Below the pieces are notes generated by a model. The model did not search any database. It was not told the origin of the DNA and saw only the letters and a program-made list of their open reading frames with translations. The translations under genes and the position numbers were made by a program. Source: Bacteroidia bacterium (GTDB lineage: Bacteria; Bacteroidota; Bacteroidia; J057). From it: 64,000 nucleotides of DNA. Numbering within the stretch: the first letter of the stretch is position 1; every line of letters starts with the position of its first letter. Positions 1 through 64,000 of this stretch are shown one piece after another. The stretch covers positions 62,001 to 126,000 of the forward strand of contig JAUIKF010000010.1 of NCBI GenBank assembly GCA_030430575.1. The letters run 5' to 3'.

Positions 1-2687
1 TCGATGGGCGTTTGCATCAGCCTGCGGGCTTGCACGGTCAGGGAGAACATCAATCCGATGGCTTGTGCAAGTTCATGCGGACTTCCGTTAAAGGTGTTGT
101 GAAGGGACCTGAGCAAATGCGTATAGGTGACGTCAAATTCCTGAGAGTGGACCAACGCAGGAGAATTGGGGGGAATAGCGACCATTCCAGGATCATCTGT
201 CATGTTGTAGACACCGTCGGGATCAAAAGGAATTTTGGGTCCTGTGAAGGAATACTTCTTCTTTTTGCCCTTGTGAATCCTGATCTGGCGTCCACGCACG
301 ATTTCTTCAAACTTATAGAAGTGTGCCAATTCTCCATAGCCATCTCTCGGATCGAAGGGAGAAGCCCCTTCTCCTTCTTCGACGATCTCTTTGATCGCTT
401 CTTTGGCAGAGCGCAGGTTATGGACCTCAATCATGTCCCCTGTTCCGTGCCAATGTGTCAATTGACGACTAGGATCACCTGAGAACAGCTTGTCTTTTCC
501 AAGCTTGCGATTGAGCTTTTCAAAGCCTTTTTTGATCAAGTGGTAAAACCATCCAATGGTCATCTCGTGGTCTTCCTTGGGTTCGACGGTCTCGCCTGGC
601 TCTTCTATGCCCATGAATACGTCCTCAATCTGCGCAATGGAACATTTGCGTATGTGGACCGTCAGGCCGGGCCTGAGGCTGCCTGGCAAACCCGTAGGAA
701 AGGCTGGGACAAAGCCTGGCTTGTCAATCACGGGCGAACCGCCGATGGCGTTCAGCAAGTTGCAGGCTAGCGACATGTGGAGCATTTCCTCCATTACCAC
801 ACTTCGAATCAGTTCAGAGACTTGTTCATTGTAGCCAGGTTTGATGGAGAAATAAGCTGTGATATAGGGGGGAATAGTGGCATGCTCTAGTTCAATGGCG
901 ATCTGCAAGGCCTGCATGAGGTCTTCCTTGGTCTCGATATCGATGTAAACGGGGTCTTCGAGCCATTTGAGCAGCATGAGCCGCTTATTTTCGGACAGGT
1001 CACGCGTGACGGGCATGTAGTTGGCGTCTGTCATCGGTTTGCTGAAGACCAGCTTCAGCGCTTCCTTGTGCTTGACACAGCTCGTGAAATTGCCCAGGTC
1101 GAGGACGGATTTCATCACCGGATATAGCTCTGCATATTGCACCAAAATTGGCTGGACATCGCGTACCCAGGTGGGCCTTTTGGGGATGTCATATTTGTTC
1201 CAAAGCAGCAGACTGATGAGGTTGGTGCTGTTGGCATTATAGACAGCCGGTGGGACGCCTGGCCAGGTATACCCAATGCCATACACCTGCCCATCGATAT
1301 AACCACGGGGATTATGGGGATCTTTGCCTGTGATCTGTAAAGTGGCTTTCCCGTTTTTATCTGTGGTAATGGAGTCTTTAAATACCAAGGCATCTGCAGG
1401 GATGCCTACAGGGGGACCGGCGATTGCCCCTTGCTTCACTTGCCCTTCCATGGGCGAATTGTTATAGGCAATGTCGATTTTCTGATTGGGGACGGGCTGC
1501 CCGAATCTCGTGGCGTAGATCTCCGCCTTGGGTTTGTCCCCTACATTGAGTCGATAGACAAATTGATCGGCACGCAGAAATAGCCCTTCTTCATTTTCAC
1601 TCATCAGCATCGAATAGGTATTGCTGCTTGCATCATAAGTCCTGATGCCCAAGGGGTTTTTCTTGACCAGGTTTTGCACCTTTTTGTCCAAAAGCGACAA
1701 ATCAAACATGGCGATGCCTGCTTGATTCTCATAAAACCCAGGCTCCAAATAGTTAGGATACCCAATCGTGTGATAGGTAGCCTGGGGGCCTTTGCCTTCT
1801 TGCACGACCAGTTCCAATGGGCCATAATCCAATGTCGGGCCACCTGCTGAAGTAGTCTGAAGGCTATTGCCCAGATCGAGGAACAGCCAATTGTTCTTTT
1901 CATCTATACGACAGGGAGCAAAATTCATGACCTGATTGGCAGGCGCATCTGGTAGAGGGCGTATGTAGCGTGCTGGCACAAACTGCTGGGGTTCATCCTT
2001 TTCATAAGGCCCGATCGACCCTACAATCCGTCCCCAAGTAAAGTCTGGAGAAGTATCGTCCTGATTCAAGCCGTCAACCGTAAATTTGATCGAGAGTTTG
2101 GGTGGTTTGTTGCGCCCATTATTGGTCAATTCTTTCAGGAAACGTGAAGTGATGGTATCTGACCAGTTAATGGAGGAGAGAATGGATTGGTACACTGCGC
2201 TAAAGAACGAATCAGGATGTCCCGCCAGAAATCGGACCCAAATATCTGAAAATGCAGCTACCTCATAGGTACTCGCAAAGCCATTGTCTTCACTTACTTC
2301 TCCGAGATGAATCTCAAACCCCCACAACTCGGACACCATCTGCTGTTCTGAATCAAGGTCTACGATCTTGCCGCCGACCCGCGTATTGGCACCGTTGATG
2401 GACATACCGATGACGGGGTCCTGGTCAGGGGTCGCGACGTAGGAGCCGTCTTTGTAGTTCACACTGTTGACGGCGCAGTCGCGCAGGCGGAAGTAGCCCG
2501 TACCTAGTGGATTCCACCAGCCATTGGGATAATAATAGCCGCCACCTGGCTTGGGCAGTTGCTCGGGCTTTTGGTCATTGGGGACGTAGGTCGCCGTGTT
2601 GAAGTGAGAAGGGTCATTGTTGACTGTGGAGGGGTCAGCCTGGAATTTTCCAGAGAAATTCAGGCGAGGGAAACCGAGGTAGCTCAT
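1..2687 (-). CDS. VioB-like ferritin-like domain protein (3' end beyond window)
   Basis: An uninterrupted 895-codon frame runs from ATG (protein begins MSYLGFPRLNFSGKF) off the left edge, so the C-terminus is missing. Residues ~590-800 carry a ferritin-like di-iron four-helix pattern: IELEHATIPPY near 599, EEMLHMSLACNLLNAIGG near 633, and GELAHFYKFEEI near 786. This is the pattern of the ferritin-like domain of VioB/RebD (iminophenyl-pyruvate dimer synthase), and the ~900+ aa length fits that family (about 1000 aa). The N-terminal ~550 residues look beta-rich. No other violacein or indolocarbazole genes (VioA, C, D, E) are visible, so the substrate is unknown and an indole-pyruvate role should not be assumed. 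Upstream is a repeat-filled gap. Confidence 0.85.
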   Translation of the reverse strand, partial: MSYLGFPRLNFSGKFQADPSTVNNDPSHFNTATYVPNDQKPEQLPKPGGGYYYPNGWWNPLGTGYFRLRDCAVNSVNYKDGSYVATPDQDPVIGMSINGANTRVGGKIVDLDSEQQMVSELWGFEIHLGEVSEDNGFASTYEVAAFSDIWVRFLAGHPDSFFSAVYQSILSSINWSDTITSRFLKELTNNGRNKPPKLSIKFTVDGLNQDDTSPDFTWGRIVGSIGPYEKDEPQQFVPARYIRPLPDAPANQVMNFAPCRIDEKNNWLFLDLGNSLQTTSAGGPTLDYGPLELVVQEGKGPQATYHTIGYPNYLEPGFYENQAGIAMFDLSLLDKKVQNLVKKNPLGIRTYDASSNTYSMLMSENEEGLFLRADQFVYRLNVGDKPKAEIYATRFGQPVPNQKIDIAYNNSPMEGQVKQGAIAGPPVGIPADALVFKDSITTDKNGKATLQITGKDPHNPRGYIDGQVYGIGYTWPGVPPAVYNANSTNLISLLLWNKYDIPKRPTWVRDVQPILVQYAELYPVMKSVLDLGNFTSCVKHKEALKLVFSKPMTDANYMPVTRDLSENKRLMLLKWLEDPVYIDIETKEDLMQALQIAIELEHATIPPYITAYFSIKPGYNEQVSELIRSVVMEEMLHMSLACNLLNAIGGSPVIDKPGFVPAFPTGLPGSLRPGLTVHIRKCSIAQIEDVFMGIEEPGETVEPKEDHEMTIGWFYHLIKKGFEKLNRKLGKDKLFSGDPSRQLTHWHGTGDMIEVHNLRSAKEAIKEIVEEGEGASPFDPRDGYGELAHFYKFEEIVRGRQIRIHKGKKKKYSFTGPKIPFDPDGVYNMTDDPGMVAIPPNSPALVHSQEFDVTYTHLLRSLHNTFNGSPHELAQAIGLMFSLTVQARRLMQTPI

Positions 2688-2693
2688 GAGGAA

Positions 2694-2783
2694 TGATTGA
2701 TTATTTATTGAGTGATGAGTAATTCAAAGAGATAAGCATTCATGCTGAATTATTAATCAATAATCAGTCAATCAATAATTCCG
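2694..2783. repeat. Inverted AATCAATAAT-word hairpin
   Basis: Left arm (~2694-2725) is rich in GATTGATTATTTATTGAG. Right arm (~2750-2783) contains TTAATCAATAATCAGTCAAT. They are imperfect inverted copies. The same word recurs at 11.57-11.76, 38.94-38.98 and 42.45-42.55 kb, so it is a dispersed family and not local low complexity. It lies just upstream of the VioB-like start codon. Confidence 0.7.
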
Positions 2784-2974
2784 CGATGATCACACGCACG
2801 GAAACGGACAGAATGGAGAATGGAAATGGATAGTTATTTTCAAAGTAGTAGTTTTGGAGCAATATTCCTAATCTGAAATAGGATAGTTCTATTTCTCCAA
2901 CAAATTGCAGGTGCCTGGCGTCCCTGTCTAAAAACGTTTAGAGTTTAGAGTTCAGCGTTCGAATGTTCCGTATG

Positions 2975-3065
2975 ACCCTGAACCCTGAACCCTGAACCCT
3001 GAACCCTGAACCCTGAACCCTGAACCCTGAACCCTGAACCCTGAACCCTGAACCCTGAACCCTGA
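2975..3065. repeat. Heptad tandem array, 13 copies of ACCCTGA
   Basis: Thirteen exact, uninterrupted copies of the 7-bp unit ACCCTGA end 12 bp before the ATG of the membrane/SRPBCC gene. To the left (2935-2965) lie opposite-strand words (GTTTAGAGTTTAGAGTTCAG), so the region can fold back. The same unit recurs at 58654-58695 and a CCCTAAA version at 25455-25545. Confidence 0.95.
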
Positions 3066-3077
3066 ACCTCTAATATT

Positions 3078-3974
3078 ATGAAAGATCACTTTTTCCCTGC
3101 GGCGATCATCACCTTTTGCTTTCTCGCACTAGGGATAGCGTTGCTTCACAATGATCAAATTGGGTACGGCGTTACCCTGTTTATTTTGCTCCCCTTTACG
3201 CTGGGCTTATTGTATGGTGGGGAAACGGTCAGAAAATGGAGCTTGGGAGGACTGCTTTCTGCCCTTTCCATTTTTATTTTATTGCTCCTCAGGTTTCGTA
3301 TTGAAGGAATCGTATGTATCGTCCTGGCCTTGCCTATCGTATTGGGCGCCATGGCCCTAGGGGTATTGATCAAGTACCTTTTTTTCAAAAAGAAAGATGC
3401 AAAAGAAGAAAAACCTCCCACCATAAAGGCTACCCTTATTCCGCTCTTCCTCGTGATCACGGTGGGAATGGTGGAACATGAGCTTACCGAAAATGACCAC
3501 CATGTCATAGCAGTCCATTCCGAGATTTCTCTCCCATATTCCCCAGAACAGGTCTATGACGCCATCAAGTCTGTGGACACGCTAGATGCAGAGAAGCCAT
3601 TTTTGATGAAGTTGGACTTGCCCATTCCCCAAAAATGTATCCTGGAAGCGGAAGAGGTCGGAGCGTTGCGTACTTGCTATTTTGAGGGAGGCCTAATCGT
3701 AGAAAGGGTCACCGAGCTGCAGCGGGGAAAAATCCTGAGAATGGATGTCATCGATTACCAGTTGACAGGTAGAGACTGGCTGGGCTTCCAAGAAGCCATT
3801 TACCTATTCGATTCCCTCGAAAATGGCGGTTGCAAGCTCACCCGCATCACTACCTACACCTCGCAATTGTATCCAAGAGCGTATTGGAAGCCGCTAGAAG
3901 CGATGGGGATCGAGCAAGCGCATGAATATGTATTTCGGAATTTGCAGAAGGATTTGAGGAAGGCCTTAAAATGA
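3078..3974 (+). CDS. Membrane protein with C-terminal SRPBCC (START-like) domain
   Basis: 298 aa. Residues ~5-135 hold about four to five hydrophobic helices (for example ITFCFLALGIALL and FILLPFTLGLLYGG), with a basic loop KKKDAKEEK near 107. The C-terminal ~155 residues read as a soluble SRPBCC/polyketide-cyclase-like fold, with the usual opening VHSEISLPYSPEQVYDAI and a last long helix EYVFRNLQKDLRKAL. SRPBCC domains bind hydrophobic ligands; the ligand here is unknown. The start codon follows a 13-copy heptad array almost directly, so any promoter must lie within or beyond that array. The convergent neighbour ends 46 bp downstream. Confidence 0.8.
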   Translation: MKDHFFPAAIITFCFLALGIALLHNDQIGYGVTLFILLPFTLGLLYGGETVRKWSLGGLLSALSIFILLLLRFRIEGIVCIVLALPIVLGAMALGVLIKYLFFKKKDAKEEKPPTIKATLIPLFLVITVGMVEHELTENDHHVIAVHSEISLPYSPEQVYDAIKSVDTLDAEKPFLMKLDLPIPQKCILEAEEVGALRTCYFEGGLIVERVTELQRGKILRMDVIDYQLTGRDWLGFQEAIYLFDSLENGGCKLTRITTYTSQLYPRAYWKPLEAMGIEQAHEYVFRNLQKDLRKALK

Positions 3975-4020
3975 AAATATGACCATCGGGACTAGGGAAT
4001 TTCCCCACGGATTTAACATA

Positions 4021-5463
4021 TTACCCTCCTACTTCCATCCCCATCTTCTCCTGCAACCACACCAAATTGGAAACCTTTCCAATTTCTTCCATCCGCGCCT
4101 GCAATTTCTGCTGGCGCAGCTGAAAGTCAGCCGGCGTCAGCAGTGCCTTGCGCTCCCGCAATTTGGCGAGCCTGCGGCAGCAAGTGACGAAGTTGCGGTG
4201 GCTCTCGCGCCGCTCGCGGGCGATGCGCTTGTCGCGCCGCAAAAAGCGCTCAAAGGCGTCCAAGGCATAATACAGGCTCTCGTATTCCTCCATCTCAACA
4301 TATAATTTGATCAACAGTGTGCGCGCACTCAACTGGTAAAATACATCGGTGAAGGTCACCGTATTGAGCAGGCGGATCGCTTGTTTATTTTCGCCCTGGC
4401 TATAATACATATCTGCCTTGCAGTAATGGTAGACATTGTCTCGATACCGTTCTTGGACCCGTTCACGATAGTTCTCTATAAAATCACTTACCCAGTCAAA
4501 GGCCTTGATGCGAAGTCCCGTTGTGACAATATTTTTAAAGCTCGTATGGTCGAGTTTCCCTCCGTGTAGGATCAGACCAGAATTCAGTTGCTGTTGATAA
4601 AGGTCAAATAGTTCTTGCAGATAATCCAACTTCCCGACATTGATCCGCCGGATGCAATAGTTCTGGATGTGACTATACACCCCACGGGCCTCCTCGGGGT
4701 CCAACTGAGGGCCATAATCCCATAAGAGCTGCTTGAGTTGTTGGTAGACTACCTTGTCGGCTGGCTGCTTATAGCATTGCAAGATCTGCGCATATATCTG
4801 CCAAATCGGCTGTTGCAACTCCTCTGTAGCTAGGTTTTCGATCCACTCGTCAAATCGATTGGGTTGGTAGTCTATGTTCAGTACTTGGTGACGATTCAGT
4901 AATTCGCAGCTTTCTCGTAAGCGGATATGCAGGTAATAGGCATCTAGGTGATCGATTTTCCCCTGCAAATTGGCATCAAACTCCCTACGCTGGCGCTGTC
5001 CATAGATGAAGTTGGCTTCATCTGCCAGGCGGTAGCGAAAGTAAAAATCTTCGGCCGTTGGATGCGAAAGGGCATTGAAATACTTTTCATGTTTGCGTTT
5101 TTCGGTTTCAAAAAGGTGTGACAGGCCCCTTTTTCGAAGTTGGGTGAGGTAGAGTAAAGTTTGCTGGTGCTGCTGCTCCTTGAGTTCTACCATCCCTAAA
5201 AACTCCCTGAGAAGGCCGAGCAGAAGCGATGTTTTACTATTCAGTTCTGCACGGTCAAATTTTCGTCTTGGCCACATGGTAGCAAATATTTCCTCCCAAT
5301 CCGCTTTTGCCACTTGATAGGTGGGCTGGTGAGCCGCTATTCCTTCATATAGTTTGATGAATTTCTCATTGCGGTTAAAGCACCTATCAGAGAGAAAAGC
5401 TCGGAACATTTTGTGTTCCTTGCTAGAAAATGTCGAGAGAATTTCAATCACATACAAACTCAT
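4021..5463 (-). CDS. Conserved alpha-solenoid protein, paralogue of 27971-29431
   Basis: 480 aa, no signal peptide, almost wholly alpha-helical and rich in Gln, Leu and Arg. It is clearly homologous along its length to the protein at 27971-29431. Shared blocks include LDAYYL, SCELLNR, QNYCI-RIN, IVTTGLR-K-F-WV, AIRLL and DAF-RFL-R. The order of helices suggests a TPR-like superhelix. The N-terminus (TFSSKEHKMFRAFL) looks like a cytosolic Bacteroidota family with no assigned function that I can name. An ATG start fits; the upstream gap is shared with a divergent secreted-protein gene. Confidence 0.85.
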   Translation of the reverse strand: MSLYVIEILSTFSSKEHKMFRAFLSDRCFNRNEKFIKLYEGIAAHQPTYQVAKADWEEIFATMWPRRKFDRAELNSKTSLLLGLLREFLGMVELKEQQHQQTLLYLTQLRKRGLSHLFETEKRKHEKYFNALSHPTAEDFYFRYRLADEANFIYGQRQRREFDANLQGKIDHLDAYYLHIRLRESCELLNRHQVLNIDYQPNRFDEWIENLATEELQQPIWQIYAQILQCYKQPADKVVYQQLKQLLWDYGPQLDPEEARGVYSHIQNYCIRRINVGKLDYLQELFDLYQQQLNSGLILHGGKLDHTSFKNIVTTGLRIKAFDWVSDFIENYRERVQERYRDNVYHYCKADMYYSQGENKQAIRLLNTVTFTDVFYQLSARTLLIKLYVEMEEYESLYYALDAFERFLRRDKRIARERRESHRNFVTCCRRLAKLRERKALLTPADFQLRQQKLQARMEEIGKVSNLVWLQEKMGMEVGG

Positions 5464-5626
5464 ATTTTCTATTTTATTTCACAAAAAATATAAGTAATCA
5501 TCTGTATATCAAACTTTTATAAAATTTTTCTCTGAAAATTTTCCTCTATATTTTAGGAAAATCGTTTTTTTTAAGCCATAGCAGGAGCCTTAACCTTGTA
5601 TCATCGAAAGAAATAACCTTTGAATC

Positions 5627-7681
5627 ATGAAAAAAATAAGCTTTACCCTTTTACTTTGCTTACTTCTGACTGGCCTTTCTCATGCACAGACGATTATCAA
5701 ACAGCATATTAGTTCCAATACGACTTGGACGGCTGCTGGTAGTCCATACATCATTGATACCACATCTATACAAGTGGATGCGGGTGTTACCCTGACGATA
5801 GATCCAGGCGTCGAAATACAATTTAACTTCATTTTGGGTTCCAATCGCCAATCCTTCCTCAAAGTATTTGGCAACCTGGTGGCTGTAGGAAATGCGACCG
5901 ATAGCATCAAAATTTATGGAGCGATCGATCCAGTAGGAACCAATCAAGTCTCCGACTTAGAGGTCTATGGGTATGCCCAGATTGAGTATGCCTATATCAC
6001 CTGGATGCAAGTAGCCATCAATAGTGAGGTGAATTCTATTGGAGGGGCTGGTGATGTAGATGTCAAACACTGCACTTTTTATGACAATGAGTTTGGGATT
6101 TCGGGTCAAACTGCTCCAAACATCGGCACCGTAACCGTTGACAGCTGTCTATTTGTAGAACATGATCGAGCCATCTCAGAAAGTGAAAATTTCACCATCA
6201 CCCACTCAGAGTTTCGGGACAACCTGCGGGCTATCCAAACTATTGCCAGTTCTACAATTGAGCACTGTCAATTCTTCGACAATTTTTCCGCCATCACTTC
6301 ACGACTGCCTATGAAAGTGACGGACTGTGAGTTTCGGAGAAATGGAACGGGATATACCATTTATATGGGGTCTTATGGAGCTACAACGCATCCCAATGAC
6401 ATCAGCCATAATCAGTTCCATGACAACAATATAGGCATTTACTTGTCTGCTACATCTGCCTTGACTAGCATCGTCTTACCCAATATTCACTACAATGAGA
6501 TCTGTAGTGATGTGGCCAACATCCGCACCAGTCCTGCCATCCAAAACCCTGCGCCGTTTTCGCCCATCAACCTCAGCGATAATTGCTGGTGCGAACTGGA
6601 TACGATTGCTGTCAGAAACAGCATTGATAATCCTGCCAACCTCTCTGTTCATATCAGCAAAATAGACTCTTCCTGTGTGCCTCACACCGTCTTCCCTGGT
6701 GATGCCAACCATGACCAAGTCTGCAACAACGCAGACCTCTTGCCTATAGGCATTCACTTCAATCAGACAGGGCCTGCTCGTCCCAATGCCAGCCTCACCT
6801 GGGTCGCACAGCCCGCCCCTGACTGGGCAGGCACGCAGGCGAATGGCTTCAATGTCAAACATGCCGACTGCGACGGCGACAGCACCGTCAGTTGGTCTGA
6901 CACGGTGGCAGTCAACCTCAACTACGGCCAGACTCACAATAGTTGGCGACCAAGCGGAAGTGGAGGGGGCATGACGGTTCGCTTTGAAATGCCGACAACT
7001 AATGTAGGTGTAGGAGACACTGTGAGTATCCCCATCACCTTGGGGACCTTTGATACGCTGGCCGTAGGCGTCTATGGGCTTGCCTTCACCATCAATTATG
7101 ATATGACACTCATAGACTCCGCCAGCGTGCGTGTATCCTACGCCAACTCCTGGCTCGGCTCCAAAGATGTAGACATGCTCACTATCCACAAGGATTTTTA
7201 TAACCAGAGCAAAGTAGAAATGGCCCTTGTGCGCAATGACCAGATGAGCCGTACTGGCTATGGAACCATCGCCGACCTCATTGTCGTTATAGACGATGAC
7301 CTGACCAAGCGTCTCATCCCCTTTACCCTCTCTTTTTCGGATCTCATCGCCGTAGACTCCGTTGGTGAATACCTGGACATCACAGGGGAGCCCGGTGCAT
7401 TTGACATAGACACCGACCCGCAGACAGGGCTGCTAGATGCTTCCACATCTGCCTTGAGTTTTTATCCCAATCCTATCCAAAACCAGCTCATCCTGGAACA
7501 TCCCCAACATACCTTTGAGTCGGTTGCATTGATCTCAATGATAGGGCAGAAGGTCAAACTGTGGGAAGGAAATCAGCGGGGCAAATTGGAGATTGCCTTG
7601 GAGGGTTTTGCGGCGGGCATCTATTTGCTGGAGGTGGGGATGAAAGAGGGCAGGCGTGTAGTGAAGGTGGAAGTGAGGTAA
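5627..7681 (+). CDS. T9SS-secreted beta-helix protein with dockerin-like and cohesin-like modules
   Basis: 684 aa with a signal peptide (MKKISFTLLLCLLLTGLSHAQ). Residues ~25-345 form short repeats typical of a right-handed parallel beta-helix (SCLFVEHDRAI, SEFRDNLRAI, CQFFDNFSAI). Residues ~355-440 hold two dockerin/EF-like calcium loops, GDANHDQVCNNADLL and DCDGDSTVSWSDTVAVNLN. Residues ~450-590 resemble a cohesin beta-sandwich (VGVGDTVSIPITLG, GLAFTINYD). The end is a T9SS type A sorting domain (SFYPNPIQNQLILEH to KVEVR). It is predicted to be an exported surface protein or adhesin. Having cohesin-like and dockerin-like parts in one chain is notable. It is monocistronic and ends at a convergent hairpin. 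Confidence 0.85.
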   Translation: MKKISFTLLLCLLLTGLSHAQTIIKQHISSNTTWTAAGSPYIIDTTSIQVDAGVTLTIDPGVEIQFNFILGSNRQSFLKVFGNLVAVGNATDSIKIYGAIDPVGTNQVSDLEVYGYAQIEYAYITWMQVAINSEVNSIGGAGDVDVKHCTFYDNEFGISGQTAPNIGTVTVDSCLFVEHDRAISESENFTITHSEFRDNLRAIQTIASSTIEHCQFFDNFSAITSRLPMKVTDCEFRRNGTGYTIYMGSYGATTHPNDISHNQFHDNNIGIYLSATSALTSIVLPNIHYNEICSDVANIRTSPAIQNPAPFSPINLSDNCWCELDTIAVRNSIDNPANLSVHISKIDSSCVPHTVFPGDANHDQVCNNADLLPIGIHFNQTGPARPNASLTWVAQPAPDWAGTQANGFNVKHADCDGDSTVSWSDTVAVNLNYGQTHNSWRPSGSGGGMTVRFEMPTTNVGVGDTVSIPITLGTFDTLAVGVYGLAFTINYDMTLIDSASVRVSYANSWLGSKDVDMLTIHKDFYNQSKVEMALVRNDQMSRTGYGTIADLIVVIDDDLTKRLIPFTLSFSDLIAVDSVGEYLDITGEPGAFDIDTDPQTGLLDASTSALSFYPNPIQNQLILEHPQHTFESVALISMIGQKVKLWEGNQRGKLEIALEGFAAGIYLLEVGMKEGRRVVKVEVR

Positions 7682-7691
7682 AAAACGATTT

Positions 7692-7777
7692 CAGAATAAA
7701 GATTGAAGAACAAGGAATTAAGATTTAGAGAGCGTTTCATCCCTTCTTAAATCTTAATTCCTTGTTCGATATTCTGC
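7692..7777. repeat. GAACAAGGAA-family hairpin between convergent genes
   Basis: Perfect 20-bp arms, GAACAAGGAATTAAGATTTA at 7708-7727 and its complement at 7748-7767, with a 20-nt loop. A further 7-bp pair (CAGAATA/TATTCTG) lies outside. It can serve as a bidirectional terminator for the T9SS gene and the antitoxin gene. The antitoxin stop codon lies in the loop. Related copies: 25.37-25.44, 58.11-58.20, 21.06-21.15, 37.08-37.19 and 53.04-53.33 kb. Confidence 0.9.
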
Positions 7778-8030
7778 AATCAAAATCTCTGTTGGAAAAC
7801 ATTTGTTCGCCAGTAGCCTTGGCTTCTTGGAGGTATTCATCAAAATCAGCATCACTCATATCATTCCAACTTCCAGCTAAGGAAAGAATTTTATCTTTAT
7901 TATCCTTTTTCCTACCCTCAATTGATTGATTGAGACCCTTCAAATAATTGTCAACCTGTTGAAGGTAAGAAAGTGGTAAATGGCTAATCTTAGACAAGAT
8001 GGAACGATATACATATTCAGCTGTTGTCAT
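7737..8030 (-). CDS. Orphan VapB/RelB-like antitoxin with repeat-derived C-terminus
   Basis: 97 aa. The segment ILSLAGSWNDMSDADFDEYLQEAK is the typical C-terminal toxin-binding stretch of Bacteroidota antitoxins that partner PIN-domain (VapC) toxins. The next residues FSNRDFD also fit that family. The last ~13 residues (from CRISNKEL) are encoded by the GAACAAGGAA repeat arm, so the natural end and the expected downstream toxin gene are gone. No PIN toxin is visible nearby. The ATG lies 35 bp downstream of the AAA/PDDEXK gene on the same strand, so the two may share a transcript. The antitoxin assignment rests on motif only. Confidence 0.65.
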   Translation of the reverse strand: MTTAEYVYRSILSKISHLPLSYLQQVDNYLKGLNQSIEGRKKDNKDKILSLAGSWNDMSDADFDEYLQEAKATGEQMFSNRDFDCRISNKELRFKKG

Positions 8031-8065
8031 ATGTTAAAGATAATGAAATTTCTGAAAGTAAGCGG

Positions 8066-9775
8066 TCACTTATTGACCTCTTCCACTACTACGGCCTCTG
8101 CCCCGACGAACACCCACAGCCAAGCGCGCAAGTTCTCCAGTCCCTGAACTTCTTCAGCTTGCAAATAAGCTTGCAATTGCTGTCGCCCCTGAGTGGCGAC
8201 AGCATCTGCTTTCTCCGCATCTTTTTTGTACAAAAACTTCAACTCAATCATCAATTGGTAAGGGGGGGCATAAGGTGGTCGGCGACGGAGAAGTAAGTCA
8301 GGATATTTTTGATCGAATTCGGGTTCACTTTGGATATGATAAATGCCTACGGTATAGAAGTAGGCTACAAGAATCGTCTTGAGGTGTTTTTCGTCAAAGC
8401 CTGGCCAATCGCGGTTGGAGAGTTGACGCAGGGTGTCTGTTAGGAGGGTGACCAATGGTTTGGGGTCATTTTCCCAGGCGAGTGCTTCCACGGCTGTTTC
8501 TACTTTGATCGTTTCAGACTGAAAGTCTAAGCGTCGTTGGAGTAGTTCTGTAAAATACTGAAAGTATAATTGTCGAATGACGTCATTGGGGATTTGAAGG
8601 TGAGTCCCACTTCGGTAGGCTTCTTTGATGGTCAATAAGCCCAGATAAAAAAGTAGGCTTTGGAAATCATAAGCCGTGAACTTCCGCGCAAAACTAAACT
8701 GTTCCGTTATTTGGGTATATATATCTTTCCCACTCAACAAATCCTGCAGCATGTCCCATCGTTGAGATTCCTCGCCTCCCAACCGAAATAGCTTCCCTAA
8801 TTTGCCGTAGTCTGAGCTGATGTTGGTGTCTAGGAGGCTTTTGGGATATTTTCCCCGCGCTTGGTATTCTTTGGCAAAATAAAGCACCATATCTGAATTG
8901 TACATCCGCTCTTTTCCATCCGCTTCAAACAAATAGCCATTATACCATGTGCGGATTTCATCCATCATCCCAGCGATTTCCGAATCAGCGATCTCAATTT
9001 TTTCTAATATCCCTTTGACCTCCTCATCTGTAAAGCCCATCATTTCATTGAAAATAGGGGATAGGCTGATATTGCTGCCAATATTAAACCCACTCGTCAG
9101 GCTATCGAGGGTAATGGGGGCCACCCCTGTGGCAAAAATGCGATCCACCACGCCATCTCCCGTGGCTGTTTTGATGACCTCATAAAATTTTCTCACATAC
9201 CCATTTTCACTCACGATTTCCTGAAACTCTGTCAGACGAAAGGAGATTAACTCATTAGTGAAGTGATCATATTCATCTATGACCACATATATTTTGGGGG
9301 TATCTGTCCGCTTCATAAGGGCAAACAAACTCCCGATCATGATTTCTGGAGCAGGTTTAGATAAAATATCCTCAGTGGCCTCGCTGGAGAATAGGGCAGG
9401 GTATGTAGCCAAAAAGTGCTGTATTCCTTGTCTTACTTTAAAGGAAAATCCCCTATACGTCTTTTCTTTTGAATCGGTATCAATGCCACTAAAGTCAAAT
9501 TTCAGGACTAAATAACTATTGGCTAAGGGTGTGGAGTTTTGGCCGATATGGTAGGAGCCAAAAAGGGTATCAAATTTATCCTTATGCTCCACCCCATAAT
9601 AATACTGCAAAACAGACACCCAGAGGCTTTTGCCAAAACGGCGCGGGCGGAGGAAGAATAGATATTTTTCGCTCAGTCTTTCTAATTGTGCTAGATAGGG
9701 AGTGCGATCTATATAGAGATAGCCCTGATTGACCAGCATCTCAAAATTACTCGTGCCATAAGGAAGTCTTACCAT
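8066..9775 (-). CDS. AAA-ATPase-like / PD-(D/E)XK nuclease-like protein (DUF1703 type)
   Basis: 569 aa from the ATG giving MVRLPYGTSNFEML; an upstream in-frame ATG adds 29 proline-rich residues unlike the family. The N-terminal AAA-ATPase_like domain has RPRRFGKS as P-loop (residue ~45) and IYVVIDEYDHF as Walker B. The C-terminal PD-(D/E)XK-like domain has YPDLLLRR and, after a spacer, LMIELKFLYKKD and QQLQAY. This two-domain family is greatly expanded in Bacteroidota. Its function is unproven, though a nuclease or mobile-element link has been suggested from the fold. The solo antitoxin lies just downstream. Confidence 0.88.
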   Translation of the reverse strand: MVRLPYGTSNFEMLVNQGYLYIDRTPYLAQLERLSEKYLFFLRPRRFGKSLWVSVLQYYYGVEHKDKFDTLFGSYHIGQNSTPLANSYLVLKFDFSGIDTDSKEKTYRGFSFKVRQGIQHFLATYPALFSSEATEDILSKPAPEIMIGSLFALMKRTDTPKIYVVIDEYDHFTNELISFRLTEFQEIVSENGYVRKFYEVIKTATGDGVVDRIFATGVAPITLDSLTSGFNIGSNISLSPIFNEMMGFTDEEVKGILEKIEIADSEIAGMMDEIRTWYNGYLFEADGKERMYNSDMVLYFAKEYQARGKYPKSLLDTNISSDYGKLGKLFRLGGEESQRWDMLQDLLSGKDIYTQITEQFSFARKFTAYDFQSLLFYLGLLTIKEAYRSGTHLQIPNDVIRQLYFQYFTELLQRRLDFQSETIKVETAVEALAWENDPKPLVTLLTDTLRQLSNRDWPGFDEKHLKTILVAYFYTVGIYHIQSEPEFDQKYPDLLLRRRPPYAPPYQLMIELKFLYKKDAEKADAVATQGRQQLQAYLQAEEVQGLENLRAWLWVFVGAEAVVVEEVNK

Positions 9776-9911
9776 AGGACAAAGGTACAGAGAAGTAGGA
9801 GGAATCGGAAAAGGGGGATGGGCAAAAGGGGTTATTTCATCAATCTTCAATCCCTTCGGCAAAGCTCAGGACATGCCTTGTTCGATATTCATAAATCTCT
9901 TCCGAATTCCT
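9776..9911. other. Short gap with a single GAACAAGGAA-family arm
   Basis: Between two minus-strand genes. It contains GCCTTGTTCGATATTCATAA at about 9873-9892, matching the right arms at 7.76 and 25.43 kb but without a nearby inverted partner. Next to it (9848-9872) is the word CCCTTCGGCAAAGCTCAGGA. This looks like a half-element left by deletion. Confidence 0.55.
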
Positions 9912-10658
9912 TCACTCCACATCGCCCAACCGCTCCAACAACGCCTTCGCTTCGCGATGAAAGTCATACGACGGCTCCGCCGCCAGCGGCGCCAGCAATC
10001 GCCGCACCGCAGCGATATCTCCCTGCCCCAGCGCCGCCAACGCGCCATACCAACGCACCGCCTGCACGCGATCCGTCACCTGCGCCAAAGCCGCAGTCGC
10101 CGCAGGATACTCGCCCAACGCAAGATAAGCCTGCGAGATGAAGAAAGCCGCCTCCGAGCGGGTAGTGCTATCAGTTAATGCGAGCTGGTATTGAGGGATC
10201 GCCTCGCGATAATTCGAATCGCCATAGCTGATATGGCCCTGCGCTAGGGCGATGCGGGCTTCTTCAGTCCCTTGCCCCATGCGCTCGGGCGCGGCTGCCG
10301 GTTCAAAAGTCTCCGCAAACAAGTTCTCGGCAGAAATAGTCGCTGGCTCTCCCCCCGGCCAAAACATCACCAGCAATACCACCGCTGCCGCTACCGCAAG
10401 CAACAGCGCTGGCTGCACGGAAAACCGACGAACTCGTCCACTCCCGCCCGCCTTTACCTCAGCATAAATATCCTGAATCGCCTCGCGCTCAGGCTGTTCT
10501 GCCCGATACGCCCCGAGCAATCCCCGCAAGGTTCGTTCCTCGTCCACAGCTGCCGCGAGCGCTGCATCCGCCGCCATCTCGGCTTCAAAGGCCGTTCGTT
10601 CTTCCTCGGAGAGCAAGCCGTCTAAATAAGCTGTAATGGTATATTCTCGTGTGTTCAT
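9912..10658 (-). CDS. Anti-sigma factor with TPR-containing periplasmic part
   Basis: 248 aa from the ATG giving MNTREYTITAYLDGLLSEEE. The N-terminal ~85 residues are a short zinc-less anti-sigma-like helical domain (YLDGLLSEEERTAFEAEM). One transmembrane helix (PALLLAVAAAVVLLVMFW) follows near residue 90. The C-terminal ~130 residues contain TPR-like helices (ALAQGHISYGDSNYREAI, SQAYLALGEYPAATAAL). It should hold the upstream-encoded ECF sigma factor at the membrane and release it on an envelope signal. The region is distinctly GC-rich. A 281-bp structured spacer separates it from the sigma gene. Confidence 0.85.
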   Translation of the reverse strand: MNTREYTITAYLDGLLSEEERTAFEAEMAADAALAAAVDEERTLRGLLGAYRAEQPEREAIQDIYAEVKAGGSGRVRRFSVQPALLLAVAAAVVLLVMFWPGGEPATISAENLFAETFEPAAAPERMGQGTEEARIALAQGHISYGDSNYREAIPQYQLALTDSTTRSEAAFFISQAYLALGEYPAATAALAQVTDRVQAVRWYGALAALGQGDIAAVRRLLAPLAAEPSYDFHREAKALLERLGDVE

Positions 10659-10669
10659 GTTGTTGTTAA

Positions 10670-10935
10670 TTAGACCGCTCGGGCTTCGAAGACTCAGCCC
10701 TCGCTGCGAGAGGCGAGACCGTTCGCCTTTCAGGCTCACTGCGAGACCGCTCGAAGACTCGCTGCGAGATAAGAAAAGAAAGTGCCTTTAGCCCTTCGAC
10801 TAAGCTCAGGGTGAATCTCGTAGCGAAGGCGAGTCTTCGAGCCTGAGCGGTCTCGCAGTGAGGAGCGCAAGCGACGAACGATCTCGTAGTGAGGGCGAAG
10901 CCCGAACGGTCTCGCAGCGAGCCCGCAGGGCGAGC
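10670..10935. repeat. Large imperfect inverted repeat between sigma and anti-sigma genes
   Basis: The spacer is made of repeated words around GCGAGACCGCTC and GAAGACTCGC. The left half (10675-10770) carries them on the + strand and the right half (10815-10935) on the - strand, so the whole can fold into a long branched hairpin. On the transcript that would connect the sigma and anti-sigma coding regions it would form an extensive RNA structure, possibly terminating or uncoupling expression. The central part (10790-10812) holds CCCTTCGACTAAGCTCAGGG, a generic intergenic word. Confidence 0.8.
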
Positions 10936-10939
10936 GGTC

Positions 10940-11500
10940 TCAAAACACCTGCCTCAGCTGCTTCATACACTTTCCGCCCTTATTCATGGCGTTCTGGGCG
11001 TCTTTATAGCCAAACTGGGCCGCGAGGGCTTGCCAGGGCACGGGCGGCGTCTCTGCCCGTAGGAGCAAGATCTGGCGGCATACATCGCCGAGCTTTTTGA
11101 GGGCGCGGTGCAGCCGCGCTTGCTGGGTGTCAGGCTCTAGTTCGTCGGGCAAGGGCCCGTCTTCCACAAAGTCCTGGCCGTCGGCCAAGGGCTGGGTGCG
11201 CACTTTCTTGCGCTGCTCGGCACGCAGGAGATTTTTGCATATCCCCACAAAATACGAGTGCACACTCGCCTGATTTTTTCCCTCAAATACCCCTTTTCCC
11301 AACTGACGCATAAGTACGAGCATGCCTTCTTGGAGTAAGTCATCGGCTTGACTCTCGGTCGCGCCTTTGCCTTTCAGGTAGGTGAGCGTCTTGGCGCGAT
11401 TGTGCCGGAAGATATAGGCTATTGCCTTGGTCTTTTTGCTACCACCTACCTGGACCATCTCCACGAGTTCTGCGCTGCTATATGTCGATTGCTTGAACAT
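10940..11500 (-). CDS. ECF-type RNA polymerase sigma factor
   Basis: 186 aa. Region 2 is visible as IAYIFRHNRAKTLTYL followed by ESQADDLLQEGMLVLMRQL and SVHSYFVGICKNLLRAEQRKK (residues ~28-105). After a linker with DGPLPDELEP, region 4 reads ALKKLGDVCRQILLLRAE and PWQALAAQFGYKDAQNAMNK with final CMKQLRQVF. Length and order are those of a group 4 (ECF) factor. Its anti-sigma partner is encoded downstream on the same strand. The divergent neighbour is a lipoprotein, followed by PKD-type T9SS proteins and a CHAT protease, which are candidate regulon members by position only. Confidence 0.92.
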   Translation of the reverse strand: MFKQSTYSSAELVEMVQVGGSKKTKAIAYIFRHNRAKTLTYLKGKGATESQADDLLQEGMLVLMRQLGKGVFEGKNQASVHSYFVGICKNLLRAEQRKKVRTQPLADGQDFVEDGPLPDELEPDTQQARLHRALKKLGDVCRQILLLRAETPPVPWQALAAQFGYKDAQNAMNKGGKCMKQLRQVF

Positions 11501-11539
11501 TGAGTGTCAGTTGGGCGGGGAATATAACCATTGGGGGAA

Positions 11540-11760
11540 ATGAAAATCAAAATTAAAATGAAAATGAAAAAATATTCAAAAATAATGCTGGGTGTAATTT
11601 ATTGATTGTTAGGAGTTTAACTCATGAATTTAATCAATAATCACTCAATCAATAATAAATAATTTCTCTTCCCTGGTTAGGTCTGGGAGGTGGGGTGCAC
11701 TAAGGGGGCAAATGGTGAGGATAAACACCAGCTGAATCAATAATCATTCAATCACTAATT
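11540..11760. repeat. Low-complexity words in the sigma/lipoprotein divergent gap
   Basis: Contains AAAATCAAAATTAAAATG-type runs (11545-11570; similar at 58559-58590). An inverted AATCAATAAT hairpin follows, left arm AATTTATTGATTGTT near 11595 and right arm AATCAATAATAAAT near 11650. A third AATCAATAATCATTCAATCA block sits near 11735 next to the lipoprotein start. No clear promoter pair was found. Confidence 0.6.
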
Positions 11761-11775
11761 AATAACCCCCGAATC

Positions 11776-13038
11776 ATGAAAACTATCAACACATTCCTCC
11801 TACTGACCTTAGCCCTGCTCTTCCTGTCTGCGTGTGAACAGATAGAAGAACTGCTTCCTGAAGATACGATAGAGCAGGTGAAGGACTATCAGCTTGATCA
11901 GATTCCTTTGGTCCCCAATACCCAGGAAATTTCCCAATTGCTATTGAATCCTGAAGATGCTGACGATGAGAAGATCAATCAGCACCTCTATGAACTGAGC
12001 CTTGCCATACGAGAATTGATCAAGGACGCAGGTTTTAACAAAGCCATCATCAAACTCGCGAATGCTTCGACTACCCAAACGGCCAGTTTGCTGGATTTGG
12101 AGACGGAGGCTCCCGCCTATTATGCAGCGATAGAAGCTGCGCTGCGGGTCAAGGGCCTGTCGCTGAAAGCGATTGCAGAAGACCTCACCCACCGTCCCTT
12201 ACACCCCAATCCCGATTTCCCCGAAACCGCCCAAGTGGAGCAGTATTTCCCTGCCATTTTTATCCCAAACCTCGCCCAGATCGACCCTGACAAGCAACCT
12301 CTGATCTCGCCTAATATCGAAGTTGACAGCCGAAACGATGAAAGCATAGAGGATAATATCGTCGCGTGGTTTTATACAGAAGCGGGCGAATTGCAAGAAA
12401 TTATCCTAAGCGAAGAAACGGCCACCCAGACTTCTAATCCCTTGTTTTTGCTGGATAATGCGGCGGTGTATACTGGCAAGTCGATGGGCCATGCTGTGCA
12501 AATGGAGGAGCGTGTAGATGAGGAGGGAAATGTCTACGACACAAGAGGCCAAAAAGCCCTTGTGTCTTTCCATTCCAATGAGTTCAGCATTGAACATGGC
12601 TACCGCTATGAGTCGGGCTGGGGCAATAAGTCAGAATTCTGTATCGTCGCCTATCGCATCGACCCTTCAGGCACGGTCCATTGGATCTACAGTGGGTCAG
12701 GCTGGAAAAAGATTGCTGAAGTGAAGCCCAGCCAGATCGGACAGCTCCTCGGCAAATGGACGCTCCACGCCCCAAACTGGGAGCCGTATTCCTCCAACTA
12801 TGTATTCTGGAATACTTTCGAAAGAGACTGGAACCGTTCGCTCAAAGACCTTGGTGACCCTAGCGCCAATGGCCTCCAGATCTACCTTGCAGGCAATATG
12901 AAATACAGCGGCGACTGGTACGCCTGGATTCCCTCCACCGTCCAAATCCACAACACAAAATTCAACTGGGTCTACAACAACTGGGCACACTGGTTCAGCT
13001 CCTGGAAGTCGCAGTTTCGGATTTGGAGAGTGGAGTAA
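11776..13038 (+). CDS. Predicted lipoprotein of unknown function
   Basis: 420 aa. The N-terminus MKTINTFLLLTLALLFLSAC has a clear lipobox (LSAC, Cys20), followed by acidic residues (EQIEELLPEDTIEQ), so it is an outer-membrane lipoprotein candidate. Residues 20-180 are mostly helical. The C-terminal half (~260-420) is aromatic-rich with repeated Trp, Tyr and Asn (YRYESGWGNKSEFCIVAYRI, NWVYNNWAHWFSSW), suggesting a beta-sandwich or lectin-like fold that I cannot name. It heads a same-strand run with two PKD-type T9SS proteins and the CHAT protease, but gaps of 85-290 bp leave an operon uncertain. Confidence 0.75.
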   Translation: MKTINTFLLLTLALLFLSACEQIEELLPEDTIEQVKDYQLDQIPLVPNTQEISQLLLNPEDADDEKINQHLYELSLAIRELIKDAGFNKAIIKLANASTTQTASLLDLETEAPAYYAAIEAALRVKGLSLKAIAEDLTHRPLHPNPDFPETAQVEQYFPAIFIPNLAQIDPDKQPLISPNIEVDSRNDESIEDNIVAWFYTEAGELQEIILSEETATQTSNPLFLLDNAAVYTGKSMGHAVQMEERVDEEGNVYDTRGQKALVSFHSNEFSIEHGYRYESGWGNKSEFCIVAYRIDPSGTVHWIYSGSGWKKIAEVKPSQIGQLLGKWTLHAPNWEPYSSNYVFWNTFERDWNRSLKDLGDPSANGLQIYLAGNMKYSGDWYAWIPSTVQIHNTKFNWVYNNWAHWFSSWKSQFRIWRVE

Positions 13039-13195
13039 TAATTAAAAATGGAGAATGGAAAATGGAAAATGAAGAAAGCAACTATACCATTTAGTCATTT
13101 TATCATCTATTCATTTTCTCCTTCTCCTCTTCCATTCTCTCCTTCTATCATTCCCTCATTCTATCATTGATTTCCCTCATTTAATCATTTCCCCA
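13039..13195. other. CT-rich ATCATT/TTCATT word region
   Basis: After the lipoprotein stop comes a short purine run, then a pyrimidine-rich stretch of TCATTTTATCATCTATTCAT-like words up to the next ATG. The same words recur at 18235-18300 before the CHAT gene, so the two leader regions share a dispersed word family. Confidence 0.5.
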
Positions 13196-15955
13196 ATGAA
13201 AACTATATCTAATCTCACCGTGAGCCTTTTGGCACTAATGTGTCTTACCGTAAGCGCCTATGCGCAGAGTTCCCTTCTCAAGTATGGCCAAGCAGTAGTT
13301 ACCTGCTTTTCAGGATTGGATCCTGGGCCTCCTCTCACCGTCAAGAATGACTATGTCTTAGGCATCGTAGATGTCCGCGAACACGGGACGGCACCGCTCG
13401 GCAATGTCAGCAATTGGATGCCGCCGATGGCGCATCCTGCCACGGCAGACTCCGTCACCTGGATGGCCGATTCTATGGGCCAGGTATTTGGCGTCGCGAT
13501 CGATGATGAAGGCAATATCTATGTGACAGCTACGACGGTATACGGACAGCGTCCATTTGGAAATGCAGGCTCTGGAGGTGTGTATAAAATCGATAAAAAC
13601 ACTTGGAAGGCTACGCCTTTTATCACGACGCTCCCAAGTGGCAGTGGCGCAGTAGTGGGGACATCTACGATTCCCAATGTGCGAGAAGGCTTGGGCAATA
13701 TCTGCTTTGACCCCAATCATGCACAGCTATTTGTGACCAATTTTGAGGATGGGAAGATCTATCGGATCAGCAAAGCAGGGGTGATTTTGAGTGTGTTTGA
13801 TCCGATGGGAGCGGATGATGGCACGGTAGGTTTTGCACCAAAAGGAGAGCGCCTTTGGGGGATCGGCTACCAATGCACGGAGGACCGCCTCTACTATGCT
13901 GTCTGGGAAGAAGATGCAAGTAACACTGGAGTTAATACCTTTCAAAATTCCATTCGTTCCTTGGAGATCGATGCTGCGGGCGAATTTGTGGCGACTACAG
14001 ATCAGCAGGAGCTTCTGATGCCCGCCCTTTCCAATGGATTTGGCACTGCCTTGTACAATTATTCTAATCCAGTCTCGGATATTGCTTTTTCTGGTGATGG
14101 GCGTATGCTATTAGGTGAGCGGACTATGTACAATAATGTCGGTACCCTCGGTGCGGCACACCTTTCACGTGTCTTGGAGTATGTAGGAGGCACAGGTAGT
14201 TGGGGGATTTCACCTCCTGGGACTGGAAAATTCTCGATTGGCGGTCATCCAACCGCTGCTGTGGTCAAGGCCAACAGCGCCGGCGGCGTAGACTACGGCT
14301 ATGAATCCTTTAACCCCAAGATTGAAGGCCCAAGCATCTGTGACAGCATGGTATGGTCGACGGGCGACGCTTTGCACCCTGCTCCTTTTGCTACCAGATG
14401 GTACGGTGTACAGGGATTGCGTGCAGGTGGCGGAAACGCCTCCAATAGCATCATCATCGACCTCGATGGCCTGGTGGGGGTTCCCTTCAAATCGCGAACG
14501 GGTGATGTAGAAGTCTTTGACGATTGCTGTGCAATCGACCCTTGTATTGCCCTGGGCATTGATGCGGACTTTACCCATACTTCCCCTACGATATCCGACC
14601 CTTCGGCCACGTTTACTGACATCTCCACTGCAGGTACAGGCGTTTCTATCGCTTTCATCGACTGGTGTTTTCCTGATACCACGATCACGCAAGGCGCAGG
14701 TAGCTCAGTGACCTACACCTATGATAGCACAGGGTACTATCAAGTATGCCTAAAGGCGTATGCCTTTGGGGTGGATTCGCGAGGACAAGTGATCTGCTGT
14801 AAGGATGAATACTGTTTAGACATCTTTGTCCCATCAGATACCTGTGACTACCACGAAGCCCAGATCGGGTGTGTCAGGGACTCTTTGGACCCATTGAGCT
14901 ATACCTTTATCGATAGCTCAAATTATGGAACCCATAGTGTCTGGACCATAGATACCGCAGGCGCTCAAGCAAATTTCTTTGGCCAGGGGCCAGGGCATAC
15001 GGTTAACTATACCTTTCCTGGACCTGGGACTTATACTGTCTGCCTGGTTTCCTTCTGGCATGTGGATTCGGTGAAATGCTGTCTAGATACGGCTTATAAG
15101 ACGATTAGAATAGGTCAGCATGGTCCCAATCCTTGTGATACTTTACACTTAGACATGACTTGCGTTCGGGTCCCTGGGACCAATGGGATTACTTTTACCC
15201 CCATCTCCAATATGCCACTGACACAAGGCTGCTGGTCTTTTATCCCCATGGTGCTCAGCGCGATGGATACCACCCTCGGGATGGACTCTACCACCTACTT
15301 CTACCCAAGTCCAGGTGTCTACCAGGTATGCCTGATTGGCAAGTGGACCTTCGCCGATGGTACTACCTGTAGAGACACCGTCTGCAAGCAAGTTGTTATT
15401 CCTCAAATCATCTCCCCTGCTCCTTGTTTTAACCATTTGGCACGATTTGCTGATACCCTCGTGAACGGAAAAATCCTCACGGTTACGGATATGTCTACTG
15501 CCGGTACAGTCTCCGAATGGGATTTTGACGCGCCCAGCGGCGTAGATGCTGTGACGGGGGGTACAGGCACCTCCGCGACCCATACCTATACCGTTCCAGG
15601 TGTCTACACGGTCTGTCTGTACTCGACCTACTATTATGACCCCAATGATTCAACCCACTTCTGCAAAGATACCTTCTGCACCACAGTCACGATTTTGCCC
15701 CTCATCAAGGCAGGGCGCACTATCGAGGTATCGCCCAATCCGAGCCGTGGCCTTATGATGATCAGGTACCCTGCCACTGTAGGAGAAGATGTTACTATTA
15801 GGCTTTATTCTGCTCAAGGGATGTTGCGCCAAACGAACCAAGCTAATGGAAGGGGGACAACCTATATTGACCTCTCTGAGATGGAAAAAGGAATGTATAT
15901 TCTTGAGGTGCAGAGTAAGACTTATCGCCTGACAAAAAAGGTGATGAAGCATTAA
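13196..15955 (+). CDS. T9SS-secreted protein: beta-propeller-like part plus Cys-rich PKD-like repeats
   Basis: 919 aa with signal peptide (LTVSAYAQ cleavage region). Residues ~80-430 contain NHL/SMP-30-like propeller phrases (VFGVAIDDEGNIYVT, GLGNICFDPNHAQLFVTNF, DIAFSGDGRMLLGE). Residues ~450-835 hold four PKD-like beta-sandwich repeats, each ending in a Tyr-x-Val-Cys-Leu strand and a second cysteine group (CCKDEYC, CCLDT, CRDTVC, CKDTFC). The cysteines probably form disulfides within each repeat. The last ~80 residues are a T9SS sorting domain (IEVSPNPSRGLMMIRYP). It is a predicted surface-exposed or released protein. The 3' end abuts a nested palindromic element beginning at the stop codon. 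Confidence 0.88.
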   Translation: MKTISNLTVSLLALMCLTVSAYAQSSLLKYGQAVVTCFSGLDPGPPLTVKNDYVLGIVDVREHGTAPLGNVSNWMPPMAHPATADSVTWMADSMGQVFGVAIDDEGNIYVTATTVYGQRPFGNAGSGGVYKIDKNTWKATPFITTLPSGSGAVVGTSTIPNVREGLGNICFDPNHAQLFVTNFEDGKIYRISKAGVILSVFDPMGADDGTVGFAPKGERLWGIGYQCTEDRLYYAVWEEDASNTGVNTFQNSIRSLEIDAAGEFVATTDQQELLMPALSNGFGTALYNYSNPVSDIAFSGDGRMLLGERTMYNNVGTLGAAHLSRVLEYVGGTGSWGISPPGTGKFSIGGHPTAAVVKANSAGGVDYGYESFNPKIEGPSICDSMVWSTGDALHPAPFATRWYGVQGLRAGGGNASNSIIIDLDGLVGVPFKSRTGDVEVFDDCCAIDPCIALGIDADFTHTSPTISDPSATFTDISTAGTGVSIAFIDWCFPDTTITQGAGSSVTYTYDSTGYYQVCLKAYAFGVDSRGQVICCKDEYCLDIFVPSDTCDYHEAQIGCVRDSLDPLSYTFIDSSNYGTHSVWTIDTAGAQANFFGQGPGHTVNYTFPGPGTYTVCLVSFWHVDSVKCCLDTAYKTIRIGQHGPNPCDTLHLDMTCVRVPGTNGITFTPISNMPLTQGCWSFIPMVLSAMDTTLGMDSTTYFYPSPGVYQVCLIGKWTFADGTTCRDTVCKQVVIPQIISPAPCFNHLARFADTLVNGKILTVTDMSTAGTVSEWDFDAPSGVDAVTGGTGTSATHTYTVPGVYTVCLYSTYYYDPNDSTHFCKDTFCTTVTILPLIKAGRTIEVSPNPSRGLMMIRYPATVGEDVTIRLYSAQGMLRQTNQANGRGTTYIDLSEMEKGMYILEVQSKTYRLTKKVMKH

Positions 15956-16156
15956 TTATCGTGTGTAAAAAGTTTTATTACCTTTTTCAAAAGGTCATTT
16001 CGACGACCTGAGGCTTTGCGAAGGAAGGAGAAATCTAACAATGTGGTCTAGAAGCCTGGAAATGACCATGCGAAAGGGCGTGTTAGATTTCTCCCGTTGG
16101 TCGAAATGACAACAGTGTTGTTATGAAATGGTCAGAAACTCTTTACACACGATATT
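15954..16156. repeat. Three-level nested palindromic element (GTGTGTAAA shell)
   Basis: Level 1: ATCGTGTGTAAA at 15958-15969 pairs with TTTACACACGAT at 16142-16153. Level 2: GTCATTTCGAC at 15994-16004 pairs with 16100-16110. Level 3: GGAGAAATCTAACA at 16027-16040 pairs with 16081-16094. The ~40-nt central loop is closely similar to that of the element near 53.2 kb. It starts on the stop codon of the preceding gene and may act as a terminator. Confidence 0.92.
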
Positions 16157-16247
16157 AATAATTGAAAGAGAAGCGTTGGGAGCTGTAATGGCTCCTGACG
16201 CATTTTATCGCTATCTTTATTTTAATCACTAACCCCAAAAACGCTTC

Positions 16248-18221
16248 ATGATGCATAGATTTACACGGTTTAATCCATCATTTCTTCTCCAAACGCTCAG
16301 CTTAGGGCTACTTATACTTGGTGTGAGTCTGAACCTTCCTGCCCAGACATTGCCCATGACCAGTTCTGCCACCACCAATCCTGGGGAGGTATTGTTTTCT
16401 ATTCCTGGTGTACCTATACTACCTGGAGCTCATCCCAGCCGTTTGTACCGTGTCTTTTGGGATTTTGGCGATGGGACGTATGAGACGGAGACCTATACTG
16501 AAGCAGCGATGGTGGGATTGGGGTATAATTTGGTGAAAACCCATGTCTACGACGACACCGATCCGCACAATGTGCGGGCAGAACTGACCCAAGTCTATAC
16601 GCCTCCCGACAAGAAAAACCTTCGCTATTCGACCCCTACGGGGCCTGTGAGTGCGGTAACGGTGGGTTCGCCTACGATCCCTCTCAAAAACCTCTACGGC
16701 CAGTCCGTCCGTGTAGACCGAACGCGAAATCCGCGAAAGGACTTTGCAACCAATTTCCTCCTTACCTATGAAGTGGCCTCCAATCCTGTGTGCAATGTTG
16801 CTCGTAATGGGGGAATCCTGGAGGTCGATTATGGGTTTGGGCTGGAACCAGACCTTTCGCTCATGGACGCAGCGATTTGGGATGAAGCTGAAGGGTATCA
16901 TGGGGAAAATATCACGGTCGATTTGGCTTTGCGGAAGATCACCGTCGGCATCGCCAGTGACTTCGCCGCAGCCAACGATCAGCGCGAGCTGATCTTGAAT
17001 TTTTTTACCCCTGCAAAAACTAAGACGACCTCTTCCTTTTTTCATGCCCGACTCGCTGATAGCACAGGTAGTGATTGTGGGGAAGTATTTGATAGAACGC
17101 TGGCCATCACGGATAAGCGCGATCCTTACGATCCTAACTTCAAGGTGGTGGCAGAAGACACCATAACCCTCAATGAACCCCAATGGCTGAATTACATTCT
17201 CCAGTGTCAGAACATCGGGGAAGGACCTACTGATAGTATCACGATCGTAGATGTGCTGGACCCACGCCTCGATCCTACGACGCTAGAAGTCCAAGTGGTG
17301 CGTATGGGGTTTGAGGAAATCGGATTTCCACTGGCTGCAGGCGCAGTCTCTGTGCCAGCGATAGGCGTGCCAGCTGCGCCTTTTTCCTTTAATTATAAAA
17401 TGGAACAAGCAGGTGCTAATGTGGTCTGGAAGCTTTATGACACAGGCCAGCTTCGCGGCCTGATGGAACCGACCATGGGTCTGGACTTTGTGGAGCGAGA
17501 GACGATTGCTCAGATTGAGTTTCGGGTGAAGACTTATTGTTTTGAAGATGATTTGGCACGTATCCCCAACCTCGCTGATGTCTATTTTGATTCTCTGGCC
17601 TCTGTCCAGACGGATACGGCCTTCACCGATAAATTCTGCTGCCAGCAGCGCGCAACAGGGTTCAACGGTGTCACTTTTGACCTATTGCAATATGCTTTGG
17701 GCGCCCTGAATGCTCCTTTTGACACAGTAAATACCAAAATCCTCTCCTTGACTTCGGATTCCCTGGCAGGGATGGGGCAGCCTGCCACTTTGCTGACCAA
17801 TGGGCGCCTGGAATACCAGCCAGTCGCTGGGGGCTTCACCGGTATAGACCTCGTGCGCTTCCTCGCTTGCGACCAAGTGGGGATATGTGATACCTTCACC
17901 ATGGCCATCTGTGTGGACATGAATCCTGCCCTGTACGTCTGTGATACCACAAAATGTCTCTCGGTAGGGCTGGAAGAAGCGGTGAGACAATCCTTCATCA
18001 AGATGTATCCAAATCCTTTTACAGATGTCTTGAAGGTAGAAAATGATGGCCCTATTCGTTCTGTGGAGGTATTTGACCTCTTTGGAAATCGGGTGTTTGT
18101 GAAGGCTTATTCTCAATTGGGAAAAGAGGTTTCGCTGTCGCTTGGGATGCTACCAAAGGGGCTGTATGTGATTCGGGTAAATGGCGATAGGGTAGGGAAG
18201 GTGGTGAAAAGGGAGAATTAA
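16248..18221 (+). CDS. T9SS-secreted PKD-domain surface protein
   Basis: 657 aa with signal peptide (LGLLILGVSLNLPAQ). A PKD-type domain appears early: YRVFWDFGDGTYETETY with KTHVYDD (residues ~65-105). Residues ~300-430 have the style of a DUF11/isopeptide-type repeat (NYILQCQNIGEGPTDSITI, VDVLDPRLDPTTLEV). A further beta-rich domain follows, and the end is a sorting domain (SFIKMYPNPFTDVLKVEN to KREN). It is likely surface-located. Two ATGs are adjacent; the first is used here. It lies between another PKD T9SS gene and the CHAT protease (87 bp downstream), so co-transcription with the protease is plausible. Confidence 0.85.
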   Translation: MMHRFTRFNPSFLLQTLSLGLLILGVSLNLPAQTLPMTSSATTNPGEVLFSIPGVPILPGAHPSRLYRVFWDFGDGTYETETYTEAAMVGLGYNLVKTHVYDDTDPHNVRAELTQVYTPPDKKNLRYSTPTGPVSAVTVGSPTIPLKNLYGQSVRVDRTRNPRKDFATNFLLTYEVASNPVCNVARNGGILEVDYGFGLEPDLSLMDAAIWDEAEGYHGENITVDLALRKITVGIASDFAAANDQRELILNFFTPAKTKTTSSFFHARLADSTGSDCGEVFDRTLAITDKRDPYDPNFKVVAEDTITLNEPQWLNYILQCQNIGEGPTDSITIVDVLDPRLDPTTLEVQVVRMGFEEIGFPLAAGAVSVPAIGVPAAPFSFNYKMEQAGANVVWKLYDTGQLRGLMEPTMGLDFVERETIAQIEFRVKTYCFEDDLARIPNLADVYFDSLASVQTDTAFTDKFCCQQRATGFNGVTFDLLQYALGALNAPFDTVNTKILSLTSDSLAGMGQPATLLTNGRLEYQPVAGGFTGIDLVRFLACDQVGICDTFTMAICVDMNPALYVCDTTKCLSVGLEEAVRQSFIKMYPNPFTDVLKVENDGPIRSVEVFDLFGNRVFVKAYSQLGKEVSLSLGMLPKGLYVIRVNGDRVGKVVKREN

Positions 18222-18308
18222 CAATTAAGAGACAATTTCTCCCTTCATTTAATCATCTTATCATTTATTCATTTTCTCATTTCTTCCTAAACTTCCCTAA
18301 CTTGAGCC

Positions 18309-20999
18309 ATGCGACGCTGGCTCTTACTCCTTTGCTGCATGGCAGCCCTCCAAGCATGGGCACAATCTACTGCGCTTGAAGACTCCATTACCCTCGCCTT
18401 TGAGCAAGGCGTTTCCTTCTACCTGACTGACAATCAGCAAGGTGCACAGCAGCAGATCAAAAAGGTGATTCAATGGGCCGCGCCCGAAGACGACCGTAAA
18501 GGCCGAGCCCATCGCATCATGGCGCTCATCCATTCGGACTTGGGGAGCTATAGGCAAGCCGCGACTCACTACCAGCAAGCGATTGATTTGCTTATGCCGC
18601 TGAATCAGCCTAAACGATTGGCTGCTTGCCAAAAAGGGCTTGGAAGCATCAATACCCGCTTAGGGGATTATGATCAAGCCATTTTTTTACTCAAAAATAG
18701 CCTGTACCACTACAAGCTCCCCCCTGCCGACCTCGAACAAGTTCGCCAATGTTATATCGAATTGGCAGATGCCTATTCCTTTACTTCACAGAAGGACCTG
18801 GCGATCCACTATTATGACAGCGCTCGCTTGGCGGAGGGCGCCCATCCCTTTAATCGTGCCTTGGCGAGCCTGGCATTGGGCAATTTTTTGGTGACAAATG
18901 GGGGAGATAAAGACATTGCCCGCAAACGACTAGAGGAAGCGCATGAGGCCTTTGAAGGCTTTCAAGACAAAGAATACCAATTCCAGAGCCTAATGGCTTT
19001 AGGGAATTTTTATGCGCGCCACTATCCCAGTCGGAGGGCGGCTCCGTATTACGCACAAGCCATGGCTTTGAGCAAGGAAGCTTATCCTACACCTTATCGC
19101 CGCGAAGTAGCTCAGGTCAGCCTAAAGCAGGCCGATTTGGCCGCTGCTGATCGGAAGTGGACGATTGCCCTCAGGCACTATCAACAAGCACTTTTTTGGA
19201 TGCTGCCGAATCAGGTAGATTCAGCCAATGTCTACCAACTCCCTCCTGATAGCACTTTTTACTGTGATAATGTATTTATCCAGGCCCTGATCGGAAAAGC
19301 CAATTGCTTCAAAGAAGGAAGGCTGAGAGACGATGCATTAGCACATTACAGGGCAGCTATCTGTGCCGTAGACCGCCTGCGCTCCTGTCAGGATTATGAA
19401 TCGTCTAAGTTGCAACTGGTTTCGCTTCAAAGAAGTGCATTGGAAAATGCCCTAAGCCTGACAGCATGGGACGATACGCGGATAGAGGATGCGTATTTTT
19501 TCATGGAAAAAAGCAAGGCACAAGTGCTGAATGAGATGTTGCGAGAGGTGCAAGCGCGATATACACATCTTCCTGATAGCCTGATAGATCTCAGCCGATC
19601 ACTGGCACGTGAATTGGGATACCGTGAGGGCCAATTGGCCGTCGCCACCTCGGACCAAGACGACTTACAGCATACTTTGGATAGCCTTCGCTATCAACAA
19701 GCGCGAATGCGCCAGTATCTTCAGGACCATTTTCCTGCCTACCAACGAGTCTCCACAGACATTGCATTTATCCCCTTAAATGAGGTGCAAGATCAACTGA
19801 AAGAAGGCCAAGTGGTGATCCATTATTTTGTGGGGGACGGGGCTGCGTTTGCATTGGCCATTAGGCGTGAGGAGGTAAGGTTGAGAAGGTTAGCCTATTT
19901 CGCGGAAAATATTGGTTTAGGCGAAAATATCGGGCATTTTCGAAGGTTACTGGAAGAGGCTGATACAGAAGAATTGGGGAATTATCTGAATACCGCTCAT
20001 AATTTATATCGCTTATTGATAGCCCCAATGGTAAATCTTGCAAAGGATTCTGCGCTGATCCTTGTTCCCGACGGGCCTCTGGCAGGGATTCCCTTTGAAG
20101 CTTTATTGACGCAGGCCCCTGATCATCGTTTGTTGATGGATCCACTGATTCAAGAAAATTTTTGGAAAGGACAAGAGCGAGCAGGTGAAAAGGGGGCGGC
20201 TTACCTTTTATTTCAGTACCAAATCCAATACGCCTTCTCAGCCAGTCTATGGGCCAATGAACATCGAAATATTCGCTCTTCCAATACCTTCCAGGCATAT
20301 GCCCCAGCCTACACGGCAACGGACAGTTTTGGCGGTCGCCGCATTCCGCCCTTACGCTCTGCAGGGTCTCATGCGAAGCGCGTTGCAGCCCTGTTTTCGG
20401 ATGCATCCTTGCAAGGGGACACCCATGCTTCCACAGTATTTCTGGCAGAAGCCTCTCAAACTCGATACTTACACCTCGCTATGCATGGTTTCACTGACCA
20501 CGAACATCCGCTACGCTCAGCCTTGGCCTTTTCCAAGCCTCCTAATAAGCCTCACGGGTTGGTTTTTGCCGCTGATTTGTATGGTATGCCGCCGCTTTCG
20601 GCTTCGCTGGTAAGTCTACTGGCGTGCCGTAGCGGGGATGGAAAACAGGTGGAGGGAGAAGGGGTGTTAAGCCTTGGAAGGGCATTCCGAATGGCAGGCG
20701 CAGAAGGCGTTGTGATGAGTCTTTGGGATGCGGATGCGCGACTGGGAGGAGAGGTTTTGGAGAAAATGTATGCTGCCATCGCGGAGGGCTTGAACCCTAC
20801 TACTGCCCTACAAAACGCCAAGCGCGAATACCTTGTGGGTGCTTCTGCCACCGATGCCCATCCCAGCTATTGGGCCAACTACGTGCTGATCGGCAATCCA
20901 CAAATGCCGCCCAATAGCAGCCTCTCCTGGTGGCTCCTCGTTGGAGGAGTATTAGTCGTGGTCTCTAGCCTTTTCATGTGGTATAAAAAACGCCTTTGA
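18309..20999 (+). CDS. Membrane-anchored periplasmic TPR-CHAT (caspase-like) protease
   Basis: 896 aa. It has a signal peptide (WLLLLCCMAALQAWAQ), then about eight TPR-like helical repeats (residues ~25-300; for example ATHYQQAIDLLMPL and QAIFLLKNSLYHY) and a coiled linker. The C-terminal CHAT domain spans ~600-860. The catalytic His is in LHLAMHGFTD (His726) and the Cys in LVSLLACRSGDG (Cys773), followed by the typical GVVMSLWDAD and HPSYWANYVLIGNP. A final transmembrane helix (WWLLVGGVLVVVSSLFMWY) and basic KKRL anchor it. The topology implies the protease faces the periplasm. The substrate is unknown; the adjacent PKD T9SS proteins are obvious candidates, but that is inference. Confidence 0.9.
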   Translation: MRRWLLLLCCMAALQAWAQSTALEDSITLAFEQGVSFYLTDNQQGAQQQIKKVIQWAAPEDDRKGRAHRIMALIHSDLGSYRQAATHYQQAIDLLMPLNQPKRLAACQKGLGSINTRLGDYDQAIFLLKNSLYHYKLPPADLEQVRQCYIELADAYSFTSQKDLAIHYYDSARLAEGAHPFNRALASLALGNFLVTNGGDKDIARKRLEEAHEAFEGFQDKEYQFQSLMALGNFYARHYPSRRAAPYYAQAMALSKEAYPTPYRREVAQVSLKQADLAAADRKWTIALRHYQQALFWMLPNQVDSANVYQLPPDSTFYCDNVFIQALIGKANCFKEGRLRDDALAHYRAAICAVDRLRSCQDYESSKLQLVSLQRSALENALSLTAWDDTRIEDAYFFMEKSKAQVLNEMLREVQARYTHLPDSLIDLSRSLARELGYREGQLAVATSDQDDLQHTLDSLRYQQARMRQYLQDHFPAYQRVSTDIAFIPLNEVQDQLKEGQVVIHYFVGDGAAFALAIRREEVRLRRLAYFAENIGLGENIGHFRRLLEEADTEELGNYLNTAHNLYRLLIAPMVNLAKDSALILVPDGPLAGIPFEALLTQAPDHRLLMDPLIQENFWKGQERAGEKGAAYLLFQYQIQYAFSASLWANEHRNIRSSNTFQAYAPAYTATDSFGGRRIPPLRSAGSHAKRVAALFSDASLQGDTHASTVFLAEASQTRYLHLAMHGFTDHEHPLRSALAFSKPPNKPHGLVFAADLYGMPPLSASLVSLLACRSGDGKQVEGEGVLSLGRAFRMAGAEGVVMSLWDADARLGGEVLEKMYAAIAEGLNPTTALQNAKREYLVGASATDAHPSYWANYVLIGNPQMPPNSSLSWWLLVGGVLVVVSSLFMWYKKRL

Positions 21000-21185
21000 A
21001 AGGCTGAGGAACTTTCTGTAATTTTCAGTTTCGTATTCTTTTACTCATTTTTTGAACATAGGAAGAAGTAAAAATATAGAACAAGGAAGTATCAAGTGAA
21101 AAGGCTTGGAGGCATTCTTCCCTTTTAAATTTCTTGTTCCTTGTTAATTATTTTTACTTTATGATCTTCCTGACAAATCTCCATT
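21000..21185. repeat. GAACAAGGAA/AGTAAAAATA-type hairpin
   Basis: Left arm AAGTAAAAATATAGAACAAG (from ~21067) and right arm TTTCTTGTTCCTTGTTAATTATTTTTACTTT (~21128-21160) are inverted. The same shell encloses other elements near 37.1 and 53.2 kb. It lies between two same-strand genes and may terminate the CHAT transcript. Confidence 0.75.
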
Positions 21186-23063
21186 ATGAAAAACCTTTTC
21201 TACCTCATTCCCCTCGTCCTTCTCTTAAGTCTAAGCCAGACATTTGCCCAGACAACCACCTATACGACTAAGAAACTCGCTCCTGTGGCGCGCCAGGCAG
21301 TTGTCAATCTCTCTGAGATTAAAGAAGACTTTGCCCCACAAATTCAGATGCTGGAAGCGCCCTCACCAGACGGAGAAGGTTACCAAGCTTACCTCTTGCG
21401 TCTCAAGCGTCGGATGGCTCAGATGTATCCCAGAGGAGGCAAAGCGACTGCGCCAGCTAGCCGTGGCCAAGCTGATCCCCCCATCAAAGGCCCCAATTTT
21501 CGTGGAAACTCTACCGACCTAGGCGCGCCCCTGGATACCCACCTGGCAGTTTCTGACAGTGGTCAGATCATTGTCGTGGTGAATAGCAATTTGCTGGTGA
21601 AAGACCTGGCAGGGGCACCGCAGTACAACGTATCGTTGGGTTCCTTTTTTGCCAGTGTCAATCCGGTCTCTTATGTTTTTGATCCCAAAGCGCATTATGA
21701 CCCAGAAACGGACCGCTTTTTTGTTGTGGCGTTGAGTTTTTCAAATACTGCCAGTGATGTCCTCATCGCGTTCAGTCAGACCAATGATGCCACAGGCAAT
21801 TGGAATGTGTACAAAATGGACGGAAATCCCTTCCAGAACAACACCTTCTTTGACTATCCCATGTTATCTATCAGTCCGACGGAGATTTTCCTTACGGGAA
21901 ATTCTGTGCGCTTGGGAGAGCCTTGGGAGACGGGATTTGAGGAGACATTGATTTATCAGATTGACAAAAACTCAGGCTATAATGGTGACTCGCTGGGCCT
22001 TCGTGTCTGGACAGATGTCAAGTTTGGTCCCTTGCCGATTCGTAACCTTTGCCCTGTCAAAGGAGGTGCAGGCAATTATGGTCCCAACCATTACTTTCTG
22101 TCGAATCGGAATTTTGATGTGAGCAATAATGCCTTCTTCCTAGTTGAAGTCACAGGAACGGCAGATGACCCCACAGCTACTTTGGAGGTCAAACCTTATG
22201 GCGCGAACTTCGATTATGGTGCGCCGCCCAATGCGGTGCAGCCACGCCTCAATGACTCGTTACAGACCAATGACGCGCGTGTATTGGATGCTTTTTTCTG
22301 GAATGACGAAATACAGTTTGTAGGGAATACGATTGACCATGCCAGCGGACGGGCTGCCATTTACCACGCCACGTTTTCTAATATGTCTGGCACCCCAACC
22401 CTTGAGGGGCAAGTCATCGCCAACGATACCCTAGAATTTGGGTACCCCAGTATTAGCTATGTCGGCTCTGCTGATTCTGCTTATGGCGAAAGTGATGCGA
22501 TTATCTTCATGGACATCACGGCACAGACAGCCCCGCCCACGATGGGGGCGATGTATTACGACAACCTTCAGCAGTATTCCGATATTGTGTTTGCCCGTGT
22601 GGGGCTGCTGTCCATCAATGTCCTTACCGGTACTGGCGAACGCTGGGGCGACTATACGGGAAATCAGCGCAAATACAATGACCCGACAGGCAAGATCTGG
22701 ACCCTGGGCACCTATGGGGCTCCGCTCAACCAGCAAGGCGCTTGGGTCACCGAGTTTGGCCGCCCGGGTCCAGCGGCGTCTATAGACCCACCAAAGCCCG
22801 CCATGGAAATCACCACTTATCCCAATCCTGCTAAGGATTATTTCAGCGTGGAGTTTCAGATGGAACATTCCAAAGACCTCAACATCAGCCTATATGATAG
22901 CCAGGGACGGTTTGTCAAAACGTTCTATGACTTCGAAGCTGCGCGTGATGGTCTGGCACGATTTACGTTCTCTACCGCGCCGTTGGCGGCAGGGATTTAT
23001 TTCATCCATATTGAAATAGATGGCGAACCGACTTCCGTCGGGCAGGTTTTTGTTACGAAGTAA
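21186..23063 (+). CDS. T9SS-secreted protein of unknown function
   Basis: 625 aa with signal peptide (LVLLLSLSQTFAQ). After a ~90-residue charged N-terminal part, the body (~105-530) has repeated beta-strand phrases such as DTHLAVSDSGQIIVVVNSNL, YDPETDRFFVVALS and GYPSISYVG, suggesting a beta-propeller. The last ~85 residues form a T9SS sorting domain (MEITTYPNPAKDYFSVEF to VGQVFVTK). It is expected outside the cell or on the surface. No catalytic motif was recognised. The gene is followed by an inverted-word hairpin shared with the convergent hutH gene. Confidence 0.82.
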   Translation: MKNLFYLIPLVLLLSLSQTFAQTTTYTTKKLAPVARQAVVNLSEIKEDFAPQIQMLEAPSPDGEGYQAYLLRLKRRMAQMYPRGGKATAPASRGQADPPIKGPNFRGNSTDLGAPLDTHLAVSDSGQIIVVVNSNLLVKDLAGAPQYNVSLGSFFASVNPVSYVFDPKAHYDPETDRFFVVALSFSNTASDVLIAFSQTNDATGNWNVYKMDGNPFQNNTFFDYPMLSISPTEIFLTGNSVRLGEPWETGFEETLIYQIDKNSGYNGDSLGLRVWTDVKFGPLPIRNLCPVKGGAGNYGPNHYFLSNRNFDVSNNAFFLVEVTGTADDPTATLEVKPYGANFDYGAPPNAVQPRLNDSLQTNDARVLDAFFWNDEIQFVGNTIDHASGRAAIYHATFSNMSGTPTLEGQVIANDTLEFGYPSISYVGSADSAYGESDAIIFMDITAQTAPPTMGAMYYDNLQQYSDIVFARVGLLSINVLTGTGERWGDYTGNQRKYNDPTGKIWTLGTYGAPLNQQGAWVTEFGRPGPAASIDPPKPAMEITTYPNPAKDYFSVEFQMEHSKDLNISLYDSQGRFVKTFYDFEAARDGLARFTFSTAPLAAGIYFIHIEIDGEPTSVGQVFVTK

Positions 23064-23067
23064 CAGG

Positions 23068-23134
23068 AAGGTTCTAAGTTTTATGTTTTACGTTCTAAGA
23101 TTTTTCCTAGAACCTAGAACTTAAAACCTAGAAC
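23068..23134. terminator. GTTCTAGG-word hairpin between convergent genes
   Basis: Left arm GTTCTAAGTTTTATGTTTTA (from ~23073) and right arm ending CTAGAACTTAAAACCTAGAA (~23114-23133) form a long imperfect stem. It is probably a bidirectional terminator. The right arm overlaps the 3' end of hutH. The same word family occurs at 36.99-37.27 and 58.62-58.70 kb. Confidence 0.7.
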
Positions 23135-24593
23135 GAATTACGCTCCTCGCCTTCTCCATATCCGTCCGCAAATAGCGGTCTTGCAGGTTGAAACTCACTT
23201 TCTCCCGCAAGGCCGCTACTGTTTTTTCGAGGGTTGGGCTGGTTTTGAGGGGGCGACGAAACTCCATGGCCTGGGCGGCTGTCAGGAGTTCAATGGCGAG
23301 GACACGCTCTACATTTTCAAGGACTTTTAAGCACTTGACAGCGCTATTGGCGCCCATACTGACGTGGTCTTCCTGGTTATTGGAAGAGGGGATCGTGTCG
23401 ATAGAGGCAGGGGTGCAAAACTGCTTGTTTTGGCTCACGATGCTGGCGGCTGTGTATTGAGGGATCATGAGGCCTGAGTTCAGGCCTGCATCTGCAGCGA
23501 GGAAGGGTGGCAAGTCCCTTTGGCCGGAGATCAATTGAAAGGTGCGACGCTCAGAGATGGAGCCTAGCTCAGCCAAGGCAATCGCCAGGAAGTCCATTGC
23601 CAAGGCCAACGGCTGGCCGTGAAAGTTGCCCCCAGAAAGGACTTTGTCTGCCTCTGGGAAGACATTGGGGTTATCTGAGACACTGTTGATTTCGATTTCT
23701 ACGACACGCTTGGCGTAGTCGATGGCGTCTTTGGAGGCGCCGTGAACTTGCGGGATGCAGCGGAAGGAGTACGGGTCCTGGACATGGGATTTGGGCCGGG
23801 AAATGAGGTCGGAGCCTTGGAGAAGTTCCCTCATCTTGGTAGCTGTAGCTACCTGCCCTGGATGAGGTCTTACCTGATGGATCAAGTCATCAAAGGGTTC
23901 TATGCGCCCATCGAAGGCATCGAGGCTGAGGGCACCGATGGTATCGGCCCATTCGGACAGGCGCAAGGCGCCTAGGAGGATATGGACGCCATGGGCGCTC
24001 ATGAATTGGGTGCCATTGAGCAAGGCGAGGCCTTCTTTAGAGGCGAGTTCCAGGGGTTCCCACCCTTGCTGCTGAAGCATAGCTGCCCCCGTCATTTTTT
24101 GCCCATTGATCCGCACTTCTCCTTCTCCTATGAGCGGTAAACAAAGGTGTGCCAATGGCGCCAAATCGCCGCTTGCACCCAATGAGCCTTGGCTATAGAC
24201 CACCGGGAGAATATCGTTTTCATACAAATCAATCAATCGCTCTACCGTAGCCACTTGCGCCCCCGAATACCCCAAACTAAGAGATCTGGCTTTGAGGAGA
24301 AGCATCCATCGAACCACTTCAGGAGAGACTTCATCTCCTGTGCCACATGCATGGGACCGCATCAAGTTGATCTGTAATTGGCGAAGGTCATCAGGTGCAA
24401 TTTCGGTATTGCACAAGGAGCCAAACCCCGTATTGATGCCATAGATGGGGGCGTCGTGTTGGAGGAGTTTTTGGTCCAAATAATCGCGACAAGTTTGAAT
24501 GCGATTTCGAGCTGACTCAGATAATACAAGGGAGGTCAAGGGAATGTCCAGCTCTTCTAAGCTGATCGATTGTGGGTCAAATAAATGATGCAT
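23121..24593 (-). CDS. hutH: Histidine ammonia-lyase
   Basis: 490 aa. The Ala-Ser-Gly triad that forms the MIO cofactor is in GSLGASGDLAPLAH (140-142). Tyr51 in YGINTGFGSL and the Ser-His pair in LMRSHACGTG (80-81) match histidine rather than tyrosine or phenylalanine lyases. Other family blocks are present: LLNGTQFMSAHGV, QDPYSFRCIPQVHGA, SSNNQEDHVSMG. It deaminates histidine to urocanate, the first step of histidine degradation. The other hut genes (hutU, hutI) are not adjacent. The last codons overlap the right arm of the GTTCTAGG-word hairpin. Confidence 0.95.
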   Translation of the reverse strand: MHHLFDPQSISLEELDIPLTSLVLSESARNRIQTCRDYLDQKLLQHDAPIYGINTGFGSLCNTEIAPDDLRQLQINLMRSHACGTGDEVSPEVVRWMLLLKARSLSLGYSGAQVATVERLIDLYENDILPVVYSQGSLGASGDLAPLAHLCLPLIGEGEVRINGQKMTGAAMLQQQGWEPLELASKEGLALLNGTQFMSAHGVHILLGALRLSEWADTIGALSLDAFDGRIEPFDDLIHQVRPHPGQVATATKMRELLQGSDLISRPKSHVQDPYSFRCIPQVHGASKDAIDYAKRVVEIEINSVSDNPNVFPEADKVLSGGNFHGQPLALAMDFLAIALAELGSISERRTFQLISGQRDLPPFLAADAGLNSGLMIPQYTAASIVSQNKQFCTPASIDTIPSSNNQEDHVSMGANSAVKCLKVLENVERVLAIELLTAAQAMEFRRPLKTSPTLEKTVAALREKVSFNLQDRYLRTDMEKARSVIRSRF

Positions 24594-24794
24594 GCGGTGT
24601 AGCTAGAAAATTGAATCCTGCAAAAATAGGGAAATCGGAAGGATAAATTTTAAGGGCACTGTGACATTTAGTGGAATGTGTGTGTTAATTTGGAAATTTC
24701 ACCACAGATTCCTCAGATTTACACAGATTAGGGAAGGAAATCCGTGAGAACCTGAGTAGGCTGTGGTTCTTCTTTTAATGACTAATTTTTCCTC
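24594..24794. other. Divergent promoter gap with CACAGATT words
   Basis: Between divergent hutH and DinB-like genes. It contains CACAGATTCCTCAGATTTAC followed by ACAGATT (24703-24730), three partial direct repeats of a CAGATT word often seen between bacterial genes. Promoters for both flanking genes should lie here, but no clear elements were identified. Confidence 0.4.
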
Positions 24795-25313
24795 ATGAAT
24801 GAACAAATACTAGCACAAGTACTCTGCGACCAACTCCTAGATGAAACGCGCCGTAGGCTGTTTGAAGAAGGGATTCCCCGAATCCAAAAATGCCTCTCTC
24901 AGCTCTCAGAAGCCGAGATATGGCAACGGCCCAATGATCAACTCGTGAGCATTGGCAACCTTGTCCTCCACCTCTGTGGCAATGTCCGCCAATGGGTCAT
25001 CCATGGGATCGGCGGCGCGCCCGATGTGCGTGATCGCGACCGCGAATTTGCCACATCAGGCCCACTGCCTACGGAAGACTTGTTGACCCTTTTGGCACGC
25101 CTCCAGGAAGACCTAAAACCCGTCTTAGCCGAAATCACCCCCGAAACCCTCACCAACGCCTATCGTATTCAAGGTTTTGATGAAAATGGCCTCAGCATTT
25201 TGGTGCACGTCGTCGAACATTTCTCCTATCACGTAGGGCAAATCACCTGGTACACCAAGCACCTCAAGAATATGGATATGGGGTATTATGCGGGGCATGA
25301 TCTGAATATTTAA
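24795..25313 (+). CDS. DinB-family (DUF1572-like) putative metal-binding protein
   Basis: 172 aa four-helix-bundle type. Metal-ligand histidines are placed as in DinB/YfiT-like proteins: one in IGNLVLHLCGNVRQW (~57) and two in VHVVEHFSYHVGQI (~140-146). The ends RPNDQLVSIGNLV and YHVGQITWYTKHL fit DUF1572-like members. Members of this superfamily include thiol-dependent transferases and proteins of unknown role; the substrate cannot be told here. It is a monocistronic-looking gene followed by repeats. Confidence 0.85.
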   Translation: MNEQILAQVLCDQLLDETRRRLFEEGIPRIQKCLSQLSEAEIWQRPNDQLVSIGNLVLHLCGNVRQWVIHGIGGAPDVRDRDREFATSGPLPTEDLLTLLARLQEDLKPVLAEITPETLTNAYRIQGFDENGLSILVHVVEHFSYHVGQITWYTKHLKNMDMGYYAGHDLNI

Positions 25314-25365
25314 CTGTCCGATTTTATGTTGCTAATAAAATGGCTGGATGGATTGCAGAATATCG

Positions 25366-25440
25366 ATTGCAGAACAAGGATTTTGGAAGGGAAGAAAGGT
25401 TCTTTCACATCAAAAATCATAATTCCTTGTTCGATATTCA
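25366..25440. repeat. GAACAAGGAA-family hairpin
   Basis: Left words GATTGCAGAATATCGATTGC then AGAACAAGGATTTT; right arm AATTCCTTGTTCGATATTCA. This is an imperfect hairpin with a longer loop than the 7.7-kb copy. It sits after the DinB-like gene, directly before the CCCTAAA array. Confidence 0.8.
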
Positions 25441-25454
25441 TCAATCAATTAATG

Positions 25455-25545
25455 CCCTAAACCCTAAACCCTAAACCCTAAACCCTAAACCCTAAACCCT
25501 AAACCCTAAACCCTAAACCCTAAACCCTAAACCCTAAACCCTAAA
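25455..25545. repeat. Heptad tandem array, 13 copies of CCCTAAA (plant-telomere unit)
   Basis: Thirteen exact uninterrupted copies of CCCTAAA end 3 bp before the ATG of the CPBP-like gene. The unit is identical to the plant-type telomere repeat (TTTAGGG on the other strand), but the flanks are ordinary bacterial sequence. Copy number equals that of the ACCCTGA array at 2975-3065. Confidence 0.97.
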
Positions 25546-25548
25546 CCT

Positions 25549-26175
25549 ATGCCTTCTTCCCGTCGCTTCGAAATCGCCGCTGTGATCCTCACAGGCTTAT
25601 TGAAATTTGTGTGTATCAATTGGCTGAACTGGAAGTTGCCCTTTATTGTGGGCGCTGGCGGATTCTGGCTGGGCTATATCATTTGGCGGGTGCGGCAAGA
25701 ACCTTCTTTGCTGACTTATTGGGGATTTGGGAAAAAGAACCTCAAGCAAAGCTTTTTGGCGTTGGGGATTTTTGGGGCGGTAGCTGTCAGTGTTTTTTAT
25801 GCCTACGGCACTTGGCAAGGGTCCATGATCATGAACTGGCATATCCTGCCTATTCTAGCGCTTTATCCCATCTGGGGCATGATCCAGCAATTTCTGATGA
25901 TGAGTCTTGTGGCAGGGAACCTGCATGACATGGAGGCTGGAATCCCCAAAGGAGTGGTGATTGGGATCACCGCGGTGGCATTTAGCATTGTACACTTGCC
26001 CTTTCCTTTCCTTACCTTGGGCACCTTCCTGTTAGCCCTTTTTTATGCGCCCCTCTATCTCAAATATCGCAACCTCTGGGCCCTCGGTATTTTCCATGGC
26101 TGGCTAGGCGCGCTATTTTTCTTTTGGGTAATGGGACGTGATCCCTGGGTGGAAATACTGGAAATATTTAGGTAA
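25549..26175 (+). CDS. CPBP-family membrane protein with altered catalytic motif
   Basis: 208 aa, about six transmembrane helices. The last three helices carry CPBP (Abi/CAAX-type) features: AFSIVHLPFPFL gives the F-x-x-x-H motif and ALGIFHGWLGALFFFW the final His motif. The first motif, normally Glu-Glu-x-x-x-Arg, reads as IQQFLMMSL here, so the two glutamates are Gln-Gln and the Arg is absent. The protein may therefore lack protease activity. The ATG follows the 13-copy CCCTAAA array by 3 bp, leaving no room for an ordinary leader outside the array. Confidence 0.7.
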   Translation: MPSSRRFEIAAVILTGLLKFVCINWLNWKLPFIVGAGGFWLGYIIWRVRQEPSLLTYWGFGKKNLKQSFLALGIFGAVAVSVFYAYGTWQGSMIMNWHILPILALYPIWGMIQQFLMMSLVAGNLHDMEAGIPKGVVIGITAVAFSIVHLPFPFLTLGTFLLALFYAPLYLKYRNLWALGIFHGWLGALFFFWVMGRDPWVEILEIFR

Positions 26176-26424
26176 TAATACGTAGGTATGTCTGACAGAA
26201 ATTAATGGTTTTAATCATTTATGACCACTTATAAAATATCTATTTAGGGCTAAAACCATTATTAACAGCTGATTGTCCCTTTTTTATCTCCGTATTTTGC
26301 CTGAATTTTCCACTAAGAAGGGGGTAAGTTTTTGGGCTAAATTACAGTAGTCCTGCATGGGTCTTTCACCTACCTTTGTAATGGTTCCCTAGAATAAAGT
26401 ATCACTTCCTGAATTATTTTTCCC
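26176..26424. other. Gap before peptidase T
   Basis: Contains a small hairpin, AATGGTTTTAA (26202-26212) with CTAAAACCATT (26251-26261). TACCTTTG at 26371-26378 matches the Bacteroidota -7 consensus TAnnTTTG, about 47 bp before the ATG. No -33 TTTG was seen at the right distance, so the promoter is only possible. Confidence 0.4.
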
Positions 26425-27702
26425 ATGAATCAAGTTGCATCTCAAGACACCCGCTCATTTGATATTGATCACACCGTCACAGAGCGATTTTTACGCTATG
26501 TCAAGATTGATACCCAATCTGATGCCCACTCACCTACCTGCCCATCTACAGAGAAGCAGAAGGATTTAGGGAGAGTGCTTGTCCAAGAGTTATTGGATAT
26601 GGGTATCTCTGATGCACATCTTGATGAACACGGCTATATCTACGCCACGATTCCTGCCAATACAGAGAAAAAGGTGCCTGTCATCTGCTTTTGTGCGCAC
26701 ATGGACACTTCGCCAGACTGTAGCGGCAAGGACGTGAAACCGATCGTTCACAAAAACTACAATGGCCAGGACATCATTTTGCCAGATGATCCCAGTCAGG
26801 TATTGCGGATGAGTGAGCATCCTGACCTCAAAGATCAGATCGGCAATGACCTCATCACTGCTAGTGGGACTACCTTGCTAGGGGCCGATAATAAAGCTGG
26901 CGTAGCAGAGATCATGGATGCTGCCCAATATCTGATGACTCATCCAACAGTCAAGCATGGCAAGATTCGCCTTTTATTCACGCCTGATGAGGAGATCGGG
27001 CGCGGGGCTGATAAGGTAGATATTGATAAATTGGGCGCGCACTTTGGGTACACGATGGATGGAGAAGCCCTCGGCTGTCTGGAAGACGAGACCTTCTCCG
27101 CAGATAGCGTGACCTTGCATATCCACGGCGTGAGTGCCCATCCGGGCTTTGCCAAAGGCAAGCTAGAAAGCGCAGTCAAGATCGCCAGTGACATCCTCGC
27201 TCGCTTGCCCAAAGACGGCTTATCGCCAGAAACAACAGCCGGTCGAGAAGGATTTATTCATCCCGTAGAAGTAAAAGGCATCGTAGACAATGCCCGCATA
27301 GATTTCATCATCAGGGACTTTACCACGGAAGGACTGGAAGCCCATGAAGCCTATCTCAAAAGTATTGTAGATGAGGTAATGAAGGACTACCCTCGTTCCA
27401 AAGTAGATTTTGTGGTCAAAGAGCAATACCGCAACATGAAGTACATCCTCGATCAGTTTCCCGAGGTGGTGGATCATGCTGAAGAGGCTATCCGCCGGGC
27501 GGGGATAGAACTCAAAAAACGAAGTATTCGCGGCGGTACAGATGGTTCACGACTGTCCTATATGGGCCTTCCCTGCCCCAATATCTTCGCCGGGGAACAT
27601 GCTTTCCACTCCAAACAAGAATGGGTCACCGTTCAAGATATGCAAAAAGCTGTTGAAACCATCCTTCACCTTGTCATGGTGTGGGAAGAGGAAAGTGCGT
27701 AG
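26425..27702 (+). CDS. pepT: Peptidase T (tripeptide aminopeptidase)
   Basis: 425 aa M20B metallopeptidase. Zinc and catalytic residues are in CFCAHMDTSPD (His92, Asp94), LLGADNKAG (Asp155) and FTPDEEIGRG (Glu189-Glu190), with later GGTDGSRLSYMG and CPNIFAGEHAFHSKQEWV. The dimerisation insert (DSVTLHIHGVSAHPGFAKG) is present. It removes N-terminal residues from tripeptides in the cytosol. Length matches the family (about 410). It stands alone between repeat-containing gaps. Confidence 0.95.
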   Translation: MNQVASQDTRSFDIDHTVTERFLRYVKIDTQSDAHSPTCPSTEKQKDLGRVLVQELLDMGISDAHLDEHGYIYATIPANTEKKVPVICFCAHMDTSPDCSGKDVKPIVHKNYNGQDIILPDDPSQVLRMSEHPDLKDQIGNDLITASGTTLLGADNKAGVAEIMDAAQYLMTHPTVKHGKIRLLFTPDEEIGRGADKVDIDKLGAHFGYTMDGEALGCLEDETFSADSVTLHIHGVSAHPGFAKGKLESAVKIASDILARLPKDGLSPETTAGREGFIHPVEVKGIVDNARIDFIIRDFTTEGLEAHEAYLKSIVDEVMKDYPRSKVDFVVKEQYRNMKYILDQFPEVVDHAEEAIRRAGIELKKRSIRGGTDGSRLSYMGLPCPNIFAGEHAFHSKQEWVTVQDMQKAVETILHLVMVWEEESA

Positions 27703-27704
27703 CA

Positions 27705-27965
27705 CTTTAGGAGGTTCAAGGGTTCAAAGAGGTTCAATCGTTCAATGCCTACCTCACCCTTTGAACGCTTGAACGCTTGAACGCTTGAACGGATTGACCC
27801 CTTGACCGCCTCTTCAACTTTCCCAAAATATTCATTGCTGTGCCTCTGGTAGCATACCTTGCTGGCCGGAGGCATATTTTTTGGGCGAAGCCCAAAAAGG
27901 TTCAATGGTTAATGGTTCAACGTTTAAGGGTATGTATCTTTGAACCCTGAACCTTCTTGAACCCG
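27705..27965. repeat. GGTTCAA/TTGAACG word cluster
   Basis: Starts with G-rich words (GGTTCAAGGGTTCAAAGAGG), then CTTGAACG units in tandem (three copies, ~27770-27792), ending GACCCCTTGACCGCC. A second cluster (27900-27962) repeats the scheme: GGTTCAATGGTTAATGGTTC then GAACCCTGAACC. Each cluster is left-arm G/T, right-arm C/A, that is, foldback. The array ends at the next gene's start region. Confidence 0.75.
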
Positions 27966-27970
27966 CCTCT

Positions 27971-29431
27971 ATGCAGCAATCCAAACTTCTCCAAACCCTT
28001 CGCTCCCTTACGGACAAGGAGCAGGATCGCTTCTCGTTATATGTCGCATCTCCTTTTTTTAATCCGCGGAAAAAAGGGGAGGCGCTACTGGCCTTTTTGC
28101 TTTCATTTGCGCCCGACTTTACCGACGAATCTCTTCATGAGGAAAACGCTTTTGCTGCTATTTTTCCTGGTCAGCCCTACCAGCATCAGCACCTAAAGAA
28201 TGAGATGAGTGCGCTCTATCGCCTGTTACGCGGTTTTTTGGCCCAAATAGAGTGGGAGGATCATCCCGACCAAGGGGCGCTAATGACATTGACGCAGCTT
28301 CGCAAACGGAATGTCGCACCCGTTTTCCGAGCGCAGTATAATGCGCTTGCCAAGCAATTGGACCAGGCCCCAATTCAGCATGAGGATCATCTGTATGTGC
28401 GGATGCAATTGTTACATGAGGCGGACCTGCATCACGGCCAGCAGCAGCGCCGCGTAGTCGATAATAGCCTCCAGGCCAAGATGGATCAACTCGATGCTTA
28501 CTATCTCTATCACAAATTGCGAGGAAGCTGTGAATTGCTCAATCGGCAGAATATCTTTCAGGAGGAGCCCCGACTGCCGCTGATGCAAGCGTTGCAAGAT
28601 CATTTGGCCGATTCCCCTATCAATTATGACCACTTGCCGGCCATTGGAATTTATCATCAGATTTATTTGACATTGACAGCTCCGGAAGAGGACCACCATT
28701 ATCGTGAATTGGTGAAATTGTTGGAGGCCAACGGCCAGCGGCTGGATCCTGATGAGGCACGTGCGATGTATAAATACGCCCAGAATTATTGTATTGGGAG
28801 AATCAATCGAGGGCAAAGGGCCTTTTTGCAAGAAATTTTTCACCTCTACCAACACCAACTCACGAGTGGAATCATCTATCATCAAGGCGTGCTGAGCCAT
28901 TCAGACTTTACCAATATCGTGACGACGGGTTTGCGGCTGAAGCATTTTGAGTGGGTTCAGGCCTTTATGGAAAAGGAAAAAGCGCACCTCTTGCCCGCTC
29001 TTCGGGAGGCCATTTTTCACTACAACCTCGCGGCGTGCTATTTTGAACAGCAGCAATTCCGGCCTGCCATTCGGTTGCTGCAAGGCATCACCTTTGAGGA
29101 TGTGTATTATGAGTTGAGTGCCAAAGTTTTGTTGTGCAAGGTCTACTTTGAGAGCGGAGAGTTGGAAGCCTTGTTTTACCTGATAGATGCGTTTAAGCGA
29201 TTTTTGAAGCGAAATAAGCAGGTTTCGCCCCAGAACAGAACCCATTACCTCAACTTCTTGAAGTACCTCCGCAGCTTGAGTGTCTTGGCAGATCGGCGGC
29301 CTGACCTTGCCCCAGAAGCTTTTCAGACCCGATTACAGAAAATCGGTCGCCAACTGGAGCAGGCGACCGACACGTCAAATCTTGCGTGGTTGAGGAAAGA
29401 ATATTTGGCGGCCAAAGATTCTGAGAAGTAA
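27971..29431 (+). CDS. Conserved alpha-solenoid protein, paralogue of 4021-5463
   Basis: 486 aa. Collinear similarity to the 480-aa protein at 4021-5463 runs from the N-terminal LTDKEQDRFSLYVASPFFNP to the C-terminal LQKIGRQLEQATDTSNLAWL. No signal peptide. It is nearly all helix, with many Gln and His. The stretch AIFHYNLAACYFEQQQFRPAIRLL looks like a TPR. The function is unknown; length and cytosolic character suggest a scaffold. The upstream gap is a foldback word cluster and the downstream gap holds a 56-bp perfect palindrome shared with the convergent metalloprotease gene. Confidence 0.85.
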   Translation: MQQSKLLQTLRSLTDKEQDRFSLYVASPFFNPRKKGEALLAFLLSFAPDFTDESLHEENAFAAIFPGQPYQHQHLKNEMSALYRLLRGFLAQIEWEDHPDQGALMTLTQLRKRNVAPVFRAQYNALAKQLDQAPIQHEDHLYVRMQLLHEADLHHGQQQRRVVDNSLQAKMDQLDAYYLYHKLRGSCELLNRQNIFQEEPRLPLMQALQDHLADSPINYDHLPAIGIYHQIYLTLTAPEEDHHYRELVKLLEANGQRLDPDEARAMYKYAQNYCIGRINRGQRAFLQEIFHLYQHQLTSGIIYHQGVLSHSDFTNIVTTGLRLKHFEWVQAFMEKEKAHLLPALREAIFHYNLAACYFEQQQFRPAIRLLQGITFEDVYYELSAKVLLCKVYFESGELEALFYLIDAFKRFLKRNKQVSPQNRTHYLNFLKYLRSLSVLADRRPDLAPEAFQTRLQKIGRQLEQATDTSNLAWLRKEYLAAKDSEK

Positions 29432-29442
29432 TTATCCGAGTT

Positions 29443-29498
29443 CGTTTATCGGTAGCGTAGGGTCAGGACATGTCCTGACCCTACGCTACCGATAAACG
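29443..29498. terminator. 56-bp perfect palindrome between convergent genes
   Basis: The 28-bp half starting CGTTTATCGGTAGCGTAGGG is followed with no spacer by its exact reverse complement; the centre is GGACATGTCC. It sits 12 bp after the + strand stop codon and 6 bp from the - strand one. A T-run (ATTTTTC) follows it on the + side. As RNA it would be a very strong hairpin, so a bidirectional terminator is likely. Confidence 0.93.
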
Positions 29499-29503
29499 AT
29501 TTT

Positions 29504-32500
29504 TCACCATTTCACCACTTTCTGGGTCACTACTTCATCGCCCATCTGGGCTTTGAGGATATAGTTGCCTGCGGGCAATTCACTCAAAGCGTAGCGAGCC
29601 CTCTGTGGCCCTTGGGCCTGCATCTCGTCGGAGACAAATGTCCTTACCTGGCGACCTGTCAGATCGTAGAGCGCCATGCTCACTTGCATGGCCTGTGGCA
29701 ATTGGTACTGGAGCGTCAGTTCATGGGTAAAGGGATTGGGAAATGCTGTGAGAGAAATAACGGGCTGCGCAATGCTTTCCTCCACATCCACCATCAAATC
29801 ACGAGTTCCTGTAGCATACCAGACTCCCCAGGTCGCATCGGGGATGATGTCTCTTAGGGTGCCGTTTTGGGGGGTAAGCTTATCGTTTTGAAGATCTACG
29901 GTCCACAGTTTTTCATTGCCAAAAAAATCTTCATCTGAAAAGAGCAATTTATTGTCGCGCTTGGAGAAATTGGGGTAGCCCAATACGCCTTGTTTCACGA
30001 CTTGTACGACATCCCCTGTTTCAATATTGGCTGTCACCACAAAATAGTCCGTACTGCCATTTTGGGTCACAAGGAGGTCAAATGCGGTGACGTAGGGAGA
30101 GTTTTTGGAAAAAACGCCATTGCCAATGCTCATTCCCTCGTCTAGTTGCGTGAAAAGCTTGGTGACCTCCCCCGATCCATAGGTATTGGAAGTATTGTTC
30201 CAGGCACGGATGAAGCCTACATCCCAGTATTCAATATCGTCGCCAGTGTTATTTTTGAGTTGGTTGAATGCATCATACATGATGTACTCTCCGCTATGAT
30301 CCCACTCCATCGCATCAGCGTAGAGCACGCCGGCTCCATTTACGCCTTGAGAGAAGGTAGGATTGTAGAGGGTATAACGGCCTCCTGTCCCACCTACGAG
30401 ATCAAAGACATAGATAGAAGTATCGATATTTTCGGTAATGGCAGCGAGCTTGGTGCCATCCTTGGAGATGGCACAGTTATCCCAAACGGCTTGGTTGGAG
30501 ATGATGCGTTCGTTGAGGTTGTTGGGGTCGAGGCGTAGCTCTCGGATGTGCCCATCAGTACCTACAAAGTAGCCAAAGCTGCCATCGTCGGTGATGCTGA
30601 TCTTTCGTTTATGTTCGGTCCGGCTAAGGGCAATAAAATTACTCCCAGTGGTAGAGGATCGATACAGCGTATTGGGATCTCCAATATTGACATCAGTACT
30701 GATGATATAGTCCTGGCCAGGATTGACTTGTAAGTCCCCAAAGGGGTCTGTCCCCATTCCTCCCGTCGGATCGAAGATCTCGACCTGGTCAAATGCGCTT
30801 TTGACGGCAGCCACTTCTGGCGAATTAGCGCCATGGTTGTCCGTGGCAGCCTGGACGACAGCGATCCGGCAATCCAGAAATTGAGACGAGCGCGTGAGGT
30901 ATTTGGTCAATGCGCGGTAGTAAATGGCTTCTGCCTTGGCTTCGCCCACGCTAGGATGGGTAGCGATGAGGTAAAAGGCATGATTGACGATGCCGCTGTT
31001 GATGTGCACACCGCCGTTGTCCTGAGTGCCTGTGTAGCGCTCAGAATACTTCTGTGGCTGATAGCCAGGATCGCTGAGGCTGTTGCCGCCATTGTGCGGA
31101 TTGCTCATGTCGCGCAGCGCGCCAGAAGGGAAAGCACTGGCACGAACAACGTCTTCGCCTAACTTCCAGTCCGGACGATCTACCATGACACCAAATACGT
31201 CCGCAAATGACTCGTTGAGGGCGCCTGGCTCCCCTTGATACACCAGATTGGCGGTTTCCTGAACCACCCCATGAGAGACCTCATGGGAGGCCACATCCAG
31301 CGCCCCTGCCAGCGGATCAAAAGCGTTTTTCCCATTCCCATAAAAAATCGCCTCTCCGTTCCAGAAGGCATTGTCCATGCCTTGGCCATTGTCATCGGCT
31401 ACATTGACAAAAGAGACAATATCACCTCCTGAGCCATTGATGGAGTTGCGGGCAAAATGTTGCTCAAAATAATCGTACACCTCCCCTGCATTATAATGCG
31501 CTGAAATGGCTGTAGGGCTCCAGGTATTCGCGCTCGAAGAGGTGATATAATTAAAAGTTGGGTTATTGAGATTGGTATTTGCCATGTCGGCAGTGATGAT
31601 GATGCCATCCCCTAATTCTGGCACCTGCATGTTGTTGCCAGTGTACATCCCTGACTTGGAAGCATCTATCAGGTAAAACGGACCGTTTCCATTGCCCGCA
31701 TCAAAAATGCCGAAGTTCCGCATCTGACCGTTGAGATCTGTTCCAGAACCCATCGCAGGCCCTATGGTACAGGTATGGTCAAAACTATGAAGGATATCAC
31801 CTGTCTGCGCATCCACAAAGTACTCCCACCGCTCCACAAAATTGGGACGGAAGCTCAAGTGGTAGGCGAGGCGCAGTTCGTCTGTAGTAGGATTGGGATA
31901 AATGATTAAATCCGCTTGGTGATCGGGATATTTGAGGATCTTTTTCTCAATGGTGCGTAAGGGACGGTAGTGAGTCTTGACGCTCATGTCTTTCGTCACG
32001 GTAGTGATGGCATCAACTGCACTGACTGAGGGGGTTACGTTCAGCCCTGTGGGGGTCGGGTGATAGCGTCCATTGACCAGGCGTTCGCCGGTCGGGGAGA
32101 AATGGACAATCAGGTCCGCTGCGTATACGGGCACGCCTTGATAGGCTTGTGCCATACGGATGTGCCGAAAACCAAGCTCGTCTGTTTCCACCTTGGTGAC
32201 CTCAAATTCTTGCGCAGGGTGCTCGATCGGCAAGGCCGGCGTTACGTCAACTAGGCAGCGAATGGCGGCCGCCTCCCACCCCGTGCGGGTGAGTTGACCT
32301 TGCTTGACCAAGGGATCAGATTGCGCTTCGATGAAGATGGGCATACCGCGCTGGTCTCTGGCTTTCACAGAAACGCCCGATGGCGATGTCGGTGCCAGCG
32401 CACGCGCTGGAGAACCGGGGATGGGGCGCATCAGGCGCGAAGGGGCAGGGGTGGCGATGTGGTCAAATGACCGCTGACTCTTTACTTCTAGTTGCTGCTG

Positions 32501-32617
32501 AGAAGGAGGAGCTACCTTTTTATGTTGACGTTTTTGGTCAAAAGTTTGGGCAGAGACGGTTGTCCCTGCTAGCAAGCTAAAGAGCATTGCCAGGGAAAGG
32601 AGTAGACGCTTATTCAT
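29504..32617 (-). CDS. T9SS-secreted M4 (thermolysin-like) metalloprotease
   Basis: 1037 aa from the ATG giving MNKRLLLSLAMLFSLLAGTT; an upstream ATG adds seven unlikely residues. It has a signal peptide, then FTP/PepSY-like propeptide sequence (GFRHIRMAQAYQGVPVYAAD, ~160). The M4 catalytic domain contains ASHEVSHGVV (His445, Glu446, His449) and NESFADVFG (Glu469), with later NSGIVNHAFYLIA. Residues ~640-940 look like a PD40-type beta-propeller (SITDDGSFGYFVG, NCAISKDGTKLAAI). It ends in a T9SS sorting domain (LTAFPNPFTHELTLQ to KVVKW). It is an extracellular protease. A lipoprotein gene lies 17 bp upstream, probably co-transcribed. Confidence 0.93.
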   Translation of the reverse strand: MNKRLLLSLAMLFSLLAGTTVSAQTFDQKRQHKKVAPPSQQQLEVKSQRSFDHIATPAPSRLMRPIPGSPARALAPTSPSGVSVKARDQRGMPIFIEAQSDPLVKQGQLTRTGWEAAAIRCLVDVTPALPIEHPAQEFEVTKVETDELGFRHIRMAQAYQGVPVYAADLIVHFSPTGERLVNGRYHPTPTGLNVTPSVSAVDAITTVTKDMSVKTHYRPLRTIEKKILKYPDHQADLIIYPNPTTDELRLAYHLSFRPNFVERWEYFVDAQTGDILHSFDHTCTIGPAMGSGTDLNGQMRNFGIFDAGNGNGPFYLIDASKSGMYTGNNMQVPELGDGIIITADMANTNLNNPTFNYITSSSANTWSPTAISAHYNAGEVYDYFEQHFARNSINGSGGDIVSFVNVADDNGQGMDNAFWNGEAIFYGNGKNAFDPLAGALDVASHEVSHGVVQETANLVYQGEPGALNESFADVFGVMVDRPDWKLGEDVVRASAFPSGALRDMSNPHNGGNSLSDPGYQPQKYSERYTGTQDNGGVHINSGIVNHAFYLIATHPSVGEAKAEAIYYRALTKYLTRSSQFLDCRIAVVQAATDNHGANSPEVAAVKSAFDQVEIFDPTGGMGTDPFGDLQVNPGQDYIISTDVNIGDPNTLYRSSTTGSNFIALSRTEHKRKISITDDGSFGYFVGTDGHIRELRLDPNNLNERIISNQAVWDNCAISKDGTKLAAITENIDTSIYVFDLVGGTGGRYTLYNPTFSQGVNGAGVLYADAMEWDHSGEYIMYDAFNQLKNNTGDDIEYWDVGFIRAWNNTSNTYGSGEVTKLFTQLDEGMSIGNGVFSKNSPYVTAFDLLVTQNGSTDYFVVTANIETGDVVQVVKQGVLGYPNFSKRDNKLLFSDEDFFGNEKLWTVDLQNDKLTPQNGTLRDIIPDATWGVWYATGTRDLMVDVEESIAQPVISLTAFPNPFTHELTLQYQLPQAMQVSMALYDLTGRQVRTFVSDEMQAQGPQRARYALSELPAGNYILKAQMGDEVVTQKVVKW

Positions 32618-32634
32618 AGGGTAATTATTGATAA

Positions 32635-33072
32635 TCAATTCTTCACTGTTTTCATGAGCTGGTCATAGAGTTGGACGACGGGATCGTCTAGGGGCTTAGC
32701 TTGGTCCCAGGCTACGGAGCCAGTTGTATCGCCGGAGAGCATCTTGACGAAGCAATACATATTGCCCGGTTGGCTTTTTTTAGCATTCAGAAGGCCCGAG
32801 GCATTTGCTTGGGCAAATAGGCTTTTTGCCACTTTTTTGGAGACTTTTTTCACAGATTCATAATCCGTCTCATTTTTGCCAGGAACCCCATTTTTGGTGA
32901 ATAATTGACCATTTTCTAATAAACAATACGTCGTCACCGCTCCCGTAAATCCGCCACCCGATCCAAATACAAGTTGAGGACCCTCAAAAGTAGCGGGGGT
33001 ATATTTGGTGCTTTTACAGGAAAAGAGAAGCAGGCTACAAACGATCAAAAGCGAAGCAGAATAGTATTTCAT
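32635..33072 (-). CDS. Small predicted lipoprotein
   Basis: 145 aa. Lipobox LFSC (Cys19) after MKYYSASLLIVCSLL. The mature part has FGSGGGFTGAVTTYCLLENG and a helical C-terminal (DDPVVQLYDQLMKTVK). It resembles small Bacteroidota lipoproteins next to secreted proteases, but I cannot name a function. Its stop is 17 bp before the start of the M4 protease on the same strand, so it is probably the first gene of a two-gene unit. A role in the protease's export or inhibition is only inference. Confidence 0.75.
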   Translation of the reverse strand: MKYYSASLLIVCSLLLFSCKSTKYTPATFEGPQLVFGSGGGFTGAVTTYCLLENGQLFTKNGVPGKNETDYESVKKVSKKVAKSLFAQANASGLLNAKKSQPGNMYCFVKMLSGDTTGSVAWDQAKPLDDPVVQLYDQLMKTVKN

Positions 33073-33164
33073 GTTTTGGATTAAATAAGTGAATTAGTGA
33101 ACCATTGTCAAGCGTCTCAATTATACTTTAGGCCTGATAGAATGTCCATTTTGACTTTTGGCTG

Positions 33165-33245
33165 CTTTTTGAACCATATAAGGCATTTAAGAGCATATAA
33201 GGTCAAAAAGGTAGGATTCTTCTATGTTCTTATATGGTTTCATTT
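33165..33245. repeat. CATATAAGG-word hairpin
   Basis: Left GAACCATATAAGGCATTTAA and GAGCATATAAGG (33171-33212), right GTTCTTATATGG (33226-33237). The same words occur at 37.76, 42.48 and 48.37 kb. It lies between the small lipoprotein (start at 33072) and the aminotransferase 3' end (33286), both on the minus strand. Confidence 0.75.
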
Positions 33246-33285
33246 ACAGGACATTTCATCCAATCGAAAGTACAACCATTAACCA

Positions 33286-34473
33286 TTATTCATACTTCTT
33301 CAAGCCTTCTTCCAGGCAATCCAGTGCCTTGGCAAGGTCTTCTGTGTTTAAGACGTAGGCAATACGCACTTCGTCACTTCCTAATCCATCTGTGGAATAA
33401 AAACCACCTCCAGGTGCCATCATGACTGTCGCTCCGTCATGGCTGAAGGATTCTAGCATCCACTGACAGAAATGCTCTGTATTCGCCACAGGAAGTCGTA
33501 CAAAGGCATAAAAGGCGCCGTTGATCTCGGGACAATGGACACCTGGAATTTCATTGAGGCGTTTTTTGAGGAAATCTCGACGCTTGCGATATTCTTGGTT
33601 GATCTCGTCATAAAAACTTTGAGGCAAGCTATAGACTGCTTCTGCGCCAATCTGCCCTAAAGTAGGGGGAGAAAGACGAGCCTGCGCCATTTTCATGATC
33701 GCAGCCATGACGTCCTTGTTCCGAGAGATCACGCACCCGATACGTGCTCCACAAGCGGAAAACCGCTTGGAAACAGAATCCGTGACGATCACGTTTTGCT
33801 CCGCCCCTTCCATCGACAGGGCCGAATAGTGGGCATCGCCATCATAGATGAATTCTCGGTAGACCTCATCGACGATGAGGTAGAGGTCGTGCTTGAGGGC
33901 GATCTCACGCAGCTTCAGCAAGGCTTCCTTGGGATAGACGATGCCCGTCGGGTTGCTGGGATTGCAGATGAGAATGGCCTTCGTTTTGGGGGTAATCAGT
34001 TTTTCAAAGGTCTCGATACTTGGCAAGGCAAAATTGTCTTCTATCGAAGTCGTGATGGGCACTACATTCACATCTGAGGCAATGGAAAAGCCATTGTAAT
34101 TGGCGTAAAACGGCTCGGGTACGATCATCTCATCGCCAGGGTTCATGCATGCTGCAAAGACAAAGCTCAGTGCTTCTGAAGCCCCTACGGTCGTCAGAAT
34201 TTCATCCACACTTAGGTCATGTCCTAAACGCCGATAGTAGTCAGCAATACGCTGCCTAAGGGACTCATTACCAGCGGAATGGCTATAGGCTAGCACTTTG
34301 GGCTGGGCCGTCTGGATGGCATCCCACCAAGCGGCTGGCGTCTCGATATCGGGCTGGCCGATGTTGAGGTGATAAATATGCGTACCACGCTTCCTGGCAG
34401 CGTCGGCATAGGGAACCAGCTTGCGGATAGGAGAAGAAGGCATGCGCTGGAGTCGATCGGAAATATGCGGCAT
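33286..34473 (-). CDS. PLP-dependent class I/II aminotransferase
   Basis: 395 aa from the ATG giving MPHISDRLQRMPSSPIRKL; the longer frame adds 39 hydrophobic residues without family support. Fold-type I features: YHLNIGQPDIETP (37-45), TTVGASEAL (94-102), NPSNPTG (171-177), VDEVYREF (201-208), and the PLP lysine in SVSKRFSACGARIG (Lys236). This matches the AspC/aspartate-type aminotransferase family of Bacteroidota, probably using amino acid and 2-oxo acid substrates. Specificity cannot be read. It stands alone. Confidence 0.92.
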   Translation of the reverse strand: MPHISDRLQRMPSSPIRKLVPYADAARKRGTHIYHLNIGQPDIETPAAWWDAIQTAQPKVLAYSHSAGNESLRQRIADYYRRLGHDLSVDEILTTVGASEALSFVFAACMNPGDEMIVPEPFYANYNGFSIASDVNVVPITTSIEDNFALPSIETFEKLITPKTKAILICNPSNPTGIVYPKEALLKLREIALKHDLYLIVDEVYREFIYDGDAHYSALSMEGAEQNVIVTDSVSKRFSACGARIGCVISRNKDVMAAIMKMAQARLSPPTLGQIGAEAVYSLPQSFYDEINQEYRKRRDFLKKRLNEIPGVHCPEINGAFYAFVRLPVANTEHFCQWMLESFSHDGATVMMAPGGGFYSTDGLGSDEVRIAYVLNTEDLAKALDCLEEGLKKYE

Positions 34474-34571
34474 TTTGGGGGAAATTATGAAAAGTGAATT
34501 ATGAAGGAAGTATAGCGATAATAAAAGGCCATTGGCGCGCAAAATAAGGAAAAAAATTATTGGGGGAATTA

Positions 34572-34608
34572 AAAAACCTCCCCGTGTCAATGACTCAGGG
34601 AGGTTTTT
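34572..34608 (-). terminator. Intrinsic terminator
   Basis: AAAAACCTCCC at 34572-34582 pairs with GGGAGGTTTTT at 34598-34608 (11 bp, 15-nt loop), followed on the minus strand by a T-run. It serves the SH3-like gene upstream (ending 34840), with the foldback element between them, and lies ~100 bp before the aminotransferase start. Confidence 0.85.
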
Positions 34609-34626
34609 ATCGATGGGGGGAAGTGG

Positions 34627-34843
34627 CTAGTGCTTTCAGCACTAAATAGTTATTGGTTATGCTGAGGCGCGGATTACCCACAAACCAAAGCTGCAAAGCC
34701 GAAATCCGCGCCAGCTTGCCTAAGCAAGCAGCAAAGAAGCGCAAATATATGCGCTGGGCCGGATTTCCGGATTGAGATTTGGCTCTTTGCGTAATCCGGC
34801 CCCATGTTATAAACCGTAAGGAACTTAGTGCTGAAAGCACTAG
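34627..34843. repeat. 217-bp foldback element with perfect 19-bp inverted ends
   Basis: CTAGTGCTTTCAGCACTAA at 34627-34645 and its exact reverse complement at 34825-34843. Each end is itself a small hairpin (AGTGCT-TTC-AGCACT). Inside, further inverted pairs (CGGATTAC near 34671 and GTAATCCG near 34793) make one long imperfect hairpin. The ends resemble REP-type sequences; no transposase is present. The right end supplies the stop codon of the 34840-35628 gene. Confidence 0.9.
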
Positions 34844-35628
34844 AAGTATTTAAGCAAGAAGAAGATGGAAATGATATGACTGCGTTTTTTATAAATGTCT
34901 ATCACATGGTGAGAATATCCTTGTCCAAGTTTTTGGTCGTGGGTGGTGCCGTGAATTTGATCCATCTGATAATGAGGAATATCAGCTTTGACCCGCTCTG
35001 TATCTAATTTAAAAATGCTTGTATCGAGTTGATGCATAATGTCCTGAATCAAATAATACACCTCGCTTTCCCGCACATTTACCAGTTCCAACTCTACTGA
35101 ATTCCCATTATAATATTCATGCTCTACCAATTGGTGCTTATTGTTTAATGGAAACAGCTTTAAGGTATGCCCTTCATCTCCAGGTCTTGAATAGCTGCTT
35201 CCACACCCCGTTTTCCCAATCACCTGTATGGCATATTCCGTCAAAATACGAGGGTGAAACCCATAGTAGTCAATATACCCATCACTGGTAGCCCCGATTG
35301 TATACAATTTGGAAGAAGGAAATTGACTAAGAAATGCATCAAAAACATATCCAGTCTCCCCCAAAGCGGCAATTTGTACCCAATGCCCCCTAAATCCTTC
35401 AATGGTATCAGGGTAAGGATCATTCGCATAAGTCTCTACGATGGCTACCTTTGTCTGACTAGGCAAAACGGAGAGCTTTTTACTGGAAGTGGAAGGCCCA
35501 CTTCTCATGGTCAACCCACTAAAGGAGACGACATATAAGGAGTCTCCAGGCTGATAATTTATCGCTTTTACTACAGAAAAATTTAGCCCCAACACAACAA
35601 CGAGCATCAATGCTTTGAAAGGTTTCAT
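34840..35628 (-). CDS. Secreted bacterial SH3-like domain protein
   Basis: 262 aa with signal peptide (KALMLVVVLGLNFSVVKA). An SH3b domain occupies ~30-110: DSLYVVSFSGLTMRSGPSTS, SVLPSQTKVAIVE and WVQIAALGETGYVFDAFLS. The remaining ~150 residues have no recognised domain. The final residues read FFLLKYF and the TAG stop lies inside the terminal inverted repeat of the foldback element, so the original C-terminus may have been changed. Function unknown; SH3b domains often bind cell-wall material. Confidence 0.8.
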   Translation of the reverse strand: MKPFKALMLVVVLGLNFSVVKAINYQPGDSLYVVSFSGLTMRSGPSTSSKKLSVLPSQTKVAIVETYANDPYPDTIEGFRGHWVQIAALGETGYVFDAFLSQFPSSKLYTIGATSDGYIDYYGFHPRILTEYAIQVIGKTGCGSSYSRPGDEGHTLKLFPLNNKHQLVEHEYYNGNSVELELVNVRESEVYYLIQDIMHQLDTSIFKLDTERVKADIPHYQMDQIHGTTHDQKLGQGYSHHVIDIYKKRSHIISIFFLLKYF

Positions 35629-35781
35629 GGCGTTTGATTGATTAAATAATTGATGAAAAGAATTTTGCCCGGTGGAAGAATACTTAGCAAAATGGACGAA
35701 TAGCCCCTATTTTTGGGGGATGTTTGAGTATTCGATGGCTTATGGGGGGTATTGGTCAGGTAAAAAAATTATATTCGCCCT

Positions 35782-36984
35782 ATGAATCTATTTAAACTCA
35801 GTTGGAGCAATTTGAAAGCAGAGAAGCTCTCCACATTTTTGAGCCTCATGCTGCTCACCTTGGGCGTAGGCATCATTTCTATGCTGCTTTTATTGAATGC
35901 CCAATTAGATGAAAATTTCAAGCGAAATATCAAGAATATTGATATGGTGGTGGGCGCCAAAGGTAGCCCGCTGCAGCTCATCCTTTCTGCCGTCTATCAT
36001 ATAGACAACCCCACGGGCAATATCTCCCTGAAGGAAGCGGAAACCCTCGCCAAGCATCCGCTTATCAAGAAAACCATCCCCCTCGCCTACGGCGACAATT
36101 ATAAAGGCTACCGCATTTTGGGAACGGACACTTCCTATGTGTCTCACTATCAGGCGAGTGTGGCCGAAGGCAGACTGTGGGGAAAGACGCTTGAAGCAAC
36201 GGTAGGGGCTGTAGCAGCGGAGCGGCTCGACCTAAAGATCGGCGATACCTTCTTTGGGGCGCATGGGCTCAATGCGGATAGTGAAGACATTCACGATGAC
36301 AAGGCCTATACCGTAGTCGGTATCTTGGCGCGAAGCAATACCGTCCTGGATCAACTGATCTTGACCGAGGTGAGCAGCCTCTGGGCGGTGCATGAGAAGG
36401 AAGAAGACCCTAACGCGCCTGCGGATACCACCGAGGCCGATGAAGAAATAACAGCGATGCTGGTCAAGTTTCGTAGCCCCATGGGCATGGTGATGCTTCC
36501 ACGTATCGTGAACCAAGAGACCAATATGCAAGCGGCGATGCCTGCTTTTGAAGTGAATCGTCTCTATGATTTGATGGGCACAGGCCGTGTACTGTTGGAG
36601 GCTGTAGCCATTGCCATCATCATCATTTCAGGCATCAGCGTTTTTATTTCCCTTTTCAATTCCCTCAAAAAACGAAAATATGAACTCGCCCTGATGCGAA
36701 CGATGGGTGCTTCTGGCGGTACCCTTTTTGGCCTCATCATCCTTGAAGGCCTGATTCTGGCCTTTATTGGGGCAATATTGGGATTAGTGGTCAGCCGTAT
36801 CGGCATGTGGATTCTCTCTGGTATCCTCGAAGCCAATTATCACTACCAGTTTGATGCCTTTGTCTTTTTGCCGCTGGAAGGGGCACTGTTTGGAGCGGCA
36901 TTGCTGCTAGGGTTCTTGGCGGCGGTGATACCCGCCATACGAGCCCTTGGGACGGATATTCACGAGACATTAGCCGGAGGGTAG
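35782..36984 (+). CDS. FtsX/MacB-type ABC transporter permease
   Basis: 400 aa. One N-terminal transmembrane helix (FLSLMLLTLGVGIISMLLLL) is followed by a periplasmic MacB_PCD-like domain (~45-260; VVGAKGSPLQLILSAVYHID). Three C-terminal helices form the FtsX domain (AIAIIIISGISVFISLF, LIILEGLILAFIGAILGLVV, GAALLLGFLAAVIPAIRALG). It acts with a LolD/MacB-type ATPase, but no such gene is adjacent in this window. Three Cys-x-Phe-Cys-Gly proteins follow on the same strand. Similar permease plus small-protein sets are linked to metal or lipoprotein handling in other bacteria; that link is inference here. Confidence 0.88.
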   Translation: MNLFKLSWSNLKAEKLSTFLSLMLLTLGVGIISMLLLLNAQLDENFKRNIKNIDMVVGAKGSPLQLILSAVYHIDNPTGNISLKEAETLAKHPLIKKTIPLAYGDNYKGYRILGTDTSYVSHYQASVAEGRLWGKTLEATVGAVAAERLDLKIGDTFFGAHGLNADSEDIHDDKAYTVVGILARSNTVLDQLILTEVSSLWAVHEKEEDPNAPADTTEADEEITAMLVKFRSPMGMVMLPRIVNQETNMQAAMPAFEVNRLYDLMGTGRVLLEAVAIAIIIISGISVFISLFNSLKKRKYELALMRTMGASGGTLFGLIILEGLILAFIGAILGLVVSRIGMWILSGILEANYHYQFDAFVFLPLEGALFGAALLLGFLAAVIPAIRALGTDIHETLAGG

Positions 36985-37280
36985 GGGAAAGTTCTAGGTT
37001 CTAGGTTCTAGGTTCGGGGTTCTAAGTTAAAAAGCGACATAGAACACAGTGTTTATTCAAGATTGAATTGTCGGGTTAAGTAAAAATATAAAACAAGGAA
37101 CAAGGAAGTCAAAAGTATTTCGCTGGTTAAGTTTTCTCAATTGACTCTTTCCTTTTCCCTTTTTTATTTCTTGTTAATTATTTTTTCTTATCTGTGTTTG
37201 GAGATAAAACAGGGCTATCATCCCTATATTTCAAACTTGAAAGAACACTAGAACATAAAACCTAGAACCCTCCTAAAACA
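36985..37280. repeat. Nested element: GTTCTAGG shell around AGTAAAAATA/AACAAGGAA shell
   Basis: Outer arms: GTTCTAGGTTCTAGGTTC (~36991-37010) and ACATAAAACCTAGAACCC (~37254-37271). Inner arms: AAGTAAAAATATAAAACAAG (~37078) and TTTCTTGTTAATTATTTTTT (~37166-37185). The inner arms match those at 21.07 and 53.04 kb, where the outer GTTCTAGG shell is absent. Confidence 0.85.
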
Positions 37281-37336
37281 TGCAGCCTCCTTGCTCGTTC
37301 CATCATTAACATGATAGATCCCTATTGCCCAAAGCT

Positions 37337-37756
37337 ATGAGATACCTTGCAATAATTGCTTGCTTGTTCATGCTGCCACTTATGGCAGTATCCCAGACGC
37401 CTATCACCTGGAAGACCCTTTCGCAGCTTGAGTTGATCCCCAAGCGGGGCGGGCAATATGAAAAACCTCGCTTCAGTGATGCCCTCAAGGCACTTGATGG
37501 ACAGCAAGTTACGATCACGGGTTATATGCTACCGTTGACAGTGGACCGCGATGAGTATATCTTATCGATGCGGCCGTATACGGACTGCTATTTTTGTGGG
37601 GGAGGAGGAATAGAAACGGTGATGGAACTGAAATTGCAAGAGAAAGGGCAGAAGTTTAAGCTCGACGACCAACTGACATTTACTGGAATCCTCCGTCTCA
37701 ATAGCAAACCTTATGAGTTGATCTTTTTCTTAGAAAATGCGGTGGTAGTTGATTGA
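37337..37756 (+). CDS. Exported Cys-x-Phe-Cys-Gly protein, copy 1
   Basis: 139 aa from ATG (a TTG four codons upstream is less likely). Signal peptide YLAIIACLFMLPLMAVSQ. The body has GQQVTITGYMLPLTVDRDEY, then YTDCYFCGGGGIETVMEL with the Cys pair, LTFTGILRLNSKPYELIFFL and a final VVD. This is an OB-fold-like family of Bacteroidota, remotely like DUF3299. The two cysteines suggest metal binding or redox chemistry in the periplasm. It is first of three tandem related genes after the FtsX-type permease. Confidence 0.8.
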   Translation: MRYLAIIACLFMLPLMAVSQTPITWKTLSQLELIPKRGGQYEKPRFSDALKALDGQQVTITGYMLPLTVDRDEYILSMRPYTDCYFCGGGGIETVMELKLQEKGQKFKLDDQLTFTGILRLNSKPYELIFFLENAVVVD

Positions 37757-37887
37757 GGAAATGAACCATATAAGGCATAGAAGGACATATAAGAATTTGA
37801 GAATGTAGGGTAATGCCTTAACTTTGAACCCTAGAACGGATTACCTCTTTGAACTTCTTAGATTGAACCCTTGAACGAATTGAACTC
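37757..37887. repeat. CATATAAGG words followed by TTGAACG words
   Basis: GAACCATATAAGGCATAGAA (37763-37782) and ACATATAAG, then GAACCCTAGAACGGATTACC and GAACCCTTGAACGAATTGAA up to the next start. No inverted partner is obvious for either. The word array runs into the coding region at 37888. Confidence 0.65.
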
Positions 37888-38316
37888 TTGAACTTCTTTC
37901 CCCTTTTTCTTGGTCTATTTTTCCTTAGCCTGAGCAGTCAAGCCCAGCAGGTGATCGGTTGGCCTTTATTGGCAGGGGTGGAATATGTGTATTCTTACAA
38001 AGGAGATTTGAATCAATGGGCGAGCAAAGCTACCTTTTCAGAGGATCTTCACCAGTTGGATGGGCAGCGTGTACAGCTCAAAGGATATGTGCTCTCGCTG
38101 GACTTGCATGGGGACATGCTGGTGTTGTCGGAGTATCCTTTCAGTGGATGTTTCTTTTGTGGCGGGGCAGGGCAGGAATCTGTGGTGGAGATTCAGATGA
38201 AAAAGAAAAAACGGTTCAAAAATGACGATTTAAGGACAATTGAGGGGACTTTTCGACTCAACACAAAAGAATTTGAGTTGAGCTATGTGCTCGAAGATGC
38301 AGAAGTGGTAGACTAA
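37888..38316 (+). CDS. Exported Cys-x-Phe-Cys-Gly protein, copy 2 (TTG start within repeat)
   Basis: 142 aa. No ATG is available: an in-frame TGA lies at 37864-37866 and the only reasonable start is TTG at 37888, inside the TTGAAC repeat words. From there a good signal peptide follows (FPLFLGLFFLSLSSQAQ). The body parallels copy 1: GQRVQLKGYVLSLDLHGDML, FSGCFFCGGAGQESVVEI and IEGTFRLNTKEFELSYVLED with a final VVD. The gene lies 131 bp after copy 1 and 14 bp before copy 3. Confidence 0.75.
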   Translation: MNFFPLFLGLFFLSLSSQAQQVIGWPLLAGVEYVYSYKGDLNQWASKATFSEDLHQLDGQRVQLKGYVLSLDLHGDMLVLSEYPFSGCFFCGGAGQESVVEIQMKKKKRFKNDDLRTIEGTFRLNTKEFELSYVLEDAEVVD

Positions 38317-38330
38317 TGAAATGTTGAATT

Positions 38331-38942
38331 ATGAAATCTTTAAAATATATAATCCCAGTAATCCTCGGCATGGTGCTGTTGAGCGTATTGCTTTCTCGTT
38401 GCGATCCCAAGCGGACCAACGCAGATGCATCATCTGATGAGCCAGTAGCTGCTGCAGACACCGTCACTATGCCTACCCATTCTGTGGGAAATCCCGTAAC
38501 GCCTGACTCCAGCGTAGCCTATACGCGCAATCCCCAGTCAACCCCTTCAGTTGATGGCTATATCGATATCTCGTGGATAGATCTCGCGGATGTGACCTTC
38601 GAGGATAAGTATTATGAAGAAATCAAGCAGTACTTGATGTTCCCCAAGTTTGGAGAGCGTGTCAGTAGGCTTAGGGACCAAAAGGTCGTCTTGCCTGGCT
38701 ATGTAATCCCAGCAGATGTAGAAAATGGCATTTTTGTGTTATCAGCCTTCACGCTGAGTTCCTGCTTCTTTTGCGGTGCCGCAGGGCCGGAGTCCGTTGT
38801 CCAGCTCAACCTGGCCGAAGGCCAGCGGGAGTTCCGCACCGACGAGTGGGTCACCTTCAAAGGCACACTCCGCCTCAATAGCGATGATATCGATCAACTC
38901 AATTATATCTTGGATGATGGAGAAGAGGTGCCGGTGAATTGA
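38331..38942 (+). CDS. Membrane-anchored Cys-x-Phe-Cys-Gly protein, copy 3
   Basis: 203 aa. N-terminal hydrophobic segment YIIPVILGMVLLSVLL followed by SRCD (an imperfect lipobox or simple anchor), then an Asp/Thr/Ser-rich linker to ~75. The domain ~80-200 is the family form: FPKFGERVSRLRDQKVVLPG, YVIPADVENGIFVLSAFTLS, SCFFCGAAGPESVVQL, VTFKGTLRLNSDDIDQLNYI. It differs from copies 1 and 2 in having the long linker and an anchor. It is translationally close to copy 2 (14-bp gap). Confidence 0.8.
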   Translation: MKSLKYIIPVILGMVLLSVLLSRCDPKRTNADASSDEPVAAADTVTMPTHSVGNPVTPDSSVAYTRNPQSTPSVDGYIDISWIDLADVTFEDKYYEEIKQYLMFPKFGERVSRLRDQKVVLPGYVIPADVENGIFVLSAFTLSSCFFCGAAGPESVVQLNLAEGQREFRTDEWVTFKGTLRLNSDDIDQLNYILDDGEEVPVN

Positions 38943-38976
38943 GGAAGATATTATTAATTGATTTATTATTGATTAA
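38943..38976. repeat. AATCAATAAT word
   Basis: ATTAATTGATTTATTATTGA followed by TTAATTCC lies between the copy 3 stop and the small convergent gene. It supplies the final Asn-Gln and TAA of that gene. The same word occurs at 2.7, 11.6 and 42.5 kb. Confidence 0.65.
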
Positions 38977-39175
38977 TTCCTAAAGGCATTCCATAAGGAC
39001 CTTGTACTGTTTCAATGATGGTTCCTCGGGAGCATAAAAACCCATCACATTCAATGGTATTTTCTTTATTAGAACTATCTAATAAATATACCCAAATGGA
39101 ATTCTCATCCCCTTCTATGATGATAGTCTTATTATGATCATAGCTGAATTCGGAGATAAAGATTTCTTCTTTCAT
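38966..39175 (-). CDS. Small protein of unknown function, possibly truncated
   Basis: 69 aa from the ATG giving MKEEIFISEFSYDHNKTIII; a GTG 16 codons upstream is also open. It contains ENSIWVYLLDSSNKENTIEC and DGFLCSRGTIIE, which looks like a compact beta-rich domain. The stop codon lies in an AATCAATAAT repeat, so the C-terminus may be lost. I do not recognise the family. It is AT-rich compared with its neighbours. Confidence 0.45.
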   Translation of the reverse strand: MKEEIFISEFSYDHNKTIIIEGDENSIWVYLLDSSNKENTIECDGFLCSRGTIIETVQGPYGMPLGINQ

Positions 39176-39298
39176 TTGCTCGGGATGGAAAGTGGAAAAT
39201 TTAGACTCGATTTTTCCCTCCACAAATTAGCTTAAACATCTCGAAAAACCTGATAAAAGGCTAAAAGTAGCCTTCAAAAACTATTTTTTAATATTTCC

Positions 39299-39330
39299 GT
39301 TGCATGTATTAACCAAATGGTTTAACTTTG
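39299..39330 (+). promoter_or_regulatory. tetR promoter with overlapping operator
   Basis: TAACTTTG at 39323-39330 matches the Bacteroidota -7 consensus exactly; GTTG at 39299-39302, 20 bp upstream, is a fair -33. The near-palindrome TTAACCAAATGGTTTAA (39309-39325) overlaps the -7 element. The ATG is 8 bp after the -7 element, so the transcript may be leaderless. A second copy of the operator lies at 39965-39980. Confidence 0.7.
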
Positions 39331-39338
39331 TAGTCAAT

Positions 39339-39947
39339 ATGCGGAAAGACAAAAAAGAATTGATCCTAGATATTGCCCGAAAGCACTTCCTTCAAAAGGG
39401 ATATTCAGCTACACGGACACAGGAAATCGCAGATGAGGCAGGGATCAATAAGGCCATGTTGCATTATTATTTTACCTCTAAAGAGAAGCTTTACCAAGAG
39501 ATCATCAGTCGGACACTCAGAAATGTGATTCCCAAGTTTGCGGGGGCGATAGGGGCAGACTTAGCATTTTGGGAGCGGGTGGAAAAAATCGTGGATACCT
39601 ATATCACAACCATCATCGAGAATCCCGACATTCCCATCTTCATCATGTATGAGCTTTCTCAGAAACAAGAACACCTGATCATTGAATTGAAAAAGCAGTC
39701 TTTTAAATTTCAGGCCATCCAGTCTTTCATCCAGCAAATGCAAGCGGAAATGCAGGCAGGCCGTATTCGTCAAATTGCTCCCCCTCACTTGGTCTTTAAT
39801 ATCCTCGGGATGACAGTTTTCCCCTTTATGGCTAAGCCGATTTTCAGTACCATTTTTGGTGCTTCGGACGAAACGTTTATAGCGCTGATGAAAGAACGCA
39901 AACAAGTGATCATGGACTTTCTCAAACACGCATTACAGGTCGATTAG
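39339..39947 (+). CDS. TetR/AcrR-family transcriptional regulator
   Basis: 202 aa from the ATG giving MRKDKKELILDIARKHFLQK; a TTG 13 codons upstream overlaps the operator and is unlikely. The N-terminal helix-turn-helix is typical: GYSATRTQEIADEAGINKAM, then LHYYFTSKEKLYQEI (~20-60). The C-terminal ligand-binding domain is divergent. It is expected to repress itself and the efflux genes that follow, because the same operator precedes both it and the TolC-like gene. Spacing to the TolC gene is 38 bp. Confidence 0.92.
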   Translation: MRKDKKELILDIARKHFLQKGYSATRTQEIADEAGINKAMLHYYFTSKEKLYQEIISRTLRNVIPKFAGAIGADLAFWERVEKIVDTYITTIIENPDIPIFIMYELSQKQEHLIIELKKQSFKFQAIQSFIQQMQAEMQAGRIRQIAPPHLVFNILGMTVFPFMAKPIFSTIFGASDETFIALMKERKQVIMDFLKHALQVD

Positions 39948-39964
39948 TTTTTTTTGCCCTGACT

Positions 39965-39980
39965 TTAACCAAATAGTTAA
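39965..39980 (+). promoter_or_regulatory. Second TetR operator before the efflux genes
   Basis: TTAACCAAATAGTTAA is a near-palindrome differing at one half-site base from the operator core at 39309-39325. It ends 5 bp before the ATG of the TolC-like gene. TTTG at 39953-39956 with TAGTTAAA 17 bp later is a possible weak promoter overlapped by it. Confidence 0.75.
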
Positions 39981-39985
39981 ATAAA

Positions 39986-41275
39986 ATGGTTAGCATTAAA
40001 CACATTACCACGTTCATTCTTCTCCTGGGGAGTATCTTCGCCTATGGGCAAAACGCCCTCAGTGAGCTTTCCCTTGATCGGGCGTATGAACTGTTGGAAG
40101 GCAGGTACCCCGCCTTAAAAGACGGTGAGATCCTTACGGACATTCACCAAAAGACCCAGCTCAAACTGGATAAAGACCGCCTGCCAGCCGTCTTCCTCAA
40201 AGCCGATGGGCGCCTTCAGTCCCAAAGTGTACAACTCGATGTGCCAGACGGCGCCATGCTCCCGTTTGACATCAATTTGCCCTTGTATTCCGCCAAATCC
40301 TACCTCGAAGGACAGTATATGATTTTGGATGGGGGGGTAAATAAAGCCCAAAAGCACCTGGCGGAAGTGCAGTTAAAAGCAGATTTGCAATCGATAGAAA
40401 TCAACCGATTCAGCCTTCGTGAACGAATCAATCAACTATTTGTGAACATTGTCATCCTACGGGAACAAGCCAAGCTGTTTGATATTTCATTGGCGGATCT
40501 GGCAGAGCGGAAAGCCATCGTCGAGGCAGGGGTGGAAGAAGGCGTCTTGCTGGGAAGCGAACTGAGTCGCTTGCGGGTCAAGGAATTAGAGATCCAGGCT
40601 TTACAAGACAATGTTCACTATAAGCTACAAGGCTTGGTGAATACCCTTTCACAATTGCTCGGAACCGAGTTGGTGGATAGTGTGCGGCTAGGCTTTCCGA
40701 GCTTCGCCGATCCTCGGCAGATTCAGCCCATCGAGCGGCCCGAACAGCAGTTGTTCCAGCTACAGCAAGAAGCCATCATGGCCAATGCCATGCTCATAGA
40801 CGCAGCCAAGAAGCCCAAGCTGAGCGCGTTTGCGCAAGGCGGTGTCGGCTACCCCAATCCGCTCAATTTTCTCGAAAATGCAACGGCCCCTTATGGGGTG
40901 GTGGGGCTTCAGTTCAATTGGCGAATCACGGATTGGAAAAGAAGCCATCTCGACAAAGAGATGCTGGCCCTCAATGCCCAGCGCTTACAAAATGCCCGTG
41001 AAACCTTTGAATTTAACCTCAATACCCGTGAAGCATCCTATCTGGCGGAGGTGACGCGCTTGCAGAAGCAGCTGATCCGAGATCAAGAAATTGTGGAATT
41101 ACAAGGAGCAATCTTGACGCAGCTCGCAGACCAGCTCGACGGAGGCGTCATTACTTCATCTGACTATGTGACACAAGTCAATGCAGAGCTCAGCGCACGT
41201 CAGAATCGACTGATTCACGAGACGGAATTGCTGAAGCTGCAATTGGAATTTTGGAATGAAAGAGGCGGCAAATGA
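39986..41275 (+). CDS. TolC-family outer-membrane efflux protein
   Basis: 429 aa. Signal peptide (TTFILLLGSIFAYGQ). Two long helical halves with typical phrases: LSLDRAYELLEGRYPALKDG at the start, LREQAKLFDISLADLAERKA, LGSELSRLRVKELEIQAL, then VGLQFNWRITDWKR (the second beta segment) and GVITSSDYVTQVNAELSARQ. It forms the outer-membrane channel of a tripartite exporter with the downstream adaptor and ABC-2 components. It is under the same TetR operator as the regulator. A 279-bp repeat-filled gap separates it from the adaptor. Confidence 0.93.
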   Translation: MVSIKHITTFILLLGSIFAYGQNALSELSLDRAYELLEGRYPALKDGEILTDIHQKTQLKLDKDRLPAVFLKADGRLQSQSVQLDVPDGAMLPFDINLPLYSAKSYLEGQYMILDGGVNKAQKHLAEVQLKADLQSIEINRFSLRERINQLFVNIVILREQAKLFDISLADLAERKAIVEAGVEEGVLLGSELSRLRVKELEIQALQDNVHYKLQGLVNTLSQLLGTELVDSVRLGFPSFADPRQIQPIERPEQQLFQLQQEAIMANAMLIDAAKKPKLSAFAQGGVGYPNPLNFLENATAPYGVVGLQFNWRITDWKRSHLDKEMLALNAQRLQNARETFEFNLNTREASYLAEVTRLQKQLIRDQEIVELQGAILTQLADQLDGGVITSSDYVTQVNAELSARQNRLIHETELLKLQLEFWNERGGK

Positions 41276-41290
41276 GGTTAGTGAACCCCC

Positions 41291-41334
41291 GCCAAAGCCT
41301 TCAGCTTTGGCGCCCCCTCAAGAGGGGGCTTTGG
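41291..41334 (+). terminator. Tandem hairpins after the TolC-like gene
   Basis: GCCAAAGC (41291) pairs with GCTTTGGC (41304-41311), and GCCCCCTC (41311) pairs with GAGGGGGC (41322-41329). They could attenuate transcription inside the efflux operon. Confidence 0.6.
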
Positions 41335-41410
41335 GAAATGACAAAGTCATTCCGGCTAGCGAAAGGGGGTAAACAGAATAAGTTTAAGAGCATTAGTGAA
41401 TGTGTCAAGT

Positions 41411-41511
41411 AAGTGCGGCTGGGGTGAAGCGAGCGTGGGCGGATGGAATGCAGGGATGGGCTTGGTTGGCTCGCTTCGATTTTTTGGTTACTTTTTTCTA
41501 AAAAAAGTAAC
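41411..41511. repeat. AAGTGCGGCTGGGG element, copy A (~100 bp)
   Basis: Begins AAGTGCGGCTGGGGTGAA and ends in the hairpin GTTACTTTTTT-CT-AAAAAAAGTAAC. Nearly identical to copy B at 44360-44510 except for a ~49-bp segment present only in B. Both copies lie in gaps of the efflux operon. Confidence 0.9.
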
Positions 41512-41554
41512 AGAACAAAATGGTATAAAAAAGAAGCATTTAACATAAACTCAC

Positions 41555-42454
41555 ATGTATAAATACGCAATATTCCTCCTCCCCCTCTTCCTCCTCTCTT
41601 GCCAAGACCAAGAGGCAGGATCAGATGCCTATGGCAACTTCGAGGCGACGGCCACGACCATCAGTGCAGAAGCCAATGGGCGACTGCTGTTTTTGAAGGT
41701 AGCAGAAGGCCAACGTTTGGCCGCAGGCGAATTGATCGCCCTAGTCGATACGACGCAGCTGCATTTACAACGCCAGCAATTGCAGGCGACGATGGGTACT
41801 CTGCCCAAGAAGCTCCGCAACACCCTCGCTGATATTGAGGTCCTCAACAATCAGAAAAGCAACTTGATCCGAGAGCGAGACCGTGTCGAACGCTTGGTGG
41901 AGAAAAAGGCCGCTACGACCCAGCAGTTGGACGATCTGAATGGAAAGATCGATGTGGTGGATAGACAAATCGAAGCGATTCGTTCGCAGACTCAGACTGG
42001 CAATCGGGCTATCCTGGCTGAGAAAGAGCCGCTGTTGGCGCAGATGGCTGTGATCAATGACCGCATCAAGCGGTCCTATGTCAAAAACCCTGTCGACGGG
42101 ACCGTCTTGACCAAACTGGCTGAAGCGCATGAGATGGTGGGCATGGGCGCGCCTTTGTACCGCATCGGGCAATTGGACACGATGACGCTTCGCTTCTATG
42201 TAGATGCGGTGCAGCTTCAGGCACTGAAGATGGGACAAGAGATCGAGGTATTGATTGATAATGGGAAAGAGGAATACTTGGAATTAACAGGCAAAGTGAG
42301 CTGGATCGCTGATCAGGCGGAGTTTACGCCCAAGACGATCCAGACCAAGGAGGACCGCGTCAACCTCGTGTATGCCGTGAAGGCACAGGTTGGGAATCCG
42401 GATGGACGGATCAAGATCGGCATGCCTGCGGAGGTGAATTGGGGGGAGAATTAA
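41555..42454 (+). CDS. HlyD-type periplasmic adaptor (membrane fusion) lipoprotein
   Basis: 299 aa. Lipobox LLSC (Cys16). The biotinyl-lipoyl-like part is GNFEATATTISAEANGRLLF and VAEGQRLAAGELIALVDTT; then a coiled-coil hairpin (~65-150; IEVLNNQKSNLIRERDRVER). The second lipoyl half and beta-barrel are IKRSYVKNPVDGTVLTKLAE and YRIGQLDTMTLRFYVDAVQL. It links the ABC-2 permeases with the TolC-like channel, as in the YbhG-YbhFSR type. It stands in an operon with the following four genes. Confidence 0.93.
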   Translation: MYKYAIFLLPLFLLSCQDQEAGSDAYGNFEATATTISAEANGRLLFLKVAEGQRLAAGELIALVDTTQLHLQRQQLQATMGTLPKKLRNTLADIEVLNNQKSNLIRERDRVERLVEKKAATTQQLDDLNGKIDVVDRQIEAIRSQTQTGNRAILAEKEPLLAQMAVINDRIKRSYVKNPVDGTVLTKLAEAHEMVGMGAPLYRIGQLDTMTLRFYVDAVQLQALKMGQEIEVLIDNGKEEYLELTGKVSWIADQAEFTPKTIQTKEDRVNLVYAVKAQVGNPDGRIKIGMPAEVNWGEN

Positions 42455-42552
42455 TGATTATTGATTGATTAATTATCCTTATATGCCCTTAAATGCCTTA
42501 TATGGTTCCAAATCCAATCAATAATCTATCAATAAATAATCAATAATCTCGA
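42455..42552. repeat. Nested element: AATCAATAAT shell around CATATAAGG core
   Basis: Outer left TTAATGATTATTGATTGATT (42453-42472); outer right CAATCAATAATCTATCAATA and AATCAATAATC (~42516-42549). Inside is CCTTATATGCCCTTAAATGC and CTTATATGG (42478-42507), the word of the 48.4-kb hairpin. Both families also occur separately. Confidence 0.8.
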
Positions 42553-42553
42553 C

Positions 42554-43453
42554 ATGGCTTCCATACAAGTAGACCAAATCAGCAAATCCTTCGGAAATGT
42601 GCAAGCGGTCAATGCTGTCAGCTTTGCGGTGGAAAAAGGTGAACTCTTTGGGCTGATCGGGCCAGACGGGGCGGGGAAGACGACGCTGTTCAAGATGTTG
42701 ACTTCCTTGCTGATTCCAGACAGCGGAGAAGCCTGGGTGGAAGGCTACCATACCGTGAAGGATTTTAAGAAAATCCGCCGGATCATCGGCTATATGCCTG
42801 GGAAGTTCTCTCTCTACCAGGACCTGACGGTAGCGGAGAACCTGGACTTCTTTGCCACCATTTTTGGGACCACTATTCAGGAAAACTATCACCTGATCGA
42901 GGATATCTATGTACAGATTGAGCCTTTCAGAAAACGGCGAGCGGGCAAGCTTTCAGGGGGGATGAAGCAAAAATTGGCACTATGTTGTGCCTTGATTCAC
43001 GAGCCGAAGGTGCTCTTTCTGGATGAACCCACGACGGGGGTAGATGCGGTGAGTCGAGCAGAGTTTTGGGAAATGCTGGGCCGGTTAAAGGAAAAAGGGA
43101 TTACGATCCTTGTGAGTACGCCTTATATGGATGAAGCGACGCTCTGTGAACGCATTGCCCTCATCCAGGGAGGCAACATTTTGCAAATTGATACGCCTGA
43201 TCATATCACCAGCAATTATGGAAAACCCTTGTATGCCGTTCGTTCAGATGAGTTTTATCGCCTGCTCAATGAGTTGCGCGATCAAGCATTTGCTTTGCGG
43301 GTAGAGCCTTTTGGCGAGTACCTGCACCTTACCACGAATGATGCAGTTTCAGAGCAGGATGTGCGTGATTTTTTGCAAGCCAATGCGCACCAAAATATTG
43401 AACTAAAACCTGTTCCAGCTTCAGTCGAGGATGTGTTTTTGGATTTGATGTAG
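42554..43453 (+). CDS. ABC transporter ATP-binding protein (efflux, first)
   Basis: 299 aa. Walker A GPDGAGKTTLFK (~36-47), signature LSGGMKQKLAL (~136), Walker B VLFLDEPTTGVDAVSR (~155), and the His loop replaced: ILVSTPYMDEATLCER has Ser-Thr-Pro where His is usual. The C-terminal ~80 residues are an extra domain as in the first half of the fused YbhF ATPase. It powers the ABC-2 exporter together with the second ATPase. Confidence 0.93.
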   Translation: MASIQVDQISKSFGNVQAVNAVSFAVEKGELFGLIGPDGAGKTTLFKMLTSLLIPDSGEAWVEGYHTVKDFKKIRRIIGYMPGKFSLYQDLTVAENLDFFATIFGTTIQENYHLIEDIYVQIEPFRKRRAGKLSGGMKQKLALCCALIHEPKVLFLDEPTTGVDAVSRAEFWEMLGRLKEKGITILVSTPYMDEATLCERIALIQGGNILQIDTPDHITSNYGKPLYAVRSDEFYRLLNELRDQAFALRVEPFGEYLHLTTNDAVSEQDVRDFLQANAHQNIELKPVPASVEDVFLDLM

Positions 43454-43635
43454 TCATTTCGACTACATCCTTCGCAAAGTCTCAGAATGAGTCAAAATGA
43501 CGTAATCCACAGCTTTTAACTGCCCAAAATGTAATAGCGTGTGTAAAGAAATATCGTACTTCTTAATCCAACAGCATAGCTGTCATCCTGAACGGAGTGA
43601 AGGATCTTACTAGCTTTTCCTTAATCAATTAATCT
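43454..43635. other. Degenerate repeat words between ABC ATPase genes
   Basis: TAGTCATTTCGACTACATCC (43453-43472) with GAGTCAAAATGACG, then CGTGTGTAAAGAAATATCG (43533-43551), the shell word of the 15.96-kb element, and CTGTCATCCTGAACGGAGTG. These are broken copies of the nested palindrome family. Confidence 0.55.
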
Positions 43636-44361
43636 ATGCAAACCGCCATAAAGACAGAAAGCCTAACCAAAACATTCGGCGAATTCACCGCCGTGAATGC
43701 CATCACATTTGAGGTGAAGGAAGGCGAGATATTTGGTTTTTTGGGGGCCAATGGGGCGGGGAAAACAACTGCCATCAAGATGCTTATCGGGCTGAGCCGC
43801 CCGACGAGTGGGGAAGCAAAGGTGGCGGGGTTTGATGTCTACAAAGAAGCAGAGCTAATCAAGCAAAACATTGGTTATATGAGCCAAAAATTTAGCCTAT
43901 ACGAAGACCTCACAGTTTATCAGAACATTCGATTTTATGGAGGGATTTATGGGCTAAAGCGGAAGCAGATCAAAGAAAAATCTGCGCAGATTATCGAAAC
44001 GCTAGGCCTTACAGAACAAGCCCACAAAGTCGTGGGGAGCTTGCCTCAGGGATGGAAACAGCGTTTGGCATTTGCCATTTCAGGTGTGCATGACCCCAAG
44101 ATCATTTTCATGGATGAACCGACTGGAGGCGTAGACCCTGCAACTAGACGCCAGTTCTGGGAGATGATTTACCAAACCGCCAACAATGGTACGACCATTT
44201 TTGTGACTACCCACTACATGGATGAGGCAGAATATTGCAATCGCATCAGCATCATGGTAGATGGCCGCATCGATGCCATGGGCACGCCACGTGATCTGAA
44301 AACGCAGTTTGAAGCGGAGTCTATGGACGAGGTTTTTGTGAAGTTGGTGAGAGGAAAATAA
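43636..44361 (+). CDS. ABC transporter ATP-binding protein (efflux, second)
   Basis: 241 aa. Walker A GANGAGKTTAIKMLIG, signature LPQGWKQRLAFA (an unusual LPQG form as in YbhF-like second domains), Walker B IIFMDEPTGGVDPATR, His loop FVTTHYMDEAEYCNR. It has no extra C-terminal domain. In YbhF the two ATPase domains are fused; here they are separate genes with 182 bp of repeat sequence between. Its TAA stop overlaps the start of the AAGTGCGGCTGGGG element by two bases. Confidence 0.93.
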   Translation: MQTAIKTESLTKTFGEFTAVNAITFEVKEGEIFGFLGANGAGKTTAIKMLIGLSRPTSGEAKVAGFDVYKEAELIKQNIGYMSQKFSLYEDLTVYQNIRFYGGIYGLKRKQIKEKSAQIIETLGLTEQAHKVVGSLPQGWKQRLAFAISGVHDPKIIFMDEPTGGVDPATRRQFWEMIYQTANNGTTIFVTTHYMDEAEYCNRISIMVDGRIDAMGTPRDLKTQFEAESMDEVFVKLVRGK

Positions 44362-44510
44362 GTGCGGCTGGGGTGAACGGCGAAGCCCTCATGAATACCT
44401 TTGAAAACAGGCAGGTCATGAATAACCGAGCGTGCGCGGACGGAATGCAGGGATGGCCTTGGTTGGCTCGCTTCGATTTTTTGGTTACTTTTTTCTAAAA
44501 AAAGTGACAA
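44360..44510. repeat. AAGTGCGGCTGGGG element, copy B (~150 bp)
   Basis: Same start and end as copy A (41411-41511). It contains an extra ~49 bp in which TCATGAATA occurs twice. The terminal hairpin is GTTACTTTTTT-CT-AAAAAAAGTGAC (44486-44510), probably a weak terminator within the operon. Confidence 0.9.
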
Positions 44511-44544
44511 AGCAAAGAGAAAAAACATTTCTTAAATCTGTCAC

Positions 44545-45654
44545 ATGCTCAAGATATTCGCCGCATTTGTAAAAAAGGAAGTCTTCCACATCCTCCGTGA
44601 TACGCGGACGTTGATCATCCTCTTTGGGATGCCGATTGCCCTGGTGCTCATCTTTGGATATACCATCACCAATGAGTTTAAAGGCGCTTCTATGGCTGTC
44701 TATGACGAGGCGAAGGACGAATTGAGCCAAGATTTGATTGCGCACATTACCGCCTCTGGGCATTTTGAACTGATCACGCTGTCGGAGAATATTGAGGCGC
44801 TGGATGCGGCATTCAAAGCGGGTGATGCGAAAATCGGCTTGGTGATTCCGGCAGGATTTGAACAGGATTTTTACAAAGAAAAACAGACCGCCCTCCAACT
44901 CATCACAGACGCCACAGAGCCGAATTACGCTGCTACCCTCACCAATTATGCTTCGCAAATGATCCGGGCCTTCCAGCAAGAAAAGGGCGAAGTGGCTGAC
45001 ATGCCTTACCAGATCGACCTCGAAATGCGCATGTTCTATAACCCTAAACTGGTAGGCGCTTATACCTTTGTCCCAGGGGTGGTAGCATTGATCCTCATGC
45101 TGATCTGTGCCATGATGACTTCCTTGACGATCGCTAAGGAAAAAGAAATGGGTACCATGGACCTCTTATTGGCTTCGCCTTTGCCCCCTATTCTTATCAT
45201 CCTCGGCAAGGTAACGCCCTATTCAATCCTCTCCTTTCTGAGTGCCTTGGTGGTCTTTGCCATGGGTTATTTCATTTTTGAAGTGCCGATTCTAGGAAGC
45301 TTACCCTTATTGTTGGGTCTATGTCTGCTCTACCTGTTTGTCGCCTTGGCGCTGGGGGTGCTGATTTCCACTAAAGCCCAATCTCAGCAGACAGCTATGA
45401 TCATCTCTATGTTTGCGCTGATGTTGCCGACCATGCTGCTGTCGGGATTTATTTTTCCCATAGAAAGCATGCCCGAAATTCTACAGTTTATCACCAAAAT
45501 CATCCCCGCGAAGTACTTCATCATCATCGAAAAAGCCATCATGCTCAAAGGCGCAGGCCTGGAATCTATTTGGCAACAAACGCTGGTCCTAATGCTGATG
45601 GTATTTGTCCTGCTAATGGCCGCCTGGAAGAATTTTAAAGTAATTTACAAATGA
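44545..45654 (+). CDS. ABC-2 type permease (YbhS/YbhR-like), first
   Basis: 369 aa. N-terminal motif FVKKEVFHILRDTRTLIILF with one membrane helix, then a ~150-residue extracytoplasmic region, then five C-terminal helices beginning GAYTFVPGVVALILMLICAM. The loop phrase TIAKEKEMGTMDLLLASPLP is the family marker. It forms the inner-membrane exporter with the next gene, probably for drugs or lipophilic compounds. The substrate is unknown. Confidence 0.92.
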   Translation: MLKIFAAFVKKEVFHILRDTRTLIILFGMPIALVLIFGYTITNEFKGASMAVYDEAKDELSQDLIAHITASGHFELITLSENIEALDAAFKAGDAKIGLVIPAGFEQDFYKEKQTALQLITDATEPNYAATLTNYASQMIRAFQQEKGEVADMPYQIDLEMRMFYNPKLVGAYTFVPGVVALILMLICAMMTSLTIAKEKEMGTMDLLLASPLPPILIILGKVTPYSILSFLSALVVFAMGYFIFEVPILGSLPLLLGLCLLYLFVALALGVLISTKAQSQQTAMIISMFALMLPTMLLSGFIFPIESMPEILQFITKIIPAKYFIIIEKAIMLKGAGLESIWQQTLVLMLMVFVLLMAAWKNFKVIYK

Positions 45655-45697
45655 AGATTATTCAAAATTCAACATTCCTTCATTCAAAATTAATCCA

Positions 45698-46825
45698 ATG
45701 AATCGCCTACTATATATCGTCCAAAAGGAATTCATTCAGATTCTCCGAAATCGGACCCTATTACCGCTCATGACGGTTGTTCCTATCGTGCAGATGATCG
45801 TGCTTTCCTTTGCGGCAGACAATGAGGTGAAGAATGTGAACATTGCCATCGTGAATCAAAATCACTCCATGTACGCCAGGCAGTTGATCGAGAAAATCAA
45901 TGCAGCGGACCGATTTCGGCTGGTGGACTTGCCTCCGTCTGCCAAGCAGGCTGATGCGCTCATGCAAGATGGAAGTGCGGACATTATTTTGACCATTCCT
46001 AGCGCCTTTGAAACTGATTTTTATCGAAATAAATCCGCCAAGATACAGCTCCTCGTCAACGCCATCAACGGACAGCAAGCCACGGTTGGTGCCTCTTACC
46101 TAGCCGCGATCATCCAATCGTTCAACAACGAAATTCGCGCAGAGGCTGCACCTCAGTTTGTGGTCCAGCGCGTAAATCCCGTGCCACGGATCAACATCGA
46201 AAGCTCTTATTGGTACAATGAAGAATTGGACTATAAGCACTTCATGATCCCAGGGATCATGGGCGAACTGGTGACCATTCTGGTGATGCTGCTGACGGCG
46301 ATGAACATCGTGCGTGAGCGCGAGGTCGGCACGATCGAGCAGATCAATGTAACGCCCATCAAGAAATGGCAATTTATCCTCGGCAAGATGATTCCGTTTC
46401 TGTTCATCGGATTAATGTTGCTGACTGTAGGTCTGACAGCAGGTAAGCTACTCTTTGATGTGCCCATGCGCGGCAATCTCGCCGTTGTATTTGCCTACTG
46501 TGTCGTTGATATCTCCGCAGTCCTAGGGCTGGGACTCTTCATCTCCAATCTCTCAGACACCCAACAGCAAGCGATGTTTACGACCTTCTTTTTTGTCATC
46601 ATTTTTATCCTCATGAGTGGCCTCTTCACGCCCATCGAGAGCATGCCTCAATGGGCGCAATATCTCACGATCCCCAATCCCATCGCCCACTTTGTGAACG
46701 TCATGCGGTCAGTCTTGCTCAAAGGCTCCGGCTTCGCAGATGTCGCCTACAATTTTCAGGCGACGGCGATTATGGCGGTGGTGTTCAATGTAATGGCGGT
46801 GTGGAGCTATCGGAAGGTGAATTAA
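45698..46825 (+). CDS. ABC-2 type permease (YbhS/YbhR-like), second
   Basis: 375 aa. Same plan as the preceding permease: FIQILRNRTLLPLMTVVPIV, extracytoplasmic domain, then MIPGIMGELVTILVMLLTAM and family loop NIVREREVGTIEQINVTPIK. It is last gene of the efflux unit, 43 bp after the first permease. A repeat element with inverted ends follows. Confidence 0.92.
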   Translation: MNRLLYIVQKEFIQILRNRTLLPLMTVVPIVQMIVLSFAADNEVKNVNIAIVNQNHSMYARQLIEKINAADRFRLVDLPPSAKQADALMQDGSADIILTIPSAFETDFYRNKSAKIQLLVNAINGQQATVGASYLAAIIQSFNNEIRAEAAPQFVVQRVNPVPRINIESSYWYNEELDYKHFMIPGIMGELVTILVMLLTAMNIVREREVGTIEQINVTPIKKWQFILGKMIPFLFIGLMLLTVGLTAGKLLFDVPMRGNLAVVFAYCVVDISAVLGLGLFISNLSDTQQQAMFTTFFFVIIFILMSGLFTPIESMPQWAQYLTIPNPIAHFVNVMRSVLLKGSGFADVAYNFQATAIMAVVFNVMAVWSYRKVN

Positions 46826-46863
46826 TAATGGTTAATTGTTAAGGGTAAATGGTTAAAAGTAAA

Positions 46864-47075
46864 TAAATTTGGTTCTCTGACAATTTTAGTGGAGCGTCCA
46901 CTTTGGGCTTTCACATCTCCTGAACCCCGCAGGCCCCGTCCTCTTCAAAGAGGACTTCGCACAGGTCTTATTTTGCGCGAAAACCCCTTTGAAGGGGTGG
47001 GACCTCGTGCGATCGGGGATGTGTTTGCCAGAAGCGATAAGCTTACCACGGAATTTGTCAGAGAACCATAAATTT
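46864..47075. repeat. ~210-bp element with GGTTCTCTGACAA inverted ends
   Basis: GGTTCTCTGACAA at 46871-46883 is inverted exactly at 47055-47067; flanks AAATTT/AAATTT extend the similarity. Inside are smaller hairpins (TCCTCTTCAAAGAGGA, ACCCCTTTGAAGGGGT). It lies between the convergent efflux operon and the next gene. No coding potential was seen inside. Confidence 0.85.
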
Positions 47076-47118
47076 CTCCCCTTGAGTTTGCGCTTGAACT
47101 TTCTCCCTCCCCATTCTA

Positions 47119-48345
47119 TCATTTCCCCCTCACCAGCCGCCACACGGCCCAGCTTCCCAGCCCCAGCAACACCAGCGAAAGCAGGTGCATAAGCCACCAC
47201 ACAGTTGAAGGCCCACCCAGTCGCTCCGCCGCATGCGCCTCCGTCGAATTGCTCCAGGCGATGAAGGCATCTGCCATCGCCAAGGCCCCAAAAAGGTAGG
47301 CCTTTTTGCCCTCGGTGGTCCTGCCGACTCCAAAGCTCTCAATGCTATTGCGGAGGCCAATGGCGGTTTGCTGCTCGCCGTACAGCGTCATCGTGCGCTG
47401 ACCGACGATGGAAGCCGCGCCGCCGATGCCCCATATCACTGGCCCAGAGTCGATGTCTTGCTCGCCTTGATAGCCGCGCGGATATTCGCGGATGCCTGGG
47501 AGGCCTAGTCGACGGTTCAGAAATACTTCCTTATACCGCTCAAAATGAGGTTTGGCGTAAGTGGAATCTATTTCATAAAGGAAATTGAGGATCAGGCTTT
47601 GGGAAGAACCTCTGGCAGGTTCAAGGGCGGCTCCCGTGATAGGGTCACTGGCATGAGGAATTAGCCCCAGCGTATCGGTTAGAGCAGCTATTTGGGTTAG
47701 CCAAGATTGAATATCAGCCTGATAGGTATTCGGAAATAGTTCTTCATGGATCGCTACGGAAGCCATGCCCACGGTCATATCTGCAGGCCAGGACATATCG
47801 GCATAGGATTCCAAAAAGGGGCTTTTTGAGGCGCGGAGAGCTGCTACGATCTCCGCACAATTATCGCGGAAGCGCTGGACTTCGACGGAGTCGCAGGCCT
47901 GTACCCCGAGGGCTTTGATTTTGCGACCTAAGACGTAATTGCTCCAGCCGCGGTAGAAGATGCCGTAGGATGGCGCTATGAATTCGTGAAAGGGGCGCTT
48001 GGCCTGTGGAGAAGCCAGTTCCGCTAGTACCCAGTTGATCTCTATATTTGCTTCGTAAAACAATGCCTCGTCGGCAGAAAGCCATTCCGCTACCTCAATC
48101 CACGTCAGGCCATACAAGGACGTGAGGAAGACATAGCCTTCGGGGTAGAGTCGCTGCATGTCATCCGCTGCGCCGTTGTGGAGTTCTTCCTTCAAGTGCT
48201 CCAGTTGGTGGAGGAGGTTTTGATTGTGATGAAGGGAATTGTAGGAGGGTTGATAATAGAGGCGAATATTGAAGAGAAGGATGCCAAGGAGGAGGAGGCA
48301 AAGGAGCAGCGCTGTGGTATAGCGGGGAATGATGCGGAATAGCAT
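47119..48345 (-). CDS. Membrane-anchored protein, possible alpha/alpha-barrel
   Basis: 408 aa. One hydrophobic helix at each end (LLLCLLLLGILLFNI; MHLLSLVLLGLGSWAVWRLV). Between them is a ~340-residue helical domain with phrases such as RLYPEGYVFLTSLYGLTWIE, SYADMSWPADMTVGMASVAI, GIREYPRGYQGEQDIDSGPV and IWGIGGAASIVGQ. These resemble alpha/alpha-barrel proteins near the linalool-dehydratase-like group, but this is a weak impression. The preceding gap holds a CATATAAGG hairpin. Confidence 0.7.
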   Translation of the reverse strand: MLFRIIPRYTTALLLCLLLLGILLFNIRLYYQPSYNSLHHNQNLLHQLEHLKEELHNGAADDMQRLYPEGYVFLTSLYGLTWIEVAEWLSADEALFYEANIEINWVLAELASPQAKRPFHEFIAPSYGIFYRGWSNYVLGRKIKALGVQACDSVEVQRFRDNCAEIVAALRASKSPFLESYADMSWPADMTVGMASVAIHEELFPNTYQADIQSWLTQIAALTDTLGLIPHASDPITGAALEPARGSSQSLILNFLYEIDSTYAKPHFERYKEVFLNRRLGLPGIREYPRGYQGEQDIDSGPVIWGIGGAASIVGQRTMTLYGEQQTAIGLRNSIESFGVGRTTEGKKAYLFGALAMADAFIAWSNSTEAHAAERLGGPSTVWWLMHLLSLVLLGLGSWAVWRLVRGK

Positions 48346-48363
48346 AGTTATACTTTAAGCCGT

Positions 48364-48452
48364 TTTGAATAAACCATATAAGGCATATAAGAACATAGAA
48401 GAAAACCACCTTTTGGGGCCTTATATGCCCTTAAATGTCTTATATGGTTCAA
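48364..48452. repeat. CATATAAGG-word hairpin
   Basis: AACCATATAAGGCATATAAG (48371-48390) pairs imperfectly with CTTATATGCCCTTAAATGTC and TTATATGGTT (48419-48449). It is the cleanest copy of this family and lies between two minus-strand genes. Confidence 0.85.
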
Positions 48453-48547
48453 AATATGGTCCAAAGTGTAAACAAGAAAGCTATCTGGACTAAGGTATAT
48501 TAATGGGTTGGGTTGTTCTAATAACTGCTTGATCAATTTGTATAACA

Positions 48548-50026
48548 TCAATCAAACGTAATCTTCTCACTCAGGTAGGTGGGCATTGCTGCTACGGCCT
48601 TTTTGAGTTGCTCGATATTGGCTTGTTGTTCGTTTTCATCAGCTATATGATGATTGTAATTTAGAAATAAAAAATAAATCAGCACCCGATTATAGTCATC
48701 CAAAGTCTCATCAGCTATCATCGCCAGCATTTTGTTTTCCACTTCGTCGGCATATTTAGTTTCTGCCAATGCACGACCTAGCCTGCCGATACTCCCAAAA
48801 TAATGGTTTTGGCTGGGATTGTCGATTCGCAGACTGATCCCCAACAATAAGTCCGTCACATTGATGTCTAATTCTTCTAGTTCTCGGATATACGTTTTCC
48901 TGCCAGCCCAGGCATAACTCCCATCACTTACGCGCTCAAACCGGTCATTCATGATGTCGAGGTGCGCCCGTAAGAATACTTCCCAATTGACCGCTTCAGC
49001 GGACAAGATGGCAATGTTTTGGGCGTGAATCCGCGGGCTATCGTCCATGCTGCAGCCGCCCACCACAATGCGCCCACGCTTGAGTTCCAGCGCTATATTT
49101 TTGTCATAATACCGCGATATGTAGGCTTCGAGGTCATCACTTGATCCCCCCTCTTTCAGCGCTTCTTCTGCTGCATTTTTTAATAACGCTTGAAACGTAG
49201 GTTTTCCAGCCAATTCCTGATCTATTCGCTCAAATTTCAAAGAATCCCAAATCGTATACCGTCGCCAATACGTCTCTCCATCTTCCTCTCCACGTTCCGG
49301 AAAATCGGTCTTCTCATGGATATACCTTCCTAACATACCAATGGCAGAGGGCGTTGAATCCGCTGGTTCATTCTCATATCGCCAGCCTGTGCGTTCAGCA
49401 TCTTCCTTGAATACCTGGCTGGTAGTATCGATCATACAATCAGTATATAAAACCATCCTCGCATAGTTGTCAGCTAAGGGATCCCTGTGAAATTCGGTGG
49501 TGAAAAAATAGGCCCTGATAGACTCGTCCCGGTAGTCTGTTTTTTCGGAATAGTCAATAAGCCATTCTCCCTTTACTTCCTGCTCATACCTTCCAGGCTG
49601 ATCCGTAAAACTAATGCTGTGCCCATATCCATCTCCTAATCCCAGGTTCTTGAATTTTACAATTTCCTCATCGTCATAAGTGAGGTAGGTAAATTTGATA
49701 ACCAGCAAATCCTTCTCAAGGTCACTGTTCGGATACTTTTTGACAAAATCCGCAAACGACATATTTGCCTCCATATCGGCTTTGGCTTGTTTGATGTCCC
49801 CTGTGTCTAGTTTTACATAATGTGCTTGCGCCTGCGGAATGGTGTAATAAGTCTTGAATAAATCACAGGATTTATATTTCAAGTTCAGAGAATCCACGAT
49901 GAACTCAAGCTGTTGCATCGTGGTGTCATGGTACATGAGGCCGTTGTCATGTTGGCGGAACTCTCCCTGCGCAAAGGCAAAAATGATGGAACATAGCGTG
50001 GTGAGAAAAAGGGCTACTTTTTTCAT
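48548..50026 (-). CDS. Exported protein of unknown function
   Basis: 492 aa with signal peptide (VALFLTTLCSIIFAFAQ). The mature part is acidic and mixed alpha/beta, with AYFFTTEFHRDPLADNYARM and YTDCMIDTTSQVF near 180-200 and a helical C-terminal half (DEVENKMLAMIADETLDDYN). No recognised domain and no sorting domain. It follows the kelch T9SS gene on the same strand with an 80-bp gap. Confidence 0.7.
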   Translation of the reverse strand: MKKVALFLTTLCSIIFAFAQGEFRQHDNGLMYHDTTMQQLEFIVDSLNLKYKSCDLFKTYYTIPQAQAHYVKLDTGDIKQAKADMEANMSFADFVKKYPNSDLEKDLLVIKFTYLTYDDEEIVKFKNLGLGDGYGHSISFTDQPGRYEQEVKGEWLIDYSEKTDYRDESIRAYFFTTEFHRDPLADNYARMVLYTDCMIDTTSQVFKEDAERTGWRYENEPADSTPSAIGMLGRYIHEKTDFPERGEEDGETYWRRYTIWDSLKFERIDQELAGKPTFQALLKNAAEEALKEGGSSDDLEAYISRYYDKNIALELKRGRIVVGGCSMDDSPRIHAQNIAILSAEAVNWEVFLRAHLDIMNDRFERVSDGSYAWAGRKTYIRELEELDINVTDLLLGISLRIDNPSQNHYFGSIGRLGRALAETKYADEVENKMLAMIADETLDDYNRVLIYFLFLNYNHHIADENEQQANIEQLKKAVAAMPTYLSEKITFD

Positions 50027-50106
50027 AATTTCACAGATATTAACGGGTAAGGCTATACAAGATAATCATTAGGATGCAGATTTTCCCTCACTACTGCATG
50101 GAGTGT

Positions 50107-51711
50107 CTACTTTTTGATAAACTTCTTTGAGGTGAAAAATTTGTAATCAGCAATCAGGGTAATGGACAAAAGCTGTGGCGGCACGGTCGGATCCAGCAAA
50201 ATGGTTTGATGCTGATCTCCGGCTGATAGGGGAGGGAATTCCCCTTGGGCGAGGATCTCTCTGTTTTCATTGGAGATGAAATAGGTGACCTTCATGGGGC
50301 TGGCCAATTGATAGGCCAGGTGAATCTCATATTCCGCGGGGTTAGGGTACAGCTTGAAGTCAAAGGTATGTAAGCCTCTGATCTCACTCAATCCCATAGT
50401 GGGGCTATGGACCAGTTGCACCGCATAGATCGTAGGATCTGCACGCGTCTGGTTTGTCTGATTGACGCTAAAGGGATTGAGAGAAGGGCTCATAATGCCG
50501 CCAAGAATATGGCCGATTGTCACGGTATCTTGTGGCAATTTGTTGAGCATGAGAATCTCTTCCTCAAACGCTAATTGTGGGTTGAGAATGAATTCCGCAC
50601 TTGCCCCCGCCAAGGCGGGCATTTCCGTAGGCAACTGATATTCATGCAAGGAGCTATCCGCCAATCTTGTCAGCAGGCTGATCGTCTTGACAAAAGGGAC
50701 TTTGTCATCTTTGGTCAGGACGCCATTTTGCGAATAATACTGGCTCATACCGCCAAAAAAGAGGGAATGCATGCGATTGTTGAGACTATCGTACATCGCT
50801 ACTTTGGCACTGTGATAATTGCTGAAATATTGGTTAAATGTTGTGATAGGCGTATAGCCATTTGGCGTGATGTCCACTGGGTACAAAAAGGGCAAGTCTA
50901 CATTCATCTGAAATACCCCTGACGAAATGGTGTAGCCTCGGGTCCCATCTGGGAATATTTGCGGCAGCAAATTATAGTCTCTTCTCCTCAAATGGACAGG
51001 GTCCGAGATGGTCGTGTAATCGGAAAAGCTCAACTGAGAACCGCTGTTGTCAATGGTGAATGTTCGGATCGCATTGGTATACGTTTGGGTATATGTGGGA
51101 TGCCCCATGGGGTTATACCTCCCCTCAAATTTTTGCCCGCCTACCAAATAAAACGTGTCTCCTATTTTCCCCAACTGTCCACCCGTCACTGCAAAAGCCG
51201 TATCCGTTATCTGCTTAAAAAAGGGCTGGATAGCCGATCCTTGGATGATGGCATCAATCAGGGCTGGCACCTGGACGGTCGTCAGGTTGGGGAAGGTGAC
51301 ATGGTCATTGGCGGTAGCAGAAAACGCATAACCGCCGATGATGTAGAGGGTGTCTTCCGCTTGGAGGAAATTCATATTGGTGGCCTGCAAATGCTCGGCT
51401 ATCGCCGTCGGCAAGGTATTCAGGGAAGCCGTCCAGAACGCCTGGGCCGTCACATCTATGACATAGAGGTCGGTATTGCTTTGGGATGCGGGAAAGGCAT
51501 TGAAGGGCTGGCGGGCGTGTAGACCGTCTTTTCGCCCGCCGATCACCAACCATTTGCCATTGTGCTGACCAAAGGCATAAGAATGCAATCCTGGCAGGTT
51601 GGGCACTTGTATGGGGGTAAGGGCCACTTGGTAATCAAAGGTTTCTTGGCCGATACTGATGTTGCTAAGCAAAAGCAAGAGGATAAATAAGTAGCTATTG
51701 ATGGTTTTCAT
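50107..51711 (-). CDS. T9SS-secreted kelch-like beta-propeller protein
   Basis: 534 aa. Signal peptide (YLFILLLLLSNISIGQ). Kelch-style repeats are seen as FGQHNGKWLVIGGRKDGLHA, AEDTLYIIGGYAFSATANDH and IGDTFYLVGGQKFEGRYN, with SLFFGGMSQYYSQNG later (residues ~45-360). The last ~85 residues form a sorting domain (FDFKLYPNPAEYEIHLAYQL to KKFIKK). It is predicted to lie on the cell surface. It is 84 bp downstream of the DUF1501 gene, so the two may be co-transcribed and the propeller may be a partner of the DUF1501/DUF1800 pair. Confidence 0.85.
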   Translation of the reverse strand: MKTINSYLFILLLLLSNISIGQETFDYQVALTPIQVPNLPGLHSYAFGQHNGKWLVIGGRKDGLHARQPFNAFPASQSNTDLYVIDVTAQAFWTASLNTLPTAIAEHLQATNMNFLQAEDTLYIIGGYAFSATANDHVTFPNLTTVQVPALIDAIIQGSAIQPFFKQITDTAFAVTGGQLGKIGDTFYLVGGQKFEGRYNPMGHPTYTQTYTNAIRTFTIDNSGSQLSFSDYTTISDPVHLRRRDYNLLPQIFPDGTRGYTISSGVFQMNVDLPFLYPVDITPNGYTPITTFNQYFSNYHSAKVAMYDSLNNRMHSLFFGGMSQYYSQNGVLTKDDKVPFVKTISLLTRLADSSLHEYQLPTEMPALAGASAEFILNPQLAFEEEILMLNKLPQDTVTIGHILGGIMSPSLNPFSVNQTNQTRADPTIYAVQLVHSPTMGLSEIRGLHTFDFKLYPNPAEYEIHLAYQLASPMKVTYFISNENREILAQGEFPPLSAGDQHQTILLDPTVPPQLLSITLIADYKFFTSKKFIKK

Positions 51712-51795
51712 AGGAGGGTTGATTTTAGGTAAATGTCTATCCTAAAACCCAACCTACCGATGAGATACCACATCGAAAAAGATGATTTATCGCAC

Positions 51796-52986
51796 TTACA
51801 CCAACGGCAATCGCTTAAACTTCTGCCCCAGCACTTCCTGATCATCTGCGCCTAGCCATTCCTTGAGGATAGTCGCATAGACTTGCCGAAAGTCCAACTG
51901 AAAGGCGAGGTCCCCTTTGTCCAACTGACTCAGATTGGGGAAGGGATTGTAGATGCCTGGCGTCTTCAGTTTTCCCCCAATCAACAGCATATTGTTAGCT
52001 TTTCCATGGTCCGTTCCACGTCCTGCATTTTGCGCTACCCTTCTCCCAAACTCTGAGAATGTCACAATCAAGGTATCGTCCAATTGCCCATTCATTTTCA
52101 AATCTTCAACCAGGGCAGCCACGCCTTTTGCATAATTTCCCAGCAGCCGGTCGTGCTGCCCCCGCTGATTGACATGGGTGTCAAAGCCTGACAAAGACGT
52201 GTAAAATACCTGCGTATCTACGCCCGAACAGATCAGTTCTGCGATGAGCTTGAGCTGTTTGCCAAAAGGCGTATTCGGATAGGTCACCTTGGAACGGTAG
52301 ACATTGGATTTTTCATAAATATAAGCGGTAGAGTTCACCGTCTCGGTCAATGTCTTGTACATATAATCGAGGTCAGAAACGGGTGTTTGGGCAGCCGGTC
52401 CTGCTTGGGAAAGGACCTGGAGATAAGGGTCCTGGGTCGCACGATACAGTTGGCGAGGGTCTCGGACACCAAGTCCTTTGCTTTCAGCGCCTTTGACAGC
52501 GAGGCTGAGGGTATCGGAAATCTCCACGACCTGGTGAGGAGAGGCACAGCCCCTGCAGCTATGGTCCAAATAGCGCCCCAGCCATCCCGTATTCCAATAC
52601 GCATTCGAGTCACTGCCCGAATGCCAGATGTCCATGGACCGGAAGTGCGAGCGGTTGGGATTGGGGTATCCCACATGGTTGAGAAGGGTCGCTTCCCCAC
52701 GCTCAAAGAGCTTCATCAGGGGCTTCAGAGCTGGATTCAGGCCTTGGTGGTCATCAAGGACCAAAGCCTCCTGAAGGGCCAATTGTGGCCGCAATTTGTA
52801 GTAATGGTCATTTCGATAAGGGATAAAGGTATTTAGTCCATCATTCCCACCCGACTGCTGGATGATGATGAGCTTTTTGCCATCGGATTGAAAGGTATTA
52901 TGTCCCAACCCTTGGAGGAAATTGGGCATGAGGAGGGCGCCGGAGGCGAGGGAGGATAGTTTGATGAAGTCTCTTCTATTGGTCAT
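51796..52986 (-). CDS. DUF1501 family protein (exported)
   Basis: 396 aa. The N-terminus MTNRRDFIKLSSLASGALLM resembles a Tat-type signal (Arg-Arg). Family blocks: LIIIQQSGGNDGLNTFIPY (~40), NHVGYPNPNRSHFRSMDIW and FDTHVNQRGQHDRLLGNYAK, then LIVTFSEFGRRVAQNAGRGT. DUF1501 resembles the alkaline phosphatase/sulfatase superfamily in fold. It typically occurs next to DUF1800, as here, though here 355 bp of repeats separate them. The substrate is unknown. Confidence 0.9.
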   Translation of the reverse strand: MTNRRDFIKLSSLASGALLMPNFLQGLGHNTFQSDGKKLIIIQQSGGNDGLNTFIPYRNDHYYKLRPQLALQEALVLDDHQGLNPALKPLMKLFERGEATLLNHVGYPNPNRSHFRSMDIWHSGSDSNAYWNTGWLGRYLDHSCRGCASPHQVVEISDTLSLAVKGAESKGLGVRDPRQLYRATQDPYLQVLSQAGPAAQTPVSDLDYMYKTLTETVNSTAYIYEKSNVYRSKVTYPNTPFGKQLKLIAELICSGVDTQVFYTSLSGFDTHVNQRGQHDRLLGNYAKGVAALVEDLKMNGQLDDTLIVTFSEFGRRVAQNAGRGTDHGKANNMLLIGGKLKTPGIYNPFPNLSQLDKGDLAFQLDFRQVYATILKEWLGADDQEVLGQKFKRLPLV

Positions 52987-53029
52987 TTTATATTAGGCTA
53001 GCTGATGCTTTAATTCTTTGAATAAATAT

Positions 53030-53330
53030 CTTCGGAGAAGTAAAAATAAGTAACAAGAAACAAGGAATTTTAAAGGAAAGAATTTCTTGAACAGCCTTTT
53101 TACTTAGTACATTGTAAATTAAGTTTCTAGCATAACAGCTCTGCTGTCATTTCGACGAGTCTTCGAGGAGAAATCTAACAGTGTGGTCTAGAAGCCTGGA
53201 AATAACCACTCAAAAGGGACTGTTAGATTTCTCCCGTTGGTCGAAATGACAACTGTGTTGTAGGGAAAGGGCCAAAAACTTCTGTTACACTGTACTTAGT
53301 ACTTCCTTGTTCCTTATTTTTACTTTAAGT
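53030..53330. repeat. Four-level nested palindromic element
   Basis: Level 1: AGTAAAAATAAGTAACAAG and ACAAGGAA (53039-53067) pair with TTCCTTGTTCCTTATTTTTA (53303-53322). Level 2: TAGTACATTGTAA (53105-53117) pairs with TTACACTGTACTTA (53285-53298). Level 3: TGTCATTTCGAC (53145-53156) pairs with 53240-53251 exactly. Level 4: GGAGAAATCTAACA (53167-53180) pairs with 53221-53234 exactly. Levels 3 and 4 and the central loop recur at 15.99-16.11 kb in another shell. It separates the DUF1800 and DUF1501 genes. Confidence 0.95.
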
Positions 53331-53341
53331 GTAATTCTCCC

Positions 53342-54748
53342 TCAACACATTTGGTACTCAGGCGTACACAGCAAGCGCATCACCAGGCTCTTTACCTGCG
53401 TCTCTCTGCTTTCACCCTGAAGGTGAGCCTGGAGGGTTTTGGGAGTTATGTATTGCGGCGCAGCTTGTAACAAATATGCGCCCATCCGCTCAGCAATTTC
53501 GGGAAGGGTCATGCCTTTCACATATTTCAGCGTAGGCCCCCAGTTGATCTCTGCCTGTAGTTTTCGGTTCATTCTGGTCTTGACCGCCGTATCAAATTCC
53601 TCATTGCCAGCAAAGGCGGATTTGGGCTCCATATGGAGCTGATAGTCAGCCAGGATGATGGCTTGGGGAATTTTGAGGCGGGCCATGATCGAGCTGCTAT
53701 CGATCCAGCCACGGCCTTCCGTCCAGCCCGCCACATTGGGCGGGTCAAAGAGGCGCTGCCCGAGGAGTTTTTGTAAATAGAGCAGCGACTCGTCCGCTGC
53801 AAACTGGACGCCCAGCGTGCGCATCAGTCCCACAATCAACTCAATCGGCGATTTGATCCGACTGCCCATGGCCGCTTCTGTGTAGAAGTGATCACTCGTC
53901 AAAATGGTCTCCACAAGGTCCGCAATGTCATAATCGGATTGATAAAAGCGCGCTGCCCATTGTTCCACCATTCCCTCATCGACAGTAGGTCCTACCAAAA
54001 AGCGATAGAGCTTTTCCGTCAGGTAGCGAGCGGTCTGTTGTTGGGATAAAATAATCCGCAAGATGTCGTCTCCCTCCCAATTCCCTGTCTCCCCCAGAAA
54101 GGTCTTCTTCCCAAAGTCATGCTGCTTTTTTCGAAAACTGAATTTCCCCTCCTTATCAAATCCCCAACCCGTAAACGCCCTTGCAGCTTCTTGAATGTCT
54201 TTTTCGGTATAATGCCCTCTTCCCATGGAGAAAAGTTCCAGGACTTCCCGCGCAAAATTCTCGTTGGGATGGGCTTTGCGGTTCTGTTGGTTGTTGAGAA
54301 ATGCCAGCATAGCCGGGTCCTTGGAGATGGCTGTGAGTAGGTTTCCAAACTTGCCGAGAGCATGTTCTCGCAGGACATTATTTTGATTCAGGACAAAGTT
54401 GGCCCGCTTGCTCCTACAGGCAAAGTGATCGTGCCAGAAGAAAGTCATCTTCTCGCGCAGGACTGCCGAGGTAGTCGCCATCTGGTGGACCCACGCGATG
54501 TTGAGTTCTTTGATATTCGCCTTCTGCTGACGCTTCAAGGCTTTCTTCTCTTCCTTGCTCAGGCCACGCCGAGATGTGGGGAGATCGGTACTGCCTGGAG
54601 AGGCTAGAAGCGGTCGATACGTTTGAGCTTGCTGGATGAGTTGACGAGCCAAATCTTTGGGAGATTGATCCTGGAGCTTGAGCAGTTCGGGCAAGGAAAT
54701 GCCAAATCCCGCGCGCCAGTAGAGATGCTGAATGGGTTTGTGGTTCAT
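53342..54748 (-). CDS. DUF1800 family protein
   Basis: 468 aa, no clear signal peptide. Family markers: HLYWRAGFGISLPELLKL (start), REKMTFFWHDHFACRSKRAN (~115), FLNNQQNRKAHPNENFAREV then LELFSMGRGHYTEKDIQEAA and ARAFTGWGFD, and VAGWTEGRGWIDSSSIMARL. Its usual partner DUF1501 follows on the same strand after the nested repeat. The function of this widespread pair is not established. The start lies divergent from an OmpA-like gene. Confidence 0.92.
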   Translation of the reverse strand: MNHKPIQHLYWRAGFGISLPELLKLQDQSPKDLARQLIQQAQTYRPLLASPGSTDLPTSRRGLSKEEKKALKRQQKANIKELNIAWVHQMATTSAVLREKMTFFWHDHFACRSKRANFVLNQNNVLREHALGKFGNLLTAISKDPAMLAFLNNQQNRKAHPNENFAREVLELFSMGRGHYTEKDIQEAARAFTGWGFDKEGKFSFRKKQHDFGKKTFLGETGNWEGDDILRIILSQQQTARYLTEKLYRFLVGPTVDEGMVEQWAARFYQSDYDIADLVETILTSDHFYTEAAMGSRIKSPIELIVGLMRTLGVQFAADESLLYLQKLLGQRLFDPPNVAGWTEGRGWIDSSSIMARLKIPQAIILADYQLHMEPKSAFAGNEEFDTAVKTRMNRKLQAEINWGPTLKYVKGMTLPEIAERMGAYLLQAAPQYITPKTLQAHLQGESRETQVKSLVMRLLCTPEYQMC

Positions 54749-54961
54749 AGATTGGGGGAAAGAAGAAAGAGAAGTTCAAACTCAAATTCAAGCTCAAGTT
54801 CAAATTCAAGAAGAAGCAATGAGATTGAGCTTGCCTTTGACTCCAAAGGTTGCAGAAAGTTTAATGGTAAAAATAATTGCCCTGTTTCCCATTGGGATTA
54901 TTCCTATATTTGTACTACTACACTCGTGTTTCTTCATTTTTTACCCCCTAATTCTCCCGCT

Positions 54962-56467
54962 ATGAGAAACACATTTTTTCTATTGCTCCTGCTTTCTTTT
55001 CCCGCTTTTATATTTGCCCAGACGCATCACGAATCGATTTTCTTTGCCGATGATAGCTATGCGTTGACAGTTGGCGCCAAAGGAACATTGAAATACCTTT
55101 TTGAAGAGAAGCCGATTGAGGAACTGACCCTTTATGGGCATACCGATAGCCGCGGCACGGAAGCCTATAACCTTGTGCTTGCCGAGAAGCGCGCCATGGC
55201 TGTCCTTGCATATCTCCAAACCATTGGTTTGGATACGTCAACGGTAAAGTGGGCCTATTATGGGGAGCGAATTCCTGTATCCGATAATTTCAGCGAAGAA
55301 GGGCGTGCCCAGAACCGTCGAGTAGAAATTTGGTGGACCTATGGGGACCTGCCGCCGATTGCTATGCAAATAGCTACGCCAGAGGTGAATGCTCCCCCAC
55401 AAGATGATGAAGTCCAACTGGACCATTCCTACCTCTACCAGACCTTGCGTAGCCAACTGGAAGTCCAGCATTTTGAGATCAACCCGCAGCGCGACACCTT
55501 CATCGTGACACGTGACAGCATGATTTTTGAATTTGAGGCCCATTCATTTGCCATGATGGAGCATGCTTGTAAGGAACAAGTAGCCATTGACATTATTGAA
55601 TACAATACCCTCAGTGATGCCCTCCTCGGCAATATGCAGACCTTGTCAGACGGACGTCTGATTCACTCTATCGGGATGTACAATGCCTTTGCGACATGTG
55701 AGGGAAAAAAGGTAACCCTGAAGAAGGACAAAAGCTTCAAGGTATATGTGCCCTATGACCCTAATAATGTCAATATTCGGGATGTGATGGGATTTTATGG
55801 AGAGCGAAATAAGACGAGTGGAGAAATGAATTGGGTCAATCCTCGCATGCTTTCAGCTCAGAAGGGATATAATGGGTTCCTAGATTCTGGTGATTATGAT
55901 CCCCTGGAAGAAGAAGAGCACAAATGTCGCTTTTGGAAGGGCGTAGGCGTAGCTGTTGCAGGCATAACCCATGCGATTATGGGGAGGAACCGGCGCTATG
56001 ATGGTAAGGCAAGGCGGGAGCAGAAGGCAAAACTGCGGAAATTTGCGCAAGAAAATAAAGGCAAAAAGCTGGATAGCCTCACTGGTGCGGAAAAGGCAGA
56101 AATGACGTACTACGTGTTTCACTCAAAGAAATTTGCCCCCGCAAATTGTGATATCTTTTGGAAGAAAAAACGCTCATCATTTGTGAATTTTCGGGTAAAA
56201 CACAAAGCCACTAATCACGCCACTATCAAACTCGCTTTTAAACGCCTGAGGAGTATGATTTCGCCTACAAAAGTGACAGCAGCTTATACAGAGTTCAATG
56301 TCCCAAGAGGAGAAGCTGTCTGGGTAGTAGGGATGGAGATTTCCCCCAATGACCTTCCTCGTTTGGGACTGAAAGAAGTCATTACGCGATCCGGTGAAAC
56401 GAGCATTTCCTTTAAAGAAACGGAGAACTTAAATGCCTTTGTCAGGAAGTTGAAACGGATCAATTAG
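54962..56467 (+). CDS. OmpA-like protein with N-terminal peptidoglycan-binding domain, copy 1
   Basis: 501 aa from the ATG giving MRNTFFLLLLLSFPAFIFAQ; the longer open frame upstream has no signal sequence. The OmpA-like domain comes directly after the signal peptide: SIFFADDSYALT, then LYGHTDSRGTEAYNLVLAEK and RAQNRRVEI, which retain the peptidoglycan-binding Asp and Arg. Next is a ZU5-like segment (~165-300; IFEFEAHSFAMMEHACKEQV, VAIDIIEYN, LIHSIGMYNAFA). The C-terminal ~200 residues are family-specific. It is a tandem paralogue of the next gene. Having OmpA first is unlike the usual C-terminal position. Confidence 0.82.
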   Translation: MRNTFFLLLLLSFPAFIFAQTHHESIFFADDSYALTVGAKGTLKYLFEEKPIEELTLYGHTDSRGTEAYNLVLAEKRAMAVLAYLQTIGLDTSTVKWAYYGERIPVSDNFSEEGRAQNRRVEIWWTYGDLPPIAMQIATPEVNAPPQDDEVQLDHSYLYQTLRSQLEVQHFEINPQRDTFIVTRDSMIFEFEAHSFAMMEHACKEQVAIDIIEYNTLSDALLGNMQTLSDGRLIHSIGMYNAFATCEGKKVTLKKDKSFKVYVPYDPNNVNIRDVMGFYGERNKTSGEMNWVNPRMLSAQKGYNGFLDSGDYDPLEEEEHKCRFWKGVGVAVAGITHAIMGRNRRYDGKARREQKAKLRKFAQENKGKKLDSLTGAEKAEMTYYVFHSKKFAPANCDIFWKKKRSSFVNFRVKHKATNHATIKLAFKRLRSMISPTKVTAAYTEFNVPRGEAVWVVGMEISPNDLPRLGLKEVITRSGETSISFKETENLNAFVRKLKRIN

Positions 56468-56561
56468 GGGGAAATAATTGCCTTATCATTACGACAAAAT
56501 ATCCTTATCCTTGTAAACCTATCGGGCATTTTCTTTTGGTATTCAACCCTAATTTTTCGTC

Positions 56562-58106
56562 ATGAGAAACAGATGTCTTGAACTTCTTCTGATCGTATTC
56601 CCCTTCTTCGCTTCTGCCCAAACCCACTCCCACACCATCTTCTTCGCCACCGCCAGCGATACGCTGTCAGCAGCCGACAAAGACTCGCTGCGCGTCTTCT
56701 TCGAAGGGCAACCCGTCAAGTCGGTTTCGATCACGGGTTATACCGATAGTCGAGGGAGCGAAAGCTATAATCAGGAACTGGCTAAGCGGCGAGCCTTGGC
56801 CGTTTTCGTCAACTGTCAAGCCCTCGGCGTGGACACGGATGTGATGACGTGGGACTTTCAGGCAACGGTGGAACAGGAGGGGGAAAAAGGACTTCAGCAA
56901 AATCGACGGGTGGAGATCGAATGGATGTATGCCCTGCCTGTCGTTACAGATCTAGGAACAAAAGTCGAGTCAGGTGATTCGATTGAAACCATTTCCATTG
57001 ACAATTCTGTCCTGTTGACCACCTTTCAACAGCAGGTTCCCCAACAACAATTTCACATCAATCCCCAGCAGGATACAACTCTTATCACACGAGATGGCTT
57101 ACAGTTTGTGTTTCCTGCAAACATTTTGGCCTTAAATGGGCAGCCCTGCCAGGAACCTGTTACCATTAACATCACCGAATACAACGACCTCAAAAACATG
57201 ATTCTGGGCAATATGACTACGGTTTCTGATGGGAAATTGCTGTACTCGGTTGGGATGTACGATATCGATGCGACGGTTGATGGGCAAGCGGTGGCTGTCG
57301 CTGAGGGGAAAGCTTATCAGGTCCGTGTGCCTGATAATTTGGTGGAGGAGGAAGCCGGAGAAGTGATGGACTTTGAAGGAGAAGTGGATGAAGCTACTGG
57401 CGCAGTGAACTGGGTTGGCGCAACCCAATTAACCACTGAAATAGATACAACTAGCGCACGTCCAGGCAATAGGGCCTTTTATAGAGATCAAATTAAAGCG
57501 AATAAGAAAGAAATTAGAGAAGATGCAAAAATACGGCGGTTAGATCGTCGAACAGCCTGGCGGGCGGCTAAACAGAATGATTTCCGTTCGGTCCCTGGAG
57601 ATAGGGTTCGTACAATTCCTTCTGGGGATACCATTTTTTCTGGAACTAAAAGGTATCGGAAAAAATGTGTGAGGTGGGAGTTAAACAGCAGGGATTTGGT
57701 AAAATACAGCTACACTATATTTGAAGATTCAGCTACTTGGAAAGCCTACCATGTTTTACGTTCTACTAGTTTTTCCTTGAAAAACTGTGATGTATTTTGG
57801 GTGGTTCCAGATTCTGAGAAAGTCATTTGCCGACTCCAATTGGAAGTAGATGACCCCAGCTTTATTCGCCTTGCCTTCCAAAACCGTCGAACGATGGTTG
57901 ATCCCATAAATATCAAGGCCAATTTTGCTGAATTCCGTGTCCCCAGTGGGGAAAAAGTGTGGGCTGTCGCCATCAAAGTGACGGAGGCTGGTCAATATTT
58001 TCTGGGGTTAAAAGAGTTGATCACTCGGCAAGGAAAATTCACCATAGAATTGGAAGAAATGCCAGGGATAGAAGCGATAGTAGAGGAGCTGGAGCGAATA
58101 GACTAA
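56562..58106 (+). CDS. OmpA-like protein with N-terminal peptidoglycan-binding domain, copy 2
   Basis: 514 aa with signal peptide (LELLLIVFPFFASAQ). Same order as copy 1: TIFFATASDTLSAADKDSL, ITGYTDSRGSESYNQELAKR, LQQNRRVEI; then the ZU5-like part (QFVFPANILALNGQPCQEPV, TINITEYNDLKNMILGN, LLYSVGMYDIDATV). The C-terminal section matches copy 1 in IRLAFQNRRTM, AEFRVPSGEKVWAVAI and FLGLKELITRQG. It lies 94 bp after copy 1, likely the same transcript. It is presumably periplasmic, tethered to peptidoglycan. Confidence 0.82.
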   Translation: MRNRCLELLLIVFPFFASAQTHSHTIFFATASDTLSAADKDSLRVFFEGQPVKSVSITGYTDSRGSESYNQELAKRRALAVFVNCQALGVDTDVMTWDFQATVEQEGEKGLQQNRRVEIEWMYALPVVTDLGTKVESGDSIETISIDNSVLLTTFQQQVPQQQFHINPQQDTTLITRDGLQFVFPANILALNGQPCQEPVTINITEYNDLKNMILGNMTTVSDGKLLYSVGMYDIDATVDGQAVAVAEGKAYQVRVPDNLVEEEAGEVMDFEGEVDEATGAVNWVGATQLTTEIDTTSARPGNRAFYRDQIKANKKEIREDAKIRRLDRRTAWRAAKQNDFRSVPGDRVRTIPSGDTIFSGTKRYRKKCVRWELNSRDLVKYSYTIFEDSATWKAYHVLRSTSFSLKNCDVFWVVPDSEKVICRLQLEVDDPSFIRLAFQNRRTMVDPINIKANFAEFRVPSGEKVWAVAIKVTEAGQYFLGLKELITRQGKFTIELEEMPGIEAIVEELERID

Positions 58107-58111
58107 AGAAG

Positions 58112-58203
58112 GATTGCAGAATATCGAACAAGGATTGATGAATGTAGAAGTAAAGAGGCTTTTCACTTCTTCAATCCTTGTTCTGCAATCGTTATTCTGC
58201 AAT
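58112..58203. repeat. GAACAAGGAA-family hairpin between convergent genes
   Basis: GAACAAGGATTGA (58126-58138) pairs with TCAATCCTTGTTC (58171-58183). Outer words GATTGCAGAATATC and CTGCAATCGTTATTCTGCAA extend it. It is probably a bidirectional terminator for the OmpA-like and TfoX-like genes. Confidence 0.85.
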
Positions 58204-58216
58204 TGTCTTTTCCCCC

Positions 58217-58543
58217 TCACTCCCCCGCCACCCCAATCGCCTCTTCCACCCAAATGCTCATCACGGCATGATCCTCCATGATATAAGGCGGCATGGTGTA
58301 GTACGGCATGCGTGAATGCTTGGTGGCTCCCGCATCTTCGTAGCGGGGTTTTGTGTCATCATTGACTTTAAGGAAAATTTCTCCTTGTGAGTTCACCATG
58401 CCGAACATGTTGTCGTCATGGAAAATGCCATACCCGCCAAACATCTTTTTCGATGTGATGTCGTCGAGGTGTCCTAGCTTCGCCAGGAATTCTTCGGCTG
58501 CTAAAGTGCCTGCATTGGATGATTTGTCGCCTTTTTCTCCCAT
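58217..58543 (-). CDS. TfoX/Sxy N-terminal domain protein
   Basis: 108 aa. Matches the TfoX N-terminal family: ITSKKMFGGYGIFHDDNMFG, MVNSQGEIFLKVND, then a YxTMPPYIMEDH-like stretch and WVEEAI. In proteobacteria TfoX/Sxy regulates competence; in Bacteroidota these short proteins are of unknown role. The start is ATG at 58543. A purine-rich AAAATTAAAATG run lies just upstream. Confidence 0.88.
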   Translation of the reverse strand: MGEKGDKSSNAGTLAAEEFLAKLGHLDDITSKKMFGGYGIFHDDNMFGMVNSQGEIFLKVNDDTKPRYEDAGATKHSRMPYYTMPPYIMEDHAVMSIWVEEAIGVAGE

Positions 58544-58558
58544 GGGGTGAAGGAATTA

Positions 58559-58700
58559 AAATGAAAATTAAAATCAAAATGAAAATCATGACAGAAGGCG
58601 TATTTGGGGGAGAATTTAGGTTCTAAGTTTTATGTTCTAGGTTGTGTTTTACTCTGAACCCTGAACCCTGAACCCTGAACCCTGAACCCTGAACCTAAAA
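58559..58700. repeat. AAAATG words, GTTCTAGG words and six CTGAACC heptads
   Basis: AAAATGAAAATTAAAATC (58559-58576), then GGTTCTAAGTTTTATGTTCT (58619-58638) inverted against CCTAAAACTTAAACC (58694-58708), with six exact CTGAACC copies (58654-58695) between. The inverted right arm supplies the stop codon of the EEP-family gene. Confidence 0.85.
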
Positions 58701-59519
58701 CTTAAACCGCGCTTTCAGCACAACTGGCACGTGATCCGAAACGCCTCTTGCTTCTTCCAACGAATCACAACTCTGAACAAAATCGATCCTGCCAGCCGAT
58801 ATGATTTCCACGTACTGAGCCGGGAAATAGATATTATCAATGGGGTAATTGAAATATTGGCCTTTGGCGCATTTGCGCTTGAGGGTGGTGGGCGTTTGCT
58901 GGAGGGCGGGCTGGAAGCCCTGGGTGTATAGGGGACGCCAGACTTCATGCGATTCATTGAGGTTGAAATCCCCAACGATGAAGACTTTGCCCATTCCCAA
59001 ACGATTGGGATAGTTGACGAAATGCCGTATTTCGGCTTCGGGTTCCTTGTCGAAGCGCCGTGCGTGGAAGTTCACCACCACAAAGGTGTCTTGTGTGCTT
59101 TTGAGCTGGAATTGGGCCATATAAGGCTCACGGTCGCAGCTATCTGCCAGGACATCGTCCAGGTATGTGCGCCCCAGCAGGCGTACTTTGCTGGTCTTCC
59201 AAAGATAAGCGTAGCGTTCGCTGATATAGCTCGAAGGGCTACGGGTGGGGTCGCTGATGCGATAGTCCCACTTCGCACCTGTGCGGTTGAGCAAGTCGGC
59301 GAGGGTCGCTACGGCGCGTGCGCCTGCGGGGTCCTTGGCCACGACTTCCTGGATGGCGACGATATCGTAGTCACGCATGACGTCAACCATGCGGTCGAGC
59401 TCTTTAGCATCTTTGGTGCGGCCGAGGTCCTGGATGTTCCAGGTGAGGAGGGAGAAGTCCTGGGCGAAGGCGTTCAGGCTAAGGAGGAGGAAGAGGACAA
59501 GGGAAAAATGTTTTTTCAT
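58695..59519 (-). CDS. Exported endonuclease/exonuclease/phosphatase (DNase I-like) protein
   Basis: 274 aa from the ATG giving MKKHFSLVLFLLLSLNAFAQ. All core EEP motifs are present: LLTWNIQDLG, VAIQEV, VVNFHARR, VGDFNLNES, YPIDNIYF and VSDHVPVVL. The enzyme is probably a secreted nuclease or phosphodiesterase; the substrate class cannot be decided. The last residues FKF and the TAG stop coincide with the TTTAAGTTTTAGG repeat word. It stands alone. Confidence 0.9.
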   Translation of the reverse strand: MKKHFSLVLFLLLSLNAFAQDFSLLTWNIQDLGRTKDAKELDRMVDVMRDYDIVAIQEVVAKDPAGARAVATLADLLNRTGAKWDYRISDPTRSPSSYISERYAYLWKTSKVRLLGRTYLDDVLADSCDREPYMAQFQLKSTQDTFVVVNFHARRFDKEPEAEIRHFVNYPNRLGMGKVFIVGDFNLNESHEVWRPLYTQGFQPALQQTPTTLKRKCAKGQYFNYPIDNIYFPAQYVEIISAGRIDFVQSCDSLEEARGVSDHVPVVLKARFKF

Positions 59520-59624
59520 TTTCAAGGGAAAGTTCAAGTGCAAATATTTTCCTGAGTGTGTCGAAGGATCAAGTTCAATTTCAAAAAGGAAAAACTCCTG
59601 TATTCCTTCAGCGCAGCGATCATC

Positions 59625-60413
59625 CTAATCCTCTTTTCTCCCCGAAATAAACAAATAATCTCCTTCCTTATGAAGGTATTGTTCTCTGACAGCTGCCCAT
59701 TTTTCTGTGTCCAAGTCTTCTTTTAGCTTTCTCAGCCCTTCTTCCACCTCTTCCTGGAGCGCCAGGTCGGCAAAAGACGAGATTCCCTCCCTTACTTTTG
59801 GCTCAAAATATAGCCAAGGGCGGTTTTTGCCTGCATACAAAAAAAGGTCCTCCAATTCATCGTGGACTTCATACGTTTCTAATTCTATTTGTTCAAATCC
59901 CGCCGCCGAAAAAGCCTGGGTGATTTGGTCCATGGAAGGTAATTGCTCTACAGATTTTTGAATCATTTTTGGGAAATAATGGCTCACCCAATACCTCGCC
60001 GTTTGCTCTGGCATCGCAGCCAAAATGACCCACTTGCCGCCGGGTTTGAGCACGCGGTAGACCTCTTGAAAACCACTGGTCAAGTCTGTCCAGTGGTGCA
60101 AGGTAAGCACTGCCACCGCCCTGTCGACTGACGCCTCCGCCAACGGAATGGCTTCCGCCTTTCCCTGCCGCCAATCTATAGCCTGACTCCGCGCTTTGGC
60201 TGTCTCTAGCATCTGAGTCGACGGCTCTACGCCGATCATATCCAGCCCTTTTTGCTGAAGCGCCAGGGTATAATTGCCCGTTCCACAGCCGATATCCAGG
60301 CAGGTATCTCCTGCCTGAGGGGCTAGTAAGGCCCAGAGGCGACTGACCAGATAGGGATCTGCTTTGCGGGTAGAGTTGTAATCTTGCCCTATGATGTCGT
60401 ATTTTTCTGTCAT
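59625..60413 (-). CDS. Class I SAM-dependent methyltransferase
   Basis: 262 aa. SAM-binding motif I TCLDIGCGTGNYTLALQ (~38-54), motif II MIGVEPSTQML, motif III AEASVDRAVAVLTLHHWTDL and post-motif VLKPGGKWVILAAMPEQT, as in the Methyltransf_11/UbiE-like group. The substrate is unknown. Its ATG (60411-60413 complement) overlaps the ATG of the divergent symporter gene in the shared CATG, an unusual arrangement. Confidence 0.9.
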   Translation of the reverse strand: MTEKYDIIGQDYNSTRKADPYLVSRLWALLAPQAGDTCLDIGCGTGNYTLALQQKGLDMIGVEPSTQMLETAKARSQAIDWRQGKAEAIPLAEASVDRAVAVLTLHHWTDLTSGFQEVYRVLKPGGKWVILAAMPEQTARYWVSHYFPKMIQKSVEQLPSMDQITQAFSAAGFEQIELETYEVHDELEDLFLYAGKNRPWLYFEPKVREGISSFADLALQEEVEEGLRKLKEDLDTEKWAAVREQYLHKEGDYLFISGRKED

Positions 60414-61911
60414 GACTGCAAAATACGTAATTCTCGCCCTTTACTTTGGCGTGCTTTTCCTGATCGGGATCCTGGCGTCCCGCCGGATCAAAGGCATGGC
60501 CGACTACTACGTCGGCGGCAAGCGGCTCGGCTACTGGGTCGTGGCCTTCTCAGCCCGTGCGACTGGTGAATCGGGCTGGCTCCTGCTGGGACTGACGGGC
60601 ATGGGGGCCATGGTGGGCGTGAGTGCCTTTTGGGTGGTATTGGGGGAAGTGTTGGGTGTAGGGTTGGCGTGGTGGTTCATGGCCAAACCGTTTAAACGGT
60701 TTTCAGATCAGCACAAGGCGATCACCATTCCCGACTACCTCGTCAGTCGCTTTCAACCGAAAACCCACCTCCTGCGCATCATCGCCGCAACGACCCTTTC
60801 CGCCTTTGTCATCATCTATGTCAGTTCTCAGATCGACATTACGGGCAAAGCCTTCGAGACCTTCCTTGGCTGGGACTATTTTGCGGGAGCCATGGCGGGA
60901 TTTGCCATCGTTTTGTTATATACTTTCTTTGGTGGCTTTGTGGCTGTGGCCTGGTCTGACCTCTTTCAAGGATTGATTATGCTCATTGGCTTGGTGGGCC
61001 TTCCGATAGGGGTGTTTCTGATGATAAAAGATCAAGGCAGCATCGCCGAGGGCCTTGCCAGCATTGACCCTGGCCTCATGAATATCTGGGGAAGTGGCGG
61101 ATTGACTTTCCTCAACGTCATGACCATCGTCGGCCTGCTAGGCATCGGTTTAGGGTTTCTGGGGTCGCCGCAGGTCTTCGTGCGCTTCATGTCCATCAAA
61201 AGCGAAGCTGAGATTCAAAAGGGCCGTTGGGTGGCCGTAGCGTTCACCTTATTGACAGATGCCGCCGCTGTCTGTATCGGCCTGCTGGGAAGGTATATTT
61301 TTACGCAAAATATAGGCCCGGATGCAGTGGAAAGTGTGCTGGGCAACAGCGCAGAGAATGTCCTGCCCATGCTGGTGGACAATTTCTTGCCGCTACTGCT
61401 GTCAGGCATTTATATGGCCGCTGTCATGGCAGCTATCATGTCGACCATCGACTCCTTGCTAGTCGTTGCCTCCAGCGCCATTACCCGCGATTTCTATCAG
61501 CAAATTCTCCGCCCCGACCTCATCGGTCAGCCCATGACCAAGACCTCCCGCATGGTCACGCTCGGAATGGCTTTGCTCGCCCTGGCGATTGCCCTCATGG
61601 TCGCCTGGTTATCGCCCTCCCGAACCGTCTTCTGGTTCGCCATATTCGGCTGGTCGGGCATCGCCGCGACCTTCTGCCCCATGATGATCCTGGCTCTCTT
61701 CTGGCCGCGCTACAACGTCCAAGGGGCCATTGCGTCCATGATCACAGGATTTGTGTGTATTCCGCTATTCAAATTTGGCTTCACGGCCTTGCCAGAAGTG
61801 GGCGTGTATTTTGATAAATTGGCGGAGCTTCCGCCTTCGTTTGCCCTATCGCTGATTGTAGGGATAAGCGTGAGTTTGATGGTTCGGAAGCCTTATGGGG
61901 CGAGCGTTTGA
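60412..61911 (+). CDS. Sodium:solute symporter, PutP-like
   Basis: 499 aa from the ATG giving MTAKYVILALYFGVLFLIGI; an ATG seven codons upstream is possible. About 13 transmembrane helices. SSS-family markers: ADYYVGGKRLGYWVVAFSAR, ATGESGWLLLGLTGMGAMVG (as in PutP), LYTFFGGFVAVAWSD and MAAIMSTIDSLLVVASSAI. It is probably a sodium/proline or related amino acid symporter; the substrate is inferred from family only. It is followed by a perfect 18-bp palindrome AAAGTCAAATTTGACTTT and a terminator. Confidence 0.88.
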   Translation: MTAKYVILALYFGVLFLIGILASRRIKGMADYYVGGKRLGYWVVAFSARATGESGWLLLGLTGMGAMVGVSAFWVVLGEVLGVGLAWWFMAKPFKRFSDQHKAITIPDYLVSRFQPKTHLLRIIAATTLSAFVIIYVSSQIDITGKAFETFLGWDYFAGAMAGFAIVLLYTFFGGFVAVAWSDLFQGLIMLIGLVGLPIGVFLMIKDQGSIAEGLASIDPGLMNIWGSGGLTFLNVMTIVGLLGIGLGFLGSPQVFVRFMSIKSEAEIQKGRWVAVAFTLLTDAAAVCIGLLGRYIFTQNIGPDAVESVLGNSAENVLPMLVDNFLPLLLSGIYMAAVMAAIMSTIDSLLVVASSAITRDFYQQILRPDLIGQPMTKTSRMVTLGMALLALAIALMVAWLSPSRTVFWFAIFGWSGIAATFCPMMILALFWPRYNVQGAIASMITGFVCIPLFKFGFTALPEVGVYFDKLAELPPSFALSLIVGISVSLMVRKPYGASV

Positions 61912-61922
61912 GTCCACTCCAG

Positions 61923-61940
61923 AAAGTCAAATTTGACTTT
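61923..61940 (+). terminator. Perfect 18-bp palindrome after the symporter gene
   Basis: AAAGTCAAATTTGACTTT with no spacer, followed by T, 11 bp after the stop codon. It may be a weak terminator or processing signal. Confidence 0.55.
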
Positions 61941-61948
61941 TACCCTCA

Positions 61949-62252
61949 TTGCGATGGACTAAAATCCCTTTTGATTACCCATATGTATTCTTTTTCATTT
62001 GAGCATCAGGGCTGGAAAACTCACCCCGCTCAGGCCTTCAGCCTTCGCTGCCCCTCTCTAGGCCGCCCACGAGCCTACGCGTAGAGAGGGGCTTTTTTGA
62101 GAAATCTTCGATTTTTTATCTCATACCGTTAGCCTCTTTCTCTGAGAGGGGCGGCAAACGGAAGGGGAGTTCATAGCCAAGGCCGCAAAGCGATCTAGGA
62201 AGCCCATACCCAAAACTTATGGGTAATCAATAGGGGTTTCAAGCCGTCGCAA
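61949..62252. repeat. 304-bp element with 34-bp imperfect inverted ends
   Basis: Left end begins TTGCGATGGACTAAAATCCC and runs to 61982; the right end (62219-62252) is its reverse complement at 28 of 34 positions, including TTGATTACCCAT exactly. Inside is the terminator at 62050-62098 and a second set of AGAGAGGGGC words. No coding potential. Third short element with inverted ends in this window, with no shared ends. Confidence 0.85.
62050..62098 (+). terminator. Intrinsic terminator
   Basis: GCCCCTCTCTA (62050-62060) pairs with TAGAGAGGGGC (62082-62092), followed by TTTTTT. It fits termination of the symporter transcript on the + strand and lies inside the 304-bp element. Confidence 0.9.
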
Positions 62253-62298
62253 TAAACCAAACTCAGGTTTTGAGAGAAGAAGTTCAAACGAAAAAAAA

Positions 62299-63186
62299 TC
62301 AATTTCTCACCAACCCCTTATCGCCACATAATGCTAAGCTTAATTCCCATAGCTTAGCTTGCCATTCAGGGTTCAATACAGCTGCTGCTTCTTCCATGTC
62401 GATGAATTCGTTTTTTTTCGCAGTAATCAGTTTCCCCGACTTTTGTAAGCTTTCATCTTGACTTTCAATAAATAAAGGCGCCATAATTTCGCCACACTTT
62501 TCTATTGAAATAAAAGCCCCAAAGAACTTCGCGATAGATGCTATAGTTCTCATGTATCCGGGAATAATATTGATCTGATTGGTCCAAACAGTCTTGGGAA
62601 TCTGAAAACCAATAAATGACAATTTTGAGTTCTCCTTTTCTCGATGCAAGGCATGTAACCTTGCCAGGAACATTCTTTTGGCCACCATAGCTTGGTGAAT
62701 GCCTCTTTCATACCCCCACTTCCTTTGCATTTGCAGGTCATCCCAGAAAATTTGCCCTCTTTTTGTCACATTAAAAATAACCCTTCCCCCATCTTGCGAT
62801 TTTTCAAGCAGGTCCAGCAAGTTAAGTATCAACAGAAACTGCGATAAATAATTCACTTGAAAGTGGGCATCCATGCCATCTTCCGTTTCAATCCGCTTGG
62901 CGGCATAGCCTAGCCCCGCATTGATGAAAATGCCATCCAGAAAGGCATGTTTATCTTGGATCTCGGTGATGGCTTGCCGCACATCAGAAAGCCTGGCCAA
63001 GTCACACACAACAAAGGAAATGTTTTGATTGGAGGTGGCATGGATTAATTCCTGCGTTACGGCTTCGCATCGCGCTTTTGACCTGCCAAGCATGATGATT
63101 TCATGGGCTTGGTTGTCTATGCCTGCCAGTACTTTGGCTACGCCTTTTCCCATGCCGTTGGTGGCGCCTGTGATGAGTATTTTCAT
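62299..63186 (-). CDS. SDR-family oxidoreductase lacking the usual catalytic tyrosine
   Basis: 295 aa from the ATG giving MKILITGATNGMGKGVAKVL. The Rossmann glycine motif TGATNGMGKG and later FVVCDLARLSDV, FINAGLGYAAKRI and HFQVNYLSQFLLIL fit short-chain dehydrogenases. Where Tyr-x-x-x-Lys is expected the sequence reads HQAMVAKRM, with Ala at the Tyr position. The protein may be inactive as a dehydrogenase or use another residue. It is more AT-rich than its neighbours. Confidence 0.82.
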   Translation of the reverse strand: MKILITGATNGMGKGVAKVLAGIDNQAHEIIMLGRSKARCEAVTQELIHATSNQNISFVVCDLARLSDVRQAITEIQDKHAFLDGIFINAGLGYAAKRIETEDGMDAHFQVNYLSQFLLILNLLDLLEKSQDGGRVIFNVTKRGQIFWDDLQMQRKWGYERGIHQAMVAKRMFLARLHALHREKENSKLSFIGFQIPKTVWTNQINIIPGYMRTIASIAKFFGAFISIEKCGEIMAPLFIESQDESLQKSGKLITAKKNEFIDMEEAAAVLNPEWQAKLWELSLALCGDKGLVRN

Positions 63187-63443
63187 GGGTGTATCTATGT
63201 TCTTGATGAACAACTAGTCGCCAGAATTAGGGATGGATTACACTGGCGCCTTATACAATCATTTTATTTGCCATTAGCTACTTCCTTGATCAGTGGGTTC
63301 CCAGAGTTGAGTTTTATTCCCTTCTGCATTTTTCATTTGGATGCATACCATCAAAACCTTGCCTAAAGTCAGAAGCCCGCCGAAAGACTCACTCAGATAC
63401 TAAAATAAGCCCCTTCAGCTCCTAAAAGGTGCAGAGAATTGCT

Positions 63444-63599
63444 ATGTCTTTCGCCCAATTTTTACCTCAAAAACGACCTTTAAAACCCATTCAGCAAGAT
63501 ATGAGTAACCACTATCCCCTCAATATTGAGTCCCAAAAACACCTAATCCAACTAGGGCGAAACAGAAAGTCTGTAGCACCATCTTTTGTATCCCCATAG
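63444..63599 (+). CDS. Possible 51-aa small protein
   Basis: An ATG-started 52-codon frame (including stop) reading MSFAQFLPQKRPLKPIQQDM and ending SVAPSFVSP. No family was recognised and no leader signals were seen. It could be chance or a remnant; it is listed because the gap is otherwise empty. Confidence 0.2.
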   Translation: MSFAQFLPQKRPLKPIQQDMSNHYPLNIESQKHLIQLGRNRKSVAPSFVSP

Positions 63600-63661
63600 C
63601 GCAGAGCAGCCCTAGCCTGAAGCATGCCCTGAGCGTAGTCGAAGGGAGGCATCGTTCAACA

Positions 63662-63709
63662 AAGGATTAACGGCCGGAACGCGCCCTGCGGTCCCAGCCG
63701 TTAATCCTT
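63662..63709 (-). terminator. Hairpin after the right-edge gene
   Basis: AAGGATTAACGGC (63662-63674) pairs exactly with GCCGTTAATCCTT (63697-63709), 22-nt GC-rich loop. It lies 28 bp downstream of the minus-strand partial gene. Confidence 0.75.
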
Positions 63710-63736
63710 AAAAGTTCTGCTCCGTTTATTTGGAGT

Positions 63737-64000
63737 TTATATATCTGCTACCTCTTTTAGTAAACCCTTTTCCTTCAAACTTTTCATCACTTCCAATTTC
63801 GCTAAAGAAATTCTATTTTTATTACCTTTTCGATAGTTGTAAACTTCTTCAAAATGAACCTTATACAATGCTTGATTTGCCTGTGGTCTAAATTGGTGAG
63901 GGTGTTTGGTTATTTGGTCTGTTAGGGCGTATAAATCAACATCTAATAAATATAAACTTCCAATTGCCCTTGCAATCGCACCAACATTTGTGATTCTATC
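63737..64000 (-). CDS. AT-rich partial gene of unknown function (5' end beyond window)
   Basis: An open frame of 87 codons plus stop enters from the right edge, with phrases IGSLYLLDVDLYALTDQITK, HPHQFRPQANQALYKVHFEE and VYNYRKGNKNRISLAKLEVM. It has no internal stop, and composition (Lys, Asn, Ile-rich) is much more AT-rich than the other genes, suggesting acquired DNA. The visible part is a helical C-terminus. I cannot assign a family. Confidence 0.65.
   Translation of the reverse strand, partial: DRITNVGAIARAIGSLYLLDVDLYALTDQITKHPHQFRPQANQALYKVHFEEVYNYRKGNKNRISLAKLEVMKSLKEKGLLKEVADI

Follow-up and report, generated by a model that had tools for sequence, protein, structure and literature searches.

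Mutual insertion of small repeats has been described for the BOX, RUP and SPRITE repeats of Streptococcus pneumoniae (PMC3049150). REP dimers have also been found within longer palindromes, as in GTAG-15 of A. variabilis and CGTC-1 of H. neapolitanus, and for the CGTC REPs no transposase was found (PMC3733652). QMITE2 of Coxiella burnetii is a MITE of 150-190 bp that contains a REP (PMC5896051). Neither the nesting of small repeats nor a MITE with a REP inside is new, and the locus described here, from a 64,000-nucleotide stretch of Bacteroidia DNA (the window), is a new member of that kind. There are distinct differences. The sequences are not those of BOX, RUP and SPRITE and come from another phylum, and a 5-bp duplication together with the reconstruction of the empty site fixes one event. 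While QMITE2 carries a GTAG-type REP and has variable duplications of 7-11 nt, the element that we term A has a TGTC-type unit and a 5-bp duplication at YTNAR. The units in the core of A are like the CGTC-tagged REPs in their tag (TGTC), in a stem that starts with A-T and in their arrangement as inverted pairs. In contrast to those, the REP-like dimer is enclosed here by terminal repeats that are flanked by target duplications, with different shells in two congeneric genomes.

Four inverted pairs in two units

The stretch examined is the gap at 52987-53341, the sequence of which was read directly. It lies between two genes of the minus strand, which were first named as a DUF1501-type gene (51796-52986), a neighbour conserved in six relatives, and a DUF1800-type gene (53342-54748), whose protein has its relatives mostly in the Bacteroidota. 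The initial annotation had described four nested inverted pairs around one common centre in this gap, and all four are found in the coordinates. Layer 1 pairs 53038-53060 with 53303-53325 (23 nt, 91% complementary), layer 2 pairs 53105-53117 with 53285-53298, layer 3 pairs 53145-53156 with 53240-53251, and layer 4 pairs 53167-53182 with 53219-53234 (16 nt). Layers 3 and 4 had been called exact and are so in the sequence. The common centre holds for layers 2-4, which agree to 3.5 bp (53198-53201.5), but not for layer 1, whose centre at 53181.5 is shifted by about 19 bp to the left because this layer is part of another element, here termed B. Folding bears out the pairing, since the gap strand is far more stable than shuffled sequences (DNA z -6.5, RNA z -7.4). 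An Rfam scan of the whole window gave no match, and scanning the gap between the two genes for promoters and terminators revealed no such site.

The genome searched is the assembly from which the window comes (G000, a draft of 8.16 Mb in 127 contigs), and the statistics given below are based on genome searches and on sampled stretches. The whole 301-bp composite has a single full-length match in this genome, namely itself. Dozens of further matches of the same query are limited to its positions of about 72-273, which comprise layers 2, 3 and 4 together, and 94 matches contain A without B. An uninterrupted B from the window retrieved 82 genome matches, nearly all of them layer 1 without the other layers. 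Layers 2-4 match together and layer 1 matches separately; therefore A and B are distinct elements, and the four layers are two nested units, with layers 2-4 forming element A and layer 1 belonging to repeat B. The layers thus do not all occur together. That each layer is also found on its own is true for layer 1 (21066-21159 and 37078-37189), but not for layers 3 and 4, as the other copy in the window (15957-16154) has both of them, plus variant layer-2 ends.

Insertion of element A into repeat B

B begins 17 bp past the stop codon of the DUF1800-type gene. Its left part (53038-53107, plus strand) comprises the left arm AAGTAAAAATAAGTAACAAG.. with the larger part of the loop and ends with the first CTTAG; positions 1-75 of the B profile match 53038-53112. 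This CTTAG (53103-53107) and a second one at 53295-53299 are the left and right copies of the target-site duplication. Between them lies A (53108-53294, plus strand), which is MITE-like, 187 bp long, has the ends TACATTGTAA..TTACACTGTA, and contains layers 2-4; it is backed by about 40 scored places in the genome and by the statistics of the duplications. It has terminal inverted repeats that make up layer 2 (53108-53125 on the plus strand and 53277-53294 on the minus strand) and a conserved centre (GTGGTCTAGAAGCCTGGAAATAACC.., 53183-53218, plus strand). The left REP-like unit TGTCATTTCGACGAGTCTTCGAGGAGAAATCTAACA (53145-53180, plus strand) holds the left arms of layers 3 and 4, and its first 32 nt are identical in a sister species within another shell. 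Its inverted counterpart (53221-53251, minus strand) holds the right arms. The right arm of B (TACTTCCTTGTTCCTTATTTTTACTT, layer 1) follows at 53300-53325 on the plus strand and matches the B profile.

Removal of 53108-53294 together with one CTTAG leaves a 96-bp sequence that aligns to the full length of the B profile (1 to 96) at 71.1 bits, on par with the 71.0 bits of an intact copy from the window, while the interrupted B yields only partial profile matches of 42 and 25 bits. The reconstructed B is 83% identical to intact copies from end to end, and the insertion point of A is in the loop of B, a few bases off the right stem. The closest copy of A (G000:C11:19511-19699) is 100% identical over 189 bp. 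Given the borders, the duplication, the empty site, the copy number and the absence from the same gap in relatives, we therefore conclude, with a probability of roughly 0.93, that the locus arose by nested non-autonomous transposition, in which A jumped into the loop of an older B and duplicated CTTAG. The proposal that palindromes insert into the loops of other palindromes thus stands for this locus, with its target duplication and empty site, and nesting recurs elsewhere; however, the layers here go back to one event and not to three.

The target duplication is not peculiar to this copy. We placed the ends of A in 35 copies from the terminal repeats and the core alone, ignoring the flanks. 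The flanking 5-mers are identical in 20 of the 35; 5000 permutations gave 2.6 on average and never more than 8, and shifted frames give zero identical 5-mers. The consensus target is YTNAR. Among the 15 copies without an exact 5-bp duplication, four are off by one base and six have a 4-bp match with a one-base shift, as judged by eye from the table; some copies combine unlike left and right end types. The second copy of A in the window (15957-16154, plus strand, locus L244), which has the ends TATCGTGTGTAAAAAGTTT, is flanked by TTAAT on both sides. Most copies measure 181-242 bp and, at less than 500 bp, are too short for a transposase gene. A is short and dispersed in many copies, its terminal inverted repeats are TACANTGTAA or TATCGTGTGTAAA, and it shows a fixed 5-bp duplication and an empty site, as expected of a MITE. 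From the duplications and the copy number we infer mobility, and A is probably a MITE-like non-autonomous element. MITEs usually, though not necessarily, have the same ends as an autonomous IS. For A, no autonomous partner was found by whole-genome searches that used the two end types as well as singleton ends, or in about 1 Mb of sequence that was read, in a draft assembly in which multicopy elements break contigs. The end searches returned only MITE copies, 31-bp end-to-end forms and unrelated matches. The exact pattern of the A centre gave no match in named genomes, and a literature search with the repeat words of the element gave no relevant match.

In this reading, the genome already contained the palindromic B family (~96 bp), whose members mostly lie directly 3' of genes and one of which lay 17 bp past the DUF1800 stop codon, when A inserted into the loop of that copy. 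A, itself palindromic and with its inverted pair of TGTC-tagged REP-like units, would presumably have been mobilised by a DDE-type transposase that acts in trans and makes a 5-bp staggered cut at YTNAR (here CTTAG). The outcome is a single long composite hairpin that separates two co-directional genes and might have an effect on transcription or on the mRNA of the gene pair.

Repeat B and the frequency of nesting

B is a palindromic repeat family of about 96 bp, for which 40 or more places were scored across the genome. The two uninterrupted copies in the window, at 21066-21159 on the minus strand and 37078-37189 on the plus strand, were recognised by the B profile and are without A. Of 29 B loci, 26 lie next to one or more gene 3' ends, frequently within 2-30 bp of the stop codon, in a count that uses crude gene calls, and the reconstructed B folds better than shuffled sequences (z -2.9). 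Both observations would suit a functional 3'-end hairpin, acting as a terminator or as a stabiliser of mRNA, that A merely hit. Such a role would complement the nesting and not compete with it. We consider it rather doubtful, as the stems are A+T-rich, no terminator signature is present in the gap, half copies of B are common, and the gene calls behind the 3'-end count are crude. A target-site duplication, which a MITE should have, was not apparent by eye in about 30 copies of B.

Further palindromes in the window (7693-7775, 25372-25438 and 58119-58196) have a B-related loop (AACAAGGAA..) and different outer arms (TTGCAGAATATCGA), and B-like repeats seem to be built from interchangeable words. 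The B copy at 37078-37189 is enclosed by inverted TTCTAGG repeats (36986-37273, arms of 26 nt, 85%), which is a concentric arrangement too. In another B (locus L066, G000:C66:314273) a word of about 19 nt (CGACTAGGCTCAGGACAAG) splits the right arm, with an apparent duplication of CCTT.

Nesting is also seen with a third repeat. The MITE-like element D, which is present in the window at 46871-47067 (197 bp, plus strand, ends GGTTCTCTGACA, A/T-rich 8-bp duplication ATAAATTT), lies elsewhere inside A at three loci (contigs C31, C22 and C47), with duplications of about 8 bp. In three of the four complete copies of D that were seen, it occupies A/T-rich arms of A, a count that is biased, since all three nested copies were met via A. 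Tandem copies of A that have CTCAA in common were found at C13 and C46. Together with the occurrence of the A shell by itself, in the form of 31-bp palindromes, and with other cores inside it, these repeated nestings would be in keeping with a dedicated stacking, whereby palindromes preferentially enter the loops of other palindromes, or grow symmetrically within them, layer by layer. The numbers argue against it. In a sample of 679 kb, about 9% is intergenic DNA and B makes up about 1.3% of the intergenic YTNAR sites; with about 40-80 copies of A, chance alone predicts approximately one insertion of A into B, which is the number observed. As the count equals the random intergenic expectation, neither a search for palindromes nor a system of stacked shells is needed. 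Moreover, layers 3 and 4 were never apart in the copies that were read, and the junctions are accounted for by ordinary duplications. Dedicated stacking is thus improbable, and the novel system of stacked palindromic shells that had been suggested for this gap gives way to random insertion, the mutual insertion of small repeats having been described before. Another intergenic gap of the window (10672-10941) harbours a cluster of inverted and direct GAGACCGCTCG / GCGAGACCG repeats.

REP-like cores and their shells

The core of A has a TGTC tag followed by an ATTTC..GAAAT stem that starts with A-T, in an inverted pair, which is what is expected of a tagged REP. The predicted stem of the unit is 5+3 or 5+2 with unpaired bases between and the tail is CTAACA, compared to a stem of 8-9 bp, a loop of 4-5 and a tail of about CCA in REPs. 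Single units do not fold better than shuffled sequences. Such an inverted pair recalls the CGTC-tagged REPs (PMC3733652), and the genome encodes three Y1_Tnp genes, so that A could be regarded as a REP dimer (REPIN/BIME) mobilised by a RAYT and not as a MITE with terminal repeats of its own. We consider this very unlikely. None of the three Y1_Tnp loci has a REP unit or A ends nearby, as a RAYT-associated REPIN should, and on these grounds we rejected a RAYT as the mobiliser of A. The repeated unit also extends beyond the REP to the terminal repeats, and A has a target duplication. Transposition of the IS200/RAYT type leaves no target duplication.

The DUF1800-DUF1501 gene pair is present in the same order in six relatives (G001-G005 and G007). 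Their orthologous gaps measure 14-99 bp and contain no palindromic element, and the composite, and with it the insertion, is therefore specific to the source lineage. No complete A was found among 39 relatives; G001 has the core unit alone, with weaker matches in G004 and G035. Outside its own genome, B was matched once in G001, over part of its length, and G004 has several copies of it. The strong predicted fold could suggest a single ancient composite of about 300 bp, or a conserved regulatory RNA with a fixed four-layer structure, but this is refuted by the copy and synteny data (one match of the whole 301 bp in the genome, gaps of 14-99 bp in the relatives where a fixed element should have been present), with neither an Rfam match nor a terminator- or promoter-like site in the gap, and its probability is negligible.

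A itself is modular. Besides enclosing the usual core, its ends are joined end to end in 31-bp palindromes with duplications (C17, C58 and C27) and are found in forms of 72-97 bp without the REP pair, and at one locus (L087, G000:C119, ~123850-124020) A-type ends enclose another REP-like core (GTCATTCTGAACGGAGTGAAGAATCTTACTA). The sister species (G001) has the identical 32-nt unit TGTCATTTCGACGAGTCTTCGAGGAGAAATCT as an inverted pair with different ends, GGAACGGTGACGAAATAAA..TTTATTTTATCGCTATTCC. Duplications of 3 bp flank 18 of the 22 copies of this MITE, where permutation gives a mean of 9.4 and at most 17. The ends of its shell (GGAACAGTGACAAAATAAA) are shared with a multicopy element that is broken by contig ends in G001, and the first 35 residues encoded by this element are 54% identical to a PF07592 (ISAzo13) protein of Calothrix. 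A PF07592 search of both genomes was empty, as were the controls, and direct family scans of two fragments gave no match; the ISAzo13-like assignment therefore rests on the N-terminal fragment and the Calothrix relative, by which the multicopy element resembles the ISAzo13 family. The ends of A (TACAGTGTAA / TATCGTGTGTAAA) and its 5-bp duplication differ from this ISAzo13-like shell. At loci L193-L218 of the sister species, the left REP unit of the MITE has one to several tandem AGCCTGCCCTGAGCTTGTCGAAGG in its loop, which gives a ladder of lengths.

Thus, an identical 32-nt unit is present in the A shell with its 5-bp duplications and in the G001 shell with its 3-bp duplications and ISAzo13-like ends, and each shell is also found with other cores or with none. 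For this reason we tentatively suggest, with odds somewhat below even, that TGTC/CGTC-type REP dimers in this Bacteroidota genus could be cargo that passes between unrelated MITE shells. One REP-like core common to MITE shells of different transposon types, seen here by sequence comparison of two genomes, may be novel. If this holds true, REPs without a transposase of their own would spread by capture between the ends of unrelated transposons, which would offer a possible answer to how CGTC REPs move.

The locus itself is a clean case of a small palindromic repeat that transposed into another one, and it warns that stacked hairpins between genes should not be taken for one designed structure. 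Beyond that, the comparison suggests that transposase-less REP-like hairpins may ride in MITE shells of different transposon families, and this would give CGTC-type REPs, whose mobilising enzyme had not been found (PMC3733652), a concrete means of spreading that can be tested.
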